From Desulfitobacterium dehalogenans ATCC 51507 (lineage in GTDB: Bacteria > Bacillota > Desulfitobacteriia > Desulfitobacteriales > Desulfitobacteriaceae), in NCBI RefSeq assembly GCF_000243155.2, contig NC_018017.1:1178001-1242000 (forward strand): a stretch of DNA of 64,000 bases, in the 5' to 3' direction. The stretch's first letter is position 1, and the number at the start of each line of letters is the position of its first letter. A program made the position numbers and the translations under genes. The notes under the pieces were generated by a model. That model did not search any database. It was not told where the DNA came from and was given only the letters and a program-made list of their open reading frames with translations. Of the stretch, positions 1 to 64,000 are shown one piece after another.

Positions 1-354
1 TTAGGTTCCATACCCGATTTATATCTGGATGAGAAGGAGCTTCGTCAGCTCATCCTGAACCTGGCCCGCAATGGTCTGGAAGCCATGTCGGCCAAAGGCA
101 CCCTTACTATAGCTACCTATTCTCAACAAGGGAATGTTATACTTGAAGTAGAAGATCAAGGGACAGGAATACCCAATGACATAAAAGATAAGATCGGAAC
201 CCCTTTTTTTACCACAAAACTCAATGGTACCGGTCTCGGTATGGCCATATGCTACAGCATAGCTGCCCGGCATAATGCCACGATTGGCTTTCAATCCAGC
301 CCCCAGGGGACGAAGGTAAGGGTGAAGTTTCAGGGGTGTAGGGGAGTGTCGTAA
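1..354 (+). CDS. Sensor histidine kinase, C-terminal ATPase domain (5' end outside window)
   Basis: Open from the first base in frame 1 and stops at 352-354, so only the last ~117 residues of a larger protein are present. They form a HATPase_c domain: an N-box (QLILNLARNGLEAM, residues 16-29 of the fragment), a G1 box (VEDQGTGIP) and a G2 box (GTGLGMAI). This is the ATP-binding half of a two-component kinase and would phosphorylate a His upstream of the window edge. The compact end straight after the G2 box is typical of sporulation/PAS-type kinases. Sensor domain and partner regulator cannot be seen. Amj gene follows after 6 bases, so the two are probably cotranscribed. Confidence 0.85.
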   Translation, partial: LGSIPDLYLDEKELRQLILNLARNGLEAMSAKGTLTIATYSQQGNVILEVEDQGTGIPNDIKDKIGTPFFTTKLNGTGLGMAICYSIAARHNATIGFQSSPQGTKVRVKFQGCRGVS

Positions 355-360
355 AATACA

Positions 361-1155
361 ATGGAAACTATTTTATGGGAATTGATGATTTTAACGTTTA
401 TTATCCACCTTATTGACACCCTTTCCTACTCGGTCAGACTTAACTCGGTCAAAAGTGGACAGTTCGCCTTGTCGTTTTCCTTATTCAACCTGTTTGTGCT
501 TGTTTCCCGTACGGCTAATATGTTTCAAGCCCCTTTAATCGGATGGATCATTGGGGAAAGCCTTTCAACAGGAATTGACCCTATGAACGACATACGGAAG
601 GTAATTTTCGCTTCGACAATAGGAACATTGTTTGGAATTCTATTGATCCCAACATTTTTGAGACTATTTGAGGTCGCTGTAAAACGGCTGGAGACAACCG
701 GTTCGGTTCCACTGTTAGTGATCGAAGCCTTGCATATTAATAATGTGAAGCGCATCTTAAAAAGAGCTACCCGGCCCAACAAAACGATGTTAGAAAGGCT
801 CAGATATCGGGAAATTCCGAAGAGACTGCTTATCATAAATTCATTGGTAACAGGAATTTATACAGTCGGGGTTCTTGCGGCTAACTATTCGGCATTATTA
901 GTGGCAGAACAGTACAGAATCGCGGCAGTAGGTTCCTCGGGGATGATTAATGGCTTTGCGACAATTTTGCTGACATTGTTTATTGACCCGAAATCCGCTG
1001 TAATTACGGATCAAGCGTTAAGGGGAGACAGGCCGTATGGTGATGTGAAAGCCCTGGTCATTTTGCTGATCGCCTCTAAGTTAATTGGCACAATGCTGGG
1101 ACAAGCGATATTTCTGCCGGCAGCAAAAATTATTGCCAGTTTCTATGGGATGTGA
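361..1155 (+). CDS. amj: Amj-type lipid II flippase (DUF2837 family)
   Basis: A 264-residue integral membrane protein with about six hydrophobic segments (near residues 5-25, 35-55, 82-102, 155-180, 190-212 and 240-260). The N-terminal IHLIDTLSYSVRLNSVKSG and SLFNLFVLVSRTANM stretches match what I know of the Amj (formerly YdaH) family, the alternate lipid II flippase of Bacillus that can replace MurJ in moving the peptidoglycan precursor across the membrane. Length is normal for the family. It starts 6 bases after the kinase gene. The family call rests on remembered sequence character, not on an alignment. Confidence 0.75.
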   Translation: METILWELMILTFIIHLIDTLSYSVRLNSVKSGQFALSFSLFNLFVLVSRTANMFQAPLIGWIIGESLSTGIDPMNDIRKVIFASTIGTLFGILLIPTFLRLFEVAVKRLETTGSVPLLVIEALHINNVKRILKRATRPNKTMLERLRYREIPKRLLIINSLVTGIYTVGVLAANYSALLVAEQYRIAAVGSSGMINGFATILLTLFIDPKSAVITDQALRGDRPYGDVKALVILLIASKLIGTMLGQAIFLPAAKIIASFYGM

Positions 1156-1173
1156 GGAAGGAGGGCATTTGCG

Positions 1174-1461
1174 TTGAACTGCCAATATCAATCCGCTAGG
1201 CCGGTGCCCCGTTTAAGATTACGCACATTTTCAGGTAAGCTATATTTCACCTGGCGGCGGTATTTACAGTGGCTATTAAACCGAGCCACCCGATATGCTT
1301 TAACCTCAAGAGAGAGTGATTTTTCTAATGTTGTGGCGGCCCACAAAGCACCCTTATACAGACGATTACGCAATGTTGATATGTGGCTGCAGGAAAATAA
1401 AGTAACGAACTTGAAGCTGGCATGTGGAAAGCTTAATGAGGTGATACTAAAGCTATTATGA
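1174..1461 (+). pseudogene. Truncated vanW-like remnant
   Basis: Starts with TTG after a strong aaggaggg ribosome site (1158-1165) and encodes 95 residues. The C-terminal half, with APLYRRLRNVDMWLQENKV followed by TNLKLACGKLN, closely resembles the middle of VanW proteins (a '...LY....D...QENKV.NLKLA...L' block), where intact members continue with an IKPGE.FS(Y/F)W block and a further ~150 residues. Here the frame ends at once. A second frame around 1496-1540 reads AIKPNEMQEERFW, which may be the displaced continuation. Read as a decayed or deleted vanW gene; the alternative is a short functional ORF. VanW function is itself poorly known. Confidence 0.55.
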
Positions 1462-1530
1462 TGGTTGAGCCGTTGCTTGAAGAGGGAAGAGAGTAGCTAT
1501 CAAACCAAATGAAATGCAGGAGGAGCGTTT

Positions 1531-2346
1531 TTGGCAAATAAACGTATATCACGCAGAACATTTATCATCGGTGGGATAGGATTGCTATCCTACCTGTACT
1601 TTAATGTCCATTCCGTTGCCGTAAAACACTATACTATTGTCATTAATGATCTGCCCAAAGAGTTTGAGGGCTTTACAATTCTTCATTTGACGGATTTACA
1701 TGCCAAAAAGTATGGTGATAAGCAGGATAAGCTTATCAATATGATTAATCGCCAGAAATTCGATATGGTAGCGATGACCGGCGATTTTATAGATAAAGAT
1801 AATCCTGATGTTGAACCTACTTTGGATCTGATTCGTGGATTAGAATCCAAGCCTATTTTCTTTGTACCGGGGAATCACGAGTGGAGGCATGATTTTAGAA
1901 TTAAGCCTATTTTAGAGGGTCATGGGGTAAAGATTTTAGACAACAGGAACTATAAATGTGCAAAGGGGAACTCCTATCTTTGGATAGCAGGTGTCGATGA
2001 TCCCTATTTGCATAGAGATGAGTTGGATCAGGCACTTCATGGCATCGCAGATTCTCAGCCTAAAGTATTATTGGCCCATGCACCAAATATTTTTATGTCT
2101 GCAGCTGAGTCCGATATTGAGTTGGTATTAGTGGGACATACACATGGTGGTCAAGTAAGGCTTCCTATAATAGGGGCGATAGTGGCTCCAGGTCAAGGAC
2201 TTTTTCCAAAATACGATTATGGACATTTCACGACGGGTTCTACAAATATGATCATTAATGGCGGCTTAGGAGAGAGTACCTTGCCATTACGATTTTGCAG
2301 TCGGCCAGAAATCGTTCTTGTTAAACTGGTTTCCAGTCCCCAATAG
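1531..2346 (+). CDS. YkuE-like metallophosphoesterase with Tat-like signal
   Basis: A 271-residue calcineurin-type phosphoesterase using a TTG start with a good aggagg site at 1518-1523. The N-terminus has a twin-arginine motif (SRRTFIIGG, residues 7-15) and a hydrophobic stretch, suggesting export or membrane anchoring. Metal-binding motifs are complete: DLH (55-57), GD (84-85), GNHE (114-117), H183 and GHTHGG (202-207). Family members hydrolyse phosphodiesters or phospholipid head groups at the membrane; the substrate here is unknown. It follows the vanW remnant and shares its end region. Confidence 0.85.
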   Translation: MANKRISRRTFIIGGIGLLSYLYFNVHSVAVKHYTIVINDLPKEFEGFTILHLTDLHAKKYGDKQDKLINMINRQKFDMVAMTGDFIDKDNPDVEPTLDLIRGLESKPIFFVPGNHEWRHDFRIKPILEGHGVKILDNRNYKCAKGNSYLWIAGVDDPYLHRDELDQALHGIADSQPKVLLAHAPNIFMSAAESDIELVLVGHTHGGQVRLPIIGAIVAPGQGLFPKYDYGHFTTGSTNMIINGGLGESTLPLRFCSRPEIVLVKLVSSPQ

Positions 2347-2430
2347 ACCCTAGCTTCAAAAATAAAGGTTGATTTCTATAAAGATGACTTAAAAGAATGC
2401 TGACAATTACTTTGGAAAAAAGGGGCAATT

Positions 2431-3291
2431 ATGTATAACAAGAGTTTATGGGAAGCTTTCTTATTCCCTCCTATACATATAGACAGAAGAAGGCTTGAAG
2501 CAAAACTTAAGGGCAAGACAATTCTTATTACAGGTGCCAGTTCCGGCATAGGGGAAGAATTAGCTTACCAATTGGCAGAGATAGATTGTCATTTGATTTT
2601 AGTGGCAAGAACTGAGGAAAAGCTCATCAGAGTGAAACAAGAAATTGAACAAAAAGAAGCCAAAGTAAGCATTTTTCGAGCTGACCTTAGAGATCCTGAA
2701 AAGGTGATGGAATTATTAAAGTTCATTCATCAATTGCCCGATGGTTTGGACTTATTCGTCAGCAATGCCGGTTTATCAATAAAGCGATCGATTAACGATT
2801 CTTTAGACCGCTATCATGACTTTACCCGAACCATGGCCATCAATTATTTTGCACCGGTTCAATTATTATTGTCCCTTATTCCTCTCCTTGAGAAAAATAA
2901 GGGACATATTATTAATCTCTCTACGATCAATGTTTTGCTCTTACCTGTGCCCCATTGGGCCGCCTATCAGGCATCAAAATCAGCCTTTGATACCTGGTTT
3001 CGAGCGGCAGCTTCGGAGCTGAATGCTATGGGGATTGCCACGTCATCAGTGTATCTGCCCCTGGTTAGAACTCCTATGATTTTGCCTACAGAGGCCTATC
3101 AAAAGCTTCCTGCCATGAGTCCGGAGCATGTAGGGAAAATTGTTTCTAAGTTAATATATACACAAAAACCAAAATACAGGCCCTGGTGGTTGCTGCCCGG
3201 ACAATTCGTATCAATTATGTTTAGAGGAATCTGGGAATTTGCTGCACCGGCTATTTTAAGAAAGCGAAAACAAGGTAGACATCATGGTTAG
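2431..3291 (+). CDS. Short-chain dehydrogenase/reductase
   Basis: A 286-residue classical SDR. The nucleotide-binding glycine motif GASSGIG is at 35-41, the NAG motif at 112-114, and the catalytic S164, Y179 and K183 (YQASK) are all present. It is preceded by a ~30-residue amphipathic N-terminal extension and ends with a hydrophobic, basic tail, which suggests membrane association, as in some lipid-modifying SDRs. The stop overlaps the start of the acyl-CoA synthetase gene by 8 bases, so the two are translationally coupled and probably act on the same acyl or fatty substrate (inference). Confidence 0.88.
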   Translation: MYNKSLWEAFLFPPIHIDRRRLEAKLKGKTILITGASSGIGEELAYQLAEIDCHLILVARTEEKLIRVKQEIEQKEAKVSIFRADLRDPEKVMELLKFIHQLPDGLDLFVSNAGLSIKRSINDSLDRYHDFTRTMAINYFAPVQLLLSLIPLLEKNKGHIINLSTINVLLLPVPHWAAYQASKSAFDTWFRAAASELNAMGIATSSVYLPLVRTPMILPTEAYQKLPAMSPEHVGKIVSKLIYTQKPKYRPWWLLPGQFVSIMFRGIWEFAAPAILRKRKQGRHHG

Positions 3292-4822
3292 ATTGATCGA
3301 TGTTTTATTTAAAATAGGACTGTTTTCACCCTTAAGGCTCTATAGCTTTGCTAGTGCTCTCCATAAATATGGAATAAACATCATGGCTTTATTGAGTTTT
3401 GCTGAAAAGGCATATGGGAAAAAGATAGGGCTGGTCGATGACAACGAAACATTGACTTACAAAGAATTGTATTTACAGTCTAAAGAGCTTTCTTTTATTT
3501 TGAGAGAAAAATATCAACTGAGAAGGGGCCATAAGGTAGGGTTTATATGTAAAAACCATGCTTCCTTAGTGAAAGCTATATTCGCTGTTTCTCAATCAGG
3601 AGCGGATATCTATTTGCTTAATGCTGAAATGAGCTGCAGTCAGTTTAATAATTTATTAGATCAAACGGATTTCCACTTGCTTATCTATGATTTTGAATCA
3701 AGTCCTTTGCTTGAAGGTTCAGCGTATAAAAAGGATAAGCTTTTGAGTTATCACGAGGATTTACCAGCGATCAATAACTTGCTTAATCTAAGCCTCCCTG
3801 AAAATCCGAAAATAAAGCGTTCCTTAACCGGAAAGCTGGTGATATTAACGGGAGGTACAACGGGGAATGCCAAGGCAGCAGTCCATCAACCTTCACTTCG
3901 CAACTATTTGAATCCATTCGTAACTTTAATAAACAGACTGAAGCTCGTAAATTATCGTACTGTTTATATAGCCACCCCAATTTATCATGGCTATGGAATA
4001 GCAGTTTTACTGGTGTTCATCATTTTGGGGAAAAAGGTGATCATCCAAAAAGGTTTCAATGTGGTCAAAGCATGCCACCTTATTCGCAAGCACCAGGTTG
4101 AAGTGGTGACCGTTGTACCCTTAATGATCTATAAAATGTTAAAACAAAACCCTGAGGATTTGAAATCCCTTGCTTGCATTGTTTCAGGTGGGGCGGAACT
4201 CAATCCCAGAGTGGTCAGGGAGACGGCGGAGAAATTAGGAGATGTCTTGTATAATTTGTATGGAACCTCAGAGGCGGGTTTAAATATCATAGCCACACCC
4301 CAGGATTTAAGGTGCTCGGCAAATACCCTTGGGAAAAAAATCAAAGGTGTTCGGCTAAAAATAATGGATGGAAACAAAAATAAAGTTCCTGTTGGCAGTG
4401 TGGGCCAATTCTGCATTAAAAACAGGTGGTCCATGGGAAACAAAAGCAATCCATGGATTGAAACAGGTGATTTAGGCTATTGTGATCATCAAGGATATTA
4501 CTTTTTATGTGGCAGGGCCGATGACATGGTGGTTTCGGCAGGGGAAAATGTTTATCCTGCTGACCTGGAGCAGGTACTAAGAGATCATCCTCACATAGAA
4601 GAGGTGGCGGTAATCGGAATCCGAGATGAAGGATTTGGGCAAAGGCTGAAGGCGTTTGTACTTCCTGAAGAGGGAGCCGGTTTAACCGAGGAGGAGCTTT
4701 TGGAATGGCTGCGCCCAAGAGTTGCACGATTTCAGGTTCCCAAGGAAATAACCTTTGTTCAAGAAATGCCTTATACTTCCTTGGGTAAGCTTGATAAGAA
4801 GCTGTTAAGAAGTAATGATTGA
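3284..4822 (+). CDS. AMP-forming acyl-CoA/fatty acid ligase
   Basis: A 512-residue ANL-superfamily adenylating enzyme. Visible motifs are the P-loop TGGTTGNAK (189-197), YGTSEAG (326-332), the TGDLGY aspartate motif (394-399), the hinge region GRADDMVVSAGENVYP (410-425) and the C-terminal catalytic lysine in SLGKLDKK (Lys502). It should activate a carboxylic acid with ATP and transfer it to CoA or a carrier. Coupled by an 8-base overlap to the SDR upstream. Substrate cannot be predicted; the missing usual proline-rich spacing in the P-loop is within family variation. Confidence 0.87.
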   Translation: MVRLIDVLFKIGLFSPLRLYSFASALHKYGINIMALLSFAEKAYGKKIGLVDDNETLTYKELYLQSKELSFILREKYQLRRGHKVGFICKNHASLVKAIFAVSQSGADIYLLNAEMSCSQFNNLLDQTDFHLLIYDFESSPLLEGSAYKKDKLLSYHEDLPAINNLLNLSLPENPKIKRSLTGKLVILTGGTTGNAKAAVHQPSLRNYLNPFVTLINRLKLVNYRTVYIATPIYHGYGIAVLLVFIILGKKVIIQKGFNVVKACHLIRKHQVEVVTVVPLMIYKMLKQNPEDLKSLACIVSGGAELNPRVVRETAEKLGDVLYNLYGTSEAGLNIIATPQDLRCSANTLGKKIKGVRLKIMDGNKNKVPVGSVGQFCIKNRWSMGNKSNPWIETGDLGYCDHQGYYFLCGRADDMVVSAGENVYPADLEQVLRDHPHIEEVAVIGIRDEGFGQRLKAFVLPEEGAGLTEEELLEWLRPRVARFQVPKEITFVQEMPYTSLGKLDKKLLRSND

Positions 4823-4858
4823 CACTGCCATTGGGCAGCTGAGATAGGAGGTAATGCT

Positions 4859-5425
4859 ATGAGACATATTGGAACGAAAAAACTGGAAACCGAGCGGTTG
4901 ATCTTACGCAAGTTTGAACTAAATGACGCAGAAGCGATGTTTAGGAATTGGGCCAGTGATGCGGAAGTAACGAAATATCTGATATGGCCTCCCCATGACA
5001 ATGTCGCGGTCTCCTTGGAAGTATTGAAGGACTGGATTAGTCAATATAAAGACCATAAGTTCTATCAATGGGCAATTGTGTGCAAAGAAAATGGGCCTGA
5101 GCCTATTGGCAGTATCAGCATTGTAAAAATGGATGAGCGTATTGGCATGGTTCATGTGGGTTATTGCCTAGGTAAAAGATGGTGGGGTAAGGGTGTTGCC
5201 TCTGAGGCACTTGCAGAGTTAATACGTTTTTTCTTTGAAGAGGTTGAAGTGAATAGGATTGAATCCAGGCATGATCCGCGCAATCCTAACTCAGGAAGAG
5301 TAATGAAAAAATGCGGGTTGGTGTACGAAGGGACTGTGAAGCAAGGGGACTGGTGCAATCAAGGAATCTGCGATTGCTCAATGTATGGACTTGTTGCGGA
5401 AGACTATTATTCAAGCAAGAAATGA
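4859..5425 (+). CDS. GNAT-family N-acetyltransferase (RimJ/RimL type)
   Basis: A 188-residue acetyltransferase with the typical RimJ/L N-terminus (LETERLILRKFELNDAEAMF) and the acetyl-CoA-binding region GYCLGKRWWGKGVASEAL (around residues 101-118), followed by the conserved asparagine-rich segment RNPNSGRVMKKCGL. Such enzymes acetylate N-termini of ribosomal proteins or small amines. The ribosome site ggaggt ends 6 bases upstream. It stands alone, 36 bases after the ligase gene. Substrate unknown. Confidence 0.87.
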   Translation: MRHIGTKKLETERLILRKFELNDAEAMFRNWASDAEVTKYLIWPPHDNVAVSLEVLKDWISQYKDHKFYQWAIVCKENGPEPIGSISIVKMDERIGMVHVGYCLGKRWWGKGVASEALAELIRFFFEEVEVNRIESRHDPRNPNSGRVMKKCGLVYEGTVKQGDWCNQGICDCSMYGLVAEDYYSSKK

Positions 5426-5584
5426 AAAGTGGTTTGAAGTATCAAAATCAAAGGGAGGAGTTAACTTAATGATGGAGAGATAAAGGGATATAACCTTTTG
5501 GATTATAAAAAGAATTAGTTTTTAGAGAGGATGCTTGACCGTCACCTTAGGGGATGCCTTAAGCTTAATTTGGAGGTGACCACT

Positions 5585-6505
5585 ATGCAGATTAGTGAAA
5601 TCTGTCAGCTAACCGGGTTAACCAAGAAAGCCATCGAATATTATCAGGGCAAAGGATTAGTATCTCCCCTAATACAAGAGAATGGATATAGGGAGTTCAG
5701 CCATGATGATGTAGAGAAGCTGAGGGTAATAGCATTATTTAGAAAGCTGGATCTAACCACAGATGAGATTAAGCAAGTGTTAGAGAGTAATGACAAGAAA
5801 TCCGCGCTGAAGATGGTTAAGCAAGTAAAGCAAATTCAAGCAAAGGCCAGACTTACCCAGATAGAATTGCTTGAGGAACTGGTTCATAATGAAAATATGG
5901 AGATGATTCAGGATAAGATCAGTATATTAGAGCAACAGGCTTCCATTAAAGAAAAATTGCTAATGTCCTTTCCCGGGTACTATGGACATTATATTAGTTT
6001 TCATTTTGGCCAATTTCTGAACGAGCCAATAAAAACGGACGAACAGAAACGAATGTATGCAGTCATAGTTGAGTTTTTAGATAACATGGAATCACTGGAA
6101 ATTCCTGATGAACTCCAGCCCTTTCTGGATCAGGTGGATCAGTACACGGATGATAGGCTTGAAACCCTATCTTTGAATGTGCAGATCGCTTTTGACGATT
6201 TTGAAACCTACTGGGAAAACTACAAAGAAAGTATAGCTCAATATGTAGAATTTAAAAAATCAGAGAGCTATCAAAACTCAGGGATGGCACAACTTATGCA
6301 TTTATTTCGTCAATTTGGTGAGACAAGCGGATACTATGAAGTGTTTATCCCAGCTATGCGCAAATTAAGTCCTTCCTATGATGCTTACTATATGAAAATG
6401 CTCCAAGCCAACGAAAAGCTGATAGAGAAAATGCCGGACTTGAGAAATGGAAGTATTTCCAAAGCAGGTCATCCGGGGTATAATCATCTTAGGGATGGAG
6501 AGTAA
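5585..6505 (+). CDS. MerR-family transcriptional regulator with long effector domain
   Basis: Start chosen at ATG 5585 because ggaggtga sits at 5571-5578 and the MerR domain begins exactly there (MQISEICQLTGLTKKAIEYYQ); an upstream ATG at 5531 would add 18 unlike residues. Product of 306 residues: winged helix DNA-binding domain at 1-70, a coiled-coil dimerisation helix at about 75-125, then ~180 residues of mostly helical sequence rich in Glu, Tyr and Gln that I do not recognise as a known ligand domain. No metal-binding Cys cluster is visible, so a metal sensor is unlikely. May regulate the epimerase gene that follows. Confidence 0.85.
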   Translation: MQISEICQLTGLTKKAIEYYQGKGLVSPLIQENGYREFSHDDVEKLRVIALFRKLDLTTDEIKQVLESNDKKSALKMVKQVKQIQAKARLTQIELLEELVHNENMEMIQDKISILEQQASIKEKLLMSFPGYYGHYISFHFGQFLNEPIKTDEQKRMYAVIVEFLDNMESLEIPDELQPFLDQVDQYTDDRLETLSLNVQIAFDDFETYWENYKESIAQYVEFKKSESYQNSGMAQLMHLFRQFGETSGYYEVFIPAMRKLSPSYDAYYMKMLQANEKLIEKMPDLRNGSISKAGHPGYNHLRDGE

Positions 6506-6665
6506 ATGCCGGATTACCGAAGAAGCCTGAAGAGAATACGATTTAGCAATACGAGGCTGACAGGTACTGTTAGCCTTTTATTTTACATATTTGACTGCTA
6601 ATTTGGTTTGCGCGCATAAGGATGTCTGAATGTATGTAATGAGGCCATATAGAGGGGGCGAAGCT

Positions 6666-7580
6666 ATGAAGGTTTTAATCTTCGGCGGAACAGGTTTTGT
6701 GGGAAAATATCTGACCAAGGAATTGCTTGAGAATGGATATCAGGTGTTTGTTGTAACCAGAAACTCTCATAAAATGGTCAGCACCCTAGGAAGTGGAGTA
6801 GAGGCAATCGAATGGGATAATATGTCCTCATTGTCTTCGCTTAAAAATTTGGAGCAGATTGATGTTGTGATCAATCTAGCCGGTGAATCCATCGGCAATC
6901 GCAGATGGACCCCTTCGGTAAAAGAAGAGATTATAGCAAGCAGGCTTAGAACAACTGGCGCAATTGTTACAGCCATTGATCATGGTGTGATTCAGCCTAA
7001 AGTGTTCATCAATGCATCGGCTGTTGGCTATTATGGCCCCCGTGGGGATGAAGAGCTCGCCGAGTCTGAGGAAGCCGGAAAGGATTTTCTGGCACAAGTA
7101 TGCCGGGAATGGGAACAGGAAGCCTACAAGGCCCAAGCTCCTTTGACAAGAGTAGTCACCCTGCGGATTGGAGTCGTCTTAGGAAATGAAGGTGCTCTCA
7201 ATAGAATGACCATGCCATTTAAATTCTACATAGGCGGTCCCTTGGGTACGGGAGAGCAATGGCTTTCCTGGATACATATCCAAGATTTAATCAGCATAAT
7301 AAGATGTGTTATTGAACATCCGGGGTTATCCGGTCCTATTAATGCTGTCGCTCCAAATCCGGCAAGAATGAGAGATTTCAGTAAAACACTGGGCAAGGTT
7401 TTAAGCAAACCATCATGGCTACCCGTTCCAGAAATACTCCTGAAAATAGCTTTGGGTCAGATGTCAGAAATGCTATTACATGGACAACGGGCTGTGCCCA
7501 AGAAAATACAGAGCGCTGGCTTTGAATATATGTACGCAGACTTGGAGGAAGCTTTGGAGAACGCTTTGGCGGTGATATAA
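6666..7580 (+). CDS. TIGR01777-type NAD(P)-binding epimerase (YfcH/SulA-like)
   Basis: ATG 6666 is preferred over 6630: it is preceded by gaggggg and the Rossmann fold starts immediately (MKVLIFGGTGFVGKYL, glycine motif at 7-13). The 304-residue product has the features of the YfcH / cell division inhibitor SulA-like branch of extended SDRs: VVINLAGESIGNRRWTPSVK, INASAVGYYGPRGDE, TLRIGVVLG and the C-terminal DUF1731-like part with PVPEILLKIALGQMSEMLL and GQRAVPKKIQSAGFEY. Reaction unknown for the family; an NAD(P)-dependent sugar or quinone transformation is usually assumed. Confidence 0.85.
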   Translation: MKVLIFGGTGFVGKYLTKELLENGYQVFVVTRNSHKMVSTLGSGVEAIEWDNMSSLSSLKNLEQIDVVINLAGESIGNRRWTPSVKEEIIASRLRTTGAIVTAIDHGVIQPKVFINASAVGYYGPRGDEELAESEEAGKDFLAQVCREWEQEAYKAQAPLTRVVTLRIGVVLGNEGALNRMTMPFKFYIGGPLGTGEQWLSWIHIQDLISIIRCVIEHPGLSGPINAVAPNPARMRDFSKTLGKVLSKPSWLPVPEILLKIALGQMSEMLLHGQRAVPKKIQSAGFEYMYADLEEALENALAVI

Positions 7581-7716
7581 ATTGAAAAGACTAAGAGAAG
7601 CTTGGCAGCACTCTTAATTTTTCTATGCTTCAGAGGGCCGTGGTGATAACTTAAAGCGGATTCTTCACAGTTTTTGACGAATGGTTGTAACAGGATTTTA
7701 AAAGGAGCGTAAGTAT

Positions 7717-8166
7717 ATGAATTGGAGTGAGGCATTTAACGCCAATCGACAGCCGTCTGATGATGACATTAAAGCGTTTATCGGTCAGGGAAAGCTATTA
7801 TGGTCTGAACTGTTTTCTTATATCGATGCTGCTTATCAAGTTAAGCCTAAATTGGCCTTTAGTCAATGTTCGGCACAGCCCGGGTGGAATGTAAAGTATC
7901 AAAAGAGTGGTAAATCATTATGTACTCTATATCCAATGGAGGGATTTTTTATTGCACTCGTTGTGGTAGGGGCAAAGGAGGAAGAAACAGTAGAAATGGC
8001 TCTAGGAACATTTACTTCGTATGTTCAAAGCTTATACCGGAAAACATCTTTCTCCTGTGGCGGACGTTGGCTTATGATTGAGGTAAGGGAGCAACCTGTA
8101 CTCAATGATGTAAAGAGCTTAATAGCAATCAGGGTAAGGCCAAAGCGGTTGGATGTGCCTCAATAG
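7717..8166 (+). CDS. DUF3788 family protein
   Basis: A 149-residue soluble protein preceded by aaaggagcg. The sequence pattern (a LW.EL..YID..YQVKPKL start, GWNVKYQKSGKSLCTLYPMEGFF and SCGGRWLMIEVR) matches my recollection of DUF3788, a small family of unknown function related in fold to YdhG/DUF1801-like proteins and common in clostridia. No catalytic motif stands out. It starts a run of three closely spaced genes with the HEAT-like protein and the racemase. Confidence 0.7.
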   Translation: MNWSEAFNANRQPSDDDIKAFIGQGKLLWSELFSYIDAAYQVKPKLAFSQCSAQPGWNVKYQKSGKSLCTLYPMEGFFIALVVVGAKEEETVEMALGTFTSYVQSLYRKTSFSCGGRWLMIEVREQPVLNDVKSLIAIRVRPKRLDVPQ

Positions 8167-8194
8167 TGCAGCTGACTAAGAAGGAAGGGTAAAA

Positions 8195-8803
8195 ATGATT
8201 ATCGCTGATCAGCTATTGGCATTTGGAAAAGAGGATCTGCTAGAAGTCTCTAAAACTTTAAACGAAGAGGATATCTCTCAGCTCATTAAGTGGTTGAATG
8301 AAAAAGATGACAAATTGAGATACCATTCATTGCTTTTACTAGGACATCGTTCGGAGGAATACGGAGATGTGTACCCTTATTGGGATCTTCTCTGTGAAAA
8401 ACTAAAAAGTCCCAACTCATACCAAAGAAGCATTGGGGTAATGCTTATTGCGGCTAATGCGAAATGGGATAAGGATGACAGAATGGATTCCACAATAGAT
8501 GATTACTTAAAGATTCTTGGGGATAAAAAACCGGTTACAGTTAGGCAGTGTATCCAGGCGTTAAGTGAAATCGTTACCCATAAACCAAACCTGCAAGATA
8601 AAGTGTCCAGAGAGCTCATGGCCATTGATATCTTAGGAGTAAAACCGACAATGAGAAAACTGATACTCATGGACATGCTCAATATTCTTGTGCTTATTCG
8701 AAAATCTCAGAACTCTGAAGAGATTGAGACCTATATTTTTAATGCCCTTACGGGTGGACTGCTTGACAAGAAAGCGTTAAAGCAAATTGAATCTGTGTTA
8801 TAG
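8195..8803 (+). CDS. HEAT-repeat-like helical protein
   Basis: A 202-residue, all-helical, soluble protein with two or three degenerate HEAT/ARM-type helix pairs (for example KLRYHSLLLLGHRSEE at 41-56 and QRSIGVMLIAANAKWD at 77-92, then VRQCIQALSEIVTHKPN). Such folds bind proteins or, in the AlkD branch, DNA. There is no Trp/Asp arrangement that would let me call AlkD. It lies 28 bases after the DUF3788 gene and 11 bases before the racemase gene, with a weak gaaggg ribosome site. Function unknown. Confidence 0.6.
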   Translation: MIIADQLLAFGKEDLLEVSKTLNEEDISQLIKWLNEKDDKLRYHSLLLLGHRSEEYGDVYPYWDLLCEKLKSPNSYQRSIGVMLIAANAKWDKDDRMDSTIDDYLKILGDKKPVTVRQCIQALSEIVTHKPNLQDKVSRELMAIDILGVKPTMRKLILMDMLNILVLIRKSQNSEEIETYIFNALTGGLLDKKALKQIESVL

Positions 8804-8814
8804 GAGAGAAAACC

Positions 8815-9516
8815 ATGAAGACAATAGGTTTAATTGGAGGAATGAGCTGGGAATCATCAGCCGAATATTATCGAATTATTAATGAAGAAGTGAAGAAACG
8901 GCGGGGAGGTTTACACTCAGCCAGGTGTATTCTATACAGTGTTGATTTTGAGGAAATAGAAATGTGTCAAAGCCGCGGTGAATGGCATAAGGCGGCGGAA
9001 ATTCTTGCCAATGCGGCTCGAAGCCTGGAGGCCGCAGGGGCAGAATGTATTGTTCTTTGCACAAATACCATGCACAAAGTTGCTGATGAGATCCAAGCGG
9101 GGATGCGGATACCCTTGCTGCACATCGCTGATATTACGGCTAAACAGGCTTTAACACATAACATAAAAACCATAGGACTCTTAGGAACCCGATACACCAT
9201 GGAACAGGATTTTTACACATCACGTTTAGAGACTCAGGGGCTAAAAGTTTTGACACCGGAAGAAGGAGATAGAGGAATCGTCAATGAAGTAATATATCAT
9301 GAACTATGCTTAGGAGAAATTAGTAATGAATCGAGAAATCAATTCAAAAGAATGATCCAATCCTTAGTCGAGCAGGGTGCTGAAGGAATAGTGCTTGGAT
9401 GTACAGAAATCGGCTTATTAATTAAACAAGAGGATTCATTCGTGCCTTTATTTGATACGACACTCATTCATGCCATAGGGGCAGTGGATTATGCTTTGTC
9501 AGAGGTGATCAAATAG
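8815..9516 (+). CDS. Aspartate/glutamate racemase family protein
   Basis: A 233-residue cofactor-independent amino acid racemase. The start MKTIGLIGGMSWESSAEYYR is highly typical of this family, and both catalytic cysteines are present, Cys82 in CTNTMH and Cys196 in GCTEIGLL. It should interconvert L- and D-amino acids (Asp, Glu or a broader range as in YgeA/RacX). The gene follows the HEAT-like gene by 11 bases. Substrate cannot be told from the sequence. Confidence 0.9.
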   Translation: MKTIGLIGGMSWESSAEYYRIINEEVKKRRGGLHSARCILYSVDFEEIEMCQSRGEWHKAAEILANAARSLEAAGAECIVLCTNTMHKVADEIQAGMRIPLLHIADITAKQALTHNIKTIGLLGTRYTMEQDFYTSRLETQGLKVLTPEEGDRGIVNEVIYHELCLGEISNESRNQFKRMIQSLVEQGAEGIVLGCTEIGLLIKQEDSFVPLFDTTLIHAIGAVDYALSEVIK

Positions 9517-9630
9517 AGTATTTAGTGAAAAATCAGGGCTTTTGTATGTAATGGACATTGAGTTTTAGTAATTATGATGGGATAATATGGTTGTGTTGAT
9601 AGGGTAAGTAATAAAAAGAGGTGTTTTATA

Positions 9631-10083
9631 TTGGTAAGAGTAATAGCAATCATTAAAGAACGACACAGAACCATGGGTTGCCGCATACTTGATGAAGTCA
9701 CGGCGACAGTACAGGATATGGGTTTAGCGAGCACCTTGGAATACATTAAAGAACATAGCTGCCGCAATGCTCATGCCTCAGGGGTAGCATTGGTCGCAGA
9801 TGAAGGGACAATAGATATGTTGCCTGTTATTGACTCACATACAAAACAATGTATAAAAAATGATAAGTACATCATCGTAGGAACTTTTAAAGAAGGGGAT
9901 CGGATCACCGCCATACGGGTAACGGATTATACGGGGACCATCATGGATATTGATGTCAAACAGCTTTTGATGTTAGAGGATAAAGGATATTGTAACGCTA
10001 AAATAAAAAATGTTGGTGATAAGAGGTCAATTAAGCCCTTGGATTTGCCCTGGCCTGTTTTAAGGTGGTCGCCAGGGAAGTAA
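9631..10083 (+). CDS. Conserved-looking protein of unknown function
   Basis: A 150-residue ORF starting with TTG, preceded by aaagaggtg at 9616-9624. Predicted soluble, alpha/beta, with no signal peptide. The central part (YIIVGTFKEGDRITAIRVTD) looks like a beta-rich domain; I recognise no family. It lies 32 bases before the AAA ATPase gene, which also begins with TTG, and codon use is like its neighbours. Treated as a real gene because of the ribosome site, length and absence of any competing frame. Confidence 0.55.
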   Translation: MVRVIAIIKERHRTMGCRILDEVTATVQDMGLASTLEYIKEHSCRNAHASGVALVADEGTIDMLPVIDSHTKQCIKNDKYIIVGTFKEGDRITAIRVTDYTGTIMDIDVKQLLMLEDKGYCNAKIKNVGDKRSIKPLDLPWPVLRWSPGK

Positions 10084-10115
10084 TTTGATGAGATGGTAAA
10101 GGGGAAAGAGTAGCA

Positions 10116-10856
10116 TTGGCCTATCTTAAAAAGGTGACACTGAATTGGGAACGTGCAGACAACAGAAATATCTACCCATTTAATATCCCTGCACTGGTAA
10201 ATTGTGCATCGCTGGATATTAATCACAATGTCGTGTTTTTTGTGGGCGAGAACGGGACAGGAAAATCAACGTTGCTCGAAGCCATAGCCTATCAGTGCGG
10301 CTTTGGAATTGGCGGTGGGGATAGAAATGTTGATATCGGATTGTCTGATGAAAGTGTCCGCCTGGCCTCGATTCTAACATTATCCTGGATGCCTAAAATC
10401 AATCAGGGATTTTTTTTACGAGCTGAGACCTTCTTTGATTTTGCCAAGCATCTGGATGAACGTTCAAAAGATCCATATGCCGGCGGCAGAAAGGTTTATG
10501 ACGCTTACGGAGGAAAATCTTTAAACCAGCAATCTCATGGGGAGGCGTTTCTCTCCCTCTTTGCCAATCGTTTTGGCGGTAGGAGCCTGTACATACTGGA
10601 TGAACCTGAAGCAGCACTTTCGCCCCAGCGTCAATTGGCTTTTTTAGGCATCATAAATGATCTGGAGATGGCAGATCGCGCCCAATTTATTATTGCGACC
10701 CATTCCCCGATTTTAATGGCCTACCCGGGAGCACAGATCTACGAATGCAATGAGGATGGGATTATCCCCATTGATTATGAAGAGACGGATCATTATCGCT
10801 TGACCAAGGCCTTTCTCGATAATCCGGACAGATTTTTTAAACAACTTTTTAGTTGA
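10116..10856 (+). CDS. Orphan AAA/ABC-type ATPase (COG3910-like)
   Basis: A 246-residue protein with TTG start and gggaaag ribosome site. It has one complete ABC-like nucleotide site: Walker A GENGTGKS (44-51), a signature-like SLNQQSHGE segment (135-143), Walker B YILDEPEA (159-166) and an H-loop THSP (195-198). It has no transmembrane or permease partner, matching the widespread soluble 'predicted ATPase' group related to RecF/SMC-type heads. Function is unknown. It is flanked by two small genes of unknown function (9631 and 10886) which may be cotranscribed. Confidence 0.82.
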   Translation: MAYLKKVTLNWERADNRNIYPFNIPALVNCASLDINHNVVFFVGENGTGKSTLLEAIAYQCGFGIGGGDRNVDIGLSDESVRLASILTLSWMPKINQGFFLRAETFFDFAKHLDERSKDPYAGGRKVYDAYGGKSLNQQSHGEAFLSLFANRFGGRSLYILDEPEAALSPQRQLAFLGIINDLEMADRAQFIIATHSPILMAYPGAQIYECNEDGIIPIDYEETDHYRLTKAFLDNPDRFFKQLFS

Positions 10857-10885
10857 GTGTCCATTCTCAAGGAGGGAAGATATGT

Positions 10886-11161
10886 ATGAGCATAAATCAT
10901 GATGTAGGAATTATTGAGGGCGTTTATGACATTGCTCTACCTAAAGTTCCCACATCCCTTCATAGATGGGGACGAGTAGTATGGCTGCAGGATATTGAGA
11001 TTGGCTCTCAAGGAAGATTTTTGTACATCCAGGATGGTCAATGTTCAAGCACTCATTTAAGTCGAATCACAAATGTTATTAAAGCTACGGAGTATGTAGA
11101 GATTCACACCGAGAATAACATATATAAGCTGAGGCTTTTGCCGGTGAATCCACATTCATAG
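10886..11161 (+). CDS. Small protein of unknown function
   Basis: ATG 10886 follows aaggaggg at 10869-10876 with ideal spacing; the longer reading from 10853 would run into the ATPase gene's stop. The product has 91 residues, is soluble and beta-rich (VVWLQDIEIGSQGRFLYIQDGQ), and has no recognisable motif. It follows the AAA ATPase gene by 29 bases and is followed by a probable terminator, so it closes that small operon. I do not recognise a family. Confidence 0.5.
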   Translation: MSINHDVGIIEGVYDIALPKVPTSLHRWGRVVWLQDIEIGSQGRFLYIQDGQCSSTHLSRITNVIKATEYVEIHTENNIYKLRLLPVNPHS

Positions 11162-11196
11162 AGATTGCTGAAGAATTGAGAATACAAATAATCAGG

Positions 11197-11232
11197 GAGA
11201 ACTGCAGTCCGCAACTCTCTTTTTTGTTTTTT
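11197..11232 (+). terminator. Probable rho-independent terminator
   Basis: Stem GAGA/TCTC and TGC/GCA with a two-base internal mismatch and an AGTCC loop, followed by a run of T interrupted by one G (11220-11232). Lies between the small gene ending at 11161 and the RACo-like gene. The stem is imperfect, hence moderate confidence. Confidence 0.5.
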
Positions 11233-11288
11233 AATTATTCTAACAATTTTTTGGCTTTCCATTTATAATAGACAAAGGGGGATTGAAA

Positions 11289-12893
11289 ATGAATAATTAT
11301 AGACCCGTCATCTTGGCAGAACAGACAGTCCTCAATGATTTTGAACTCGATCCACTTACAAGAAAAATAAGCATAGATATATCCCGACGCGGTGAACAAA
11401 GTAATAAGGGTATGGTTGACAGCCTCCGTCAAACTTTGCATCAAAGGCTAGGGGTTCCTGTATCCATTCCGGTGCCCCTCATGAATGATGTCCTAAAGTT
11501 TGGCCGTGATGGGAATGAGGCCATAACGGTTACACTGACTGCAAGTCATGATATCAATGAAGAAGGAAAAGCTGGAAGTTATCAATTAATTAATCTAGAA
11601 CCTGGAGATCATACCGATTTTAATGTGGGGTTAGCCATTGATATAGGAACAACCACTGTGGTTGTTTATCTTGTAAACATGATTAATGGAGACATTATTG
11701 GTAAAGCCTCGGATTATAATGGCCAAATTAAGTTTGGGGACGATATACTTAGCCGCATTATGGTTGCCAGAGAAGAAAAAGGCTTAAAAGAGCTGCAAGC
11801 CTTGATTGTAAATACACTCAATGAGCTTATTCAAAATTTATGTACTCAATTCTCACTGAAGCCGCATGATATAAATGGAGTATGTATTGGGGCAAACACG
11901 ACTATGGTTCATTTGCTATTAGGTTTGGACCCTGGTTCAATTTGCCGGGAACCCTATAAACCAGTGGTTAATAATGCGGAAGTATTTTGTGCTAAGGACA
12001 TTGGCTTAGATGTCAATCCCCTCGCACCGACCTATTGTTTGCCGAGCATCGGCAGTTATATTGGCGGTGATGTCTTAGCGGGGATTCTGGTAAGTGGTAT
12101 GCATAAGCAGGAAGAAACGTCACTCTTGGTGGATATCGGGACAAACGGAGAATTCATTCTGGGAAATCATGAATGGTTGGTAGCATGTGCAGGGGCGGCT
12201 GGTCCGGCTTTGGAAGGGGGAGTAACGGAGTGTGGAATCAGAGCTGAACAAGGGGCTGTTGATCATGTTGAGATAGACTCTGAACATAGTGTAAGATATA
12301 CAACCATCGATAATGCCCCCGCAAGAGGAATTTGTGGTTCAGGATTAATTGATATATTAGCGGAACTTTTCTTAAATGGGATCATTGATCGGGCTGCCCG
12401 ATTTACAGATGGGAGAGAGCGTTTCATTATCGTTCCTGCCCACGAAAGTGCAGAGGGCAGGGAGATATTTATAAGTCAAAAGGACATTAGCAGTCTCATG
12501 CGTACAAAGGGGGCCGTAAACGCTGCACTTGAAGTATTAATTGAAAGTGTGGGCTGCCGGTGGGAAGAGATTGTTAAGTTTTATGCGGCAGGTGCATTTG
12601 GCCAGTATCTGCCTCTTGAATCCGCAATTACCATTGGGCTCTATCCCGATCTTCCACGAGAACATATGATGCGCCTGGGGAATAGCTCAGGCGAAGGAGC
12701 GCGTCAGGTTCTGCTTTCTAATGAAAAGCGCAGAGAAATAGAGCAAATTGCCAATAAGATTACTTATTTCGAAATGAATGCAAACAATATGTTTATGGAC
12801 AAATACTGCGGAAGTCGGTTTTTACCTCACACGAATATGGATTTATTCCCGAGTGTCAAGGAGAAATTGGCAGTTCGACAAAGCGGTTTCTGA
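11289..12893 (+). CDS. RACo-like ASKHA ATPase (DUF4445), no Fe-S domain
   Basis: ATG 11289 sits 7 bases after aaaggggg; a TTG at 11283 would add two residues. The 534-residue product matches the reductive activators of corrinoid proteins (RACo/RamA type): a linker/middle domain at 1-110, then an actin-like ATPase core with DIGTTTVVVYL (118-128), GVCIGANTTMVHLLLG (197-212), DIGTNGEF (282-289), ARGICGSGLIDILAE and YAAGAFGQYLP. Family members use ATP and a [2Fe-2S] ferredoxin domain to re-reduce Co(II) corrinoids of methyltransferases. Here the N-terminal ferredoxin domain and the Cys cluster expected in the C-terminus of RamA are absent. No methyltransferase lies nearby, so its partner is unknown. 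Confidence 0.85.
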   Translation: MNNYRPVILAEQTVLNDFELDPLTRKISIDISRRGEQSNKGMVDSLRQTLHQRLGVPVSIPVPLMNDVLKFGRDGNEAITVTLTASHDINEEGKAGSYQLINLEPGDHTDFNVGLAIDIGTTTVVVYLVNMINGDIIGKASDYNGQIKFGDDILSRIMVAREEKGLKELQALIVNTLNELIQNLCTQFSLKPHDINGVCIGANTTMVHLLLGLDPGSICREPYKPVVNNAEVFCAKDIGLDVNPLAPTYCLPSIGSYIGGDVLAGILVSGMHKQEETSLLVDIGTNGEFILGNHEWLVACAGAAGPALEGGVTECGIRAEQGAVDHVEIDSEHSVRYTTIDNAPARGICGSGLIDILAELFLNGIIDRAARFTDGRERFIIVPAHESAEGREIFISQKDISSLMRTKGAVNAALEVLIESVGCRWEEIVKFYAAGAFGQYLPLESAITIGLYPDLPREHMMRLGNSSGEGARQVLLSNEKRREIEQIANKITYFEMNANNMFMDKYCGSRFLPHTNMDLFPSVKEKLAVRQSGF

Positions 12894-12960
12894 TAATATA
12901 TAGGCTTATATTTGAGTCGGACCGAGCTTGTTTGGCAACACTATGCTTGAGGTGAGCATC

Positions 12961-13779
12961 ATGCCGGAAATTCCCGAAATGGAAACGTACAAGGATTATT
13001 TGCAGTTGTCCGTTCTCGGTAAGAAAATTGTAGGAACTGAAATCGTCCGGGAGCGTAGCACCAATGTTCCTCCTGATGAGTTTGTAAGATGGGTGCAGGA
13101 TACAAGTATTGAGCAGGTGTTAAGATGTGGAAAATACCTCATCCTTTCCCTGAGCTCAGGGAAAGCCCTCTGCGCTCATATGATGCTTGATGGCAGAATC
13201 TATTATGAGGTGGCTGGAGAGCCTGTAGAGCTGCCGGGTAGCTCACATATTCAGCTGAGGTTTGAAGATGACTCTATTCTCCATTTTTGTGATTTAAGAT
13301 TAGGTTATCTTAAGCTCCTCGACCCATCCCAAGTACAAGCTATTAAGGATGGGTTGGGCCCTGATCCTTTGGATTCGGGATTTTCCTTTACCGCTTTTCT
13401 GAAAATCCTTAGCGCAAAAAGAGGAATGATTAAGCCCCTGCTCATGGATCAAAAAAATATATCAGGGATAGGAAACGCATATTCCAATGAGATTTTATTT
13501 GCTGCGGGAATACTGCCGGAACGAAAAGTTCCGACATTAACCGATGGGGAGAAGGAACGGTTGTATTCAGTTATCCCTGATTTGCTTCGGCAAGCTATTG
13601 AAAAAGGGGGCTATATCGAAGAACCTTTTGCCTTCTGGGATAATTTAAGTGGGGGAATGATCCCGTATTTCAAGGTTTATGATCGTTCGGGACAACCTTG
13701 TCTTCAATGTGGTGATACAATAAGGCAAAAGATAGTTGGGGGTAGGAATGCTTATTATTGTTTAACATGCCAACATTAA
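12961..13779 (+). CDS. MutM/Nei-family DNA glycosylase
   Basis: Start at ATG 12961, where gaggtgag precedes and the invariant N-terminus MPEIPEMETY begins; Pro2/Glu3 are the catalytic residues of Fpg/Nei enzymes. The 272-residue product has Lys58 in the expected beta-hairpin position, the helix-two-turn-helix segment DQKNISGIGNAYSNEILFAAGI and a C-terminal four-cysteine zinc finger (CLQCGD...YYCLTCQH). It should excise oxidised bases and cleave the abasic site. Met at position 7 in place of the usual Val and an unusual mid-region suggest a divergent paralogue and not the housekeeping mutM. Confidence 0.88.
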   Translation: MPEIPEMETYKDYLQLSVLGKKIVGTEIVRERSTNVPPDEFVRWVQDTSIEQVLRCGKYLILSLSSGKALCAHMMLDGRIYYEVAGEPVELPGSSHIQLRFEDDSILHFCDLRLGYLKLLDPSQVQAIKDGLGPDPLDSGFSFTAFLKILSAKRGMIKPLLMDQKNISGIGNAYSNEILFAAGILPERKVPTLTDGEKERLYSVIPDLLRQAIEKGGYIEEPFAFWDNLSGGMIPYFKVYDRSGQPCLQCGDTIRQKIVGGRNAYYCLTCQH

Positions 13780-13897
13780 GCATGATGTGCCGGCTAAAAA
13801 CCTAAACAATTGACCGCCGGCGAATTAACCTTAAGGAATAATTTAGCCTATGACAAATTAATGATATAAGGATCCAGTCGTGAAGAGAGGGATAAGC

Positions 13898-14365
13898 ATG
13901 GGGGACCAAATTAAAAGAAAGTCTTTTTCGATCAAATTATTAATATTCTTGCAGGCTTTTTTAGGGTTAGGAGCAATTTTTGGCGGGACGGTTCTTATTA
14001 TCGATCCCAGTGGTGAATTGATTCAGATGCCGGCGACGATGCTGGAACATTCCCCCTTTAGTGATTTTTTGCTACCCGGTATAATTCTTCTCACCTTGTT
14101 GGGAATTTTGCCATTGGCTGTAGCTTATGGTTTAGTAAAAAATCAGCCTTTGGCAGTAGTTAATCGGCTCAACTTGTTTTCAGATAAACACTGGGCTTGG
14201 ACCTATTCACTCTATATCGGTTTTGTTTTAATTATTTGGATTGCAGTTGAAGCTTACTTTATTCAGGGCTTTGCTGTCATTCATTTAGGCTATATTTTTT
14301 GGGCTTTACTTATTCAGGCGATTACTTTGCTTCCTTCCGTCCAGAGCTATTATACATCGCCATAA
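13898..14365 (+). CDS. Four-helix membrane protein of unknown function
   Basis: ATG 13898 has an agaggga site; a GTG at 13880 is possible but would place the start before it. Product of 155 residues with four hydrophobic segments (about 12-34, 60-80, 103-123 and 130-150). A loop after helix 1 contains IDPSGELIQMPATMLEHSPF, a pattern I have seen in small clostridial and Bacillus membrane proteins without known role. Monocistronic by spacing. Confidence 0.6.
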   Translation: MGDQIKRKSFSIKLLIFLQAFLGLGAIFGGTVLIIDPSGELIQMPATMLEHSPFSDFLLPGIILLTLLGILPLAVAYGLVKNQPLAVVNRLNLFSDKHWAWTYSLYIGFVLIIWIAVEAYFIQGFAVIHLGYIFWALLIQAITLLPSVQSYYTSP

Positions 14366-14420
14366 GAGTAAAACTATCCATACGAAGCAAGTATTACTTA
14401 ATATGATGGGGGAAATTTGT

Positions 14421-14963
14421 ATGAAGTATATCGCCCTACTTCGGGGGATTAATGTGGGAGGGAAAAATAGAGTCCCCATGAACCAATTGAAACAATGCTT
14501 GGAGAAAGCCGGGTTTCAAAATGTGGTGACCTACATTAATAGTGGGAATGTAATCTTTGATTATCAGGCACAGGATCCTCCGGTGCTTATTGAAAAATGC
14601 AAAGAAATTTTAGAGGAGGAATTTAAATTTCCTATAGACTTAGCACTTATCGATGGGGAAAGCATGAGAGAAGCTATAGAGCATGCGCCGGATTGGTGGG
14701 GAGAGGACCCCAATGCAAAGCATAATGCACTATTTGTTATACATCCCGCCACAGCCATAGACATAGTTGCTGAGGTAGGGTCCACGAAGCCTGAGTATGA
14801 ACAAGTATTTGCTTATGGTCCCGTGATATTTTGGTCAGCACAGTTAAAGACCTTTTCCCGCACTCGGTGGACCAAAATCGTTGGGACCAAGGCGTATAAA
14901 TCCGTTACCATTAGAAATGCCAACACCACAAGAAAGGTGTTGGAAATAGCTCTGTCTCATTAA
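14421..14963 (+). CDS. DUF1697 family protein
   Basis: ATG 14421 follows gggggaaa; the Met at 14403 lies before that site. The 180-residue product starts MKYIALLRGINVGGKNRVPM, continues with LEKAGFQNVVTYINSGNVIFD, and matches DUF1697 from end to end, including KTFSRTRWTKIVGTKAYKSVTIRNANT. The family is common in soil bacteria and clostridia, soluble, and of unknown function. The MBL-fold gene starts 23 bases later, so the two may be cotranscribed. Confidence 0.85.
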   Translation: MKYIALLRGINVGGKNRVPMNQLKQCLEKAGFQNVVTYINSGNVIFDYQAQDPPVLIEKCKEILEEEFKFPIDLALIDGESMREAIEHAPDWWGEDPNAKHNALFVIHPATAIDIVAEVGSTKPEYEQVFAYGPVIFWSAQLKTFSRTRWTKIVGTKAYKSVTIRNANTTRKVLEIALSH

Positions 14964-14986
14964 ATTCCCAGTGTGTCAAGGAGGAT

Positions 14987-15685
14987 ATGATGGAAGAGAT
15001 TATCGTTTTGAATATTCCCGTTAAGTTTGGCGACATAGAGGAAGTGATCCACCCAGTGATTTTAATGGATGCCAAGGAAATGATTCTGGTGGACTGTGGG
15101 TATATAGGCTTTATGCCTAAGGTTGAGGGTGCTATCCAAGCTCAGGGCTTAGATTGCAGTCAACTCACCAAAATCCTTATTACCCATCACGACCACGATC
15201 ATATGGGGGCTTTAGCAGATTTCAAGCAGAAGTACCCTCAGATCCAAGTTGTAGCAAGTTCCATAGAAGCTCCTTTTATAGCCGGAGAAACGAAGTCTAT
15301 GCGCTTGGAGCAAGCTGAAGCCTTGCAAAATGCTGCCTTAACTGAGGAGCAGAAGGCTTTTGGTGAAGCCTTTTGCAATATCCTGAGAAGTGTTAAACCG
15401 GTTGCAGTGGATATCACCGTTCATGATGGACAAATCATGGACTGGTGCGGGGGGTGTGAAATTATAAGCACACCGGGTCATACACCCGGGCATATAACTC
15501 TCTATTTGAAGAAACATAGAACCATAATAACCGGTGATGCTGCAGTGCTGGAGAACAATGAATTGGTTATTGCCAACCCTCAGTTTACCTTGGATATGGA
15601 AAGCGCTACACAATCCCTGGCAGAGTTACAAAGCTTTGAAGCAGACAAGTATATTTGTTACCATGGGGGGATTAAGAGCAATTAG
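14987..15685 (+). CDS. Metallo-beta-lactamase-fold hydrolase
   Basis: A 232-residue MBL-fold protein. The metal motif HHDHDHMG (residues 67-74), a second histidine in STPGHTPGH (around 158-166) and the bridging aspartate in ITGDAAV (around 180) are all present. Either ATG 14987 or ATG 14990 can serve; 14990 is better spaced from aaggagg. The 'TPGH..GH' form is shared with glyoxalase II-like, lactonase-like and quinolone-degrading members, so the substrate is open. Confidence 0.87.
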   Translation: MMEEIIVLNIPVKFGDIEEVIHPVILMDAKEMILVDCGYIGFMPKVEGAIQAQGLDCSQLTKILITHHDHDHMGALADFKQKYPQIQVVASSIEAPFIAGETKSMRLEQAEALQNAALTEEQKAFGEAFCNILRSVKPVAVDITVHDGQIMDWCGGCEIISTPGHTPGHITLYLKKHRTIITGDAAVLENNELVIANPQFTLDMESATQSLAELQSFEADKYICYHGGIKSN

Positions 15686-15730
15686 TACATAGTGGTGTGG
15701 GGATGAATTATGAGAGTGGAGGGGATAAGA

Positions 15731-16345
15731 ATGGATACGAATTACCGTGTTGCCTATAATAAGTTCTGGCAAGACATAAAAAAGAGAGAGCCGGTGGAGA
15801 TTACATCTACACGAGCGGTATCTTATAACGTGGATACCAAGCAATTTATAGTTATGTTTTTTAATCAAGAGTACATTGTGGATAGCAATCAGGAAACGGT
15901 ATACCGTAAAGCAGATGGGCATAGTCTGGATATCATGGATGCAATCATTATTCTTAACTATTTAGCCTATGCGCAGCCGCTAGTGGAATCAGAGCCCAGG
16001 TGGGTGAGTATTAAGGAAATACCGGGAGGGATGATTTTTTATTCGGCTTTTCTTAAAACAGCCATCTCACCATTAATCAAGGCATTTGGTCATCAGGCCA
16101 AGCTTTTGGGAACCTTGGCAGCCTCTTTAGGTGGGCAACCCGCTAATATGGGTGATTCATCGGTGATGTTTCAAGCCTTTCCAGAAATCCCTGTGTGTGT
16201 GGTCATTTGGGAAGGGGACGAAGAGGTGAAGGCCAATGCCACAATCCTCTTTGATCCTTCAATAGAGCCCATGTTACATAGTGAAAGCATCATTGGTCTT
16301 GGTATTTCCTTAGCCAATCGGCTGAATAAGAGGGCTTCCAGCTGA
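15731..16345 (+). CDS. DUF3786 family protein
   Basis: A 204-residue soluble protein; ATG 15731 lies just after ggagggg, while 15710 would overlap that site. The pattern FWQDIKKREPVEI..TRAV, DGHSLDIMDAIIILNYLAYAQ, and SVMFQAFPEIPVCVVIWEGDEEV..A..LFD matches DUF3786, a family found almost only in anaerobes with acetyl-CoA pathway or corrinoid metabolism. A DUF3786 domain is fused to some corrinoid-related proteins, but its role is not established. Terminated probably by the hairpin at 16459-16492. Confidence 0.78.
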   Translation: MDTNYRVAYNKFWQDIKKREPVEITSTRAVSYNVDTKQFIVMFFNQEYIVDSNQETVYRKADGHSLDIMDAIIILNYLAYAQPLVESEPRWVSIKEIPGGMIFYSAFLKTAISPLIKAFGHQAKLLGTLAASLGGQPANMGDSSVMFQAFPEIPVCVVIWEGDEEVKANATILFDPSIEPMLHSESIIGLGISLANRLNKRASS

Positions 16346-16452
16346 CGTGGCTTAACAGATTTGGGGTTATATCCTTTTTTGATCATGAGGGTTTTTGCAT
16401 TCTCTACTTGAGCTGACAGTTGAGCAGTTATCCTTTTTGACGGCTCTTGCAT
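16346..16452 (-). other. Possible small minus-strand gene start
   Basis: On the minus strand an ATG at 16452 is preceded by a textbook ggaggtgttttt ribosome site and opens a frame whose first ~36 residues (MQEPSKRITAQLSAQVENAK, then a Lys/Arg-rich stretch ending KEIPRP) fall in the gap after the DUF3786 gene. The frame then continues antisense into DUF3786 to 16171, which looks like shadow sequence. Either a short gene whose 3' part has been lost, or chance. The ribosome site lies inside a 13-bp inverted repeat. Confidence 0.3.
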
Positions 16453-16458
16453 AAAAAC

Positions 16459-16492
16459 ACCTCCATTGAATTCTGACTGATTCAATGGAGGT
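16459..16492. terminator. 13-bp perfect inverted repeat, probable bidirectional terminator
   Basis: Arms 16459-16471 and 16480-16492 are exact reverse complements with an 8-base loop. On the minus strand the stem is followed by gttttt; on the plus strand by a weaker T-rich tract. Position 114 bases after the DUF3786 stop fits a terminator. On the minus strand it would also hide the ggaggtg ribosome site of the small frame starting at 16452. Confidence 0.55.
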
Positions 16493-16499
16493 ATTTCTC

Positions 16500-16870
16500 T
16501 TTCCGTTAATCTTATAAAAATTAAAAGCGCTATTGACCGATTTCAAAAGGGATGATAGAATATTCACAAAATACACTCAAGTGAAAATATGAGCATAAAT
16601 AAACAAACATAACCATGATCTATTTAATTTATAATTACTACTAACAGTATAACAGGAATTTTCGCAATTTTCAACAATTAATTTATATAATTAATTTTCC
16701 GAATATTCAACAAATACTTTATAATCTGAATTGCGTGTCGTCAATTTTTGACACAAATTTTTGACAATTGTTACTGATTGTTACTGATATCCAAATGATG
16801 CACAATATCTCTGTTTTATAAACTATTTTTAGTTTATAAATAACAAAAATAAAAAGGAGGAAAAACAAGG
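16500..16870 (+). promoter_or_regulatory. AT-rich upstream region of the ydhYVW-like operon
   Basis: A 370-base, very AT-rich gap without a credible gene. It contains a 7-bp inverted repeat aattaat-N7-attaatt (16676-16696), two TTGACA-like elements (16748-16753 and 16761-16766) and a direct repeat of ttactgat just after them. The second TTGACA is 17 bases before ctgata (16784-16789), a poor -10. Position and composition fit a regulated promoter, but no specific factor can be named; the spacing in the inverted repeat is wrong for standard FNR or CprK boxes. Confidence 0.35.
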
Positions 16871-17521
16871 ATGACAGTATCAAAAAGCGAGAATTTTTTA
16901 GACCGAACATTGAACAGCGAAATGACAAGAAGAAAATTCATGAAGGTCTCAGGAAAAAGTATCGTGGGTGTAGCCATCTCAGCATCATTTCTGTCTCTAA
17001 TAGGATGTACACAGGAACAAGTAACCAGTGGGAAAGTAAGGGTGTGGAGTACGCCCCAAGGACTGCTTGTCGTGAATGAAGCAAAATGTACCGGTTGTCA
17101 ACGCTGTGAAATCAACTGTACTCAAGTGAATGATGGGTATGTATCTTCTTATGTTTCCAGGGCTAAGGTTAGCAGAAACTTAATGTTAAGCCATTTGGGT
17201 AATGGGTTATTAACAGATAACTGGGTGTATTTCCCGGATACATGTCGTCAATGCGAAGACCCTTCGTGTGGAAATGCATGTCCAGTACAAGCAATATCCT
17301 CAGATGATAGGGGAGTAAAAAAAGTCGATCAGTCTAAATGTGTAGGCTGTGGTACATGTACTGCGCAATGTCCATGGGAAATGCCAACGGTTAATCCAGA
17401 AACTAGAAAGTCGTCCAAGTGCATTCTATGTGGTTCTTGTGCAACAGGATGCCCTACAGGTGCATTAAGCGTTGTAGACTGGGATAGTGTAACTGCAGCT
17501 TTGCAGAAAACTAGAAAATAA
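16871..17521 (+). CDS. Tat-exported 4Fe-4S ferredoxin-like lipoprotein (YdhY-like)
   Basis: A 216-residue iron-sulfur protein preceded by aaaggagg. The N-terminus has a twin-arginine motif (TRRKFMK, 19-25), a hydrophobic stretch and then a lipobox-like LSLIGC (Cys46), so it is probably a Tat-exported lipoprotein. Four cysteine clusters follow: CTGCQRCEINC, CRQCEDPSCGNAC, CVGCGTCTAQC and CILCGSCATGC, enough for four [4Fe-4S] centres as in DmsB/HycB-type electron-transfer subunits. It is followed after 15 bases by an AOR-family enzyme, the order of ydhY-ydhV in E. coli, so it likely moves electrons to or from that enzyme. Confidence 0.85.
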   Translation: MTVSKSENFLDRTLNSEMTRRKFMKVSGKSIVGVAISASFLSLIGCTQEQVTSGKVRVWSTPQGLLVVNEAKCTGCQRCEINCTQVNDGYVSSYVSRAKVSRNLMLSHLGNGLLTDNWVYFPDTCRQCEDPSCGNACPVQAISSDDRGVKKVDQSKCVGCGTCTAQCPWEMPTVNPETRKSSKCILCGSCATGCPTGALSVVDWDSVTAALQKTRK

Positions 17522-17536
17522 TAGGGGGATAAAATA

Positions 17537-19663
17537 ATGAGCGTATATGGATGGGCGGGAAAGATCTTAAGAGTCAATTTTACCACAGGCAATATAAATA
17601 CTGAAGATACTAGTAAATATAAAGACTATGTCGGCGGAATGGGAATAGGTTATAAAGTTATTTATGACGAAGTTCCACTGGAAACCCATGCCCATGATGA
17701 AGCTTCCAAAATCGTCATGGCCACAGGCCCGTTAACTGCTACAGGAGTTCCTTGTTCAGGAAGAATGAATATTACTTGCTTATCCTCATGGTCAAAAGGA
17801 TTTTCAATAGTAGATGGACATATGGGTGGACATTTTGCACATGCTTTAAAGTATGCTGGTTATGATGCGATAATATTTGAGGGAAAATCAGCTAAACCCG
17901 TGTATTTAAAGATAGATGATGATAAGGTCTCCATCGAAGATGCCAGCCATTTATGGGGAAAAGGTACCTTCGAAGCCAATAGAATGTTAGTAAAAGAAAA
18001 TGGAGAGAATTTTTGCGCCGCAGTTATAGGTGCGGCAGGAGAAAACTTAGTAAATATGTCAAACCTGATTACTTCGTTTGGGAATTCAGGTGGAGCAGGA
18101 TGTGGAGCTATTTTTGGCTCTAAGAAGGTAAAGGGTATTGCGGTAAGAGGTACTGGAAATATAAAAATTGCCAATGTGAAGGACTTAAGAGAACAAAGTA
18201 ATTATATGTTAAAAGAGTTGATTGGAGGGAACAATAACCATAATGTACCGGCAACTCCACAATCTTGGGCGGAATACTCAGCGCCTTCCGGAAAAAACAG
18301 ATGGTCAGGGGCTTCAGGACTAGGATGGCATAAAGCACCAGGCGGATTTGTTGACATGGGTGAGCAGCCGCCGGGAGATCTAAATAAGATAGGCTTTAGA
18401 GCACATAAAGGACATTTTGACCACGGAGATCTTGCCGATAAATATATGGTTAAAGTCGGAGGATGTTCATCTTGCCCAATCAGATGCTATGCCGAATATG
18501 ATGTCGATCCATTGGCTGATTTTGATTTACCGACAAAGGTTTCTAATACTTGTATGCCTATTATTTCAGTAGGGAATTGGTATGCGGGAAATATCGGAAA
18601 AATGAAACATGTGGATGAAAATGATGGCAGTTTTGTAAACAATGTTACGGGTGCGAGAGCTGTAGATGAATATGGTCTTTGGGATAACTATGGAAATATC
18701 CAAAAGGACTTTGCATATTGCTATAAAAAAGGAATACTAAAGGAAAAGCTCCCGAAAGAGGAATATGATTCCATACCATGGGAACTATTGGAATCTGGTG
18801 ATCCGAGATGGATATGGGAAATAGTAAAGAGAGTAGCATCGAATAAGGGTGAAATAGCAACAATAGGTATGGGAACCTATCTCATGGTAGAAAAATGGGG
18901 ATTAGGAAAAGAATATTTTGATGATCAAGGCCAAGGCAATCTTTGTTACAATGGCTATCCTAACCACCATGGACCTAGTGAAGCAGGGCAAGCAGCGATG
19001 CTTTATAATCTGATGTACAATAGGGACTGTATGGTGCATCATGTTACCTGCATCACATCCTCCGGATCACCCTATGAACTATATAAGGGAATACTTGAAG
19101 AAGAGTTTGGTGAGGGTGTAATAGATCCGCCTAAACACTATACGCCTATGAATAGAAGCAAAGCGAAATTTGCCAAATGGGCTTTTATTGGTAAGCAATG
19201 GCATGATATGGCAACCCTTTGCAACTGGATGTATCCCATGACTTTGTCTCCGGTTAAAGCAAGAGGATATAAAGGGGATTTAGAACTGGATGCCAAATAT
19301 ATGACAGCTGTTACAGGTGAAAAATGGACAAGAGCAGATGTGGATTTAGCCAGTGAGAGAGTTAGCAACATGCTAAGGGTAATAACAGCTCTATCCTATA
19401 ATATTCATTTAGGAAGTAAGAACTTAAGAAAAGATCATGATGAAATTACTAAATGGGTATTTGATAAGGATCCTGACTTTAAAGCCTTTGAAGAAGGAAC
19501 AGACAAATTAGATCGAGATGATATGGAAATTGCACGAGATATGTTCTATGAGGAGATGGGCTGGGATAAGGAAACAGGAATACCTACTAGGAAAACCCTG
19601 GAGAGACTAAGCCTTGGTTATATGGCAGATGATCTGGAAAAGAGAGGGCTGCTGCCAGCCTAG
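17537..19663 (+). CDS. Aldehyde:ferredoxin oxidoreductase family enzyme (YdhV-like)
   Basis: A 708-residue AOR-family protein. N-terminal part MSVYGWAGKILRVNFTTG, GPLTATGVPCSGR and the pterin-binding SGGAGCGAIFGSKKVKGIAVRG are typical; the [4Fe-4S] ligands are Cys310, Cys313 and Cys317 (GGCSSCPIRC) with a fourth probably at Cys505. AOR enzymes bind tungsten or molybdenum as a bis-pterin cofactor and oxidise aldehydes or reduce acids. Length ~700 (longer than the 600-620 of classical AOR) and the neighbouring YdhY-like and YdhW-like genes place it in the YdhV branch, whose substrate is unknown. The enzyme has no export signal although its ferredoxin partner appears to have one. Confidence 0.88.
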   Translation: MSVYGWAGKILRVNFTTGNINTEDTSKYKDYVGGMGIGYKVIYDEVPLETHAHDEASKIVMATGPLTATGVPCSGRMNITCLSSWSKGFSIVDGHMGGHFAHALKYAGYDAIIFEGKSAKPVYLKIDDDKVSIEDASHLWGKGTFEANRMLVKENGENFCAAVIGAAGENLVNMSNLITSFGNSGGAGCGAIFGSKKVKGIAVRGTGNIKIANVKDLREQSNYMLKELIGGNNNHNVPATPQSWAEYSAPSGKNRWSGASGLGWHKAPGGFVDMGEQPPGDLNKIGFRAHKGHFDHGDLADKYMVKVGGCSSCPIRCYAEYDVDPLADFDLPTKVSNTCMPIISVGNWYAGNIGKMKHVDENDGSFVNNVTGARAVDEYGLWDNYGNIQKDFAYCYKKGILKEKLPKEEYDSIPWELLESGDPRWIWEIVKRVASNKGEIATIGMGTYLMVEKWGLGKEYFDDQGQGNLCYNGYPNHHGPSEAGQAAMLYNLMYNRDCMVHHVTCITSSGSPYELYKGILEEEFGEGVIDPPKHYTPMNRSKAKFAKWAFIGKQWHDMATLCNWMYPMTLSPVKARGYKGDLELDAKYMTAVTGEKWTRADVDLASERVSNMLRVITALSYNIHLGSKNLRKDHDEITKWVFDKDPDFKAFEEGTDKLDRDDMEIARDMFYEEMGWDKETGIPTRKTLERLSLGYMADDLEKRGLLPA

Positions 19664-19681
19664 AATTAAGGAGACATAAAG

Positions 19682-20395
19682 ATGTTTAGAAGAAGAAAAC
19701 CAGGATTTGCCGTAGAGATTAACAAAAAAGAATTTGGAAATGAATCCAATGAAATTAATGCGGACAGAGCAGAAGAAGAATTAAGAATGAAGATAGATTT
19801 AGTGGATCTGCTTGATGAAGAAGATTTAGTTGACGCGGAATCCCAGGATATGGAGGAACAAGGTGAGCAAGTAGGTGGATCAAAGTATATACTTTTGGCA
19901 GACTTTATTAGAGAAAGAAGTATTGGCTCCATGCTCACAAGCCAAAAATCCTTAGTTGAAGAGGATGAAACAGTGGAAGAAACCATAGAAAAAATGGGAG
20001 GTGAGGAAGATACTCAAGACATAGTGTCTATAAAAGGTAATGAGGATGTATATTATTATTCAAATCAATATATGAGCGATAACTATGCCATGATTGCTAT
20101 GTTAGTTGAGGAGAAGGATTTATCAAAAACGATAGTTGAAATGGTAAGGTGGAATTGTAAGACTTATCCTTGTCCCACACCTATCTACTATTTTGGTAAA
20201 ACGCCGTATTCTTATAACGATGAGGAAATAGAGATAGCTTTAAATAAGTTGAGAGAGGATGAAAGATACAAAGACATAAAAGAACTTCTTACAGGAAACA
20301 ACATCCGATACTTCTATTCTACTCTTCATATGAGTGAGAAATATGCGAGGGCCTTGGCAGAAAGTACCGAACAAGGAGAATATGGATATAATTAA
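19682..20395 (+). CDS. YdhW-like acidic protein of the AOR cluster
   Basis: A 237-residue protein whose first ~120 residues are very acidic and low in complexity (EEDLVDAESQDMEEQGEQ; EEDETVEETIEKMGGEED), followed by a more ordered domain with YYYSNQYMSDNYAMIAMLVEEKD and WNCKTYPCPTPIYYFGKTPY. The position directly after the YdhV-like gene (19 bases) and the size agree with YdhW of the E. coli ydhYVWXUT operon; I base the name on synteny more than on remembered sequence. Possibly an assembly or adaptor protein for the AOR. No signal peptide. Confidence 0.55.
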   Translation: MFRRRKPGFAVEINKKEFGNESNEINADRAEEELRMKIDLVDLLDEEDLVDAESQDMEEQGEQVGGSKYILLADFIRERSIGSMLTSQKSLVEEDETVEETIEKMGGEEDTQDIVSIKGNEDVYYYSNQYMSDNYAMIAMLVEEKDLSKTIVEMVRWNCKTYPCPTPIYYFGKTPYSYNDEEIEIALNKLREDERYKDIKELLTGNNIRYFYSTLHMSEKYARALAESTEQGEYGYN

Positions 20396-20695
20396 AATTG
20401 GGACTTTAAAAGGAGGTGTAAATTACTGATTTGATCCTTTTTTAATCTGAATGGAATAATAGTATACTAATTGAGCGTACTAATATATTTAAATTTTAAA
20501 ATAGTAAAATAACTATATTGATTATTCGGACTTGTTAGAAATCTCGATTGAATTATCTTGACAATAAGTGGGTCTATAGTATATCCTTTCATTAAGTACT
20601 GAATTGATTGTTGTTGACCAATGTTTACGTTCTTAAACAATTATTTAATCTCAATAATCAAATACACAATATAAGCAGGATGAACCTGCCTTAAT
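20396..20695 (+). other. Intergenic region after the AOR cluster, no gene seen
   Basis: AT-rich gap. It holds an imperfect stem aaaagga...tcctttttt at about 20408-20443 right after the YdhW-like gene, which could be a weak terminator, and a short gcagg-atgaa-cctgc hairpin at 20675-20689. No credible ORF and no riboswitch family that I recognise. Confidence 0.4.
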
Positions 20696-20741
20696 ACCAT
20701 GGAGGTCGTTAAAAACGTGCCTTCATGGTGTTTTTATTTTT
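20696..20741 (+). terminator. Strong rho-independent terminator
   Basis: Ten-base-pair stem accatggagg / ccttcatggt (one G-U pair), extended inward by cgtt/aacg, followed by tttttattttt. Lies 108 bases before the ABC transporter operon. Because it is 300 bases after the AOR cluster, it could end that transcript or act as a leader attenuator for the transporter. Confidence 0.8.
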
Positions 20742-20848
20742 GAGGTATAGAGTATAAGAACTTTTTAATTAAGGAAATGGTAAGTAAGTGTTAAAAATCT
20801 AAATGTCTTTCTTCGAGGGCTATGGCAAAGAAGTGGAGGATGATTAAG

Positions 20849-22453
20849 ATGAAAAGCAAAAATGGGAAGTGGATGATTTCAGGTGTACTTATCATGTGTA
20901 TAGCGCTCCTTCTGGCGGGTTGTGGAGGAAGCAATCCGGTAACTACTGGGGGAAAGACTGCCAAAGATGAACTGGTTATTTATATTGGGTATGGGATGAC
21001 CAGTGGCGGTTATGATCCCTGCACCGGTTATGGAATCTATGGAGACGGAATCTTCCATAGTGCCTTATTGAAATTCAATGCCAAAATTGAAGTGGAACCG
21101 GATCTGGCTGTCAATTATACAATTAGTGACGATGGCTTGACTTATACATACACTCTTCGCGACGATGTGAAATTCTCTGATGGCCAGTCTTTAACCGCTG
21201 ACGATGTAGCCTTTACCTATATGACCGCCAAAGCAAGTGGATCCAGTGTGGATTTGACCATGCTGGAAAAGGCGGAAGCCAAAGATAATACGACCGTCGT
21301 CTTTACCTTGAATAAAAAATGGTCAGCATTTGTCTCTACCACCGCCCTGCTGGGAATTGTCCCCAAGCATGCTTATGGACAGGGGTATGGGGACAATCCG
21401 ATTGGGACGGGCCCCTTCAAAGTAGCCCAATTGGATAAAGAACAACAGCTTATCGTCGTCCCCAATGATTATTATTACGGAACCAAGCCTAGCTTTAAGA
21501 AGATCACTATTCTGAACTTGGATGAGGAAGCCGCCTTAGCGGCAGCAAAATCAGGAAACTTAGACGTAGTCATGGTTAATCCTGAGTATGCTTACGAAGA
21601 GGTTTCCGGTATGACTATGGAAAGCATTAAGACTGTGGATAATCGGGGATTTAATTTACCCACCATACCGGAAAGGTCGGATGCCAATGGCAATGTGATC
21701 GGAAATAACGTAACCAGTGATTATGCCGTACGCAAAGCTCTAAACATTGGTATTAATCGGAAGACCATCATCCAGAATGCTCTTAATGGTATAGGGTTTC
21801 CCGCCTATGGCCGAGTGGATGCTTTACCCTGGAACAACACTCCAGAATTTGAGGATGGCCGGGTGGAAGAAGCAAAGGCCCTGTTGGAAGAAGCAGGCTG
21901 GATCGACACCGATGGAGATGGAATACGGGAGAAGGATGGAATCAAGGCTGAGTTTAAAATCACGGGAAGAACAGATGATTTGCAACGCTATAATTTGGCC
22001 GTGGCTTTAAGCGAAGATGCTAAGAAACTGGGAATTAATCTTATGGCTGAAGCCGTGGCCTGGGCCGACTGTAAAGCTTTGACCCGCAATATACCCACCT
22101 GCTGGGGAAGCGGTGACTATAATCCTATCGACCTTTACAATGCTCATTATTCCAAAATGATTGGCGTCGGGACCAGCAATCCTGCTTCCTATTCCAATCC
22201 TAAAGTGGATGAATATATTGAAAAAGCTTTGGCAGCTACCAGCATGGAAGAAGCCATAGAGTATTGGAAACTCTCGCAATGGGATGGCGAGACAGGAACC
22301 AGCGTCGATTATCCCTTCTTATGGATTGTCAATATCGACCATACTTATTTTGTACGGGATGGGTTAAGCCTTGGGGAACAACGGATTCATCCCCATGGAC
22401 ATGGAGTGCCGGTTATCGCCAATATGAATGAGTGGACCTTTGAGCACAATTGA
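20849..22453 (+). CDS. ABC transporter substrate-binding lipoprotein (SBP_bac_5; Nik/Dpp/Opp type)
   Basis: Start ATG 20849 is chosen because gtggagga ends 8 bases before it and the signal peptide begins there; ATG 20822 would add nine residues ahead of the ribosome site. The 534-residue product has a lipoprotein signal with LLLAGC (Cys25) and a full family-5 solute-binding fold (LVIYIGYGMTSGGYDPCTGYG, EPDLAVNYTISDDGLTYTYTLRDDVKFSDGQ, GTGPFKV, YAVRKALNIGINRKTI). This family binds peptides, nickel chelates or opines. A histidine-containing C-terminal segment HPHGHGVP and the following Nik-like genes leave nickel or another metal chelate as an option, without proof. Confidence 0.88.
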   Translation: MKSKNGKWMISGVLIMCIALLLAGCGGSNPVTTGGKTAKDELVIYIGYGMTSGGYDPCTGYGIYGDGIFHSALLKFNAKIEVEPDLAVNYTISDDGLTYTYTLRDDVKFSDGQSLTADDVAFTYMTAKASGSSVDLTMLEKAEAKDNTTVVFTLNKKWSAFVSTTALLGIVPKHAYGQGYGDNPIGTGPFKVAQLDKEQQLIVVPNDYYYGTKPSFKKITILNLDEEAALAAAKSGNLDVVMVNPEYAYEEVSGMTMESIKTVDNRGFNLPTIPERSDANGNVIGNNVTSDYAVRKALNIGINRKTIIQNALNGIGFPAYGRVDALPWNNTPEFEDGRVEEAKALLEEAGWIDTDGDGIREKDGIKAEFKITGRTDDLQRYNLAVALSEDAKKLGINLMAEAVAWADCKALTRNIPTCWGSGDYNPIDLYNAHYSKMIGVGTSNPASYSNPKVDEYIEKALAATSMEEAIEYWKLSQWDGETGTSVDYPFLWIVNIDHTYFVRDGLSLGEQRIHPHGHGVPVIANMNEWTFEHN

Positions 22454-22488
22454 TAAAAAGCCCGCCTAAGGAGTAACATTAAAAATGA

Positions 22489-22758
22489 TGGCTCTAATGC
22501 CCTATAAGCGTAGCTTTGCGTACAGGAGAGAACGATTTTAGCGGAAGGGCGGCTGTGTTAACGAAGCTTTCTTAACATAGGCGAGCCACCGGTTCACATC
22601 AGGTAGTACCCTGGGGTTTGGCTCGACTGTTAAGAAAGCAAGTTGACCAGCCCTGGAGCTAATGAGTGAGCGGATGTACGTAAAGCTACACGACCCGAGC
22701 AACGAGCTTCATTTATCGATGATGCAGCTTAAGATGGAACTCCATGAGTGAAAAATGA
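22489..22758 (+). ncRNA. Structured RNA-like element, copy A (paired with 58215-58580)
   Basis: A 270-base segment between the transporter's binding-protein and permease genes, bordered on both sides by aaaaatga (22481-22488 and 22751-22758, the right one counted within the element). It contains nested complementary arms: gtagctttgcgtac (22510-22523) with gtacgtaaagctac (22676-22689); gttaac with gttgac; gctttcttaaca with tgttaagaaagc; and cgagcca with tggctcg around a loop that includes ggttcacat and ggggttt. The same arms, with compensating changes, recur at 58215-58580, which is strong evidence for a conserved folded RNA. No protein frame is credible here. Could be a HEARO/omega-RNA-like element lacking its nuclease gene; family not confirmed. 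Confidence 0.7.
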
Positions 22759-22778
22759 AGAGACTTGAGGAAGCATAG

Positions 22779-23777
22779 ATGAGAGAGAGAAACAAGGTCT
22801 TACAGAAACTAATATGGCCATCCTTCCTGCGCATGATCACTTTGCTCATTGCTATGAGTGTCATTGCTTTTGCCTTGGTTATGGCTTCACCTGTTGATCC
22901 CATTGATGCATTTGTGGGCTCAGAGTCCAATGTCTCACAGGAACAAAGGGACAATGTGGCTCGTTACTGGGGGCTGGATAAGCCCCCGGTGGAGCGCTTT
23001 TTAACTTGGGCAGGCAATGTACTCCAGGGGGATATGGGAATTTCCACCACCTATCGATTACCTGTCACCCAAGTGATAGGGGAACGGGTGAAAGCATCCT
23101 TAGCCTTAATGGGAGTAGCTTGGGTTCTCTCCGGGATATTGGGCTTTGTCCTTGGTATCCTGGCCGGAGTGAACCGGGGGAAGCTGATGGACCGCTTCAT
23201 AAAAACCTTTTGTCTGGCCTTATCCTCAGCTCCGACATTTTGGATTGGGCTGTTGATACTGATGGTTTTCGCCGTGAATCTGCAGTGGTTTCCTATTGGC
23301 CTGGCGGCTCCCATCGGCAGGCTTGCCTCAGAGGTAACCCTTTGGGAACGCATACATCATCTGATTTTACCTGCTTTTACACTAAGTATTATAGGAGTGG
23401 CGAATATCGCTCTTCATACCCGTCAGAAAATGATCGACGTTCTCGAGTCAGAGTATGTGCTCTTTGCCAAAGCAAGGGGAGAATCTACCTATAGTATTGT
23501 TAAACGACATGGAATTCGCAATATTATGCTTCCGGCTATTACCCTGCAATTTGCCTCTTTCAGTGAATTGTTTGGGGGTTCTGTCTTAGCTGAACAAGTC
23601 TTTACCTATCCGGGCTTGGGCAATGCGGTGACTCAAGCAGGGCTTCGTGGAGATGTGCCTCTATTTTTGGGGATTGCTTTGTTCAGTGCAGTCTTCGTCT
23701 TCGCAGGGAATTTCATTGCCAACCTGATTTATGGCATCGTCGATCCCCACATAAAGGAGGCGAATCCCCATGGATAA
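22779..23777 (+). CDS. ABC transporter permease (NikB/DppB type)
   Basis: A 332-residue membrane protein of the BPD_transp_1 family with six predicted helices. The N-terminal helix carries the usual MRMITLLIAMSVIAFALVMASPVDP-like pattern and the cytoplasmic EAA loop is visible as EYVLFAKARGESTYSIVKRHGIRN (around 227-250). It pairs with the next permease to form the import channel. Separated from the binding-protein gene by the 325-base structured element, yet overlapping the next gene by 8 bases, so the operon appears to have been split by an insertion. Confidence 0.9.
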   Translation: MRERNKVLQKLIWPSFLRMITLLIAMSVIAFALVMASPVDPIDAFVGSESNVSQEQRDNVARYWGLDKPPVERFLTWAGNVLQGDMGISTTYRLPVTQVIGERVKASLALMGVAWVLSGILGFVLGILAGVNRGKLMDRFIKTFCLALSSAPTFWIGLLILMVFAVNLQWFPIGLAAPIGRLASEVTLWERIHHLILPAFTLSIIGVANIALHTRQKMIDVLESEYVLFAKARGESTYSIVKRHGIRNIMLPAITLQFASFSELFGGSVLAEQVFTYPGLGNAVTQAGLRGDVPLFLGIALFSAVFVFAGNFIANLIYGIVDPHIKEANPHG

Positions 23778-24630
23778 CTACACAATGACGGCTGAACTTA
23801 TACGGGATGGGGGATTGAATCGAAGGACGAAGACCTTTTTTATGTTAGGGATTTGCGCAGCAATTTTGATTGCCATTACGGTCATGGGATTGACTATGAG
23901 TCCGGAAGCCTATGCGCCGGACTACGGGGCTAAGAAGCTGGCTCCCTCAGTAGATCATTGGTTTGGTACCGATTATCTGGGACGGGATATGTTTGCCCGG
24001 ACGATTAAAGGTTTGTCCACCAGTATTCTGGTTGGTCTTTTAGCGGCTACGGTCAGTGCGGTAATTGCCCTGATTCTGGGTATTGTGGCAGCAACGGCGG
24101 GTGGCAAGGTGGATCAATTCGTCAGCTGGCTCGTGGATTTGTGCATGGGAATTCCCCATATCGTATTACTGATGTTGATATCCTTTATGCTGGGGAGGGG
24201 GCTCCAGGGAGTCATCATCGCCGTAGCTGTAACTCACTGGCCTTCTTTAACACGGGTGATGCGGGCTGAAGTCCTCCAGATCCGCAATGCACACTATGTG
24301 CAAGCGGCAAAAAAATTAGGTAAAAGCAACTGGACTATTGCCAAAACTCACATTGTTCCCCATGTTTTTCCTCAATTTGTGATCGGGCTGATTTTGCTTT
24401 TTCCCCATGCTATTCTTCATGAAGCGGCGATCACCTTTTTAGGTTACGGCCTACCTCTGGATATGCCCGCTGTCGGGATCATTCTTTCGGAAGCTATGAA
24501 ACACTTAGCCACAGGGATGTGGTGGTTGGCATTCTTCCCAGGCGTGATGCTTTTGATCATTGTCATGATGTTTGAAGCTATCGGAGAAAGCCTAAGACGA
24601 CTGATCGATCCCTATAGTGCTCAAGAATAG
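23770..24630 (+). CDS. ABC transporter permease (NikC/DppC type)
   Basis: A 286-residue permease with an N-terminal anchor helix (about 18-40), a periplasm-side HWFGTDYLGRDMFART segment typical of DppC/NikC, and five further helices. The EAA motif is EVLQIRNAHYVQAAKKLGKSNW... (about 176-200). Start overlaps the preceding gene's end by 8 bases. Together with NikB-like protein forms the transmembrane pore of the importer. Confidence 0.9.
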   Translation: MDNYTMTAELIRDGGLNRRTKTFFMLGICAAILIAITVMGLTMSPEAYAPDYGAKKLAPSVDHWFGTDYLGRDMFARTIKGLSTSILVGLLAATVSAVIALILGIVAATAGGKVDQFVSWLVDLCMGIPHIVLLMLISFMLGRGLQGVIIAVAVTHWPSLTRVMRAEVLQIRNAHYVQAAKKLGKSNWTIAKTHIVPHVFPQFVIGLILLFPHAILHEAAITFLGYGLPLDMPAVGIILSEAMKHLATGMWWLAFFPGVMLLIIVMMFEAIGESLRRLIDPYSAQE

Positions 24631-24642
24631 GAGGGGATGGGT

Positions 24643-25644
24643 ATGAGCCTTATCCTGGAGAAACTATCCGTTAAAGAATCAAACCCAGTAAATAAAGCGC
24701 AGGGGAAGCCGGATACTGTAGAAAAAAAAGGATCCCCTCTTCTGGTAGTGAATAATCTATCCGTTAGATTTCGAATGTATGAAAAAGGCCTTAAGCAACG
24801 GGAGCTGGAGGTCATTTCCCATTTGGATGTCACCATCCATAAAGGAGAGATTTTGGCAGTCGTCGGCTCCAGCGGTTCTGGCAAGAGCCTGCTGGCTCAT
24901 GCTATATTAGGAATTCTCCCTGCCAATGCGACGATGGCAGGTACCTTAAACTATGATGAAGAGCCTTTGACACCAAAACGTCAGAAGAAATTGCGCGGTC
25001 ATGAGATCGCGTTGGTTCCTCAATCCGTATCTTATCTTGATCCTCTCATGCGGGTTGATAAACAGGTTCGTGGTGAGAAAGGAACCCAGGAACAGCAGCG
25101 CAAAGTTTTTGAACGCTTTGCCCTCAAAGAGGAGGCCGGTCAAAAATTTCCCTTCCAGCTTTCCGGTGGTATGGCTCGTCGAGTCTTGGTTGCCACCGCA
25201 GTGCTCAGTGATGCCAAGCTCATCATAGCCGATGAGCCTACTCCTGGACTCAATCCGGAAATTGCCGAGGAGACCATGCGGATTTTTCGTGAACTGGCAG
25301 ACCAAGGCTGTGGTGTGATGCTCATCACCCATGATATTGATTTGGCTTTAAAATACGCTGATCGGATTGCTGTCTTCTATGCGGGAACCACAGTAGAAGT
25401 CACACCGGTAGAGAATTTTCTGCAGGGTGGAGATGCACTGCGTCATCCCTATAGCCGGGCTTTGTGGCATGCTCTCCCTCAAAATGGTTTTAATCCTATT
25501 TCCGGTTCCCAACCCTATGCAGGAAGCATTCACACAGGATGTCGGTTCGCCCCACGCTGTGAGTGGATCAGCGGGGAATGTGCAGGGGAAGTGCCTATGC
25601 GTAGAGTAGGAGACTGCGAAGTGAGGTGTGTTCATGCTTCTTGA
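24643..25644 (+). CDS. ABC transporter ATP-binding protein (NikD/DppD type)
   Basis: Start ATG 24643 gives 6-base spacing from aggagggg; ATG 24637 touches the ribosome site. A 333-residue ATPase with a ~25-residue extra N-terminal stretch, Walker A GSSGSGKS (around 84-91), Q-loop VPQSVSYLDP, signature LSGGMARR, Walker B LIIADEPTPGL, H-loop ITHDID and the C-terminal oligopeptide/nickel domain with CRFAPRCEWISGEC. It powers the importer jointly with the next ATPase. Confidence 0.9.
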   Translation: MSLILEKLSVKESNPVNKAQGKPDTVEKKGSPLLVVNNLSVRFRMYEKGLKQRELEVISHLDVTIHKGEILAVVGSSGSGKSLLAHAILGILPANATMAGTLNYDEEPLTPKRQKKLRGHEIALVPQSVSYLDPLMRVDKQVRGEKGTQEQQRKVFERFALKEEAGQKFPFQLSGGMARRVLVATAVLSDAKLIIADEPTPGLNPEIAEETMRIFRELADQGCGVMLITHDIDLALKYADRIAVFYAGTTVEVTPVENFLQGGDALRHPYSRALWHALPQNGFNPISGSQPYAGSIHTGCRFAPRCEWISGECAGEVPMRRVGDCEVRCVHAS

Positions 25645-26236
25645 GGCGAGAAATATTTACTTCCGCTATGGCAAAGAGCCTTGGATTATTCAGGACGTCA
25701 ATCTTCAAATAGAAGAAGGGGAGAGGGTAGGGCTGATTGGGCCTTCAGGATGTGGCAAAAGTACCCTTTCCAAAATTCTCTCCGGTTACCTTAAGCCAAC
25801 CCGAGGGGAGGTATTGCTTGATGGTAAGCCTTTACAGTCAAGGGGCTATTGTCCGGTTCAATTAATTTATCAACATCCTGAAAAAGCTCTCAATCCCCGC
25901 TGGAAGCTGGAAGCATCCTTAGCGGAAGGCTGGGAGCCTGATGAAAAGACACTCGAGGAATTGGGAATTGAGAGCGAATGGTTAAAGCGCTATCCCAATG
26001 AACTCTCGGGAGGGGAGTTGCAGCGCTTCTGTATTGCCCGGGTGCTGGGTCAACCTACGCGCTTTCTGCTTGCCGATGAGATAAGCACTATGCTGGATGT
26101 TATTACTCAGGCCCAGATTTGGCATGTGTTGTTAAAGATCACAAAAGAGCGCAACATGGGTCTGTTAACCGTCACCCATAATCGCGCCCTCGCTGAAAAA
26201 GTCTGTACACGTATGATTCATTTTGAAGAGCTCTGA
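25634..26236 (+). CDS. Short ABC transporter ATP-binding protein (NikE/DppF-like)
   Basis: ATG 25634 follows gaggtg (25623-25628) and overlaps the previous gene by 11 bases. The 200-residue product has Walker A GPSGCGKS (around 38-45), Q-loop QHPEKALNPRW, signature LSGGELQR, Walker B FLLADEIS and H-loop VTHNR. It ends straight after the core domain and lacks the ~60-residue C-terminal oligopeptide domain of DppF/NikE. Core motifs are intact, so it is probably functional. It closes the five-gene operon. Confidence 0.88.
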   Translation: MLLEARNIYFRYGKEPWIIQDVNLQIEEGERVGLIGPSGCGKSTLSKILSGYLKPTRGEVLLDGKPLQSRGYCPVQLIYQHPEKALNPRWKLEASLAEGWEPDEKTLEELGIESEWLKRYPNELSGGELQRFCIARVLGQPTRFLLADEISTMLDVITQAQIWHVLLKITKERNMGLLTVTHNRALAEKVCTRMIHFEEL

Positions 26237-26255
26237 ATACGCAACCTCCTCTAGG

Positions 26256-26284
26256 CCTGCTTTCTTTGGAAGGCGGGTCTTTTT
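26256..26284. terminator. Terminator between convergent operons
   Basis: Nine-base-pair stem cctgctttc / gaaggcggg (two G-U pairs) with a 4-base loop, followed by tcttttt. It terminates the ABC operon and, read from the other strand, ends 0-20 bases after the stop of the response regulator gene. Confidence 0.75.
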
Positions 26285-26984
26285 AACCCGCAAATTTATA
26301 CCCCACACCCCAGACGGTTAGGATATATTCCGGACGGCCGGGGTCCAGCTCGATTTTCTCCCTGACTTTGCGGATAAACACAGTGATGGTACCAGAATCC
26401 CCTAAATATTTTTCTCCCCACAGATTATCGAAAAGCTGCTGACGGGTAAAAACCTGACCAGGGTGATTGGCCATAAAGGATAGAAGTTCGAACTCCTTTG
26501 AAGTGAGGTCCACCTTTTTGCCACGGACGATAACTTCAAAGGTTTTATTATTAATTTCCAAATCTTTAAAGATCAAACGATCTTTATCCTCTGCCAAACT
26601 CTCAGTGGAAAGTCTAAAGGCTCTGCGGAACATGGCTTTCATACGCAAGGCCAGCTCAATGGGGCTAAAGGGCTTAGTCATATAATCGTCGGCCCCCATA
26701 TTGAATCCTACACTTTTATCAACAATATCCCCTTTGGCGGAAAGGAGGATAATGGGGACGGCACTTTCTTGACGAATTCTACGGCACACTTCAAACCCAT
26801 CCAGTTCCGGTAGCATAACATCCAGAATGATCAGATCAGGATTCTCTTGGGCAAACATTTGTAAAGCCTTTTCCCCGTCGGAAGCGTAGCAAAAGTCATA
26901 GCCTTCCTTTTGAGCGAGATGGGCAACGACTTTGCGAATGCTATCCTCATCGTCCACTAACATTACTTTGAGCTGCTTTTCCAT
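26283..26984 (-). CDS. OmpR/PhoB-family response regulator
   Basis: A 233-residue regulator with a receiver domain (acidic pocket DDED at 11-14, phospho-acceptor Asp55 in LIILDVMLP, conserved Lys in KPFSP) and a C-terminal winged helix ending ILTVWGVGYKFAG. It lies directly downstream of its kinase gene on the minus strand (16 bases), so the two form a two-component pair. A close paralogue, likewise paired with a heme-motif kinase, is at 41175. OmpR-type regulators bind direct repeats with 10-11 base period, such as those found at 28861 and 41886. Confidence 0.92.
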   Translation of the reverse strand: MEKQLKVMLVDDEDSIRKVVAHLAQKEGYDFCYASDGEKALQMFAQENPDLIILDVMLPELDGFEVCRRIRQESAVPIILLSAKGDIVDKSVGFNMGADDYMTKPFSPIELALRMKAMFRRAFRLSTESLAEDKDRLIFKDLEINNKTFEVIVRGKKVDLTSKEFELLSFMANHPGQVFTRQQLFDNLWGEKYLGDSGTITVFIRKVREKIELDPGRPEYILTVWGVGYKFAG

Positions 26985-27000
26985 AGTTTCCCCTCTTCTC

Positions 27001-28680
27001 TTATTCTAAATTTTGAATAGGAATACCCACGATAAAGCTGCTTCCACCGCCGAATTGGCTATCTACCTTAATCCAACCCTGATGCAGTTCAACCAATTCT
27101 TTGGCAAGAGAGAGTCCTAATCCGGTGCCTCCATATTTTCGAGAAGCGGAGCTATCTGCTTGGGTAAACTTTTCAAAGATGTATTTCTGATCCTCCTCTT
27201 TTATCCCAATGCCATTATCATTGACCCTGAGAATGATTTCATTTGTGAGAGAATTATATTCAACAAGAATCTCAATTCTTCCTCCCGAGTCAGTGAATTT
27301 AACCGCATTACCGGCGAGATTCTCGATAATTCTGCGAATTTTTTCAGGATCCGCTTTGGTTAAAGGAACATGGGGATCCACATGAACACTTAAATCAATG
27401 CCTTTGCTTTTAGCTAAGGGAGTAATGACACTTTCTACTAAAGCGATAATATCCTGCATATCGACGATTTCAAGATTCAATTGTGCCTTGCCGGCTTCGA
27501 TTTTTGCCAGATCCAAGATATTATTGATCAGTCGGAGCAGGATTTGACTATTGGTCTGTATCTCCTCAAGGATATGAAGATTATTCTCATCCTGGGGCGG
27601 CAAATCCACTAACATAAGTTCGGTAAAGGCAATAATAGAGGTGAGAGGAGTTCGCAGTTCGTGACTCATCACGGCCAAAAACTCAGATTTATAGATATTG
27701 GTTTCGTTAAGGCGTAGGTTCATTTGCTCCAGTTCGTATTGGTGTTTCTTTAAGATGGAGTTAGCCTTTTCTAATTCATCCGTCCGTTGCTCGACTTTCA
27801 ATTCCAGGTTGCTGTAGAGATCCTTCAGCTGTTCCGTCATATTCTGAAAATGATTGGTCAGCCTGCGGATTTCACCTCTGGCCTTTAGGTCTTTTAGATT
27901 AACATCCCATTGGCCTGCCCCCACTTTGGAAACAGCCTGCTCTAATTCCCCAAGGGAGCTTGTAACCATTTTAGTCACTAATAAATAAATACAGGTAATG
28001 CACACCAAAATAAGCACCAAGGAAAAGAAAGCATTGCTCCTTTGACTACCATGCATATTCTCCAGATAAATATCCATGGGCATGGTCAAACTCAGTGCTC
28101 CCGCAAAATCTCCGATTTTCAAACCTTCTTTAGCATAGCCGGAGATATCGATTTCACCTTTCGGCTCTCCATGACAATCCAAACAGAACTTATCAATGAC
28201 CAGGGGAGTCATATAACGGAAAACAGGCTTGCCATCCATATCTTCTATAGCCCAATATTCAGTGGTCGTAGGAAGTTTTTTAAGATGGATGACTCCCAGA
28301 ATCTCAAATTCATCCGGCGCATTCAGTATATTTCGATAGCTAATATTTGTAGGTTTCAATTTATAATCTGTTTCGGCAGCCAGCATGGCACCTACCCCCA
28401 TAGCCACTGTCGAGCAACTGAGAAATTTATATTCTAAATTACCTTCGAGATCATAATTGATTTTACGTTGGTTAATGGCCATGAATTCCCAAAGGGCTTT
28501 TTGCTGTTGGGTGATAATCTGGGCCTTTTCAAGCATCTCTCGTTCAGCCTGCTTCATCTCTTGATGATAATCCCAAAAATATTTGGCACCCATAACCATA
28601 ATAATTACAATCACAGTAGCCAGCATAAAGCTGAAGGTTAAGTTATCGGGAGTCCTGATTTTTTTCTTGATGCCGCTCAT
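27001..28680 (-). CDS. Sensor histidine kinase with DUF3365 heme-motif sensor domain
   Basis: A 559-residue membrane kinase. Order: TM1 (about 15-33), an extracytoplasmic DUF3365 (Tll0287-like) domain with FCLDCHGEP, a CxxCH heme c attachment motif (Cys166-His170), TM2 (about 217-240), HAMP (about 240-295), coiled coil, HisKA with MSHELRTPL (His340) and HATPase_c with N-box and GTGLGLSLA. The heme motif and context (respiratory enzymes, cytochrome c maturation genes) suggest redox or gas sensing at the outer face. Probably controls torD-dms and/or the nap region through the regulator at 26283. Confidence 0.9.
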   Translation of the reverse strand: MSGIKKKIRTPDNLTFSFMLATVIVIIMVMGAKYFWDYHQEMKQAEREMLEKAQIITQQQKALWEFMAINQRKINYDLEGNLEYKFLSCSTVAMGVGAMLAAETDYKLKPTNISYRNILNAPDEFEILGVIHLKKLPTTTEYWAIEDMDGKPVFRYMTPLVIDKFCLDCHGEPKGEIDISGYAKEGLKIGDFAGALSLTMPMDIYLENMHGSQRSNAFFSLVLILVCITCIYLLVTKMVTSSLGELEQAVSKVGAGQWDVNLKDLKARGEIRRLTNHFQNMTEQLKDLYSNLELKVEQRTDELEKANSILKKHQYELEQMNLRLNETNIYKSEFLAVMSHELRTPLTSIIAFTELMLVDLPPQDENNLHILEEIQTNSQILLRLINNILDLAKIEAGKAQLNLEIVDMQDIIALVESVITPLAKSKGIDLSVHVDPHVPLTKADPEKIRRIIENLAGNAVKFTDSGGRIEILVEYNSLTNEIILRVNDNGIGIKEEDQKYIFEKFTQADSSASRKYGGTGLGLSLAKELVELHQGWIKVDSQFGGGSSFIVGIPIQNLE

Positions 28681-28860
28681 AACTCAACCCCCTTTTATAG
28701 TTCATATTCTTGTGAGAACTATCTTGATTATAAGAAAAAATAATTACGACCATAAAAAAGTACGGTCTACAAAAGTTTATCATACAAGTTGGTGTTTTGT
28801 TAAGTGCTTAATCGCCTTTGTAAATATTGGTTTAGAAAAGTTTGTGAAAAATAATATTAC

Positions 28861-28912
28861 GTTAATCTTTTGTTAATATTTACACATTGAGAATTAATAT
28901 TTTTGTGATAAA
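28861..28912 (+). promoter_or_regulatory. Direct-repeat box and promoter upstream of torD
   Basis: Two gttaat units 11 bases apart (28861-28866 and 28872-28877) form gttaatcttttgttaa, with another ttaat 22 bases further on (28894-28898). The identical 16 bases occur at 41886 before resB. A -10-like tgtgataaa follows (28904-28912). The 11-base period is typical of PhoB/OmpR-type binding. The region is shared with the divergent kinase gene starting at 28680. Confidence 0.55.
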
Positions 28913-28941
28913 CTACACAAAAGCAATGGATGAGGTGTCTC

Positions 28942-29634
28942 ATGATGGAAACTACCCAAAATGATACTATTGCGATACTACTTGCCAATCGTCATTACCT
29001 TTATGGACTACTACAACACACTTTTGGAAATGAGCCTAGTAGCCAATTGTTTGAAGCCGTTACCGGTGAACACACCCAGGATGCCCTGCAATTATGGCTT
29101 AATGAGGATAGTGATCCAAGTGCCTATCTTTCCTTGTTGAACGAAGTGAAAATGGCCTTGAATAATGATAGGGAAAAGACACTGGAGCATTTAAAAAGTG
29201 AATACACCTTTTTATTTATTGGTCCTAATAGGCTGCCTGCTCCTCCCTGGGAATCTGTTTACCGCAGTGAGGAAAGAATGATTTTTCAAGAAAGTACACT
29301 AAGAGTACGTCGAGCTTATCTGGAATATGGGTTTCTACCGTCAAATTATCCTCATGAGGCGGATGATCATTTAGCGATGGAGCTGGACTTTATGGTTCAT
29401 TTGAGTAAGCTGGCCCTGGAGCGATTCGAGGAAGAAAGACATGAAGATACTCAAAAGATATTATCCAGTCAAAAGAAGTTCCTGGAGGAACATTTATTGG
29501 TCTGGATTAAGGACTTTTCCCGGGAGATCCAAAATTCTAAGACACATTACTTTTATCCCCAGTTAGCTGCCCTGACCGAGAAGATATTGCAAGTGGATAA
29601 GGTTGTTATACAGGAAATAATGGGTGTAATCTAA
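28942..29634 (+). CDS. TorD/DmsD-family molybdoenzyme chaperone
   Basis: ATG 28942 (or 28945) follows gaggtg at 28932-28937; ATG 28930 would overlap that site. The ~230-residue helical protein contains the family hallmark around PPWESVYRSEERMIFQEST and the acidic EADDHLAMELDFM segment. Such chaperones bind the Tat signal of a DMSO-reductase-family catalytic subunit and hold it back until the molybdenum cofactor is inserted. It precedes the first DmsA-like gene by ~90 bases and probably serves both DmsA paralogues. Expression likely starts at the box described at 28861. Confidence 0.88.
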   Translation: MMETTQNDTIAILLANRHYLYGLLQHTFGNEPSSQLFEAVTGEHTQDALQLWLNEDSDPSAYLSLLNEVKMALNNDREKTLEHLKSEYTFLFIGPNRLPAPPWESVYRSEERMIFQESTLRVRRAYLEYGFLPSNYPHEADDHLAMELDFMVHLSKLALERFEEERHEDTQKILSSQKKFLEEHLLVWIKDFSREIQNSKTHYFYPQLAALTEKILQVDKVVIQEIMGVI

Positions 29635-29726
29635 TGGTCAAGCTATGCTTAAGGGGGTGATGGGTTCCCCAGGAATCTAAGCACTAATACTATCGATGTA
29701 CGAAGTCAAGGAGGTTAAGAAAAGGA

Positions 29727-32303
29727 ATGGTAAATTTATTAGATAAGATTAATGAATTGAATCTAAGCCGCAGAAGCTTTCTTAAAGCCAGCACCGCCGC
29801 CGCTGCCGCCCTTTCTTTGGGAGGCTGCGCGAACACCTTGACCACGGCCAGCCCTGATCAGATGGCCAATGGGGAAGGTGAGTGGAGAACAGCGGCCTGT
29901 TGGCATAACTGTGGCAGCCGATGTTTAAATAAGGCTTTGGTCGTTGACGGTGTGGTTGTCCGCCAAAAAACAGACGACACTCATCCGGACAGTCCTGATT
30001 TTCCCCAGCAAAGAGCTTGCCTCCGTGGGCGTTCCCAAAGACAACAGGTATTTGGCGCCGATCGTTTGAAATACCCAATGCGCAGGAAGAATTGGGCACC
30101 AGGAGGCGGGCAAAAAGAACTCCGTGGTCAAGATGAATGGGTAAGAATTTCTTGGGAGGAAGCCTTTGAGTCGATTGCCGGTGAGCTGAAAAGGATTAAA
30201 GAAGAGCATGGCAATCGTGCTATCTTTGCCGATGGCGGAGATGCTTCCAAAGTGCTGGCCTTGTATGGCGGCTATGTAAGCAATTGGGGCACCACATCCC
30301 GCGGAACCTGGCATGGAACCAATGGCCCTGTGGGTATTGGACCTTCCGCTGTTGAAGGGATCAATGACCGGATTGATATGAGAAACTGCGAAACCGTGAT
30401 CATGTTCAGCATGAATCCGGCTTGGAGCTCGGCGGGCAACCCAGCCTACAATTTCATGCAGGTTAAAAAGGCCGGTGCGGAGTTCATTGCCGTAGACCCA
30501 TACTACAATGATACCTATGCTTTACTGGAAGCGGATTGGATTCCCTCACGCCCTTCGGAAGATACCGCCCTGCTTCTGGGAGTTGCCCATACTCTGATTG
30601 TGGAAGATGATCCTGCTACCAATCCCCTGATTGACTGGGAGTACCTGAAGAATAATACCATCGGCTTTGATGCCGACAGCATGCCGGAAGGTGCCGATCC
30701 TAAGGATAATTTCAAAGATTATGTCCTGGGAACCTATGATGGCACACCTAAAAATGCCGAATGGGCCTCTGAAATCTGTGGAGTGGAACCCCAACGCATT
30801 CGTTACCTGGCCAGAGCCATGAGTAAAAACAAGAAAGTAGCCATTATCTTTGGCTGGGCGTCAGCAAGAACTCAGAATGCCGATAGCCTTCCCCAACTGG
30901 TGATGACCATCGGAGCCATGACCGGGCATATGGGAAAATCCGGGCATATGTGCGGAGTAAGCTGCCACACAGGCTCCAGCAATGGCGGACCGGGCTTGGT
31001 GACCGCAGGTAAAGATGGACTGCCTTCCGTGGAGAACCCTGTGGACGACAGCCTCAATCATACGGAAATGTGGCGGGCCATCGTCGACGGCAAATATAAT
31101 TTTACAGGTCAAATGAAGTGGAAAAAGGGAGAAATGCGCGACATTGACATCCGCGCTATTTACCACGATACCAGTGCCCGTCTGCAAACTGCCGACGGTA
31201 TGACCAAAGGGATCGAAGCCCACCGTAAGGTGGAGCTGGTGGTAAGCCATGCTCAATTCTTAACCACCAACGCTAAATATTCAGACTTCGTGCTGCCTCT
31301 GACTACAGAATGGGAAAAACTTGGCGGGTTTGTCACCGGCAACCGGGAAATTTTGATTATGTATTCCCAAATTACCGAAAAAATGTACGAATGTGAAAGC
31401 GACCAATGGATTGCCAAGGAGTTGGGAAAACGTTTAGGGGTAGATGTCAGCAAAGCCTTCCCCTTTGACGAAAAACAGCAATTCTTTAATATGATTGCGG
31501 GAAGCAAAGTGACCTTACCCGATGGCAAGACAAAAGCCCCCCTGGTCACCATCACGGCCGCCGATATTGCCGAATGGGGAGTGGAAGGTGAGCCCCAGGA
31601 AGGTCAAATTACTCTTAAAGAATTTAAAGAGCAAGGCCTCTATCAAGTCGAAAGAAAACCGGGAGATAACTACGGCTTCATTGCTTATAAGAAATTCAGA
31701 GACGATCCGGCAGCCAATCCGCTGGGCACCGAAAGCGGCAAGATGGAGATTTATTCCCGTGCTCTTGCCCAGAGAATCAACAATATGGGATATAGCAAGA
31801 TCGAGCCGATTCCCACCTATATTCCACCGGTTGAAGGCTATCAGGCCACTTTCAGTGATTGGAAGAGCAAGGCCAAAGGAGACTATCCTTTCCAAGTGAT
31901 TAATCCTCACTATCTGCGCCGCTCCCACTCCGTCTTTGATAATGTCCAGTGGCTCAGAGAAACCTGGCCTAATCCTGTCTTCATCAATGCTCAGGATGCC
32001 AAAGCTAAAGGAATTATGGATGGAGATACCGTCTTGTTAACCAGCCAACATGGCAAGGTCCTGCGCACTGCTTTGGTTACCGAGCGCTTTATGCCGGGTG
32101 TCATCGGCCTGCCTCATGGTTCTTGGGTGGACATGGACGAGAAAACCGGTATTGATAAGGGCGGAGCAGACAACATTCTCTGCGGTCCGGTATCTACGGG
32201 ACAAGGTGCTTCCGGCTGGAATACCTGTATCGTTCAGCTTGAGAAATATGCTGGAGCTTCATTAATCCCAGATGTAGAAAAACCCCAACGGATCATTTTT
32301 TAG
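29727..32303 (+). CDS. DmsA-type molybdopterin oxidoreductase, catalytic subunit 1
   Basis: An 858-residue enzyme of the DMSO reductase family. N-terminus has a Tat motif (LSRRSFLKA, 13-21) followed by a lipobox-like LSLGGC (Cys34), so it is probably exported folded and lipid-anchored. [4Fe-4S] ligands are Cys58, Cys62, Cys66 and Cys98; the likely molybdenum ligand is Ser191 in WGTTSRGTW, aligned with the Ser of DmsA. It would reduce an S- or N-oxide or related acceptor, fed by the DmsB and DmsC subunits encoded next. A second, clearly related copy lies at 33749. True substrate unknown. Confidence 0.9.
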   Translation: MVNLLDKINELNLSRRSFLKASTAAAAALSLGGCANTLTTASPDQMANGEGEWRTAACWHNCGSRCLNKALVVDGVVVRQKTDDTHPDSPDFPQQRACLRGRSQRQQVFGADRLKYPMRRKNWAPGGGQKELRGQDEWVRISWEEAFESIAGELKRIKEEHGNRAIFADGGDASKVLALYGGYVSNWGTTSRGTWHGTNGPVGIGPSAVEGINDRIDMRNCETVIMFSMNPAWSSAGNPAYNFMQVKKAGAEFIAVDPYYNDTYALLEADWIPSRPSEDTALLLGVAHTLIVEDDPATNPLIDWEYLKNNTIGFDADSMPEGADPKDNFKDYVLGTYDGTPKNAEWASEICGVEPQRIRYLARAMSKNKKVAIIFGWASARTQNADSLPQLVMTIGAMTGHMGKSGHMCGVSCHTGSSNGGPGLVTAGKDGLPSVENPVDDSLNHTEMWRAIVDGKYNFTGQMKWKKGEMRDIDIRAIYHDTSARLQTADGMTKGIEAHRKVELVVSHAQFLTTNAKYSDFVLPLTTEWEKLGGFVTGNREILIMYSQITEKMYECESDQWIAKELGKRLGVDVSKAFPFDEKQQFFNMIAGSKVTLPDGKTKAPLVTITAADIAEWGVEGEPQEGQITLKEFKEQGLYQVERKPGDNYGFIAYKKFRDDPAANPLGTESGKMEIYSRALAQRINNMGYSKIEPIPTYIPPVEGYQATFSDWKSKAKGDYPFQVINPHYLRRSHSVFDNVQWLRETWPNPVFINAQDAKAKGIMDGDTVLLTSQHGKVLRTALVTERFMPGVIGLPHGSWVDMDEKTGIDKGGADNILCGPVSTGQGASGWNTCIVQLEKYAGASLIPDVEKPQRIIF

Positions 32304-32320
32304 AAGGGAGTGTGCAGTAA

Positions 32321-32896
32321 ATGGGTTATTTGGGATTCTATTTTGATATGACGGCCTGTATTGGCTGCAGAACATGTCAGATTGCCTGTAAAGATAAAAA
32401 TGATTTGAAAGTAGGCACCATCTTTAGGCAGGCCAGAACCTACGAAGTAGGGGTCTATCCGGCACCCGGGGCCTATCACTATTCAGGAAGCTGCAACCAT
32501 TGTGCCCAACCTAAATGTGTGGAAGGATGTCCTACCGGGGCCATGCATGTAGCAGAAGACGGCACAGTTCAGCATGACAGAGCCAAATGCATTGGCTGCA
32601 GGTACTGTACCTGGGCCTGCCCCTATGGTGTACCCCAATTCATCAAAGATTTGGGGAAAGTAGGAAAATGCGACGGCTGCAAGGACTTGCGTGATGAAGG
32701 CAAAAACCCCGTCTGTGTGGATGCCTGCCCGATGCGGGCTCTGGAGTGGGGAGATACGGATGAACTGAAGGCCAAACATGGTGACACCACCAGTGAATTG
32801 GCAATTCTGCCTGAAGCGTCCCGGACGAAGCCGTCCCTGGTGATCAAGGCGAAAAGAATTGCGGCACAAAAAGACTTCAGGTATAAGGAGGTTTAA
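32321..32896 (+). CDS. DmsB-type four-cluster ferredoxin subunit 1
   Basis: A 191-residue electron-transfer subunit with four cysteine clusters: CIGCRTCQIAC, CNHCAQPKCVEGC, CIGCRYCTWAC and CDGCKDLRDEGKNPVCVDAC. It has no signal peptide, as expected for a subunit carried across the membrane with its DmsA partner. It links the quinol-oxidising DmsC to DmsA. Located 17 bases after the catalytic gene and 2 bases before dmsC. Confidence 0.92.
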   Translation: MGYLGFYFDMTACIGCRTCQIACKDKNDLKVGTIFRQARTYEVGVYPAPGAYHYSGSCNHCAQPKCVEGCPTGAMHVAEDGTVQHDRAKCIGCRYCTWACPYGVPQFIKDLGKVGKCDGCKDLRDEGKNPVCVDACPMRALEWGDTDELKAKHGDTTSELAILPEASRTKPSLVIKAKRIAAQKDFRYKEV

Positions 32897-32898
32897 GT

Positions 32899-33729
32899 AT
32901 GGGTGAAAGCGCTTTACTGGTATTTTCCTTTTTCATGCAGGCCTCCATCGGCATTATGCTTTTTATGACCCTTGGCAAGATCCTCCACGCTGATCAAGAG
33001 TTCAAGAAAGCGGCCTATCTGGCCGCCGGTTTAAGCATCATCGGCGTGATTGCTTCCCTGGCTCACTTAGGGAAACCACTGGCTGCCTTGAATTCTCTTC
33101 TCAATGTGGGAAGTTCCTGGCTGAGCAGAGAAATCCTGTTTAGCGGCGTATTTATGGGCATCGCCGTGCTTTATGCTCTGGTTCAATATCTTAAGGTGGA
33201 GAATCAAGGGATTAAGGCAGCGCTTAGATGGGCTGGCAGCGGGATTGGCCTAATCGCCGTATTCTCCATGGCGAAACTTTATTCTACAGCTTCGGTTCCC
33301 GTTTGGCAGGGGGCCAATACCTTTGCTGATTTTTATGGAACAACCCTTGCCGTCGGCGCCTTGCTTTTCCTGGCCTTAAGCTTTAAAGAATTACAGGGTA
33401 AGGATAAAAAGATCATTGGTTTGATCGTCCTGGCTGCCGTCGTCATTCAAGCTGCAGTAGCGGTACCTTATGGGATTAACCTTAGTCTTGGCGGGTCGGC
33501 CGCCCATGCCAGCGCCGAAATCCTCAATGGCCTGAGTGTAGCGGTTGGCTTAAAATGGCTGCTTGTTCTTGGTGGAGCAGGATTTTTGCTTTGGCCCACT
33601 CTTCAGCAGGAGGCGAAGTCAGCCACAGGGATGATTTATCTGGCCGGTATAGCTTTGGTCTGTGGTCAGTTTATTGGCCGGTATATTTTTTACGCTGCCA
33701 TGGTCGTTACGAATATTGGACTAATTTAA
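32899..33729 (+). CDS. DmsC-type membrane anchor subunit 1
   Basis: A 276-residue protein with eight predicted membrane helices matching the DmsC family (LAHLGKPLAALNSLLNVGSSWLSREILFSGVF near residues 53-85 is a hallmark). It anchors the complex and oxidises menaquinol. Follows dmsB by 2 bases and precedes the second catalytic gene by 19 bases, so both dms units are probably one transcript. Confidence 0.9.
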   Translation: MGESALLVFSFFMQASIGIMLFMTLGKILHADQEFKKAAYLAAGLSIIGVIASLAHLGKPLAALNSLLNVGSSWLSREILFSGVFMGIAVLYALVQYLKVENQGIKAALRWAGSGIGLIAVFSMAKLYSTASVPVWQGANTFADFYGTTLAVGALLFLALSFKELQGKDKKIIGLIVLAAVVIQAAVAVPYGINLSLGGSAAHASAEILNGLSVAVGLKWLLVLGGAGFLLWPTLQQEAKSATGMIYLAGIALVCGQFIGRYIFYAAMVVTNIGLI

Positions 33730-33748
33730 AAGGAGGCTACTCATACTC

Positions 33749-36346
33749 ATGACAAAGTTCTTTGATAAGATCAATGAAATGACAATCAGCCGCAGAAACT
33801 TCATCAAAGCCAGCACCGCTGCTGCTGCCAGCTTATCTTTGGTGGGCTGTGGCAATACTCTGACCACGACGAATGCGGGTCAGGCAGCCAATGAAGAAGG
33901 AACATGGATTACGGCAGCTTGCTGGCATAACTGCGGCGGACGCTGCCTGAACAAGGCCCAGGTAGTGGACGGTGTTGTTGTCCGTCAAAAGACCGATGAT
34001 ACCCATCCAGACAGCCCGGATTATCCACAACAAAGGGGCTGCGCCAGAGGGAGATCTCAGCGCCAGCAGATTTTTGGTGCCGATCGCTTAAGATACCCCA
34101 TGAAACGCAAGAATTGGAACCCAGGAGACGGCGGCAAGAGAGAGCTCCGGGGTAAAGATGAGTGGGTAAGAATTTCCTGGGAAGAAGCCCTGGATCATAT
34201 TGCCGCCGAACTAAAACGTGTTAAAGAAACCTATGGCAATAAAGCTATTCTGGCGAAAGCCACAGGTCCGGCTCTTAATGCCTATGGCGGGGCTATGACC
34301 TACTGGGGATGTACTTCAGATGGAGCTTGGCCAAAACCCCAGCAATTTATGAACGGCGGCCGTTCCAAAGGGTCTAACGACCGCCTGGATCTGAGAAACT
34401 CCAAACTCATTGTTTTGTGGGGCGCTAATCCCGTATGGAGCAGCGGCGGTAATCCTGCCTACAATTTTAAACAGGCCAAAGAAGCAGGTGCAAAGTTCAT
34501 TATCGTTGACCCATTCTATAACGATACAGCCCAGCTTCTTGCTGATCAATGGATTCCCGTAAGACCTGGAACAGATACGGCTTTATTATTGGGAATGGCC
34601 CACTATATGATCACCAATAACCTCCATGATCAGGAGTTCCTCGATAAATACTGTGTGGGCTTTGATGCCGAGCATATGCCGGAAGGTGCTGATCCGAAAG
34701 AGAACTTTAAGGATTATGTTCTGGGAACCTATGATGGTACACCTAAAACTCCGGAATGGGCTTCCGAGCATTGTGGAACCGATCCGGATCTTATCCGCTC
34801 TTTCGCTCATGAGGTAGCTGTCACGAAACCCATGACCTTCTCCAGTTCATCGGCAGCGGCCAGAACCTCCGTTGGTGAACAATTCTGCCAAGCCTTCCTG
34901 ACCGTGGGTTGGATGACAGGAAATGTGGGGAAACCAGGGGCCAGCGTGTGCACTAATAATCGTCATAATACTCAAAGCTATGGCGGGCCGGCTCTAGTCA
35001 AAGCAGGAACTGCCGGCGGCAAATCTCCGGCTAATCCTCTCTATAAAGAGCCAACCTTCCCAGGACCAGATCCTTTTAAAACAGACTGGCATGGCATGGT
35101 CATCGACGAAGCCTGGGATGCAGTGCTCAATGGGGAGTACACTGCAGGAGTGAGAGGCAAACAGCCCTGCGATATCCGCATGATCTGGAATATCGGTTCG
35201 GGCAATGTACTCAATCAGAATACCGATATCATGAAAGGAATCGAAGCTTTCCGCAAAGTTGAATTTGTGGTAACATCAGCTCATTTCCTTACCGCCACGG
35301 CCCAATATGCAGATATCGTGCTTCCGGCTACCACCGAGTGGGAAAGACTGGGCGGTTTCTTAACGGGTAACCCGGAAATGATCATTTTCTACAGCCAAAT
35401 CACCCAACCCATGTTTGAGGCGAAAGATGATGATTGGATGTATGCCGAGATCGGCAAGCGGCTGGGCTTGGATCCTGCTGATTTTGATCCCCTTTCCCCT
35501 GAGCAGAAGCTGTTCAATATGGTGGCTGGCTGCACTGTGATGAAGGAAGACGGATCAGGCTATGAGAAGCTGGTGACCATTACCGCTGAGGATATCGCCG
35601 CCCTGGGAGTGAAAGGAACTCCCCAGGAAGGCCGCATCAGCTATAAAGAATTTAAAGAACAAGGAATCTATCAGGTGCCCCGTTCCCCTGGAGACCAATA
35701 CACCTATATTGACTATAAAGACTTCATTGAGGACCCTGAAAAGAACCCACTGGGCACCGAAAGCGGCAAATTCCAAATCCACAGCCAAGGTTTAGCCGAT
35801 ACGATCAATGCTTATGGTTGGAACACCTTAGCTCCCATCCCTAAGTATCAATATGTTACTGAAGGCTATGAAGAAACCTTCTCCAACTTTGAGAAGAAAG
35901 AGAAGGGCGGCTATCCGCTCCAGCTCACCACAATCCACTATGCACGCCGCAGCCATTCAACTTTGGATAATATCTCCTGGCTCAGAGAGGCGTTCCAAAA
36001 CAGACTCTATATTCATCCTGCCGATGCTGCCGCCAGAGGAATCGCTAAAAATGATATCGTGAAAATCAGCAGCCGCCATGGCCAAGTGATCCGGCCTGTG
36101 TATATCACGGAGAGAATCATGCCGGGAACTCTTACTTTAGGTCAGGGCGCTTGGGCAGAAGTGGACGATGAAACCGGTATCTGTAAGGCAGGCGCCACCA
36201 ATGTACTGAATGGCGGACTTCCTACCGGACAAGGGGTGCAGGCATACAACACATGTAATGTTCAAGTCGAGAAGTACGACAGCAAACTGCAAACCGACTA
36301 TTTATGGCCCAAACGGATTGTTGCTGCACAAGGGGGGAATAAATAA
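33749..36346 (+). CDS. DmsA-type molybdopterin oxidoreductase, catalytic subunit 2
   Basis: An 865-residue paralogue of the enzyme at 29727, with the same architecture: Tat motif (ISRRNFIKA, 13-21), lipobox-like LSLVGC (Cys34), [4Fe-4S] ligands Cys58, Cys62, Cys66 and Cys98, and a probable Ser190 molybdenum ligand in WGCTSDGAW. The first ~125 residues are nearly identical in pattern to copy 1, while the region after the Mo ligand and the substrate-funnel segments differ, suggesting a changed substrate. Its stop shares its last base with the next start (36346). Confidence 0.9.
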   Translation: MTKFFDKINEMTISRRNFIKASTAAAASLSLVGCGNTLTTTNAGQAANEEGTWITAACWHNCGGRCLNKAQVVDGVVVRQKTDDTHPDSPDYPQQRGCARGRSQRQQIFGADRLRYPMKRKNWNPGDGGKRELRGKDEWVRISWEEALDHIAAELKRVKETYGNKAILAKATGPALNAYGGAMTYWGCTSDGAWPKPQQFMNGGRSKGSNDRLDLRNSKLIVLWGANPVWSSGGNPAYNFKQAKEAGAKFIIVDPFYNDTAQLLADQWIPVRPGTDTALLLGMAHYMITNNLHDQEFLDKYCVGFDAEHMPEGADPKENFKDYVLGTYDGTPKTPEWASEHCGTDPDLIRSFAHEVAVTKPMTFSSSSAAARTSVGEQFCQAFLTVGWMTGNVGKPGASVCTNNRHNTQSYGGPALVKAGTAGGKSPANPLYKEPTFPGPDPFKTDWHGMVIDEAWDAVLNGEYTAGVRGKQPCDIRMIWNIGSGNVLNQNTDIMKGIEAFRKVEFVVTSAHFLTATAQYADIVLPATTEWERLGGFLTGNPEMIIFYSQITQPMFEAKDDDWMYAEIGKRLGLDPADFDPLSPEQKLFNMVAGCTVMKEDGSGYEKLVTITAEDIAALGVKGTPQEGRISYKEFKEQGIYQVPRSPGDQYTYIDYKDFIEDPEKNPLGTESGKFQIHSQGLADTINAYGWNTLAPIPKYQYVTEGYEETFSNFEKKEKGGYPLQLTTIHYARRSHSTLDNISWLREAFQNRLYIHPADAAARGIAKNDIVKISSRHGQVIRPVYITERIMPGTLTLGQGAWAEVDDETGICKAGATNVLNGGLPTGQGVQAYNTCNVQVEKYDSKLQTDYLWPKRIVAAQGGNK

Positions 36347-36924
36347 TGGCGCAATATGGATTCTACTTTGATATGACCGCTTGTGGCGGATGCAAAACCT
36401 GTCAAATTGCTTGTAACGATCGCAATGACCTGAAGCCCGGAACTTTGTTCAGAAGAGTTAAAGGCTTTGAAGGCGGGAAATTCCCCGCGCCTTGGATTTA
36501 CTACCTTTCCATCACCTGTAACCACTGCAAAGAACCTAAATGTGTGGAAGGCTGCCCCACTCAGGCTATGCATAAGCTGGAGAATGGGATTGTCGCCCAC
36601 GATAAAAGCAAATGCATCGGCTGCCGTTATTGCACTTGGAGCTGCCCTTACGGGGTTCCTCAATTTATCGAAGAAACCGGCCAGGTCAGCAAATGCGATA
36701 TGTGCCAAAACTTAGTGGAAAAAGGGGAGAACCCTGCCTGTGTCGATGCCTGCACCATGAGAGCTATCAAATGGGGAGAACTTGACGAACTGCGGGCAAA
36801 ATATGGGGCGGATGCTGTAAGTGACTTGCCGGTGCTGCCGAACTCTTCCAAAACAACCCCCTCCGTTCTGATCAAACCCAAAACTGTTGCTCTCAATAAA
36901 GAATTTATAGTGAAGGAGGACTGA
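36346..36924 (+). CDS. DmsB-type four-cluster ferredoxin subunit 2
   Basis: A 192-residue paralogue of the ferredoxin at 32321 with the four clusters CGGCKTCQIAC, CNHCKEPKCVEGC, CIGCRYCTWSC and CDMCQNLVEKGENPACVDAC. Starts on the last base of the preceding stop codon and ends 2 bases before the anchor gene, repeating the spacing of the first unit. Transfers electrons from the DmsC-like anchor to the second catalytic subunit. Confidence 0.92.
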   Translation: MAQYGFYFDMTACGGCKTCQIACNDRNDLKPGTLFRRVKGFEGGKFPAPWIYYLSITCNHCKEPKCVEGCPTQAMHKLENGIVAHDKSKCIGCRYCTWSCPYGVPQFIEETGQVSKCDMCQNLVEKGENPACVDACTMRAIKWGELDELRAKYGADAVSDLPVLPNSSKTTPSVLIKPKTVALNKEFIVKED

Positions 36925-36926
36925 TC

Positions 36927-37769
36927 ATGGGAGGAGAAACAGCGTTATTGATTTTTTCCTTTTGCATGCAGGCCGCGATCGGAATCATGTTTTTCATGAC
37001 TCTAAGTCATCAGCTGTATAAAGGAAAAGTCTTCAAAGGTGCAGCGGCAACAGCCGCCGGATTAAGTGTCATTGGTGTTCTGGCTTCTTTGGCCCATCTT
37101 GGTCAACCGTTTCACGCCTTGAATTCCCTGTTCAATCTGGGCAGCTCATGGTTAAGCCGGGAAGTGCTCTTTAGCGGAATGTTCATGGGTGTTGCTGTCC
37201 TCTATGCCCTGGTCCAATGGTTTAAAGCGGATGCCTCCGCTTTAAGTGCCGGACTCCGGTGGCTGGGCAGCGGTATCGGTCTGATTGCGGTGTTTTCCAT
37301 GAGCAAGCTCTACACCACCGCTTCCGTACCGGTCTGGCAGGGGATCAATACTTTCGTGGACTTCTATGCCACAGCCATTGCTGTGGGTGCCCTTTTGTTC
37401 CTCGTCGTAAGCATGAAAGAACTGCAAAGTGTCGATAAAAAGATCTTCGGTTATCTGGTTTTGGCTGCGGTGATTATTCAAGCCGCAGTGGCCATACCCT
37501 ATGCTATCAACTTAGGCCTGGGGGGACCGGCTGCACAAGCCAGTGCGGAAATCCTCAGCGGAATGAGTTTCATCATTGCGGTGAAATGGATTCTTGTCCT
37601 GGGAGGAGCCGTTATTCTTCTCTGGCCTACTCTGCAAAAATCCGCCAAACCTGAGACCCAATCTTCCAGCTTGCTTTACGCATCGTTAGCTGCCCTGATC
37701 TGTGGACAATTTATCGGCCGCTATGTGTTTTACGCAGGGATGGTCGCTTCTACGATTGGGCTGACCTAA
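36927..37769 (+). CDS. DmsC-type membrane anchor subunit 2
   Basis: A 280-residue, eight-helix anchor, paralogue of the protein at 32899 (shared LAHLGQPFHALNSLFNLGSSWLSREVLFSGMF). Completes the second dms unit, whose transcript ends at the strong terminator at 37813-37853. Predicted quinol-oxidising membrane subunit. Confidence 0.9.
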   Translation: MGGETALLIFSFCMQAAIGIMFFMTLSHQLYKGKVFKGAAATAAGLSVIGVLASLAHLGQPFHALNSLFNLGSSWLSREVLFSGMFMGVAVLYALVQWFKADASALSAGLRWLGSGIGLIAVFSMSKLYTTASVPVWQGINTFVDFYATAIAVGALLFLVVSMKELQSVDKKIFGYLVLAAVIIQAAVAIPYAINLGLGGPAAQASAEILSGMSFIIAVKWILVLGGAVILLWPTLQKSAKPETQSSSLLYASLAALICGQFIGRYVFYAGMVASTIGLT

Positions 37770-37812
37770 TAAACAACTCCCTAATTACCCAATTAGTACA
37801 ATACCCTCATTA

Positions 37813-37853
37813 AATCCTACTTTCTTCTGCTATAGAAAGTAGGATTCTTTTTA
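37813..37853 (+). terminator. Strong terminator after the double dms operon
   Basis: Perfect 12-bp stem, aatcctactttc (37813-37824) with gaaagtaggatt (37835-37846), 10-base loop, then ctttttag. Located 44 bases after the second dmsC stop. Confidence 0.9.
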
Positions 37854-37968
37854 GCTGAGGACACAAATATTTCATAGATTTTTCGTATATTTCTCTATTG
37901 GAAATCATGCTAAACTACATACATACTACGCAACGACGCTTTTAAACTGGAAATGAGGTGGATTAGAA

Positions 37969-38787
37969 ATGTATAGCGGTGAATGGGCTTTAATTATTTT
38001 CAGTGTTTTAACCCAATGTGCTGTAGGAATCTGGGTCATTGCCATTGGACTTAGAACGTTTATGACCAGAAGGATAGACCCTGGCTTTGCAACTCAACTG
38101 ACCTGGCGTCCTCTGTTAGTGGTAGGGCCTCTCATGTGTGTCGCCTTAGTGATCTCCATATTTCACCTTGGTTCACCGACGCAGGCCTATGCATCGGTAG
38201 GTAATTTGCTCACCTCATGGCTGAGCCGTGAGATTGTCTTCAGTGGGTTGTTTTTATTTTTCTGGGTTATCTCTATCCTGTTCTACCGGCGCGAGGGGGC
38301 AAGTATGGCTTTAGGATGGCTCACTTCCCTTTTGGGGTTGATTGCGGTATTCAGTATGTCCAGTATATATTACACCACACCTATTCCTGCTTGGGCTTCT
38401 CCCAATACTTACATTAGTTTTTTCGCTACCATGATCACCCTGGGTTCCATCGCCTGTACCTTATTCATGGAGACGGTCAGAGATTTTCGGGGTCATCAAG
38501 GGGTAAGAGATTTGCTTTGGAAGCTCTCACTCCTTACCATGGGAGTATTGCTCGTTCAGTTAGCTTTCTTTTTCTTTAACTCAAAGACGTATTCTTTGCT
38601 CCCATTGCTCTACTGTGCGCTCCTATTGCTGGGGGGAATGAACTTTGTAGGGTATAGCTTTCAAGGATTTAAAAACCCAGGCAAAGGCTTGCGCCCGGTC
38701 TTTTATCTGAGCTTAGTTCTGCTCTTTAGTGCACAAATTTTAGGACGTTACTTATTTTATGCCAATGCAATACCCATTATGGGGTAA
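37969..38787 (+). CDS. Orphan DmsC-like membrane anchor
   Basis: A 272-residue, eight-helix member of the same anchor family (ISIFHLGSPTQAYASVGNLLTSWLSREIVFSGLF matches the DmsC hallmark), but more diverged from the other two than they are from each other. It has its own gaggtgg ribosome site, lies after the terminator and has no adjacent catalytic or ferredoxin subunit. It may serve as an alternative anchor for one of the DmsAB pairs or work with the small membrane protein encoded next. Confidence 0.85.
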   Translation: MYSGEWALIIFSVLTQCAVGIWVIAIGLRTFMTRRIDPGFATQLTWRPLLVVGPLMCVALVISIFHLGSPTQAYASVGNLLTSWLSREIVFSGLFLFFWVISILFYRREGASMALGWLTSLLGLIAVFSMSSIYYTTPIPAWASPNTYISFFATMITLGSIACTLFMETVRDFRGHQGVRDLLWKLSLLTMGVLLVQLAFFFFNSKTYSLLPLLYCALLLLGGMNFVGYSFQGFKNPGKGLRPVFYLSLVLLFSAQILGRYLFYANAIPIMG

Positions 38788-38869
38788 AAGCGCTAGGGTT
38801 GACTTTTTTGTCTAACCATCTTTAAACCTTCTTCAAAATAGTTTAAGATTTAAATAATGAGGTGATTGA

Positions 38870-39376
38870 GTGCTATTCCTTAACCGCTTTAACAAAACCT
38901 ATCAAAAAGTGCTTTTTGCCTTAGGTCTGTCTATAGTATTCTTACTCATTACGGCAGTGACCCGAAGTACTGTTAAGCAAGCCGGAGGAATAGCCTGCTT
39001 CTTTATAGCGGGTATATTGATTCTTGCGGTATTTAAAGTTTTTTTTCTGGAATTTGTCGAAGAACCGGGTCGGCGTATGAAAGGTAAGAGGATCATAGAA
39101 TTTCTGCATACCTGCTTTGGTTGGATTGTTTTTGTTTTGGTTATTTATCATAGCTTGTATTTCTTATCCTTAGCTTTTTGGCCGGAAAATGAGATTTCTC
39201 CCAATTATTACATCACCGGAGTCTTAGCCTTGATTCCCATGAGTTTAGTCGTGACTTCGGGCTTGGATAAAAACATCATGGCGAAAAGCAAGGAGATAAA
39301 ATCCGCCTATTTCAACCATGTTTTTATGACCATTCTCTTTGCGGTACTTATTATCATCCATATCAATTTTCAATAA
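38870..39376 (+). CDS. Small membrane protein with conserved-looking histidines, possible cytochrome b
   Basis: A 168-residue protein using GTG 38870 behind gaggtga. Five hydrophobic helices (about 14-33, 38-58, 82-105, 116-135 and 146-166). Histidines sit within or at the edge of helices: FLHTCFGW, IYHSLYF, FNHVFMT and IIHINF. Paired helix histidines of this kind are typical of di-heme b-type cytochromes such as cytochrome b561 or ferric-reductase-like domains, so a quinone-linked electron-transfer role is possible. No family is certain. Lies between the orphan DmsC and the second kinase. Confidence 0.6.
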   Translation: MLFLNRFNKTYQKVLFALGLSIVFLLITAVTRSTVKQAGGIACFFIAGILILAVFKVFFLEFVEEPGRRMKGKRIIEFLHTCFGWIVFVLVIYHSLYFLSLAFWPENEISPNYYITGVLALIPMSLVVTSGLDKNIMAKSKEIKSAYFNHVFMTILFAVLIIIHINFQ

Positions 39377-39423
39377 AGAGTCTTGAATTGGGTATATGAT
39401 TACATGACAAGTGAGCTGATACG

Positions 39424-41082
39424 ATGAAGGATAGTTTAACACATCGGTTTATGCTATTTACCACCTTTGTGGTGGTATCTATTATGCTCATCCATTTTAC
39501 TTGGGATTATCGCACGCAAAGGGCTCAAGCCACTTTAGAGATGCATGAAAAGGCTCAAGTTATCACAAAACAGCTCATTGCTACTCGTGAAGTCATAGCG
39601 AAGAATCAGGACCGTATTAATTATGATTCTCAAGGAAATTTTGAGTTTAAGCATCTTAATCCGGCGGCGATTGGCATGCAAATCGGTGACATTTTTGGGC
39701 AGCTGACCAATTACTCCATCAAACAGACGCGGATTGATTATCGAGCCAGCTGCAATGCGCCGGATGCTTTTGAAGCACAAGGATTGCTAAGGTTCGGCCA
39801 GGAGCCACATCTTGCCGAAATCTGGGGGGAAGATGTAGTAGGAGGAGAGCGGGTTTTTCGCTATATGGTCCCCTTGCATATGAAGGAAGAATGCCTCTCC
39901 TGTCATGGCCAACCGATTGGAGATATAGATATCACTGGACATTTCAAAGAAGGGTACAAAGCCGAGGATTTAGGCGGGGCCATCAGTCTGATTATGCCCA
40001 TGGATATTTTCCTCCAAGGGATGAAGGTCGATGTCTATCGCCATTTATCCTTCTCCCTTTTACTTATCGGTGTGATTGTAATCTCAATGTACTTGCTTGT
40101 CACCCGTCTTGTCACCCGCTCTTTAGGGGAGCTAAAGATTGCTACTGCTCAAGTGGGGCAAGGAAATTTCGATATTGACCTCAATTGTATTAAAGCACAA
40201 GGAGAAATAAAGGAACTGGCTCAGCATATTCAAGAGATGGCCAATCAACTGAAGGATTTATATCAAAATTTAGAGGCCAAGGTAGAAAAAAGAACCCATC
40301 AATTGGAATTGGTCAATGAAGACTTAAGGATTAAGCAGGATGAACTGGAAGCCGCCAATATTAAACTGAATGAGATCAATACCTATAAATCGGAGTTTCT
40401 GGCGATTATGAGTCATGAATTAAGGACTCCCTTGACATCCGTCATGGCTTTTACGGACCTTCTCCTTCAAGAGCTTCCCAAGGAATTTATACAAGAACGA
40501 CAGAACCTTAAATACATAAAAGCCAACAGCCAGAACCTCTTAAAATTGATTAATAATATACTTGATCTTGCCAAGATCGAAGCCGGTCGCCTGGAATTAA
40601 AATTAGAATATGTAGACATGGCCGATGTTCTGGGAGCCATTGACAGTGTAGTAGCGCCTTTAGCAAAGAAGAAGGGGATTGTCTGGGAAATAAACCTTGC
40701 CCCTGAAGTTTCCTTACTTCGTGCGGATCCGGAGAAACTTCGCCGGGTTATTGAGAACTTAGCGGGGAATGCGATTAAATTCACACCTTCTGGAGGGCGT
40801 GTAGAAATTCAGGTGACTAACACTCCGAGGGAGAATTGGATCATCATTCGCGTCATTGATACAGGAATTGGCATCCCTCCTGAAGAGCAGGAAGAGATCT
40901 TTGAACGATTCACCCAGGTAGATAGTTCCAACTCAAGAAAATATGGAGGAACCGGTCTGGGCTTAGCCCTGGCTAAGGAATTAGTAACTCTTCACAAAGG
41001 AGAACTATGGGTCGAGAGCGAAATAAATAAAGGCAGTACTTTTGTGGTCTATTTACCGAAGGATCCCGATAAAGTAGACTAG
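39424..41082 (+). CDS. Sensor histidine kinase with DUF3365 heme-motif sensor domain, copy 2
   Basis: A 552-residue paralogue of the kinase at 27001. TM1 about 8-26, extracytoplasmic DUF3365 domain with ECLSCHGQP (CxxCH at Cys157-His161), TM2 about 205-228, HAMP, coiled coil, HisKA MSHELRTPLTSVMAF and HATPase_c with ENLAGNAIKF and GTGLGLALA. The paired response regulator gene follows 92 bases later. Likely a c-type-heme redox sensor governing the surrounding respiratory genes. Confidence 0.9.
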   Translation: MKDSLTHRFMLFTTFVVVSIMLIHFTWDYRTQRAQATLEMHEKAQVITKQLIATREVIAKNQDRINYDSQGNFEFKHLNPAAIGMQIGDIFGQLTNYSIKQTRIDYRASCNAPDAFEAQGLLRFGQEPHLAEIWGEDVVGGERVFRYMVPLHMKEECLSCHGQPIGDIDITGHFKEGYKAEDLGGAISLIMPMDIFLQGMKVDVYRHLSFSLLLIGVIVISMYLLVTRLVTRSLGELKIATAQVGQGNFDIDLNCIKAQGEIKELAQHIQEMANQLKDLYQNLEAKVEKRTHQLELVNEDLRIKQDELEAANIKLNEINTYKSEFLAIMSHELRTPLTSVMAFTDLLLQELPKEFIQERQNLKYIKANSQNLLKLINNILDLAKIEAGRLELKLEYVDMADVLGAIDSVVAPLAKKKGIVWEINLAPEVSLLRADPEKLRRVIENLAGNAIKFTPSGGRVEIQVTNTPRENWIIIRVIDTGIGIPPEEQEEIFERFTQVDSSNSRKYGGTGLGLALAKELVTLHKGELWVESEINKGSTFVVYLPKDPDKVD

Positions 41083-41174
41083 CTTCAGGCGGGGATTCAG
41101 CCCAATCTGAAAGTTAGTCGCTCTTATTCACGCAGTGGATAAAAATACATAGTGATGCACAAGGAGGAAAAGGG

Positions 41175-41879
41175 ATGAAGCGCACCTATAAGGTTTTGTT
41201 GGTCGACGACGAAGAAAGTATCTATAAAGTTGTCGAGCAAGTCCTAAAGAGGGAAGCTTATGAACTACTTTATGCAGACAATGGAGAAGGGGCCTTGGAA
41301 TGCTTTCAAAAAGAAAATCCGGATCTAGTGATACTTGATGTGATGCTGCCCTTGATCGATGGCTATGAGGTCTGTAAAACCATAAGAGAAAACAGTAAGG
41401 TTCCTATCCTTATGCTTTCAGCTAAAGGGGAGATAATCGACAAAAGTGTGGGATTTAATCTCGGTGCCGATGACTATCTTGTCAAGCCTTTCAGTCCTGT
41501 TGAATTAGGGTTGCGCGTTAAGGCTCTTTTGAGACGTTCTTTTGACAAAGAGCAGTCGGCTCCCAAAGTAAGAAAAACCACGAAAATAAGTAAAGGTGAT
41601 CTGGAAATCAATTGTGAGAGCCACGAAGTCTTTGTTCGCGGCAAGCCTGTGTATTTAACTCCCAAAGAGTTTGAATTGCTTACTTTTATGGCGGAACATC
41701 CTGCTCAAGTCTTTACCCGGGAGCAACTCTTTGCTCATATGTGGAGAGACGAGTATGTGAACGACACAAGCACCATTACCGTATTCATTCGCAAGCTCAG
41801 AGAAAAGATTGAGCTGGATCCTGCTAAGCCCCAATATATCCAAACCGTATGGGGAATTGGGTATAAGTTTTCCGAGTAG
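41175..41879 (+). CDS. OmpR/PhoB-family response regulator, copy 2
   Basis: A 234-residue paralogue of the regulator at 26283: DDEE at 11-14, phospho-acceptor Asp55 in LVILDVMLP, KPFSP motif, and winged helix ending IQTVWGIGYKFSE. The recognition helix regions of the two regulators (STITVFIRKLREKIELDP here, GTITVFIRKVREKIELDP there) are almost the same, so they may bind the same boxes. Preceded by aaggaggaaaag. Confidence 0.92.
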   Translation: MKRTYKVLLVDDEESIYKVVEQVLKREAYELLYADNGEGALECFQKENPDLVILDVMLPLIDGYEVCKTIRENSKVPILMLSAKGEIIDKSVGFNLGADDYLVKPFSPVELGLRVKALLRRSFDKEQSAPKVRKTTKISKGDLEINCESHEVFVRGKPVYLTPKEFELLTFMAEHPAQVFTREQLFAHMWRDEYVNDTSTITVFIRKLREKIELDPAKPQYIQTVWGIGYKFSE

Positions 41880-41885
41880 AATTCG

Positions 41886-41945
41886 GTTAATCTTTTGTTA
41901 AGATTCGTGTAAGAAAATGTAAAGATTTCATTAACTATATATAAA
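41886..41945 (+). promoter_or_regulatory. Tandem 11-base direct repeats upstream of resB-nap
   Basis: Five half-sites at exact 11-base steps: gttaa (41886), gttaa (41897), tgtaa (41908), gtaaa (41919) and attaa (41930), followed by a tatatataaa -10-like stretch (about 41936-41945). The first 16 bases, gttaatcttttgttaa, are identical to the box at 28861 before torD. The period and multiplicity fit cooperative binding of a PhoB/OmpR-type regulator such as those encoded at 26283 and 41175. Confidence 0.6.
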
Positions 41946-41969
41946 GTTTTGACTAACGTTCTCGTAAGA

Positions 41970-42002
41970 AATACTTGCTATATTAGAAGCAAGTATTTTT
42001 TT
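41970..42002 (+). terminator. Terminator or attenuator before resB
   Basis: Perfect 10-bp stem aatacttgct (41970-41979) with agcaagtatt (41988-41997), 8-base loop, then a T run (7 T in all). It lies 90 bases after the response regulator stop, but downstream of the direct repeats and possible -10, so it may be a leader attenuator for the resB-nap transcript as well as the end of the kinase-regulator operon. Confidence 0.75.
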
Positions 42003-42058
42003 ATGCGAAAATTGCCACATTCTCAATGAATGTGCGGGAAGAGAAAAGGGGGTACTGT

Positions 42059-43417
42059 TTGCAACAGATGAAGCGTTTATGGGCAATTTTGACTTCCATG
42101 AAACTTGGTGTCGTTTTACTGGTTTTATTTACTGGAGTCTCCATGATTGGAACGTTTGTACCCCAAGAATCCTTTGCACCTGAACAAGCGGCTCAGATCT
42201 CGCCTTTGTGGCAAACTCTTGGCGTGACACATCTTTATAGTAGTGTTTTGTATCGTATCATTGTAGCCTTAGTTGTCATTAATCTTTTGTCATGCACCAT
42301 AAAACGAATTCCCAAGATCGTACAGATTTATCGTCATATTCCCGAACATAAAACAGCGGCTCAAATCCAGGGAGCAGCCATTAGGACAAAGATTGAATTG
42401 ACGCAAAGTCCGGACGATTTCCAACGTAAGTTAGTGACAAAGTTGGATAGTAAGCATTATCGTCATGATTTCCAAGAGACTTCTAAAGAAATCCTAGGAT
42501 GGGCCGATAAAAATCGTCTTGGGGTATGGGGGTCTGTACTGGTTCACAGCAGCTTTATTATTCTGGTTATTGGAGTGGTCTTGGGACATTGGGGTTTTAT
42601 GGGGTATTTTATGTCGGCTGAGGGCACACACCTGAAGATGCAGGATATCACTCTGGAAAAAGGAACCTTGCAAAGCGACTGGGAAATCGAGGTTCATAGT
42701 GCCGAAGAAAAGTTTGATGCACAAGGCGTTCGCGAGAATTGGTATACCGACATGAGTATATCCCAGGGTGGTAAAGAACTGGTTCATAAGACGGTGAGTG
42801 TGAATTCGCCTTTGACCTATGAAGGGATCACCTTTTACCAGACTTTTTTCGAATATGGAGCATCCTTTGAGGCAACTCTGCGGGGGGAGAAGACCCTCTT
42901 TTCCTTGGCAGAAGTTGGACAGAGCTATTTTCAGGCCACGGGTACTACTTTGTACCTGATTATCGAACGCTTGAAAATGAACGATGGACATTTAACTGTG
43001 GACTACCAGGTTTTGAGTCCGGAAAGGGAGGGACCTGTTCAAAAGGGGACGATACGTCAGGGAGAGCAGATCAGTATCCAAGGGGTTTATGATATCGTCT
43101 TTACAGGCCCCACTAATTTTACGGGTCTCGTGGTTAAAAAGGATCCAGGGGTTCCGCTTATCTGGTTAGGCTGTGGAATGCTGTTCCTCGGTCTCGTGCT
43201 CTCTTTCTATTTGAAACCTCAGACTTTATGGTTTGCCCTGACTACTCAAGGGGTACGGAAGGGGTATCGAGGAAGCTTGGTGATAACCCTCTGGAGTGGA
43301 GGAGGCTCAGAGCATGCTCAGGAGTTGTTGGAAGAATTTAAGGCTGAGGTGGAGAAAGAACCCAAACCCAGGAAAATACATGGTTTACTCGAAGAAGTGG
43401 AGGGATTTGAAGGATGA
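42059..43417 (+). CDS. resB: Cytochrome c biogenesis protein ResB
   Basis: TTG 42059 is well spaced from aaaaggggg (42045-42052); ATG 42026 lies upstream of that site and its extra residues are unlike the family. About 452 residues with the ResB pattern: N-terminal helix in ILTSMKLGVVLLVLFTGVSMIGTFVPQ, a second helix near 65-85, a third in GVWGSVLVHSSFIILVIGVVLG, a large extracytoplasmic domain and a last helix in VPLIWLGCGMLFLGLVLSFYL. With CcsA it forms the system II heme exporter and cytochrome c synthetase. Needed to mature the NapB-like protein and perhaps the heme domains of the two kinases. Confidence 0.9.
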   Translation: MQQMKRLWAILTSMKLGVVLLVLFTGVSMIGTFVPQESFAPEQAAQISPLWQTLGVTHLYSSVLYRIIVALVVINLLSCTIKRIPKIVQIYRHIPEHKTAAQIQGAAIRTKIELTQSPDDFQRKLVTKLDSKHYRHDFQETSKEILGWADKNRLGVWGSVLVHSSFIILVIGVVLGHWGFMGYFMSAEGTHLKMQDITLEKGTLQSDWEIEVHSAEEKFDAQGVRENWYTDMSISQGGKELVHKTVSVNSPLTYEGITFYQTFFEYGASFEATLRGEKTLFSLAEVGQSYFQATGTTLYLIIERLKMNDGHLTVDYQVLSPEREGPVQKGTIRQGEQISIQGVYDIVFTGPTNFTGLVVKKDPGVPLIWLGCGMLFLGLVLSFYLKPQTLWFALTTQGVRKGYRGSLVITLWSGGGSEHAQELLEEFKAEVEKEPKPRKIHGLLEEVEGFEG

Positions 43418-44256
43418 GTCTGCAAAATCTTGAGCCTATTGCCTTTTATATGGCCTTTGCCGGATACTTTTTGGCCATGATTTTCTATGTTCTTCTCCTT
43501 CCGCTTAAGAACAATAGATTGGGTCAGTTAGCCAGATATACAGCGATACTAGGGTTAGTAGGCAACACTATAGCGATTCTCCTGCGAATGGGAATTGCCG
43601 GTCGCCCGCCCTTAGCCAATGGCTACGAATTTGTTTTAGTCTTTGCCTGGGGTATCATCGCCGTGTATCTCTGGGTAGAGTCCCGTTATAAAGCACCTGT
43701 TATTGGTGCATTTATTCTCCCTTTGGCTTTTTTCCTTCTGGCCTTTGTCGTACTTTTTATGAGTAATAATGAGCGGGTGTTAACCAATATCCAACCCGCG
43801 CTCCGGAGCAATTGGCTGACCTTTCATGTGCTGACTGCCATGATCGGCTATGGAGCTTTGGCGATTTCCTTTGGGGTAGGGGTACTGTACCTGATCAAGC
43901 AGCGGTGGCTGGATAAGGGAACCCATACAAACTTATCTACTCGCACCCCTGATTTAGGTCGTCTGGATTTAATCGGCTACAAAATGATCATGCTCGGGTT
44001 TCCCATGTTGACCTTATGCATTATTACAGGAGCTATCTGGGCAAATATCGCTTGGGGTTCTTATTGGTCCTGGGATCCGAAGGAGACATGGTCCTTGATC
44101 ACTTGGATGATCTATGCGGTCTACCTCCATGTCCGGCTTATGCACGGTTGGAAAGGGAAACGTACGGCTTGGGTGGCTGTCATTGGCTTTTTGGCCGTAC
44201 TGTTCACTTTCTTTGGGGTAAATTACTTTGTAATCAGCTTGCATTCCTATGCATAA
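43414..44256 (+). CDS. ccsA: Cytochrome c synthase subunit CcsA/ResC
   Basis: A 280-residue, eight-helix member of the CcmC/CcsA family, overlapping resB by 4 bases. The WWD heme-handling signature WGSYWSWDPKETWSLITW is at 214-231, flanked by helix histidines (His138 and His239/244 and one near the C-terminus). Together with ResB it delivers heme to CxxCH motifs on the outer face. Its placement just before the nap genes matches their need for c-type heme. Confidence 0.93.
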   Translation: MSLQNLEPIAFYMAFAGYFLAMIFYVLLLPLKNNRLGQLARYTAILGLVGNTIAILLRMGIAGRPPLANGYEFVLVFAWGIIAVYLWVESRYKAPVIGAFILPLAFFLLAFVVLFMSNNERVLTNIQPALRSNWLTFHVLTAMIGYGALAISFGVGVLYLIKQRWLDKGTHTNLSTRTPDLGRLDLIGYKMIMLGFPMLTLCIITGAIWANIAWGSYWSWDPKETWSLITWMIYAVYLHVRLMHGWKGKRTAWVAVIGFLAVLFTFFGVNYFVISLHSYA

Positions 44257-44290
44257 AGGCAAAAATAAATTGTGTTAGGGGCTAAACTTT

Positions 44291-44542
44291 ATGGTGATAT
44301 CAAGCTTAATAGTAAAATGCTTACATGGTTTTGAAGATATTCTTCCAATTCAGTTAAAAGAAGTGGAAGGAGTCTCTGTGGAAGGAGTCATTAATGGGGA
44401 TATCATCCTTGTCCTAGAAAGTGAGTTGGTCAACGATGCCGTTCGGGTGATCGAAAGCGGGATTGGTTCATTGCCAGGAGTCACTGGAGTCTATCCGGTT
44501 TATATAGCTATGGATACGGATTTCCCTGCGAAGGGGGTGTGA
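44291..44542 (+). CDS. napD: NapD-type maturation chaperone
   Basis: An 83-residue protein of the NapD family (MVISSLIVKC start, DIILVLES, a conserved GIGSLPGVTGVYPVYIA end). NapD binds the Tat signal peptide of NapA and holds it until cofactor insertion. It precedes the NapG-like gene by 3 bases and begins the nap gene cluster. Confidence 0.85.
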   Translation: MVISSLIVKCLHGFEDILPIQLKEVEGVSVEGVINGDIILVLESELVNDAVRVIESGIGSLPGVTGVYPVYIAMDTDFPAKGV

Positions 44543-44545
44543 ATT

Positions 44546-45109
44546 TTGCTTAAGGGAAATGAACTCATCAATCGTAGAGATTTCTTTGGGACCGTGTTCA
44601 ACGATATCTGCAAGCTGACAATGACAGCAGTCAGGACCACGGCCCCAAAGAAGAAACTCATAAGACCTCCTGGAGCTATAGAGGAAATCGCTTTTCTGGC
44701 TGGGTGTCAGCGCTGTGGGAAATGCAGCTTGGTTTGTGAAGATAAGTCTATTCACATAGCCGGGCCGGATGAAGGGGTTTTAGTAGGGACTCCCTACCTT
44801 GTCCCTGACGAACAGCCTTGCACATTCTGTCTGAGATGTATTGAAGTGTGTCCAAGTGGGGTCCTTGAGAACCGGGAGTCAATTCAATCCTATGCCATAG
44901 GGGTGGCAAAGATTAACCAGGATCTTTGCCTGGCTTATCATGAACAGCTTTGCAGCTCTTGCCTTTACACTTGTCCAACGGGAATAAAGGCCATCGAATT
45001 AAGAGACTTTCGCTATCCATTAATCCGGACGGAATACTGCATTGGCTGCGGCCGATGTATCAAGGCATGTATCGCGGAAGGTTCTGCAATCACTGTGATA
45101 CCATGCTGA
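44546..45109 (+). CDS. NapG-like polyferredoxin with a degenerate Tat start
   Basis: TTG 44546 follows aagggggtg; no in-frame ATG exists. The 187-residue protein has RPPGAIEEIAFLAGCQRCGKC, then CTFCLRCIEVC, CSSCLYTC and CIGCGRCIKAC clusters, and aligns over its length with the C-terminal half of the NapH-NapG fusion at 47774. Its N-terminus keeps a twin-arginine NRRDFF but lacks a good hydrophobic stretch, so it may be cytoplasmic (a NapF-like role) or exported with a partner. Probably passes electrons towards NapA or takes part in its maturation. Confidence 0.78.
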   Translation: MLKGNELINRRDFFGTVFNDICKLTMTAVRTTAPKKKLIRPPGAIEEIAFLAGCQRCGKCSLVCEDKSIHIAGPDEGVLVGTPYLVPDEQPCTFCLRCIEVCPSGVLENRESIQSYAIGVAKINQDLCLAYHEQLCSSCLYTCPTGIKAIELRDFRYPLIRTEYCIGCGRCIKACIAEGSAITVIPC

Positions 45110-45143
45110 TCAAAAAAAGAATAAATGAAAAGGAGAGAGAAGT

Positions 45144-45449
45144 ATGGTTCGATCTAAAAGATCATCAAAGGCTCTGTTCTTAACGCTTCTTGTTCTAGCT
45201 CTTAGTGTAGTTATGTTCACCGGCTGCCAAAGTCAGCCTGTGAACCAGTCTGTCAATTCGCCCGCTCCTGTTGGGGAGAAAGAACCTGAAGCAGCAGTTG
45301 TAAATACCACTGTAGAAGGTTTTCCTCCACCAACTCCCCACGCCATTGAAGGAAGAGAAAATTGTGGCTCATGTCATAACGAGGGTGTGGGCGGTGCGTC
45401 GAAGACGCCTCATCCGGAGCTTACGGTCTGTCGGCAATGTCATGTTTAA
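45144..45449 (+). CDS. Minimal NapB-like di-heme lipoprotein
   Basis: A 101-residue protein with a lipoprotein signal (VVMFTGC, Cys28), a ~45-residue flexible Pro/Glu/Ala linker, and a very short domain with two CxxCH heme sites (Cys74-His78 and Cys96-His100) separated by GVGGASKTPHPELTV, the pattern between the two hemes of NapB. Normal NapB proteins are longer and soluble in the periplasm. Here lipid anchoring replaces the periplasmic location, fitting a Gram-positive. It would deliver electrons to NapA. Confidence 0.82.
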   Translation: MVRSKRSSKALFLTLLVLALSVVMFTGCQSQPVNQSVNSPAPVGEKEPEAAVVNTTVEGFPPPTPHAIEGRENCGSCHNEGVGGASKTPHPELTVCRQCHV

Positions 45450-45482
45450 TCGGTGCAAGTTGATTTTGAAGGAGGTTAAAAC

Positions 45483-47759
45483 ATGGAGTTTAGCAGAAGA
45501 AATTTTCTCAAAACCTGTGCAGTTTCTGCGGCAATGATGACAGTAGGATGTACGAATCAAACAAAGACGATTCAAGTTGACCAAGTGGAACCAAAACCCG
45601 GTGCTCCCAAGCAAACCGATGCGGAAAAGTGGGTTAAATCCGTATGCAGATATTGCGGAACCGGTTGCGGAGTGCTGATCGGTGTAAAAGATGGCAAAGT
45701 AATCGCCGTTAAAGGGGATCCCGATAATGAAGGGAATAAAGGCTTGCTTTGTGCCAAAGGTTATTATTTGCCACAGGTCATTACCCATAGCGAACGTGTT
45801 ACTAAGCCATTGATACGTAAAAATGGCAAATTGGAACCCGGTACTTGGGACGAAGCCATGAAACTGATTACTTCAAAGTTCAAAGAATCCATTGAAAAAA
45901 ATGGCCCGGATTCTGTGGCCTTCTATGGTTCCGGGCAGCAATTGGCGGAAGAAGGTTATGTGGCGAATAAACTCTTCAAGGGAGCAATCGGTACCAATAA
46001 CATTGATGGGAATCCGCGGCTTTGTATGGCCAGCGCGGTAGGTGGCTTTACAACCACTTTTGGAGCCGATGAGCCCATGGGATGTCTGGAGGATTTTGAA
46101 CATGCTGATGTGTTCTTTATCATTGGTTCCAATATTGCGGAAGCACATCCTGTTCTGTTTGCCAGACTGACGGACAAAAAGAAAAAAGATCCTGAGACCA
46201 AGATTATTATCGCCGATCCGCGGCGTCATCGCTCCCATGAAATTGCCGATATTTCTCTGCAGTTTATACCGGGAACCGATATGGCTCTTCTGCACGCTAT
46301 GGCTTATGTTATCGTCGCAGAAGGGATGGCGGACGAGGAGTTCATTGCGAAGCATACAAGTTTCTCAGATGGTAAAGAAGCTATAAATTTTGAGAACTAT
46401 AAGGAGTTTCTTAAGGAATTTACACCGGAGAAAGCTGAAAAAGTGACAGGTCTGACCGCTGACCAAATCCGGGAGGTTGCACGCCTATTCGGCGAAAAAG
46501 GCAAGAACACGATGTCAATGTGGACGATGGGTATCAATCAGCGTGTAGCCGGTGTCTGGGCAAATAATCTTATTCATAATTTGCATCTGATCACCGGGAA
46601 AATCTGCAAACCTGGTTCAACTCCTTTCTCTTTGACCGGTCAGCCCAGTGCTTGCGGAAGTGTTCGAGAAACTGGAGCATTATCTCATTTACTCCCCGGG
46701 CATCGTGTCATTGCTAACGAGAAACATAGAAAAGAAATAGCCGAGCTATGGGGCGTACCGGCTGATCGGATTAGTCCCCAGGTCGGTCTACATACCATGG
46801 AATTGTTTAAGGCCTGCGGGGATGGCAGAGTGAAGTGTCTCTATGTTATGTGTACTAACCCGGCACACTCCTTACCGAATGTCAATGCCTATCGGGAAGG
46901 GTTTGAAAAGGTCTTTATGGTTGTTGCAGAGGTTTTCCACCCGACAGCTACTACGAAGTATGCAGATGTGGTTCTTCCTGCAGCTTTCTGGTGTGAGAAA
47001 GAAGGTGTGTACGGTAACACGGACCGCCGTACCCAACACTTGGCTAAAGCCATCAATCCTCCCGGTGAGGCCAAGCCTGATTTGGATATTCTTCTCGACC
47101 TTGCTCGCCGTCTGGGTTACGGTGATCTTTTCCCTTTCAAAACTCCCGAAGATGTCTGGAACGAATATCTTAAATGTACAACAGGAACTCATATGGAGCT
47201 TGCCACTTATCCGGCCCTTCGAGATGCCCATGGTATTCAGTGGCCGTTAAAGGGACATCAGGGGAGTAAAGGGGCCGTGCGTCGTTATGTGGCTCCCGAA
47301 GACCCTTATGTCAAAGAAGGAATTGATTTTTACTCCGCAAAGGATCATAGGGCAGTTATTTTTGCAAGACCGTATCTGGGTCCTGCGGAAGTAGTGGATA
47401 AGGAATACCCGTATTATTTAACGACCGGCCGGATTCTTGAACACTGGCATACCTTGACCATGACAGGTAAATGTCCCACCTTAATGCGGGCGGTGCCCAA
47501 ACAATATGTGGAATTGAATCCTCAAGACGCAACTGAATTAGGAATTAAAGAGGGAGATATGGTCCGACTGGTATCCCGTAGAGGAAAAGTTGAATTACCG
47601 ACCAAAGTTGGCAAGCCTGGCGAACCACGACCTGGTCTGCTCTTTGCTCTTTGGTTTGAACCGGACCCCTTGGTGAATGCTGTAACTATTGATGCTGTAG
47701 ATGCCGCTTCAAAAGAGCCTGAATTCAAGATTTGTGCTGTTAAAATAGAAAAAGTCTAA
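45483..47759 (+). CDS. napA: Periplasmic-type nitrate reductase catalytic subunit NapA
   Basis: A 758-residue bis-MGD enzyme. Tat motif FSRRNFLK (3-10) and lipobox-like MMTVGC (Cys23); [4Fe-4S] ligands Cys55, Cys58, Cys62 and Cys90; molybdenum-ligating Cys181 in NPRLCMASAVGGF, the mark of NapA/Nas/FdhF-type enzymes as opposed to the Ser of DmsA. GMGINQ-like MWTMGINQRVAG and FNLTGQPSA-like PFSLTGQPSACG segments are as in NapA. Reduces nitrate to nitrite outside the membrane. Shorter than the proteobacterial enzyme (~830), as is common in Firmicutes and sulfate reducers. Confidence 0.92.
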   Translation: MEFSRRNFLKTCAVSAAMMTVGCTNQTKTIQVDQVEPKPGAPKQTDAEKWVKSVCRYCGTGCGVLIGVKDGKVIAVKGDPDNEGNKGLLCAKGYYLPQVITHSERVTKPLIRKNGKLEPGTWDEAMKLITSKFKESIEKNGPDSVAFYGSGQQLAEEGYVANKLFKGAIGTNNIDGNPRLCMASAVGGFTTTFGADEPMGCLEDFEHADVFFIIGSNIAEAHPVLFARLTDKKKKDPETKIIIADPRRHRSHEIADISLQFIPGTDMALLHAMAYVIVAEGMADEEFIAKHTSFSDGKEAINFENYKEFLKEFTPEKAEKVTGLTADQIREVARLFGEKGKNTMSMWTMGINQRVAGVWANNLIHNLHLITGKICKPGSTPFSLTGQPSACGSVRETGALSHLLPGHRVIANEKHRKEIAELWGVPADRISPQVGLHTMELFKACGDGRVKCLYVMCTNPAHSLPNVNAYREGFEKVFMVVAEVFHPTATTKYADVVLPAAFWCEKEGVYGNTDRRTQHLAKAINPPGEAKPDLDILLDLARRLGYGDLFPFKTPEDVWNEYLKCTTGTHMELATYPALRDAHGIQWPLKGHQGSKGAVRRYVAPEDPYVKEGIDFYSAKDHRAVIFARPYLGPAEVVDKEYPYYLTTGRILEHWHTLTMTGKCPTLMRAVPKQYVELNPQDATELGIKEGDMVRLVSRRGKVELPTKVGKPGEPRPGLLFALWFEPDPLVNAVTIDAVDAASKEPEFKICAVKIEKV

Positions 47760-47773
47760 GAATAATCAGGGTA

Positions 47774-49150
47774 ATGCTTAAAACTTCTTGGAATCGGTGT
47801 CGGCGCATTGTTCAAGTAAGCATGATCTTAATCTTTCTATTACCCCTTATGGGAATTTACCAGGTCATTGGGACATTGAGTTCCAGCAGGATTCTCGGTT
47901 TGACGCTAACAGATCCATTTGCTTTTTTAGAAATCCTATTGGCATCAAAAGCCGTCACAATTACTTTCCTGATGAGTGCACTGTTAATTGTCGGGATCTA
48001 TCTGTTCTTAGGGAAAGTTTTCTGCAGTTGGATTTGTCCTATAGGGTTCCTGATTGAAGGCGTTGATGCTCTAAAGAAGAAATGGAAATGGTTGACACGA
48101 ATACAGCTTAAAAAAGCTGTCACTCATGAACAAAAGCAATATTATTGGGCCTTACCTTTCTTTCTGGTGCTTAGTTTGGTTGTAGGGATTCCTATATTTC
48201 AGACTCTATCCCCTTTAGGTATCCTTTATAGGACCTTTTTGTTCGGGTTAGGGCTGGAAGCTTTTCTTATCCTGATGATCATCCTATTGGAGCTGGCAGG
48301 ATACAGGCGTGGTTGGTGCAGGACGCTTTGTCCAATCGGGGTGTTTTATGCGCTAGGCTCTCGCTGGAGCCCCATCAAGGTTCGTTGCGATACGGATAAG
48401 TGTGTACAATGCTTTAAATGTGTAAAGGCATGTAATTATACTGCTGAAAGTTTGAAAAGTACTATCACAAGCACAAGCGAATTTTGTGTTTCGAGTCTAT
48501 GTACCCGATGCGGACGTTGCATTGATAGTTGTTCAAGCGGAGCTCTGCAATTTTCTCTGCAACCTGTTGCAGATCTACTTTCGGAAGAGGGAGGGGAAAA
48601 AATATCCCGGAGGAGTGTTCTCCAAGGGGCAGGAATGATTGCTCTGGCAGGATTGGCCTATAAACCTTCTCAGGCTCTTGCTGCCGCTGCTCCCAGGGTT
48701 TTTCGCCCGCCGGGTGCAGTTAGGGATGAAGAGTTTTTGGCTAAGTGTTTGCGCTGTGGCAAATGTATTGAAGTTTGCCCGGATAAGACCTTATTAAGTG
48801 CGCATCTCGATCAAGGATTAAATCTTGGAACCCCTTATTTTATTCCCCGTCGAGTACCCTGCTCACTGTGCATGGAATGTCCTGATGTGTGTCCCAGTGG
48901 TGCCCTTGTACCTTTGGGCATGCGAGAAGTAAAAATCGGTATTGCCGAAATTGATAAAAACCGATGTTATGCTTATCAGGATGATGTATGCCGCTCCTGT
49001 TACAACAGTTGCCCGTTGATTGACGAAGCGATTAAGATGGAAGGATTTCAATATCCGGTGGTTGATCCGGAGATCTGTACAGGATGTGGAATCTGTGAGT
49101 ATGTTTGTGTGATGGAATACCCGGCTATTCAGATTAAACGGATGATGTAG
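47774..49150 (+). CDS. NapH-NapG fusion quinol dehydrogenase
   Basis: A 458-residue fusion. Residues 1-265 are NapH-like: four membrane helices (about 13-33, 58-80, 127-148 and 156-176), the two CxxxCP motifs (84-89 and 182-187), and cytoplasmic ferredoxin clusters (CVQCFKCVKAC; CTRCGRCIDSC). Residues 277-305 hold an internal Tat-like segment, ISRRSVLQGAGM followed by a hydrophobic run and ALAAA. Residues 308-458 are NapG-like with four [4Fe-4S] clusters (CLRCGKC; CSLCMECPDVC; CRSCYNSC; CTGCGICEYVC). NapGH normally are two proteins that oxidise menaquinol and feed NapA when NapC is absent; no napC is seen. The start at ATG 47774 has only a weak ribosome site but lies 15 bases after napA. Confidence 0.88.
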   Translation: MLKTSWNRCRRIVQVSMILIFLLPLMGIYQVIGTLSSSRILGLTLTDPFAFLEILLASKAVTITFLMSALLIVGIYLFLGKVFCSWICPIGFLIEGVDALKKKWKWLTRIQLKKAVTHEQKQYYWALPFFLVLSLVVGIPIFQTLSPLGILYRTFLFGLGLEAFLILMIILLELAGYRRGWCRTLCPIGVFYALGSRWSPIKVRCDTDKCVQCFKCVKACNYTAESLKSTITSTSEFCVSSLCTRCGRCIDSCSSGALQFSLQPVADLLSEEGGEKISRRSVLQGAGMIALAGLAYKPSQALAAAAPRVFRPPGAVRDEEFLAKCLRCGKCIEVCPDKTLLSAHLDQGLNLGTPYFIPRRVPCSLCMECPDVCPSGALVPLGMREVKIGIAEIDKNRCYAYQDDVCRSCYNSCPLIDEAIKMEGFQYPVVDPEICTGCGICEYVCVMEYPAIQIKRMM

Positions 49151-49203
49151 GTTCTTATCGCCATCTCCTCCTAAAAATAAATAGGCTAAGTGCTTATAAA
49201 CCT

Positions 49204-49255
49204 AACAGGAGCTTTTCAGCAGATTTACGAAAATGCTGAAAAGCTCCTGTTTTTT
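49204..49255 (+). terminator. Strong terminator after the nap operon
   Basis: Perfect 18-bp stem: arm 49204-49221 (aacaggagcttttcagca) with arm 49234-49251, 12-base loop, then a T run. It may also serve the convergent cardiolipin synthase gene ending at 49286. Confidence 0.93.
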
Positions 49256-49285
49256 GCAATTAGTCTTAAGCATACTATTGAAATT

Positions 49286-50815
49286 CTACATCAACGGAGC
49301 GAAAATACGAAGAATCGTACGTCCTAATCTACGGTACCATTTGACAGCACGACAATCCTCTACGGTAATTTGCTGGCATTTTGCCAAAGTTTCTAAATAA
49401 TCTTCCTTTACTTCCAAGATACTTTGAGTCTTATAGAGATAAACACCGCATTCGAAGTGCAGGTAAAGGCTTCTGTAGTCCATATTGATGGTTCCAACCA
49501 CAGCGTGGACATCGTCCACAAGGATGGATTTGGCATGGATAAAGCCGGGTGAATATTCGTAGATCTTTACGCCGCTTTCGACAAGGAGCCTATAGTTCGA
49601 ACGGGTCATGGAATGAACAAACCAGCGATCCCCACGATAAGGAGTCACGATACGAACATCAACACTTCGTTTGGCAGCAGAGCAGAGGGCCGAAAGCATT
49701 ACGTTATTCAGGATTAGGTAAGGGGTGTTAATATAGATAGTGCGTTCTGCTTGAGCGATGAGAGTGTGGTAAACGTTTTCACTCATAGGTTCTTCATCTA
49801 AGGGACTGTCTCCAAAGGGCTGGACAAATCCGTCGGTTGGGTGGGCCTCTGCCTCGTCCGCAGGTAATTTGTATCGGGTATAATCTTCATTCGTCTCAGT
49901 CTCATAACCCCATAAGGATAAGAACATCACTGTAAAATTCCAGACGGCCTCACCTTGGATGAGTATGGCGGTATCTTTCCAATGGCCTAACCGGTCATAG
50001 GCATTAATATATTCATCAGCCAGATTGACCCCACCTGTAAAGGCTATTTTTCCATCGATCACGGCAATCTTGCGATGATCTCGATTGTTCATGTGTATAG
50101 AGAGAACAGGAATCAGGCGGTTAAAGACACTGCACTTAATTCCTTTCTCCTCCAGTTTCTTTTCATAACCATAGGGCAACTTAAAGAGACTGCCCACATC
50201 ATCATAAAGGACTCGAACATCCACACCTTGTTGGACTTTTTCTACTAAAATATCGAGAATAGAATCCCACATGACCCCTTCATCAATAATGAAATACTCT
50301 AAGAAAATAAACTTCTCAGCCTTTCTCAATTCCTTTAGCAGACGCTCATGCATTATCTCGCCAAGAGGCAGATATTCTGTAATGGTATTCTTATAAACGG
50401 GGCAATAGGAATATTTCTCGATATATCGAGAAAGGTTAGCTGCGCGATGATTTTGTACTTCAAGCTCCTGAACGATGACTTGATTCTGTATTAAAGACTG
50501 GTTCATTTTTTCGTTGACAGCCTTCATTTCACGCTTTTTACGCTTGCTTAACTTATTGCGGCCAAACAAAAGATAGAATAGACCCCCGAAGATAGGGAAG
50601 ATAAGTATGGGGATAACCCAAGCAATCTTATAAGCGGGGTCAGATTTGCTGTTCAATATATAAAGCAGGGCGACAATGCTGAGAGATGTACAAATAGTAT
50701 AGAAATAAATAAAATAACTGCTGAATCTCCAAATGATCATAACCAGAGCAAAGATTTGAAGGAGGAGAAGCAAGGCGATAGATATCACACGGTAAAGCAT
50801 AGGCAAATTTTTCAT
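49286..50815 (-). CDS. cls: Cardiolipin synthase
   Basis: The start is taken at ATG 50815 (minus strand) behind gggaggga; ATG 50830 would lie before the site. The 509-residue product has two N-terminal membrane helices (about 12-30 and 36-54) plus a third hydrophobic stretch near 63-84, and two phospholipase-D motifs: HRKIAVID (His247, Lys249, Asp254) and HAKSILVDD (His427, Lys429, Asp434). It condenses two phosphatidylglycerols to cardiolipin and glycerol. Divergent from the marR gene, whose operator lies in the shared promoter region. Confidence 0.92.
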   Translation of the reverse strand: MKNLPMLYRVISIALLLLLQIFALVMIIWRFSSYFIYFYTICTSLSIVALLYILNSKSDPAYKIAWVIPILIFPIFGGLFYLLFGRNKLSKRKKREMKAVNEKMNQSLIQNQVIVQELEVQNHRAANLSRYIEKYSYCPVYKNTITEYLPLGEIMHERLLKELRKAEKFIFLEYFIIDEGVMWDSILDILVEKVQQGVDVRVLYDDVGSLFKLPYGYEKKLEEKGIKCSVFNRLIPVLSIHMNNRDHRKIAVIDGKIAFTGGVNLADEYINAYDRLGHWKDTAILIQGEAVWNFTVMFLSLWGYETETNEDYTRYKLPADEAEAHPTDGFVQPFGDSPLDEEPMSENVYHTLIAQAERTIYINTPYLILNNVMLSALCSAAKRSVDVRIVTPYRGDRWFVHSMTRSNYRLLVESGVKIYEYSPGFIHAKSILVDDVHAVVGTINMDYRSLYLHFECGVYLYKTQSILEVKEDYLETLAKCQQITVEDCRAVKWYRRLGRTILRIFAPLM

Positions 50816-50899
50816 GATTCTCCCTCCCATTCGTTATCTTAGTATATGTAAATTCCGGACTTTTTGTCCACTTGATAAAAAACAAGGAACTATGATGTA

Positions 50900-50938
50900 T
50901 TGACTAGATAAAGTATACACTATAATATATATAGTGTA
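50900..50938 (+). promoter_or_regulatory. marR promoter with palindromic operator
   Basis: A 9-bp inverted repeat tacactata (50916-50924) / tatagtgta (50930-50938) with a 5-base spacer overlaps the -10 (TATAAT at 50921 or TAATAT at 50923) of a promoter whose -35 is TTGACT at 50900-50905. Geometry and location fit autorepression by the MarR protein encoded next. The site could also affect the divergent cardiolipin synthase gene. Confidence 0.65.
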
Positions 50939-50973
50939 AATATAATATCGGAGAGCGTGGTGGGGGCCAAAGC

Positions 50974-51426
50974 ATGAAAAGCATGGTATTTGAGAATGAA
51001 ATCTGGGATTTCTTAAGGACGATAACCGAAGGTATGGCCAATGCATTCCGCCCCATTGTTGAGGAACACGGCTTGACCTTAATGCAGACGCGAATCTTAG
51101 TGGAAGTTAAGGACGGAGGACCTCACACTATAGGGAGTCTGGGAGGAATCATTGGCCTTACCAGCGGGAATGCCTCCTCAATGTGCAAGAAATTGGAGAC
51201 TGCAGGATTTCTAAGACGGATTCGTACTCCTGAGGACGAACGATTTGTAAAACTTACCCTTACACAGCACGGGGAAGACACGGTTTATAGGATAGAGGAG
51301 GCTCTTGAACGGCGTTACGGTGCTTTTTTGGAACATAAGGGCGAAAAGGAATACCAACGATTTATTGAGTGCATGGACAATGTGAAAGCCTTTATGCAAG
51401 AGATGTATCGATTTGATCCGAAGTAG
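50974..51426 (+). CDS. MarR-family transcriptional regulator
   Basis: A 150-residue winged-helix regulator: GLTLMQTRILVEVKDGGPHTIGSLGGIIGLTSGNASSMCKKLETAGFLRRIRTPEDERFVKLTLT shows the MarR helix-turn-helix and wing (DER in the beta-wing). Dimerising helices at both ends. Binds probably to the palindrome at 50916-50938. The ftsH gene starts 51 bases after its stop and may be under its control. Confidence 0.9.
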   Translation: MKSMVFENEIWDFLRTITEGMANAFRPIVEEHGLTLMQTRILVEVKDGGPHTIGSLGGIIGLTSGNASSMCKKLETAGFLRRIRTPEDERFVKLTLTQHGEDTVYRIEEALERRYGAFLEHKGEKEYQRFIECMDNVKAFMQEMYRFDPK

Positions 51427-51476
51427 AATCAGAATCCCTGTGAGCGGTTAGATATAAAAATAATGGAGTGAAAAAA

Positions 51477-53303
51477 ATGAACGGAAAACAAACCCCGAAG
51501 AAACCGCTTATCTATTATTCCCTGATTGCCTTGTTAATTCTTCTGTTCCTTAATGCTTTTGTTTTTCCAGAATTGCTTAAAAGACAAATTACTCAAGTGG
51601 ATTATGGCTCTTTCCTGTCTTATCTTGAGAGTGGAGCGATTTCTGAAGTCGAAGTTCAGGATAATCAGATTGCTTTTGTGACCAAAGACTCCACAGGTAA
51701 AGAAACTGTCTTTGTTACAGGTGCCATGGATGATCCCGAATTGGTTAATCGCCTTAAGGCTGCCGGAGTGGATAAATATTCTCAGGTTATCCCCCGGGAA
51801 AACTCGCCCTTAATGAACTTTCTCTTGACTTGGATTCTTCCCATGATCTTATTATTTGGACTTTGGCATTTGCTGGGCAATCTGATGCAGAAAAAGATGG
51901 GCGGCGGCATGAATGCCATGACCTTTGGCAAGAGTAATGCTAAAATCTATGTTCAAGCCCAGACGGGCAAGACCTTTGCCGATGTAGCGGGTCAGGATGA
52001 GGCGAAAGAAGCCCTCACGGAAATAGTGGATTTTCTTCACGACCCCAGCCGTTATGCAGCCATTGGAGCGAATTTGCCTAAAGGGGTTCTTTTGGTAGGG
52101 CCTCCGGGAACGGGGAAGACCTTGCTGGCAAGGGCTGTTGCCGGAGAGGCTAAAGTCCCCTTTTTCTCCATATCCGGGAGCGAATTTGTAGAGATGTTTG
52201 TGGGAATGGGTGCTGCAAAAGTCAGAGATTTATTTAAACAAGCCAATGAAAAAGCCCCCTGCATCGTTTTTATCGACGAGATTGATACTATCGGGAAAAA
52301 ACGTGATGGAGGATCTTTCGGAGGAGGTAATGATGAGCGGGAACAAACCTTGAATCAACTTTTGTCCGAAATGGATGGCTTTGATGGGAAGAAGGGTGTT
52401 GTGATTCTCGCGGCTACCAACCGGCCGGAATCACTGGATAAGGCTTTATTGCGCCCTGGACGCTTTGATCGCCGAATCCCTGTAGAGCTTCCGGATTTGG
52501 CAGGCCGAGAAGCCATTTTAAGGGTTCATGGACAAAAGGTGAAAATGGAACCCTCTATCGACTTTAAAACTATCGCCCGAGCCACTGCCGGAGCATCCGG
52601 GGCTGAGCTGGCTAATATTATCAATGAAGGGGCTTTGCGGGCTGTTCGTTGTGGGAGAAGCCGGGTGAACCAAAGCGATTTGGAGGAGTCTGTGGAAGTC
52701 GTTATTGCAGGCTATCAGAGGAAAGGGGCAGTGATTTCTCATCGAGAAAAAGAGATTGTTGCTTTCCATGAGATTGGTCACGCTTTAGTGGCGGCCAAAC
52801 AAACTGATTCTGCACCCGTTCATAAGATTACCATCATTCCGAGGACTTCCGGTGCCTTGGGTTACACTATGCAAGTGGAAGAGGATGAGCGTGTTCTGAT
52901 GAGCAAGGAGGAGGCGTTCAATAAAATCACGACCTTTACAGGAGGCCGGGCAGCCGAAGAATTGATCTTCGGAACCTATACTTCAGGAGCCTCCAATGAT
53001 ATTGAACAAGCGACCAAAATCGCCCGCGCCATGGTTACCCGTCTGGGGATGAGCAAGAATTTTGATATGATGGCCTTAGAAACAGTGAATAATCCTTATC
53101 TTGGTAGCGATACCTCTTTGATGTGTTCCCCTGAAACCGCAGCCAAAATTGATGAGGAAATCCTATCCATCATTAAAAGTGCCCATCAAAAGGCCTTCGG
53201 AATCTTAAAAGAGAATATTGACAAACTCCATGAGTTGGCGCGTTTTTTGTTAGAGAAAGAAACCATCACCGGAGAAGAATTTATGGCGGTGCTCTCAAGG
53301 TAA
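51477..53303 (+). CDS. ftsH: ATP-dependent zinc metalloprotease FtsH
   Basis: ATG 51477 sits 7 bases after tggag; GTG 51468 would be within the site. The 608-residue product has TM1 (about 11-29), a short extracytoplasmic domain, TM2 (about 113-133), an AAA domain with GPPGTGKT (208-215) and IVFIDEID (263-270), the second region of homology with arginine fingers (RPGRFDR), and the zinc protease motif HEIGH (431-435). It degrades membrane and regulatory proteins. Linked to a MarR gene and not to tilS/hpt as the housekeeping copy is, so this may be a second, inducible FtsH. Confidence 0.92.
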
Positions 53304-53309
53304 AATGAA

Positions 53310-53346
53310 GGACTGGTGATGTTTTTAACATCCCGGTCCCTGTTTT
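53310..53346 (+). terminator. Terminator after ftsH
   Basis: Stem of about 12 pairs formed by ggactggtgatgt and acatcccggtcc (one bulged T, one G-U) around a short ttttta loop, followed by ctgtttta. Lies a few bases after the ftsH stop. Confidence 0.65.
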
Positions 53347-53411
53347 ATATTGAATAGGTGACAAAGCATAATCCTCATATCCAAAGATAAAACCAGCAAA
53401 GGGGTAAATCC

Positions 53412-54254
53412 ATGAATATTTTAGTCACCCTAAACTCGAATTATATTATACACTTGATCGTCATGCTCACCTCTCTGATTGAGTCCAATCCAGGGGAGCA
53501 GTTTACAGTTTATGTGGCTCATTCCGGCATGTCAAAAGAAGACTTTACCCGCATCAATCATGCCATTGACACCTCTCGATGTAAAATTGAAGACATTAAA
53601 ATTTCCGATAAGGGTTTAAGCGATGCCCCCATTACCAGCCGCTACCCCAAAGAAATGTATTATCGGATTTTCGCTGTCAAATATCTCCCGGATCACCTCG
53701 AGCGGATTTTGTACCTGGATCCGGATCTAGTGGTGATAAATCCCTTAAAGGAGTTCTATACCATAGATTTCCAAGGGAATTTCTTCGCGGCGGCCTCCCA
53801 TGTCAAGGAAATATTGAAAAGGATTAATCATGTCAGGCTTAATATGGCTGAAGACAGCACCTATGTCAATTCGGGGGTTATGATGATGAACTTGTCTCTG
53901 CTGCGCCAGGAACAGGATATTCATGAAGTCTATGAATATATTGAGGGATATAAGCATCGCTTATTTCTACCTGACCAAGATGTCCTTAATGGAGTTTATA
54001 GTGATAGAACGCTGACTGTGGATGCGAAAATCTATAATCTTAGTGAACGGTATTATGTTCTCTATAACCTGAATCCCAAGTATTGGGATGCGAAGATTGA
54101 CCTGGATTGGGTCCGCAATAATACCGTGATTATCCATTATTGTGGCCGCAACAAACCCTGGAAGGAAAATTATATGGGGGAATTGGATGTTTTCTATAAA
54201 GACTATGCACAAAAGGTTCATGACAAAATGAAGGATTTTGAGACGACGAGGTGA
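53412..54254 (+). CDS. Family 8 glycosyltransferase
   Basis: A 280-residue GT-A-fold glycosyltransferase: MNILVTLNSNYIIHLIVMLTSL, the metal-binding DPD motif (Asp103-Asp105 in YLDPDLVVINPL), the YVNSGVMMMNLSLLR segment, DQDVLNG and a C-terminal IHYCGRNKPWKE. This is the LgtC/GspA-like family, using a UDP-sugar with retention of configuration. The acceptor is unknown. Its gene ends 46 bases before cbiD but is unlikely to be functionally linked to it. Confidence 0.9.
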   Translation: MNILVTLNSNYIIHLIVMLTSLIESNPGEQFTVYVAHSGMSKEDFTRINHAIDTSRCKIEDIKISDKGLSDAPITSRYPKEMYYRIFAVKYLPDHLERILYLDPDLVVINPLKEFYTIDFQGNFFAAASHVKEILKRINHVRLNMAEDSTYVNSGVMMMNLSLLRQEQDIHEVYEYIEGYKHRLFLPDQDVLNGVYSDRTLTVDAKIYNLSERYYVLYNLNPKYWDAKIDLDWVRNNTVIIHYCGRNKPWKENYMGELDVFYKDYAQKVHDKMKDFETTR

Positions 54255-54300
54255 AATGATAGCATTATAGTTGAATACGATAATAGATGGGGCGGCTGAT

Positions 54301-55440
54301 ATGAGGAAAGAGATGAAGGACAGGCATTCATGGAAAATGGGCTTTACTACGGGCAGCTGTGCAGCCGGGGCGGCAAAAGCCGCATGCTTCTTACTGAAAG
54401 GATTAAATCAAGGAACACAAGTAGATATCCCACTGCCCCAAGGGGAACGGCTTCAATTATCCATACATCGATGGGAAATGGAAAAGGATATAGCTCGTGT
54501 AGGTATTATCAAAGATGCAGGGGATGATCCTGATGTCACCCATGGTTTGGAAGTGGTAGCTCAAGTGCGGGTTCTTTCTGAAAAAGGAGAAATCCTCATT
54601 CGCGGGGGTCAAGGTATTGGCGTCGTTACCAAAAAAGGACTTCAGATTCCTCCAGGGGAAAGCGCTATTAACCCTGTTCCCCGGTCAATGATTCAGGCAG
54701 CGGTACGAGAAGTATTTCCCCAGGAAGAAGTCCTGGTGGTGATTGAGGTGCCTGATGGAGAAGAGCTTGCTTCGAAGACCCTGAATCCTCGTTTGGGAAT
54801 TAGGGGAGGGCTATCGATTTTAGGCACAACAGGTATAGTTCGGCCTATGTCAGAGGAAGCGTTCAAGAATTCTATTCTGCCTGAGCTGGATCAAGCCGTT
54901 GCTTATGGACATAAAGCCATTGTTCTAACTCCTGGCAATTATGGTTTCAGAGCAGCTACGGCGGAACTGAAAGTTCCTGAGGAAGCCATTATTCAGATGG
55001 CCAATTTTGTGGGCTTTCTGCTGGAGGAGGCTGCCTATCGCAAGATCGAGAAAGTGCTTCTCTTTGGTCATATTGGTAAATTGATTAAAGTAGCCGGGGG
55101 GATTTTCCATACCCATACCCATGTTGCCGATGCCCGGATGGAAATTTTAGTGGCTCATGCCGCACTGAATGGTATTGACCGGAACTTTTTGCAGACCATA
55201 GCGGAGTATCCAACGGTTGAAGGTGCTGCTGAAGAAATTCGTACCAAGGGTTGGGGAAATCTTCTGTTTAAATTAGCAGAAAGGGCGAGTTGTCGGGCTC
55301 AAGAGCATGTGCATGGGGAAGTGCAGGTGGGAACCGCCTTTACTTTGCTTAACGGTGAGATCATTGCCTGGGATGATCAGGCCAAAGAGATCTGCAAAGA
55401 ATTTTGGCATTGGCCGCAGATAGAGAAGGAATTTAGGTAA
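54301..55440 (+). CDS. cbiD: Cobalt-precorrin-5B (C1)-methyltransferase CbiD
   Basis: ATG 54301 is preferred (ggggcgg ahead); an upstream TTG at 54271 would add ten residues. The 379-residue product has the CbiD hallmarks: FTTGSCAAGAAKAAC, KDAGDDPDVTHG, GIGVVTKKGLQIPPGE.AINPVPR, LGIRGGLSILGTTGIVRPMSE and GHIGKLIKVAGGIFHTHTHVADAR. Methylates C1 in the oxygen-independent cobalamin route. It lies upstream of the cobalamin riboswitch, so unlike the rest of the pathway here it is not controlled by that leader. Confidence 0.94.
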   Translation: MRKEMKDRHSWKMGFTTGSCAAGAAKAACFLLKGLNQGTQVDIPLPQGERLQLSIHRWEMEKDIARVGIIKDAGDDPDVTHGLEVVAQVRVLSEKGEILIRGGQGIGVVTKKGLQIPPGESAINPVPRSMIQAAVREVFPQEEVLVVIEVPDGEELASKTLNPRLGIRGGLSILGTTGIVRPMSEEAFKNSILPELDQAVAYGHKAIVLTPGNYGFRAATAELKVPEEAIIQMANFVGFLLEEAAYRKIEKVLLFGHIGKLIKVAGGIFHTHTHVADARMEILVAHAALNGIDRNFLQTIAEYPTVEGAAEEIRTKGWGNLLFKLAERASCRAQEHVHGEVQVGTAFTLLNGEIIAWDDQAKEICKEFWHWPQIEKEFR

Positions 55441-55489
55441 AAGTAGAGAATAACTTAGTAATTCGAATTAAATTGTCACAACAATCGGA

Positions 55490-55660
55490 TAATACTCAAG
55501 GTTCCTCTTTTGAGGATGAAAAGGGAAGTCGGTGAAAATCCGGCGCGGTCCCGCCACTGTGAACCACGAGTGCCTCCTTATAGCCCACTGGGATAATCCT
55601 GGGAAGGGGGGAGGCATGAAGACTGGAAGTCAGGAGACCTGCCTTGAACATTGCATTACG
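55490..55660 (+). ncRNA. Cobalamin riboswitch
   Basis: Classic B12-box elements in order: ggttcctc...gaggatgaaaaggga (55500-55526), gtcggtgaaaatccggcgcg (55528-55547) with gtcccgccactgtgaa (55548-55563), a variable cctcc/ggggagg arm (55573-55614) and the closing tggaagtcaggagacctgcc (55624-55643). It senses adenosylcobalamin. The rho-independent terminator at 55714-55738 follows as expression platform, so high cobalamin should stop transcription into cbiET and the genes beyond. Confidence 0.95.
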
Positions 55661-55713
55661 CCCACGAGCGATGGGTGTGGTGATTATTTCGGAATAACCG
55701 AAGGGAAAAACCA

Positions 55714-55738
55714 AAGAGCCGCTCAGGGCTCTTTTTTA
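55714..55738 (+). terminator. Terminator of the cobalamin riboswitch
   Basis: Stem aagagcc / gggctctt with gctca loop followed by a run of T. It lies ~70 bases after the aptamer and 88 bases before cbiET, the usual position for a riboswitch-controlled attenuator. Confidence 0.88.
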
Positions 55739-55826
55739 TTTCACTATAAATCGCGGCAGAATTGGGCAAAGCCGAAGGCTTGGTTAATTAACGAAATAGT
55801 GGTTAAACAAAGGGGAAGGTGATGGG

Positions 55827-57053
55827 ATGATCCAAATATTGGGGATAGGCCCTGGTACAAGAGCATGGGTTTCCCAGGCTGTTGAAGAAATGGTCCATCA
55901 GAGCGATGTTTTGGTAGGAGGGCAACGAGCCTTAAAGCTCTTTCCGGATTTCAAGGGAGAGTCATACCGGGTCAGTGGAAATTTAGCTGAAACCTTGGAA
56001 ACCTTGCAGAGAGTATTACAGCAGGGAAAAAAGGCAAGTGTCCTGGTTTCTGGCGATCCAGGTTTTTATAGTCTGCTTCCTTGGTTGAAAAGGGAGTTCC
56101 CGCAAGAAGAAATCCAGGTGTTGCCTGGCCTTAGCTCCATTCAGCTTGCTTTTGCACGAGCAGGGATCCCCTGGCAGGATGCAGAGTTGCTCAGTGTCCA
56201 CGGCCGTCCGCTGAATTGCTTACCTTTACATCTCAGCCGCCCCTTGGGAGTTCTCACTGGGGGTGAAAACTCACCTCAGAAGATTGCTGAGTATTATCAT
56301 ACCTATGACTTCAATCCGCAGATCTCTCTTGGCAATGCCTTGACTTATCCGGAAGAGCGTTGGTTAAATACAGATGCTCATCAGCTCATGGATTTGGAAG
56401 AAGATTTCTCTAATGCGGTGATGATCCTCTACCCTGAAAATCCAGAGGATAAGTCGGCTCAATCCTTGCTTTCATTGCCTAAGAGCTTTGGTATCAAGGA
56501 TGAGGAGTTTGTTCGTGGCAATGTTCCCATGACTAAGAATGAGATTCGGATTCAAGTTCTGGCTAAGGCAGAGATTACCCCTTCGACCCGGGTCTTGGAT
56601 GTGGGAGCAGGGACGGGTAGCATAAGCATTGAAGCGGCGCTTTTAGCTCATCGTGGCTGCGTTTATGCCATAGAAGAAAATCCGGAGGCACAGGAGCTTA
56701 TTCTGAAGAATCAAGAGAAGTTTCGGGTAAGAAATTTGCGACTGGTTCGTGGATCTGCGCCTCAAGCGTTACAGGAAATCCCCCCTATGGATGTCTGTAT
56801 TATTGGCGGTAGTCATGGGCAGATTCGGGAGATTTTACTTCAAGCTCCCTTGGCGCCTGGGGGAAGGGTTGTATTGACTGCCGTAACTTTAGAGACATTA
56901 GCTCATGGTATGGAAGCCTTAAAAAGCTTGCAATATGAGGATGTTGATGTGGTTTCGATCCAAGCTGTACGCTGGAAGGGTATTAAGGATATTCATCTTG
57001 CCCAGGCCCAAAACCCCGTATTTATACTTTCAGGAAGAAAGGGGATTATTTAA
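55827..57053 (+). CDS. cbiET: Bifunctional CbiE/CbiT precorrin methyltransferase-decarboxylase
   Basis: A 408-residue fusion. Residues 1-200 are CbiE (tetrapyrrole methylase fold: ILGIGPGTRAWV, ASVLVSGDPGFYSLLPWL, GLSSIQLAFARAGIPWQDAELLSVHGR); residues ~215-408 are CbiT (DEEFVRGNVPMTKNEIR, SAM motif LDVGAGTGSISIEAA, VCIIGGSHGQIREIL). Together they methylate C5 and C15 and remove the ring C acetate of cobalt-precorrin-7/8 intermediates, like CobL. First gene behind the riboswitch. Confidence 0.94.
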   Translation: MIQILGIGPGTRAWVSQAVEEMVHQSDVLVGGQRALKLFPDFKGESYRVSGNLAETLETLQRVLQQGKKASVLVSGDPGFYSLLPWLKREFPQEEIQVLPGLSSIQLAFARAGIPWQDAELLSVHGRPLNCLPLHLSRPLGVLTGGENSPQKIAEYYHTYDFNPQISLGNALTYPEERWLNTDAHQLMDLEEDFSNAVMILYPENPEDKSAQSLLSLPKSFGIKDEEFVRGNVPMTKNEIRIQVLAKAEITPSTRVLDVGAGTGSISIEAALLAHRGCVYAIEENPEAQELILKNQEKFRVRNLRLVRGSAPQALQEIPPMDVCIIGGSHGQIREILLQAPLAPGGRVVLTAVTLETLAHGMEALKSLQYEDVDVVSIQAVRWKGIKDIHLAQAQNPVFILSGRKGII

Positions 57054-57152
57054 GGCCTCTGCTTCAAACAAAGGAGTTAAGAACCCGTTCAAAAGAAAAT
57101 GAGCTCCAGAACCGCGGGATGGTTGCGGGCCGAAGAGCTAAGGAGGAACGAA

Positions 57153-57896
57153 GTGAAGAAGGATAGGAACGAAGACACAAACATAGTAAACAATCAGATC
57201 AGTGAAAAGGCTAAGCTTTACGGAATAGGGGTAGGGCCGGGGGACCCGAAGCTTATTACCTTGCGGGCAGTGGAAATTCTACAAGCTATTCAGGTGGTCG
57301 CCATACCCAAGTCCAAGATGGAGCGGGAAAGTGTCGCGTGGGAAATTGCCAAATCACACTGCCCCTCCGGAGTTAGCATTTTAGAGTTAGAAATGCCGAT
57401 GACCGCTGATGAGAGCATACTTCAAGCTGCTTGGCATACTGCGGCAGAGAAGATTAAGGAGGAGCTCTGTCAGGGGCATTCCGTTGCTTTCCTTACCTTA
57501 GGTGATCCTTCCTTATACAGCACTTACAGTTATCTACTTGCTATCTTAAGAGATCAGCTTGAACCGGATCAGATAGAGACCATTCCAGGTATCACGGCTA
57601 TGGCGGCTGCCGCAGCTCAAGTGAATTGGCCTTTGGCTACGGGAGATGAGCCTTTAGTGGTTTTGCCGGGGATCGAGGGCTTAGAGGAGTATGAGCAATA
57701 TCCTAATCTTGTCTTAATGAAAGTATCGCGAAATTTGCCGGATGTACTGAATCATATCCAAAGAACCGGGTCACAGGCAGTTTTAGCTACCCGGGTAGGT
57801 CAGGCAGGAGAAGACGTTCGCCTGCTTGGCCCGGAGGAAGTGTTGGAAAAAGTGGACTATTTAAGTCTTGTGCTTTGTAAGAAGCCTCAATCTTGA
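57153..57896 (+). CDS. cbiL: Cobalt-factor II/precorrin-2 C20-methyltransferase CbiL
   Basis: GTG 57153 lies 6 bases after aggagg (57141-57146); an ATG at 57099 would precede the ribosome site and adds unrelated residues. The 247-residue product has the tetrapyrrole methylase motifs LYGIGVGPGDPKLITLRAVEIL, VAFLTLGDPSLYSTYSYL and IPGITAMAAAAAQVNWPLATGDEPLVVLP characteristic of CobI/CbiL. It methylates C20 of cobalt-factor II. Its stop is followed by a 747-base gap holding two structured elements, which interrupts the operon. Confidence 0.93.
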   Translation: MKKDRNEDTNIVNNQISEKAKLYGIGVGPGDPKLITLRAVEILQAIQVVAIPKSKMERESVAWEIAKSHCPSGVSILELEMPMTADESILQAAWHTAAEKIKEELCQGHSVAFLTLGDPSLYSTYSYLLAILRDQLEPDQIETIPGITAMAAAAAQVNWPLATGDEPLVVLPGIEGLEEYEQYPNLVLMKVSRNLPDVLNHIQRTGSQAVLATRVGQAGEDVRLLGPEEVLEKVDYLSLVLCKKPQS

Positions 57897-57923
57897 GAAA
57901 GACCCTTTGAAAGCTAAATCTCC

Positions 57924-58130
57924 AGGATTTTGCTTTACACCGTTCGCTCAATAAGCTGCGCGGACAAAACTAACGCTCAAGCCCTTCGCTCCGTCGGGTG
58001 CCCAGCCAAATCGCTCCTGCTCAATGGCTGGTTGGAAACGTCCTGTTTCCAACCCGACTCCGCTGCAGTCTTTTCGCGAAGTTTTGTTCCCGCTCGCTTA
58101 AATTCGCTCTCTTTTGTAAATCAAAATCCT
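57924..58130 (+). ncRNA. Large nested palindromic domain of unknown type
   Basis: Within the cbiL-cbiF gap the arms pair in nested order: aggattttg-c-tttac (57924-57938) with gtaaa-t-caaaatcct (58116-58130); taagc (57952-57956) with gctta (58096-58100); acaaaact (57964-57971) with agttttgt (58080-58087); gtcgggt (57993-57999) with acccgac (58052-58058); ccagcca (58002-58008) with tggctgg (58025-58031); and a perfect hairpin ggttggaaac (58030-58039) / gtttccaacc (58045-58054). The last ones overlap slightly and may compete. Too ordered to be chance; candidate structured RNA or a mobile palindromic element. No protein frame is convincing. Not found elsewhere in the window. Confidence 0.55.
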
Positions 58131-58214
58131 TGGGCGATTTTTCAAGTATTCGTTTAAGTATCTTTTCAGGACACAGAAAAAGACCCGAAAGAAGTGCAAG
58201 AAAGACCCACAAGA

Positions 58215-58580
58215 GTAGCTTTACGCACAAAAGCGAACGGATTTCACTGTGTATAAGGCAGCTAAGGCTTCTGCTTCGCTTCACTCACCATAAGCCAAGC
58301 TTTCTTTAAGCGGAGGGGCGGTCGGGTCAACGAGGCTTTCCTAACATAGCGTAGCCACGGTTCACATGTAGAAAACAGCGGGGTTTGGCGTCGAAAGTGT
58401 CCGGTGGACAGTTTCGCTCAAGGCGGCACTCCCCAAAGCATACGCATCCGCCGCAGATGCTGTTAAGAAAGCGAGTTGACCAGCCCTGGAGCTATGGAGT
58501 ACGTGAGTCTCCGATCAAGAAACCTTCCGGTGGAAGGTTTCAGGAGATCACGCCCGAAGGTGCGTTGTGCGTAAAGCTAC
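58215..58580 (+). ncRNA. Structured RNA-like element, copy B (paired with 22489-22758)
   Basis: Same nested plan as copy A: closing stem gtagctttacgcac (58215-58228) with gtgcgtaaagctac (58567-58580), a perfect 14 bp; then ggtcaac with gttgacc; gctttcctaaca with tgttaagaaagc; and gcca with tggc around a loop with ggttcacat and ggggttt. Compared with A, T-A pairs are replaced by C-G in the closing stem and U-G by C-G in the next, which preserves pairing. Two copy-specific hairpins are inserted, one with gaaaccttcc/ggaaggtttc near 58519-58541. It lies inside the cbi operon just before cbiF. Confidence 0.7.
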
Positions 58581-58643
58581 GCGACCCAGACGGCTGCACT
58601 AAAAAGATCTTTGGATATCATTATAAAGACAGGAGTGAAAACC

Positions 58644-59414
58644 TTGGCTGAGAATATTAATCCGGTTCTCTTTGTAGGAGCCGGTCCCGGGGATCCGGAT
58701 TTGATCACTTTAAAAGGCAAAAAGGCTCTTGAAGAAGCCCAGCGGGTTATTTATGCGGGATCCTTGGTCAACCCGGATATCCTGCGGCATTGCCGAGAGG
58801 GCATAGCTTTATTTGACAGTGCCGGGTTAACCTTGGAAGAGACTGTAGCCATCATGGCGGAAGGGGTACAAAAAGGAGAAAAAGTCGTTCGTTTACACAC
58901 TGGAGATCCCAGTGTTTATGGAGCCATCCAGGAACAGATGCAATGCCTGGAAGAAAAGGGCATTACCTACGGAGTGATCCCGGGAGTAAGCTCTGTGTTT
59001 GCCGCCGCCGCTGCGGTGAAAAAAGAGTTTACCCTGCCTGAGGTCAGCCAGACCTTAATTCTTACACGACTGGCGGGAAGAACCCCGGTGCCGGAAAAGG
59101 AAGATCTGGCATTATTGGCTCAACATCAAGCCAGTATGGCGATTTTTCTCAGTGTACAGGATATAGGGGAAGTGGTGGCGACCCTGAGGAAAGGATACCC
59201 CCCCAATACACCTGTAGCTGTTGTGTATCGAGCCAGCTGGCCGGATCAACACATTCTGGAGGGTACCTTAGAAACCATTGAAAATCAGGTGAAAGAGGCG
59301 GGAATCCGTAAGCATGCACAGATTCTTGTGGGAGATTTTCTCCGGGATCAAGGGACCCGCTCTAAACTGTATGACCCGGAATTTACTCATGAGTATCGGC
59401 AAGGACGCTCATGA
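58644..59414 (+). CDS. cbiF: Cobalt-precorrin-4 C11-methyltransferase CbiF
   Basis: TTG 58644 has aggag 8 bases upstream; a farther TTG at 58611 has none. The 256-residue product begins NINPVLFVGAGPGDPDLITLKGKKALEEAQRVIYAGSLVNP, continues with LHTGDPSVYGAIQEQM and GVIPGVSSVFAAAAAVKKEFTLPEVSQTLILTRLAGRTPVPE, which are diagnostic for CobM/CbiF. Methylates C11. It overlaps cbiG by 4 bases and restarts the operon after the structured gap. Confidence 0.94.
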   Translation: MAENINPVLFVGAGPGDPDLITLKGKKALEEAQRVIYAGSLVNPDILRHCREGIALFDSAGLTLEETVAIMAEGVQKGEKVVRLHTGDPSVYGAIQEQMQCLEEKGITYGVIPGVSSVFAAAAAVKKEFTLPEVSQTLILTRLAGRTPVPEKEDLALLAQHQASMAIFLSVQDIGEVVATLRKGYPPNTPVAVVYRASWPDQHILEGTLETIENQVKEAGIRKHAQILVGDFLRDQGTRSKLYDPEFTHEYRQGRS

Positions 59415-60514
59415 AAACAGCCATTGTGGTGTTAAGGGATCAGGGCTTAAGGACGGCCTGCCGGATCATCGAGAAATGGCCTGAAGAGGAACCAACCTTA
59501 CTCTATCTGCACCGGCGTCTTGAGGGTCAGAAGCGCATTCATGAAACAGAAGAGCCTGCCCCTTGCTGCGATCCTTATTATTTTAGTGAGCTGAAAGAAG
59601 TCCTTCCTGAACTATGGGAAGGTTCCTCTCTTTTGATTTTTATCATGGCTACGGGGATTGTGGTTCGTCATATTGCTCCTTATCTTCAGGGTAAGGATCG
59701 GGATCCGGCCGTATTGGTGCTGGATGAAAAAGGGGAATTTGTAATCTCCCTCTTATCCGGGCATTTAGGAGGAGCCAATGCCTGGGCGAAATCCGTGGCC
59801 CAGTGGATCCATGCCCAGCCGGTGATAACCACTGCCACAGATGTGCAAGGGCTGACCGCACCTGATGAGTACGCCCGACGGTTTGGTTGGTCTGTCGAAC
59901 CTTTATCAGGACTGAAGGAAGTCAATTCTTTGTTGCTGGAGCAGGGTTATCTCAAGGTCTGGACCGATTGCCTGCCCGAGGAACACCCCCTGCGTCAGGA
60001 CCCTTATTACCATTTCCTTAAGGATAAAGATAAAGAACATGCCCAGCTATGGGTTACAACAGAACAACTTGCGGCTCAGCATGAGCGGATCCAGGGAAAA
60101 AGCAGGCCCCTTCATTTGGTGCCAAGGATCTTTGGTATCGGAGTAGGGTGCCGCAGAGGGGTAAGTAGGGAGCAGGTGATCGAAGCCATTGAGGGAAGTC
60201 TCAAGCAAATAGGGATATCACCAAAGAGTATTCAGGGGCTATACAGTATTGAATTAAAAGCGGATGAAGCAGGAATTATCGAGGCAGCCCGAATCCTGGG
60301 CATACCCTTTCATACCTTTTCATCACAAGAAATACAGAGTATAAATGAACAACAAGGGCTAAGGCCATCGGAATATGTCAAAGAGAAGATTGGAGTGGAT
60401 GGTGTATGCGAAGCAGCGAGCTTACTGGGAACGAGTCAGGGAGAGTTAGTTCTTCCCAAGCAGAAGTGGAATGGGGTCACGGTGGCCATCAGCAAGGCAA
60501 AATCTATGTGGTAG
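59411..60514 (+). CDS. cbiG: Cobalt-precorrin 5A hydrolase CbiG
   Basis: A 367-residue protein overlapping cbiF by 4 bases. Central domain has FIMATGIVVRHIAPYLQGKDRDPAVLVLDEKGEFVISLLSGHLGGANAWA, the CbiG signature; the C-terminal domain starts FGIGVGCRRGVSREQVIEAIE and ends LPKQKWNGVTVAISKAKSMW. It opens the ring-A delta-lactone and releases acetaldehyde in the anaerobic pathway. Confidence 0.93.
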   Translation: MKTAIVVLRDQGLRTACRIIEKWPEEEPTLLYLHRRLEGQKRIHETEEPAPCCDPYYFSELKEVLPELWEGSSLLIFIMATGIVVRHIAPYLQGKDRDPAVLVLDEKGEFVISLLSGHLGGANAWAKSVAQWIHAQPVITTATDVQGLTAPDEYARRFGWSVEPLSGLKEVNSLLLEQGYLKVWTDCLPEEHPLRQDPYYHFLKDKDKEHAQLWVTTEQLAAQHERIQGKSRPLHLVPRIFGIGVGCRRGVSREQVIEAIEGSLKQIGISPKSIQGLYSIELKADEAGIIEAARILGIPFHTFSSQEIQSINEQQGLRPSEYVKEKIGVDGVCEAASLLGTSQGELVLPKQKWNGVTVAISKAKSMW

Positions 60515-61227
60515 GCATTGGTCCTGGAGATGCGGAGCATATGACTCAACGGGCTCAGTCGGTATGGAAAGAAGTGGATGTGGTCGCCGGATACAAAACC
60601 TATATCGATTTGATTCGTCCTTGGCTTGCCGAGAAAAAAGTGGTGGCCACGGGTATGCGGCAAGAAATTGATCGCTGCCGCGAAGTTGTAGAGATCGCTC
60701 TGGAGGGTCAGGCCATTGCCTTGGTCAGCAGTGGAGATGCGGGAGTCTATGGTATGGCGGGGATTCTGATAGAATGCCTGGAAGAAAAAGATGCCTTGGA
60801 TATTCCTTTGGAGATTATCCCTGGGGTAAGTGCTGCCAATGCTGCATCATCCCTGTTAGGAGCGCCTTTGATGCATGATTTTGCGGTCATTAGTCTGAGC
60901 GATCTGCTCACGCCCTGGGAAGTTATTCAAAAGCGCGTTAAGCTGGCAGCAGAGGGAGATTTCGTCATGGCCATTTATAATCCAAAGAGTAAAGGCCGTC
61001 AGGACCAGATTGAATGGGTTCGTCAAGCAGTACTCGAATATCGAGATCCCCAAACCCCGGTGGGAATTGTAAAGGAAGCGTTGCGTGGTGACTCTCAAGT
61101 GATCATCACGACTCTTGCAGAATTTACCCAATCCCCCATTGATATGTTGACCACAGTCATCATCGGCAATTCCCATACCCGTGTCGTAGGCCCCTATATG
61201 GTGACTCCGAGGGGATATGTTTTATGA
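60406..61227 (+). CDS. cbiH: Cobalt-precorrin-3 C17-methyltransferase CbiH
   Basis: The conserved protein begins at KIYVVGIGPGDAEHMTQRA, about 31 residues into this frame. In-frame starts are ATG 60406 (ggag about 10 bases ahead, but 109 bases inside cbiG), GTG 60466 and GTG 60508; which is used is not settled. Motifs: VVAGYKTYIDLI, ALVSSGDAGVYGMAG, IPGVSAANAASSLLGAPLMHDFAVISLSDLLTPWE and VMAIYNPKSKGR, all typical of CobJ/CbiH. Contracts the ring while methylating C17. Overlaps cbiJ by 4 bases. Confidence 0.92.
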   Translation: MRSSELTGNESGRVSSSQAEVEWGHGGHQQGKIYVVGIGPGDAEHMTQRAQSVWKEVDVVAGYKTYIDLIRPWLAEKKVVATGMRQEIDRCREVVEIALEGQAIALVSSGDAGVYGMAGILIECLEEKDALDIPLEIIPGVSAANAASSLLGAPLMHDFAVISLSDLLTPWEVIQKRVKLAAEGDFVMAIYNPKSKGRQDQIEWVRQAVLEYRDPQTPVGIVKEALRGDSQVIITTLAEFTQSPIDMLTTVIIGNSHTRVVGPYMVTPRGYVL

Positions 61228-62009
61228 GGTTATTCATCCTGGCGGGGACTGAGGATGGCAGGGAATTAGCATTTGAATTACAAAAACATGGTCATGAGGT
61301 TCTGGTTTCTACTTTAACGGAATACGGTGCCGAAATCGCTGAGCGTCAAGGTCTACGTACCTGTTCGGGTGCTCTGGATGAACATTCCATGGAGAGGATT
61401 CTGCAGGAACAGGCCATTCACGCCCTGATTGATGCCACTCACCCTTATGCCCAAAATATCCGGAACTTAGCCCGGTGCGTTGCCGGTAAATGTAATCTTC
61501 CCTATTTTCGCTGGGAGCGTCCTTCAGGGGATTATCCTGTTCACCCTCTCCTTCATTTTGCCTCCAATCTTGAGGATGCTGCCCGATTGGCAGCCCAACT
61601 GGGTAAGCGGGTTTTTCTCAGTACCGGAAGCAAAAACCTCCGGGATTGGGTGGGGATGTCTGAATTAAACGACTGCGAGCTTTATGTACGGGTGCTTCCC
61701 ACCTCCCATGTTCTAAAGCAATGTGAAGAGGCAGGATTGAAACCCTATCAGATTATAGCTATGCAGGGACCGTTTACTCAGAAATTTAATGAGGGACTCT
61801 GGGAGCAGTTAAAGATTGATGTGGTGATTACCAAGGATAGCGGTGCCATCGGTGGTACGGATGAGAAAGTCCAGGCCTGCCTGCAGCTGAACATTCCTGT
61901 TATTGTCTTGGAACGACCTCGGGAAGCCCAACCGCAGTTGGCGGCTGAAGAGAATACATTGACGATTGAAGATTTTATAAGAAAGGTGGAAGAGAGCTTT
62001 GGACACTAA
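61224..62009 (+). CDS. cbiJ: Cobalt-precorrin-6A reductase CbiJ
   Basis: A 261-residue reductase of the CobK/CbiJ family: LFILAGTEDGRELAFEL at the start, LIDATHPYAQNIRNLA, YFRWERPSG, VFLSTGSKNLRDW and VITKDSGAIGGTDEKVQAC near the end. Reduces the macrocycle with NAD(P)H. Starts 4 bases before the cbiH stop, and its end overlaps the cbiX start by 11 bases. Confidence 0.92.
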   Translation: MRLFILAGTEDGRELAFELQKHGHEVLVSTLTEYGAEIAERQGLRTCSGALDEHSMERILQEQAIHALIDATHPYAQNIRNLARCVAGKCNLPYFRWERPSGDYPVHPLLHFASNLEDAARLAAQLGKRVFLSTGSKNLRDWVGMSELNDCELYVRVLPTSHVLKQCEEAGLKPYQIIAMQGPFTQKFNEGLWEQLKIDVVITKDSGAIGGTDEKVQACLQLNIPVIVLERPREAQPQLAAEENTLTIEDFIRKVEESFGH

Positions 62010-62367
62010 ATTTATTCTTTTAGGTCATGGGAGTCGACGCAAAGAGGCTAATCAGGGATTGGTTGAGGTAGCTCATAAAGTAAGTAAGATTTTGGGAGAA
62101 GAGGTAACCCCGGTCTTTATGGACCATCAAGAACCCAGCTTACCTGAAGGGGTCTTGGAAAAGATTCAACAGGGTGCCAAGAAGATTATCATTATGCCTC
62201 TCTTTTTATTCCGGGGAATGCATGTCACCGTGGATATCCATGAAGAAATTCGCGAGCTTAAGGAAAAATACGCCGATGTTGAGATTCTATTCAGCAAGGA
62301 ACTGGGAGCCGATGATGTTATTGCTCAATTGGCAAGCCAAAGAATTAAGGAGGCCTTAGGGGCATGA
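61999..62367 (+). CDS. cbiX: Short-form sirohydrochlorin cobaltochelatase CbiX
   Basis: A 122-residue protein starting with TTG 61999 inside the end of cbiJ. FILLGHGSRRKEANQG with His10 and MHVTVDIHEEI with His75 and His81 are the metal-site histidines of the small CbiX type, which works as a homodimer. It inserts cobalt early, confirming the anaerobic route. Half the length of the double-domain CbiX of Bacillus. Confidence 0.88.
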   Translation: MDTKFILLGHGSRRKEANQGLVEVAHKVSKILGEEVTPVFMDHQEPSLPEGVLEKIQQGAKKIIIMPLFLFRGMHVTVDIHEEIRELKEKYADVEILFSKELGADDVIAQLASQRIKEALGA

Positions 62368-63002
62368 AGGGATTTATCACCGACCCGCTGCAAATTGAAC
62401 GGGAAAGCATGCGGATCATTCGTGGATACTTGCAACAGGATTGGACTGAGAAGGAGTTAAAAATCGTGGAGCGCTGTATTCATACCAGTGGGGATCCTAC
62501 CCTGGAATCGGTCATCCGCATTCACCCTCAAGGGATTGAGGCCGGACTTAAGTCACTGCAGCAAGGGGCTCCAGTGATTACAGATGTAGAAATGGTCAGA
62601 GCAGGAATTGCTAAGAAGCAATTGTCTCAGTTAGGCGGCACTGCAGAATGTTTTCTCAGTGATCCCCGGGTTGCGGATCAAGCGGTGGAATTGGGAATTA
62701 CCCGCTCCATGGCAGCTCTACGTTTGAATAAAGAACGTTTGAAGGGGGCTATCGTGGCTATCGGCAATGCTCCCACTGCTTTGCTGGAGGTACTGGAGTT
62801 AGCCAAAGATCCCGAGACCCGACCTGCATTAGTCGTCGGGATACCGGTTGGCTTTGTGGGAGCTAAGGAATCCAAGGACCTGCTTTGGGAAGAGCATCCA
62901 GAGCTTCCTTCTATTACAATCTTAGGGAATCGAGGGGGAAGCCCTTTAGCAGCAACCTGTGTCAACGCCTTGATCTATCTCGCCGTAAATCGAGAGATCT
63001 AA
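62364..63002 (+). CDS. cbiC: Cobalt-precorrin-8 methylmutase CbiC
   Basis: A 212-residue protein overlapping cbiX by 4 bases. CIHTSGDPTLESVIRI with His40 (the proton-transferring residue in this family), DVEMVRAGI, FLSDPRVADQAVELGITRSMAAL and ILGNRGGSPLAATCVNALIYL are typical of CobH/CbiC. It moves the methyl from C11 to C12 to form cobyrinate. Confidence 0.93.
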   Translation: MKGFITDPLQIERESMRIIRGYLQQDWTEKELKIVERCIHTSGDPTLESVIRIHPQGIEAGLKSLQQGAPVITDVEMVRAGIAKKQLSQLGGTAECFLSDPRVADQAVELGITRSMAALRLNKERLKGAIVAIGNAPTALLEVLELAKDPETRPALVVGIPVGFVGAKESKDLLWEEHPELPSITILGNRGGSPLAATCVNALIYLAVNREI

Positions 63003-63018
63003 AAATGAGGTGAGAGAA

Positions 63019-64000
63019 TGAGCAAAGAAGAAACCAACCCGGAGGTTAATAGAAATTCAGTTCCAGGTGAGAAACAAGAAGCTGCTCGGTTAATGATCCA
63101 AGGGACTTCTTCCAATGTAGGAAAAAGTGTCTTGGCGGCGGCCTTTTGCCGGATATTTTATCAAGAAGGGTATCACGTAGCACCTTTTAAGGCCCAGAAC
63201 ATGGCTTTAAATTCCTTTATTACCCGCTCTGGAGGAGAGATGGGCAGAGCTCAGGTGGTACAGGCCCAGGCTGCAGGATTAGAGCCTGATGTGCGGATGA
63301 ATCCTGTCTTGCTGAAACCCACGGGACACACAGGATCCCAGGTGATTGTTCTGGGCAAAGCCCAGGGGACTCTTTCTGCCCTTAAATATCACGGGGATTA
63401 CCAGAGAAAAACCTGGCCCATTGTGGAAAAAGCTCTCCATGAACTTCTTGAGGAACATGAGATTGTAATTATCGAGGGAGCCGGAAGTCCCGCGGAAGTG
63501 AATCTCAAGCAAAATGATATTGTCAATATGCGCGTAGCCAAGGAAGCCCGGGCTCCCGTGCTTCTGGTGGCAGATATTGATCGGGGGGGAGCCTTGGCAT
63601 CCGTGGTTGGTACCCTTGAGCTCCTTGAGCCGGAAGAACGCGAATTGGTTCGGGGAATTGTGATGAATAAATTCCGAGGGGATATTAAACTTTTACAACC
63701 GGCCTTGGATTTTCTTGAAGAACGAACCGGAATTCCTGTGGTGGGAGTCGTTCCCTTCTATGATCAATTTAAGATTCCGGAAGAAGATTCCGTGGTTCTT
63801 GAAGAACAGAATAAAAGCAAACAGGATAAAGGGAAGAGCCGGGATGAAGCGTTAGATGTAGCGGTCATTCGCTTACCCTATTTATCTAATTTCACAGATT
63901 TTGATCCTTTTGAAGATGAGTCTGATGTCATTCTTCGCTATGTCCGGGAACCTGCTGAGCTGGGGCAGCCGGATTGTGTTATAATCCCCGGAAGCAAAAA
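63019..64000 (+). CDS. cbiP: Cobyric acid synthase CbiP/CobQ (3' end outside window)
   Basis: ATG 63019 follows gaggtgag; the frame stays open to the last base, giving the first ~327 residues of a protein normally near 500. The start LMIQGTSSNVGKSVLAAAFCR has the P-loop of the dethiobiotin-synthetase-like amidase domain; VAPFKAQNMALNSFIT, IIEGAGSPAEVNL and VLLVADIDRGGALASVVGTLELL are typical of CobQ/CbiP. It amidates four side chains of adenosyl-cobyrinate diamide using glutamine. The glutaminase domain lies beyond the window. Confidence 0.93.

Follow-up and report, generated by a model that had tools for sequence, protein, structure and literature searches.

A dispersed family of ~180-base elements keeps a rod-shaped fold through paired mutations in Desulfitobacterium dehalogenans and its relatives

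What lies between the genes for a solute-binding protein and an ABC permease in Desulfitobacterium dehalogenans ATCC 51507, and is it one of many? The window, that is, the whole stretch of DNA that was analyzed, comprises 64,000 nucleotides (NC_018017.1, positions 1,178,001 to 1,242,000). The initial annotation, made from sequence alone, had assigned positions 22489-22758 to copy A of a dispersed structured RNA family, with a copy B in a distant intergenic region, nested stems common to both, and base-pair covariation between them. Our analysis resolved the locus of copy A into the following parts.

22510..22689, plus strand: rod 1 copy A, a ~180-nt rod from closing stem to apical loop
22510..22524, plus strand: 5' arm of the closing stem, GTAGCTTTGCGTACA, pairing with 22675-22689
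22675..22689, plus strand: 3' arm of the closing stem, supported by covariation over 31 copies
22566..22577, plus strand: 5' arm of the inner stem, GCTTTCTTAACA, pairing with 22628-22639
22628..22639, plus strand: 3' arm of the inner stem, TGTTAAGAAAGC, supported by covariation over 31 copies
22585..22622, plus strand: apical GCCA/TGGC stem with the conserved loop GGTTCACATCAGGTAnTACCCnGnGGTTT, supported by family-wide conservation
22468..22741, plus strand: approximate inserted unit (leader, rod, tail); the orthologous site in a congener is empty
20822..22453, plus strand: upstream neighbor, oligopeptide/nickel-type solute-binding protein (SBP_bac_5; Pfam PF00496, E 1e-67)
22779..23777, plus strand: downstream neighbor, ABC permease (BPD_transp_1; Pfam PF00528, E 2.8e-39)

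Both copies were found at the places given for them, and every stem claimed for copy A (closing, next, 12-bp inner, and GCCA/TGGC) was present. The closing arms read GTAGCTTTGCGTAC/GTACGTAAAGCTAC, and 99.4% of the closing-stem cells were paired over 31 copies, among which the inner-stem helix showed two-sided changes at 8 of 13 pairs. In the apical part, GCCA (22585-22588) pairs with TGGC (22619-22622). Folding of 22460-22778 gave a minimum free energy 5.8 SD below that of dinucleotide shuffles, none of 100 shuffles being as low. Covariance model R1 scored copy A at 189.4 bits (E 1.1e-42), a value that is not independent because copy A was itself among the rows used to build the model. The initial limits held only in part: 22489-22758 is slightly wide for the rod (22510-22689), and the unit judged from the empty site spans about 22468-22741.

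How many such rods are there? When the host genome (4,321,753 bp, one contig) was searched at the DNA level, 40 strong matches with 79 to 100% identity were scored, and a covariance model from 31 copies found at least 70 places in this genome (E ≤ 7.3e-11), a minimum reached with 150 of 1181 candidates scored. At the order level, matches occurred in 53 of 74 genomes and 16 of 22 genera; at the class level, model R2 found them in 61 of 83 genomes and 19 of 27 genera. The taxa with matches include Desulfosporosinus, Heliobacterium, and Heliorestis species and relatives. Five genomes of Heliobacteria held 13 to 29 copies each, a complete Heliobacteria genome held 20, and the complete genomes G036, G017, and G006 gave about 100, 60, and 24 matches, counts that take in some weak matches and some of the second rod described below. 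Copy number ranged from 0 to ~100 between related genomes, and several complete genomes of the class showed no rods at the thresholds used. Outside the class, 1 to 5 copies were present in 3 of ~380 further genomes of the phylum. Some of the counts in this survey are lower bounds. The covariance-model search found many copies in both the host genome and its relatives. With 70 places here and class-wide matches, the possibility that no further copies exist is refuted, and the family is larger than the initial annotation had claimed.

Is it the fold that has been kept? In the 31-copy alignment, two-sided change was seen at 23 of 49 pairs, against a shuffled mean of 4.2, and 98.4% of cells were paired, compared to 31 to 39% in slid controls. 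An alignment of 47 matches from many genera showed two-sided change at 47 of 49 pairs, with 95.5% of cells paired compared to 30 to 45% when one strand was slid. Because this second alignment was fitted to the model, its structure counts lean toward the model, and weight is therefore carried by a set of 27 Heliobacteria copies that were found with the model but aligned without it (MAFFT). Folded afresh, this set gave nearly the same nested rod, with 49 pairs, 26 of them changed on both sides. These data show a family whose ~180-base members each form a single long rod, the fold being kept through paired mutations; the covariation reported between copies A and B extends to 31 copies and many genera.

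The wobble pairs were strongly biased, with 61 G-U versus 8 A-C in rod 1 and 24 versus 8 in the Heliobacteria rods. As G-U stands far above A-C, one strand is the constrained one, and we conclude that one conserved fold, on one strand, is under strong constraint. The constrained form is likely to be a folded single strand of RNA rather than of single-stranded DNA, an inference made without transcript data. The term functional RNA, used at first, holds to that extent only, since it rests on the constraint of one strand.

Conservation was uneven along the rod. The apical part (GCC-A-nGGUUCACnU...GAGGUUUGGC) was nearly invariant; from Desulfitobacterium to Heliobacteria, no other part of the family is as conserved as the apical stem-loop. 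The sequence of the closing stem varied freely between lineages, with complementarity kept in nearly every copy, and the non-complementary internal loops were conserved across the class. The G+C content of the rods was 0.44 to 0.72, mostly above 0.5. By eye, symmetrical GC-GNA-GC internal loops appear to recur in the rods.

Could quasipalindrome correction (template switching between the arms), together with conversion among copies, account for most of the covariation, rather than selection on the fold? Support for this comes from one orthologous site, shared by three Heliobacteria genomes (L202, L211, and L203, 1501-1675), where the rod has diverged by 22% versus 5 to 15% for the flanks, with 10 two-sided changes, 1 to 2 one-sided changes, and 1 lost pair. 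Conversion, replacement, or arm-templated correction may have produced this pattern, which is not fully explained. However, both strands are subject to quasipalindrome correction, so that the excess of G-U over A-C would be lost under it, as would the non-complementary internal loops, yet these are conserved class-wide. We consider this explanation very unlikely.

Copy B lies within the corrin biosynthesis operon and has a partner on the opposite strand.

58215..58580, plus strand: rod 1 copy B, which carries three additional hairpin inserts (core matched by model R1; closing arms read directly)
57924..58129, minus strand: rod 2, head-to-head with rod 1 of copy B (minus-strand match of model R1, E 1.3e-6)

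Model R1 matched the core of copy B (58305-58502) with 82.5 bits (E 9.2e-18), and the closing arms are 58215-58228 and 58567-58580. The three optional hairpin inserts occupy fixed places in rod 1 and recur across copies, copy B included. One optional hairpin near the rod tip, CGAAAGTGTCCGGTGGACAGTTTCGCTCAAGGCGGCA...CATCCGCCGCAGATG, was seen at the same place in 58215-58580, L168, L173, L176, and the 1153697 locus. Another hairpin motif, TTTTCATCCTCTGCTGGTGC...GCAGCGGCATG, stood upstream and downstream of rod 1 (loci in G000; L048, L053); it was present in Desulfitobacterium and Desulfosporosinus-type genomes and absent from Heliobacteria.

Rod 2 beside copy B is closed by the stem AGGATTTTGCTTT/AAATCAAAATCCT. 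About half of the copies in this genome have a rod 2 located 35 to 270 nt upstream on the opposite strand, with the closing stem AGGATTTTGCTTT/AAAGCAAAATCCT. Rod 2 was found alone too, and head-to-head pairs recur in G036 and G017. In Desulfosporosinus-type genomes, rod 2 scored 79 to 89 bits by the rod 1 model and 119 to 131 bits by the broader model R2, whose training set included those rod 2 rows. Since both models detect rod 2, rods 1 and 2 are homologous and arranged head-to-head. The wobble pairs of rod 2 (22 G-U versus 6 A-C) favored the minus-strand form. The dispersed structured RNA family of the initial annotation is thus supported, although this second, oppositely oriented homologous rod and the mobility described below had been missed.

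Does the rod regulate the operon in which it lies? Copies A and B, both of which lie in sense between operon genes, would fit a role in regulating the neighboring operon in cis, as a riboswitch, attenuator, or antitermination element. Against it, the downstream gene was on either strand about equally often, so that rod orientation to genes is not fixed, and the neighboring genes were of unrelated function, with no consistent neighborhood across copies. Moreover, Heliobacteria rods often lay just past a stop codon and in antisense (14 antisense versus 6 sense, not significant). A role as cis-regulator is therefore very improbable. Rods in this genome lay between genes, the only exceptions being a few short ORFs that are spurious. 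Divergent gene pairs rarely flanked a rod (3 of the 58 classified rods in G000 and none of 36 in G001), gene context being taken from crude ORF calls. No conserved promoter or terminator adjoining the rods was recognized, and a replichore strand bias was not significant, being matched or exceeded in 58 of 300 shuffles.

Database searches agreed with the statement that no known riboswitch is recognizable. Over the window, the sole Rfam match was a cobalamin riboswitch (RF00174, 55482-55660, 123.3 bits), located ahead of the corrin biosynthesis operon. No plausible match to the rod was found at E ≤ 5, and the only match at E ≤ 1 was a SAM riboswitch located outside the rod. None of the Rfam families (HEARO, ROOL, GOLLD, group II intron parts, riboswitches, 6S, and all others) gave a covariance-model match to the rod, whether gathering or relaxed thresholds were applied. 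The phage and plasmid collections searched contained no rod match; a single viral-contig pattern match and two unrelated MAG matches lacked covariance-model support. No paper joining these taxa with such repeats was found in the open-access literature searched. The family is probably undescribed and missing from Rfam release 15.

We then asked whether the rods move. The site of copy A measures 298 nt here versus 36 nt in G001; the unit is absent from the congener's site, where gain and loss cannot be separated. This genome alone carries a 300-nt unit at 1400387, and because G001 and G002 are both empty at the same point, the insertion here is derived. This site, the cleanest empty one, showed no clear target duplication, with at most 3 to 5 ambiguous bases. 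The ligA site carries neither rod in G002, rod 2 in G001, and both rods here. At the site of copy B, G001 has kept rod 2 and retains only the last ~25 bases of rod 1, a loss of rod 1 in that genome. The element thus inserts as a discrete unit, as shown by one polarized case.

Turnover is slow, since 23 of 37 G001 copies examined were at sites that are occupied by a copy here too. For eight shared sites whose rods are intact, the orthologue ranked 1, 5, 10, 13, 15, 18, 20, and 29 of 40 in similarity, and the apical-loop types differed between orthologous copies. Because orthologues are often not nearest relatives and their apical loops differ, copies exchange sequence. Tandem copies were of both kinds, discrete units and segmental duplications, and rods are arrayed with a homologous rod both in tandem and head-to-head. 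In L338, two tandem rods (172-344 and 429-601) read identically with equal scores, and the spacer does not repeat the flanking sequence; this could be a very recent insertion of a discrete unit beside an old copy.

Which machinery might move the rods? Neither an autonomous partner nor a helper gene turned up next to them; this includes low-copy genomes, where a partial inspection of flanks showed only housekeeping neighbors. A candidate 7-kb autonomous element flanked by rods in G007 was rejected, as the rods are two tandem pairs in separate intergenic regions within an ordinary operon. A RAYT/IS200-type helper is disfavored: Y1_Tnp does not track copy number, being absent from G006, G017, and G029 despite 24, 63, and 14 to 19 rod matches, and abundant in G055, which gave no rod match. 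This genome has three Y1_Tnp matches, two of which contain a stop and two adjacent ones of which resemble pieces of one gene. No insertion sequence was seen beside rods (flanks only; whole-genome IS ends were outside the comparison). No conserved terminal sequence was found, the ends being complementary in each copy and differing in sequence between lineages.

These data bear on a DNA-level alternative, a MITE/REPIN-like element whose transposase recognizes folded single-stranded DNA (HUH/Y1) or inverted ends, the fold being a DNA hairpin. In its favor are the perfectly complementary ends, the palindromic overall shape, and the discrete insertions; and since single-stranded DNA also tolerates G-T wobble, such an element remains compatible with the strand bias. 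Against it, only the complementarity of the ends is conserved between lineages, Y1_Tnp genes do not track the rods, the cleanest site lacks a clear target duplication, and the conserved internal and apical loops are not needed for end recognition. REPs are 20 to 40 bp long with an unpaired GTAG or CGTC tag (PMC3733652, PMC3116915). Rods resemble REPs and REPINs in being palindromic, intergenic, and paired as copies, some with GTAG at one end, whereas the rod is ~180 nt long and its GTAG lies in the paired closing stem in Desulfitobacterium and is absent in Heliobacteria; unlike in REPIN/RAYT systems, Y1 transposases do not follow them. Bacterial MITEs as defined in PMC3049150 are likewise non-coding, multicopy, and highly base-paired with complementary ends, but the rods are mostly G+C-rich rather than AT-rich, their end sequence is not conserved, target duplication was not clear (one site), and no matching insertion sequence was found beside them. 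The rods therefore fail the features that define REPINs and several of those of MITEs, and a DNA-level element, while not excluded, is unlikely.

The explanation that we favor, with moderate confidence, is a dispersed mobile rod-shaped element, a non-autonomous parasite or commensal constrained as a folded single strand, most likely RNA; its transcription and copying are inferred. An unidentified trans-acting factor would recognize the folded RNA (or cDNA) by its apical GGUUCAC...GAGGUUUGGC loop and internal loops, and the element would be re-inserted between genes, mainly where no promoter is disrupted, while recombination among copies would hold the family coherent. The mode of action would be like that of bcr1 or BOX repeats, with a fold far older and more tightly constrained. 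Several observations weigh against this reading. No transcript has been seen (no expression data), no adjoining promoter or terminator was recognized, and no helper gene was found adjoining the rods. The 23 of 37 shared sites imply slow insertion, strong long-term constraint is unusual in a pure parasite, and the 10 two-sided versus 1 to 2 one-sided changes at one Heliobacteria site poorly fit stepwise compensation.

Alternatively, the cell may use many rods as a host-functional multicopy RNA (regulatory, scaffold, or protein-sequestering), past mobility having only spread them. In favor of this possibility, which is not excluded, are the retention of rods throughout the class, the extremely conserved apical loop, the maintenance of pairing at shared sites, the G001 sites common with this genome, and absence from phage and plasmid collections. 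However, copy number varies from 0 to ~100 between relatives, several complete genomes of the class have no match, and neither neighborhood nor orientation is consistent, so that we consider this reading the less likely one. A bolder version of the mobile-element reading is also conceivable: a SINE-like, ~180-nt folded noncoding RNA that would spread via an RNA intermediate with another element's machinery, reach ~100 copies per genome, replace copies at old sites, and persist class-wide. Transcription and reverse transcription are postulated here, and no decisive insertion hallmark of reverse transcription was found at the insertion sites examined.

Among known repeats, the nearest kinds are, by analogy, the bcr and BOX/RUP/SPRITE repeats, and the rods behave like them as far as tested: they have tens of intergenic non-coding copies, presence or absence at orthologous sites, and conserved structure, transcription being inferred. 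The bcr1/bcr repeats of the Bacillus cereus group are ~150-nt intergenic repeats in tens of copies with a predicted conserved RNA structure and mobile-element features, often transcribed inside UTRs or operons (PMC2267715, PMC3446304); the founding paper, as cited in PMC3446304, describes bcr1 in its title as specific to the B. cereus group. The rods share with bcr1 the intergenic repeat, copy-number, structure, and mobility features, but they span a class with occasional copies beyond it and show two-sided change at 47 of 49 pairs. BOX, RUP, and SPRITE of Streptococcus pneumoniae transpose slowly, are judged parasitic, are over-represented between convergent genes, and can be transcribed (PMC3049150). 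Like them, the rods are modular, mosaic, structured, and intergenic, with variable inserts. BOX is built as a modular A-Bn-C, whereas the element here has one nested rod, to which hairpins may be added, and a partner placed head-to-head; the streptococcal repeats are limited to few streptococci, and the likeness is drawn from form and behavior alone. Within the literature searched, none of the known repeats compared spans a bacterial class or covaries at nearly every pair.

If our reading is right, the rods would be among the bacterial structured non-coding families with the most copies per genome, and they occur in organisms that serve as subjects for research on dehalogenation, sulfate reduction, and phototrophy. 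They would offer a testable ancient repeat in which selection keeps the fold and not the sequence, and they raise the questions of the copying agent, of exchange at fixed sites, and of a possible cellular use.

Other features of the window were observed. An aldehyde:ferredoxin oxidoreductase gene is directly followed by a 237-aa ORF (19682-20395; whole region 17537-20395), for which no Pfam match was found at E ≤ 1e-5. Two paralogous molybdopterin oxidoreductase genes (29727-32303 and 33749-36346) lie ~4.0 kb apart, with DNA 72 to 75% identical over stretches, and likely stem from an old tandem duplication. A 109-nt inverted repeat (28068-28176 and 39901-40009, 71% complementary) lies inside oppositely oriented ORFs, 27001-28680 (minus) and 39424-41082 (plus), the first of which has a histidine-kinase-like sequence in its final part; this repeat likely reflects paralogous genes rather than a mobile element.
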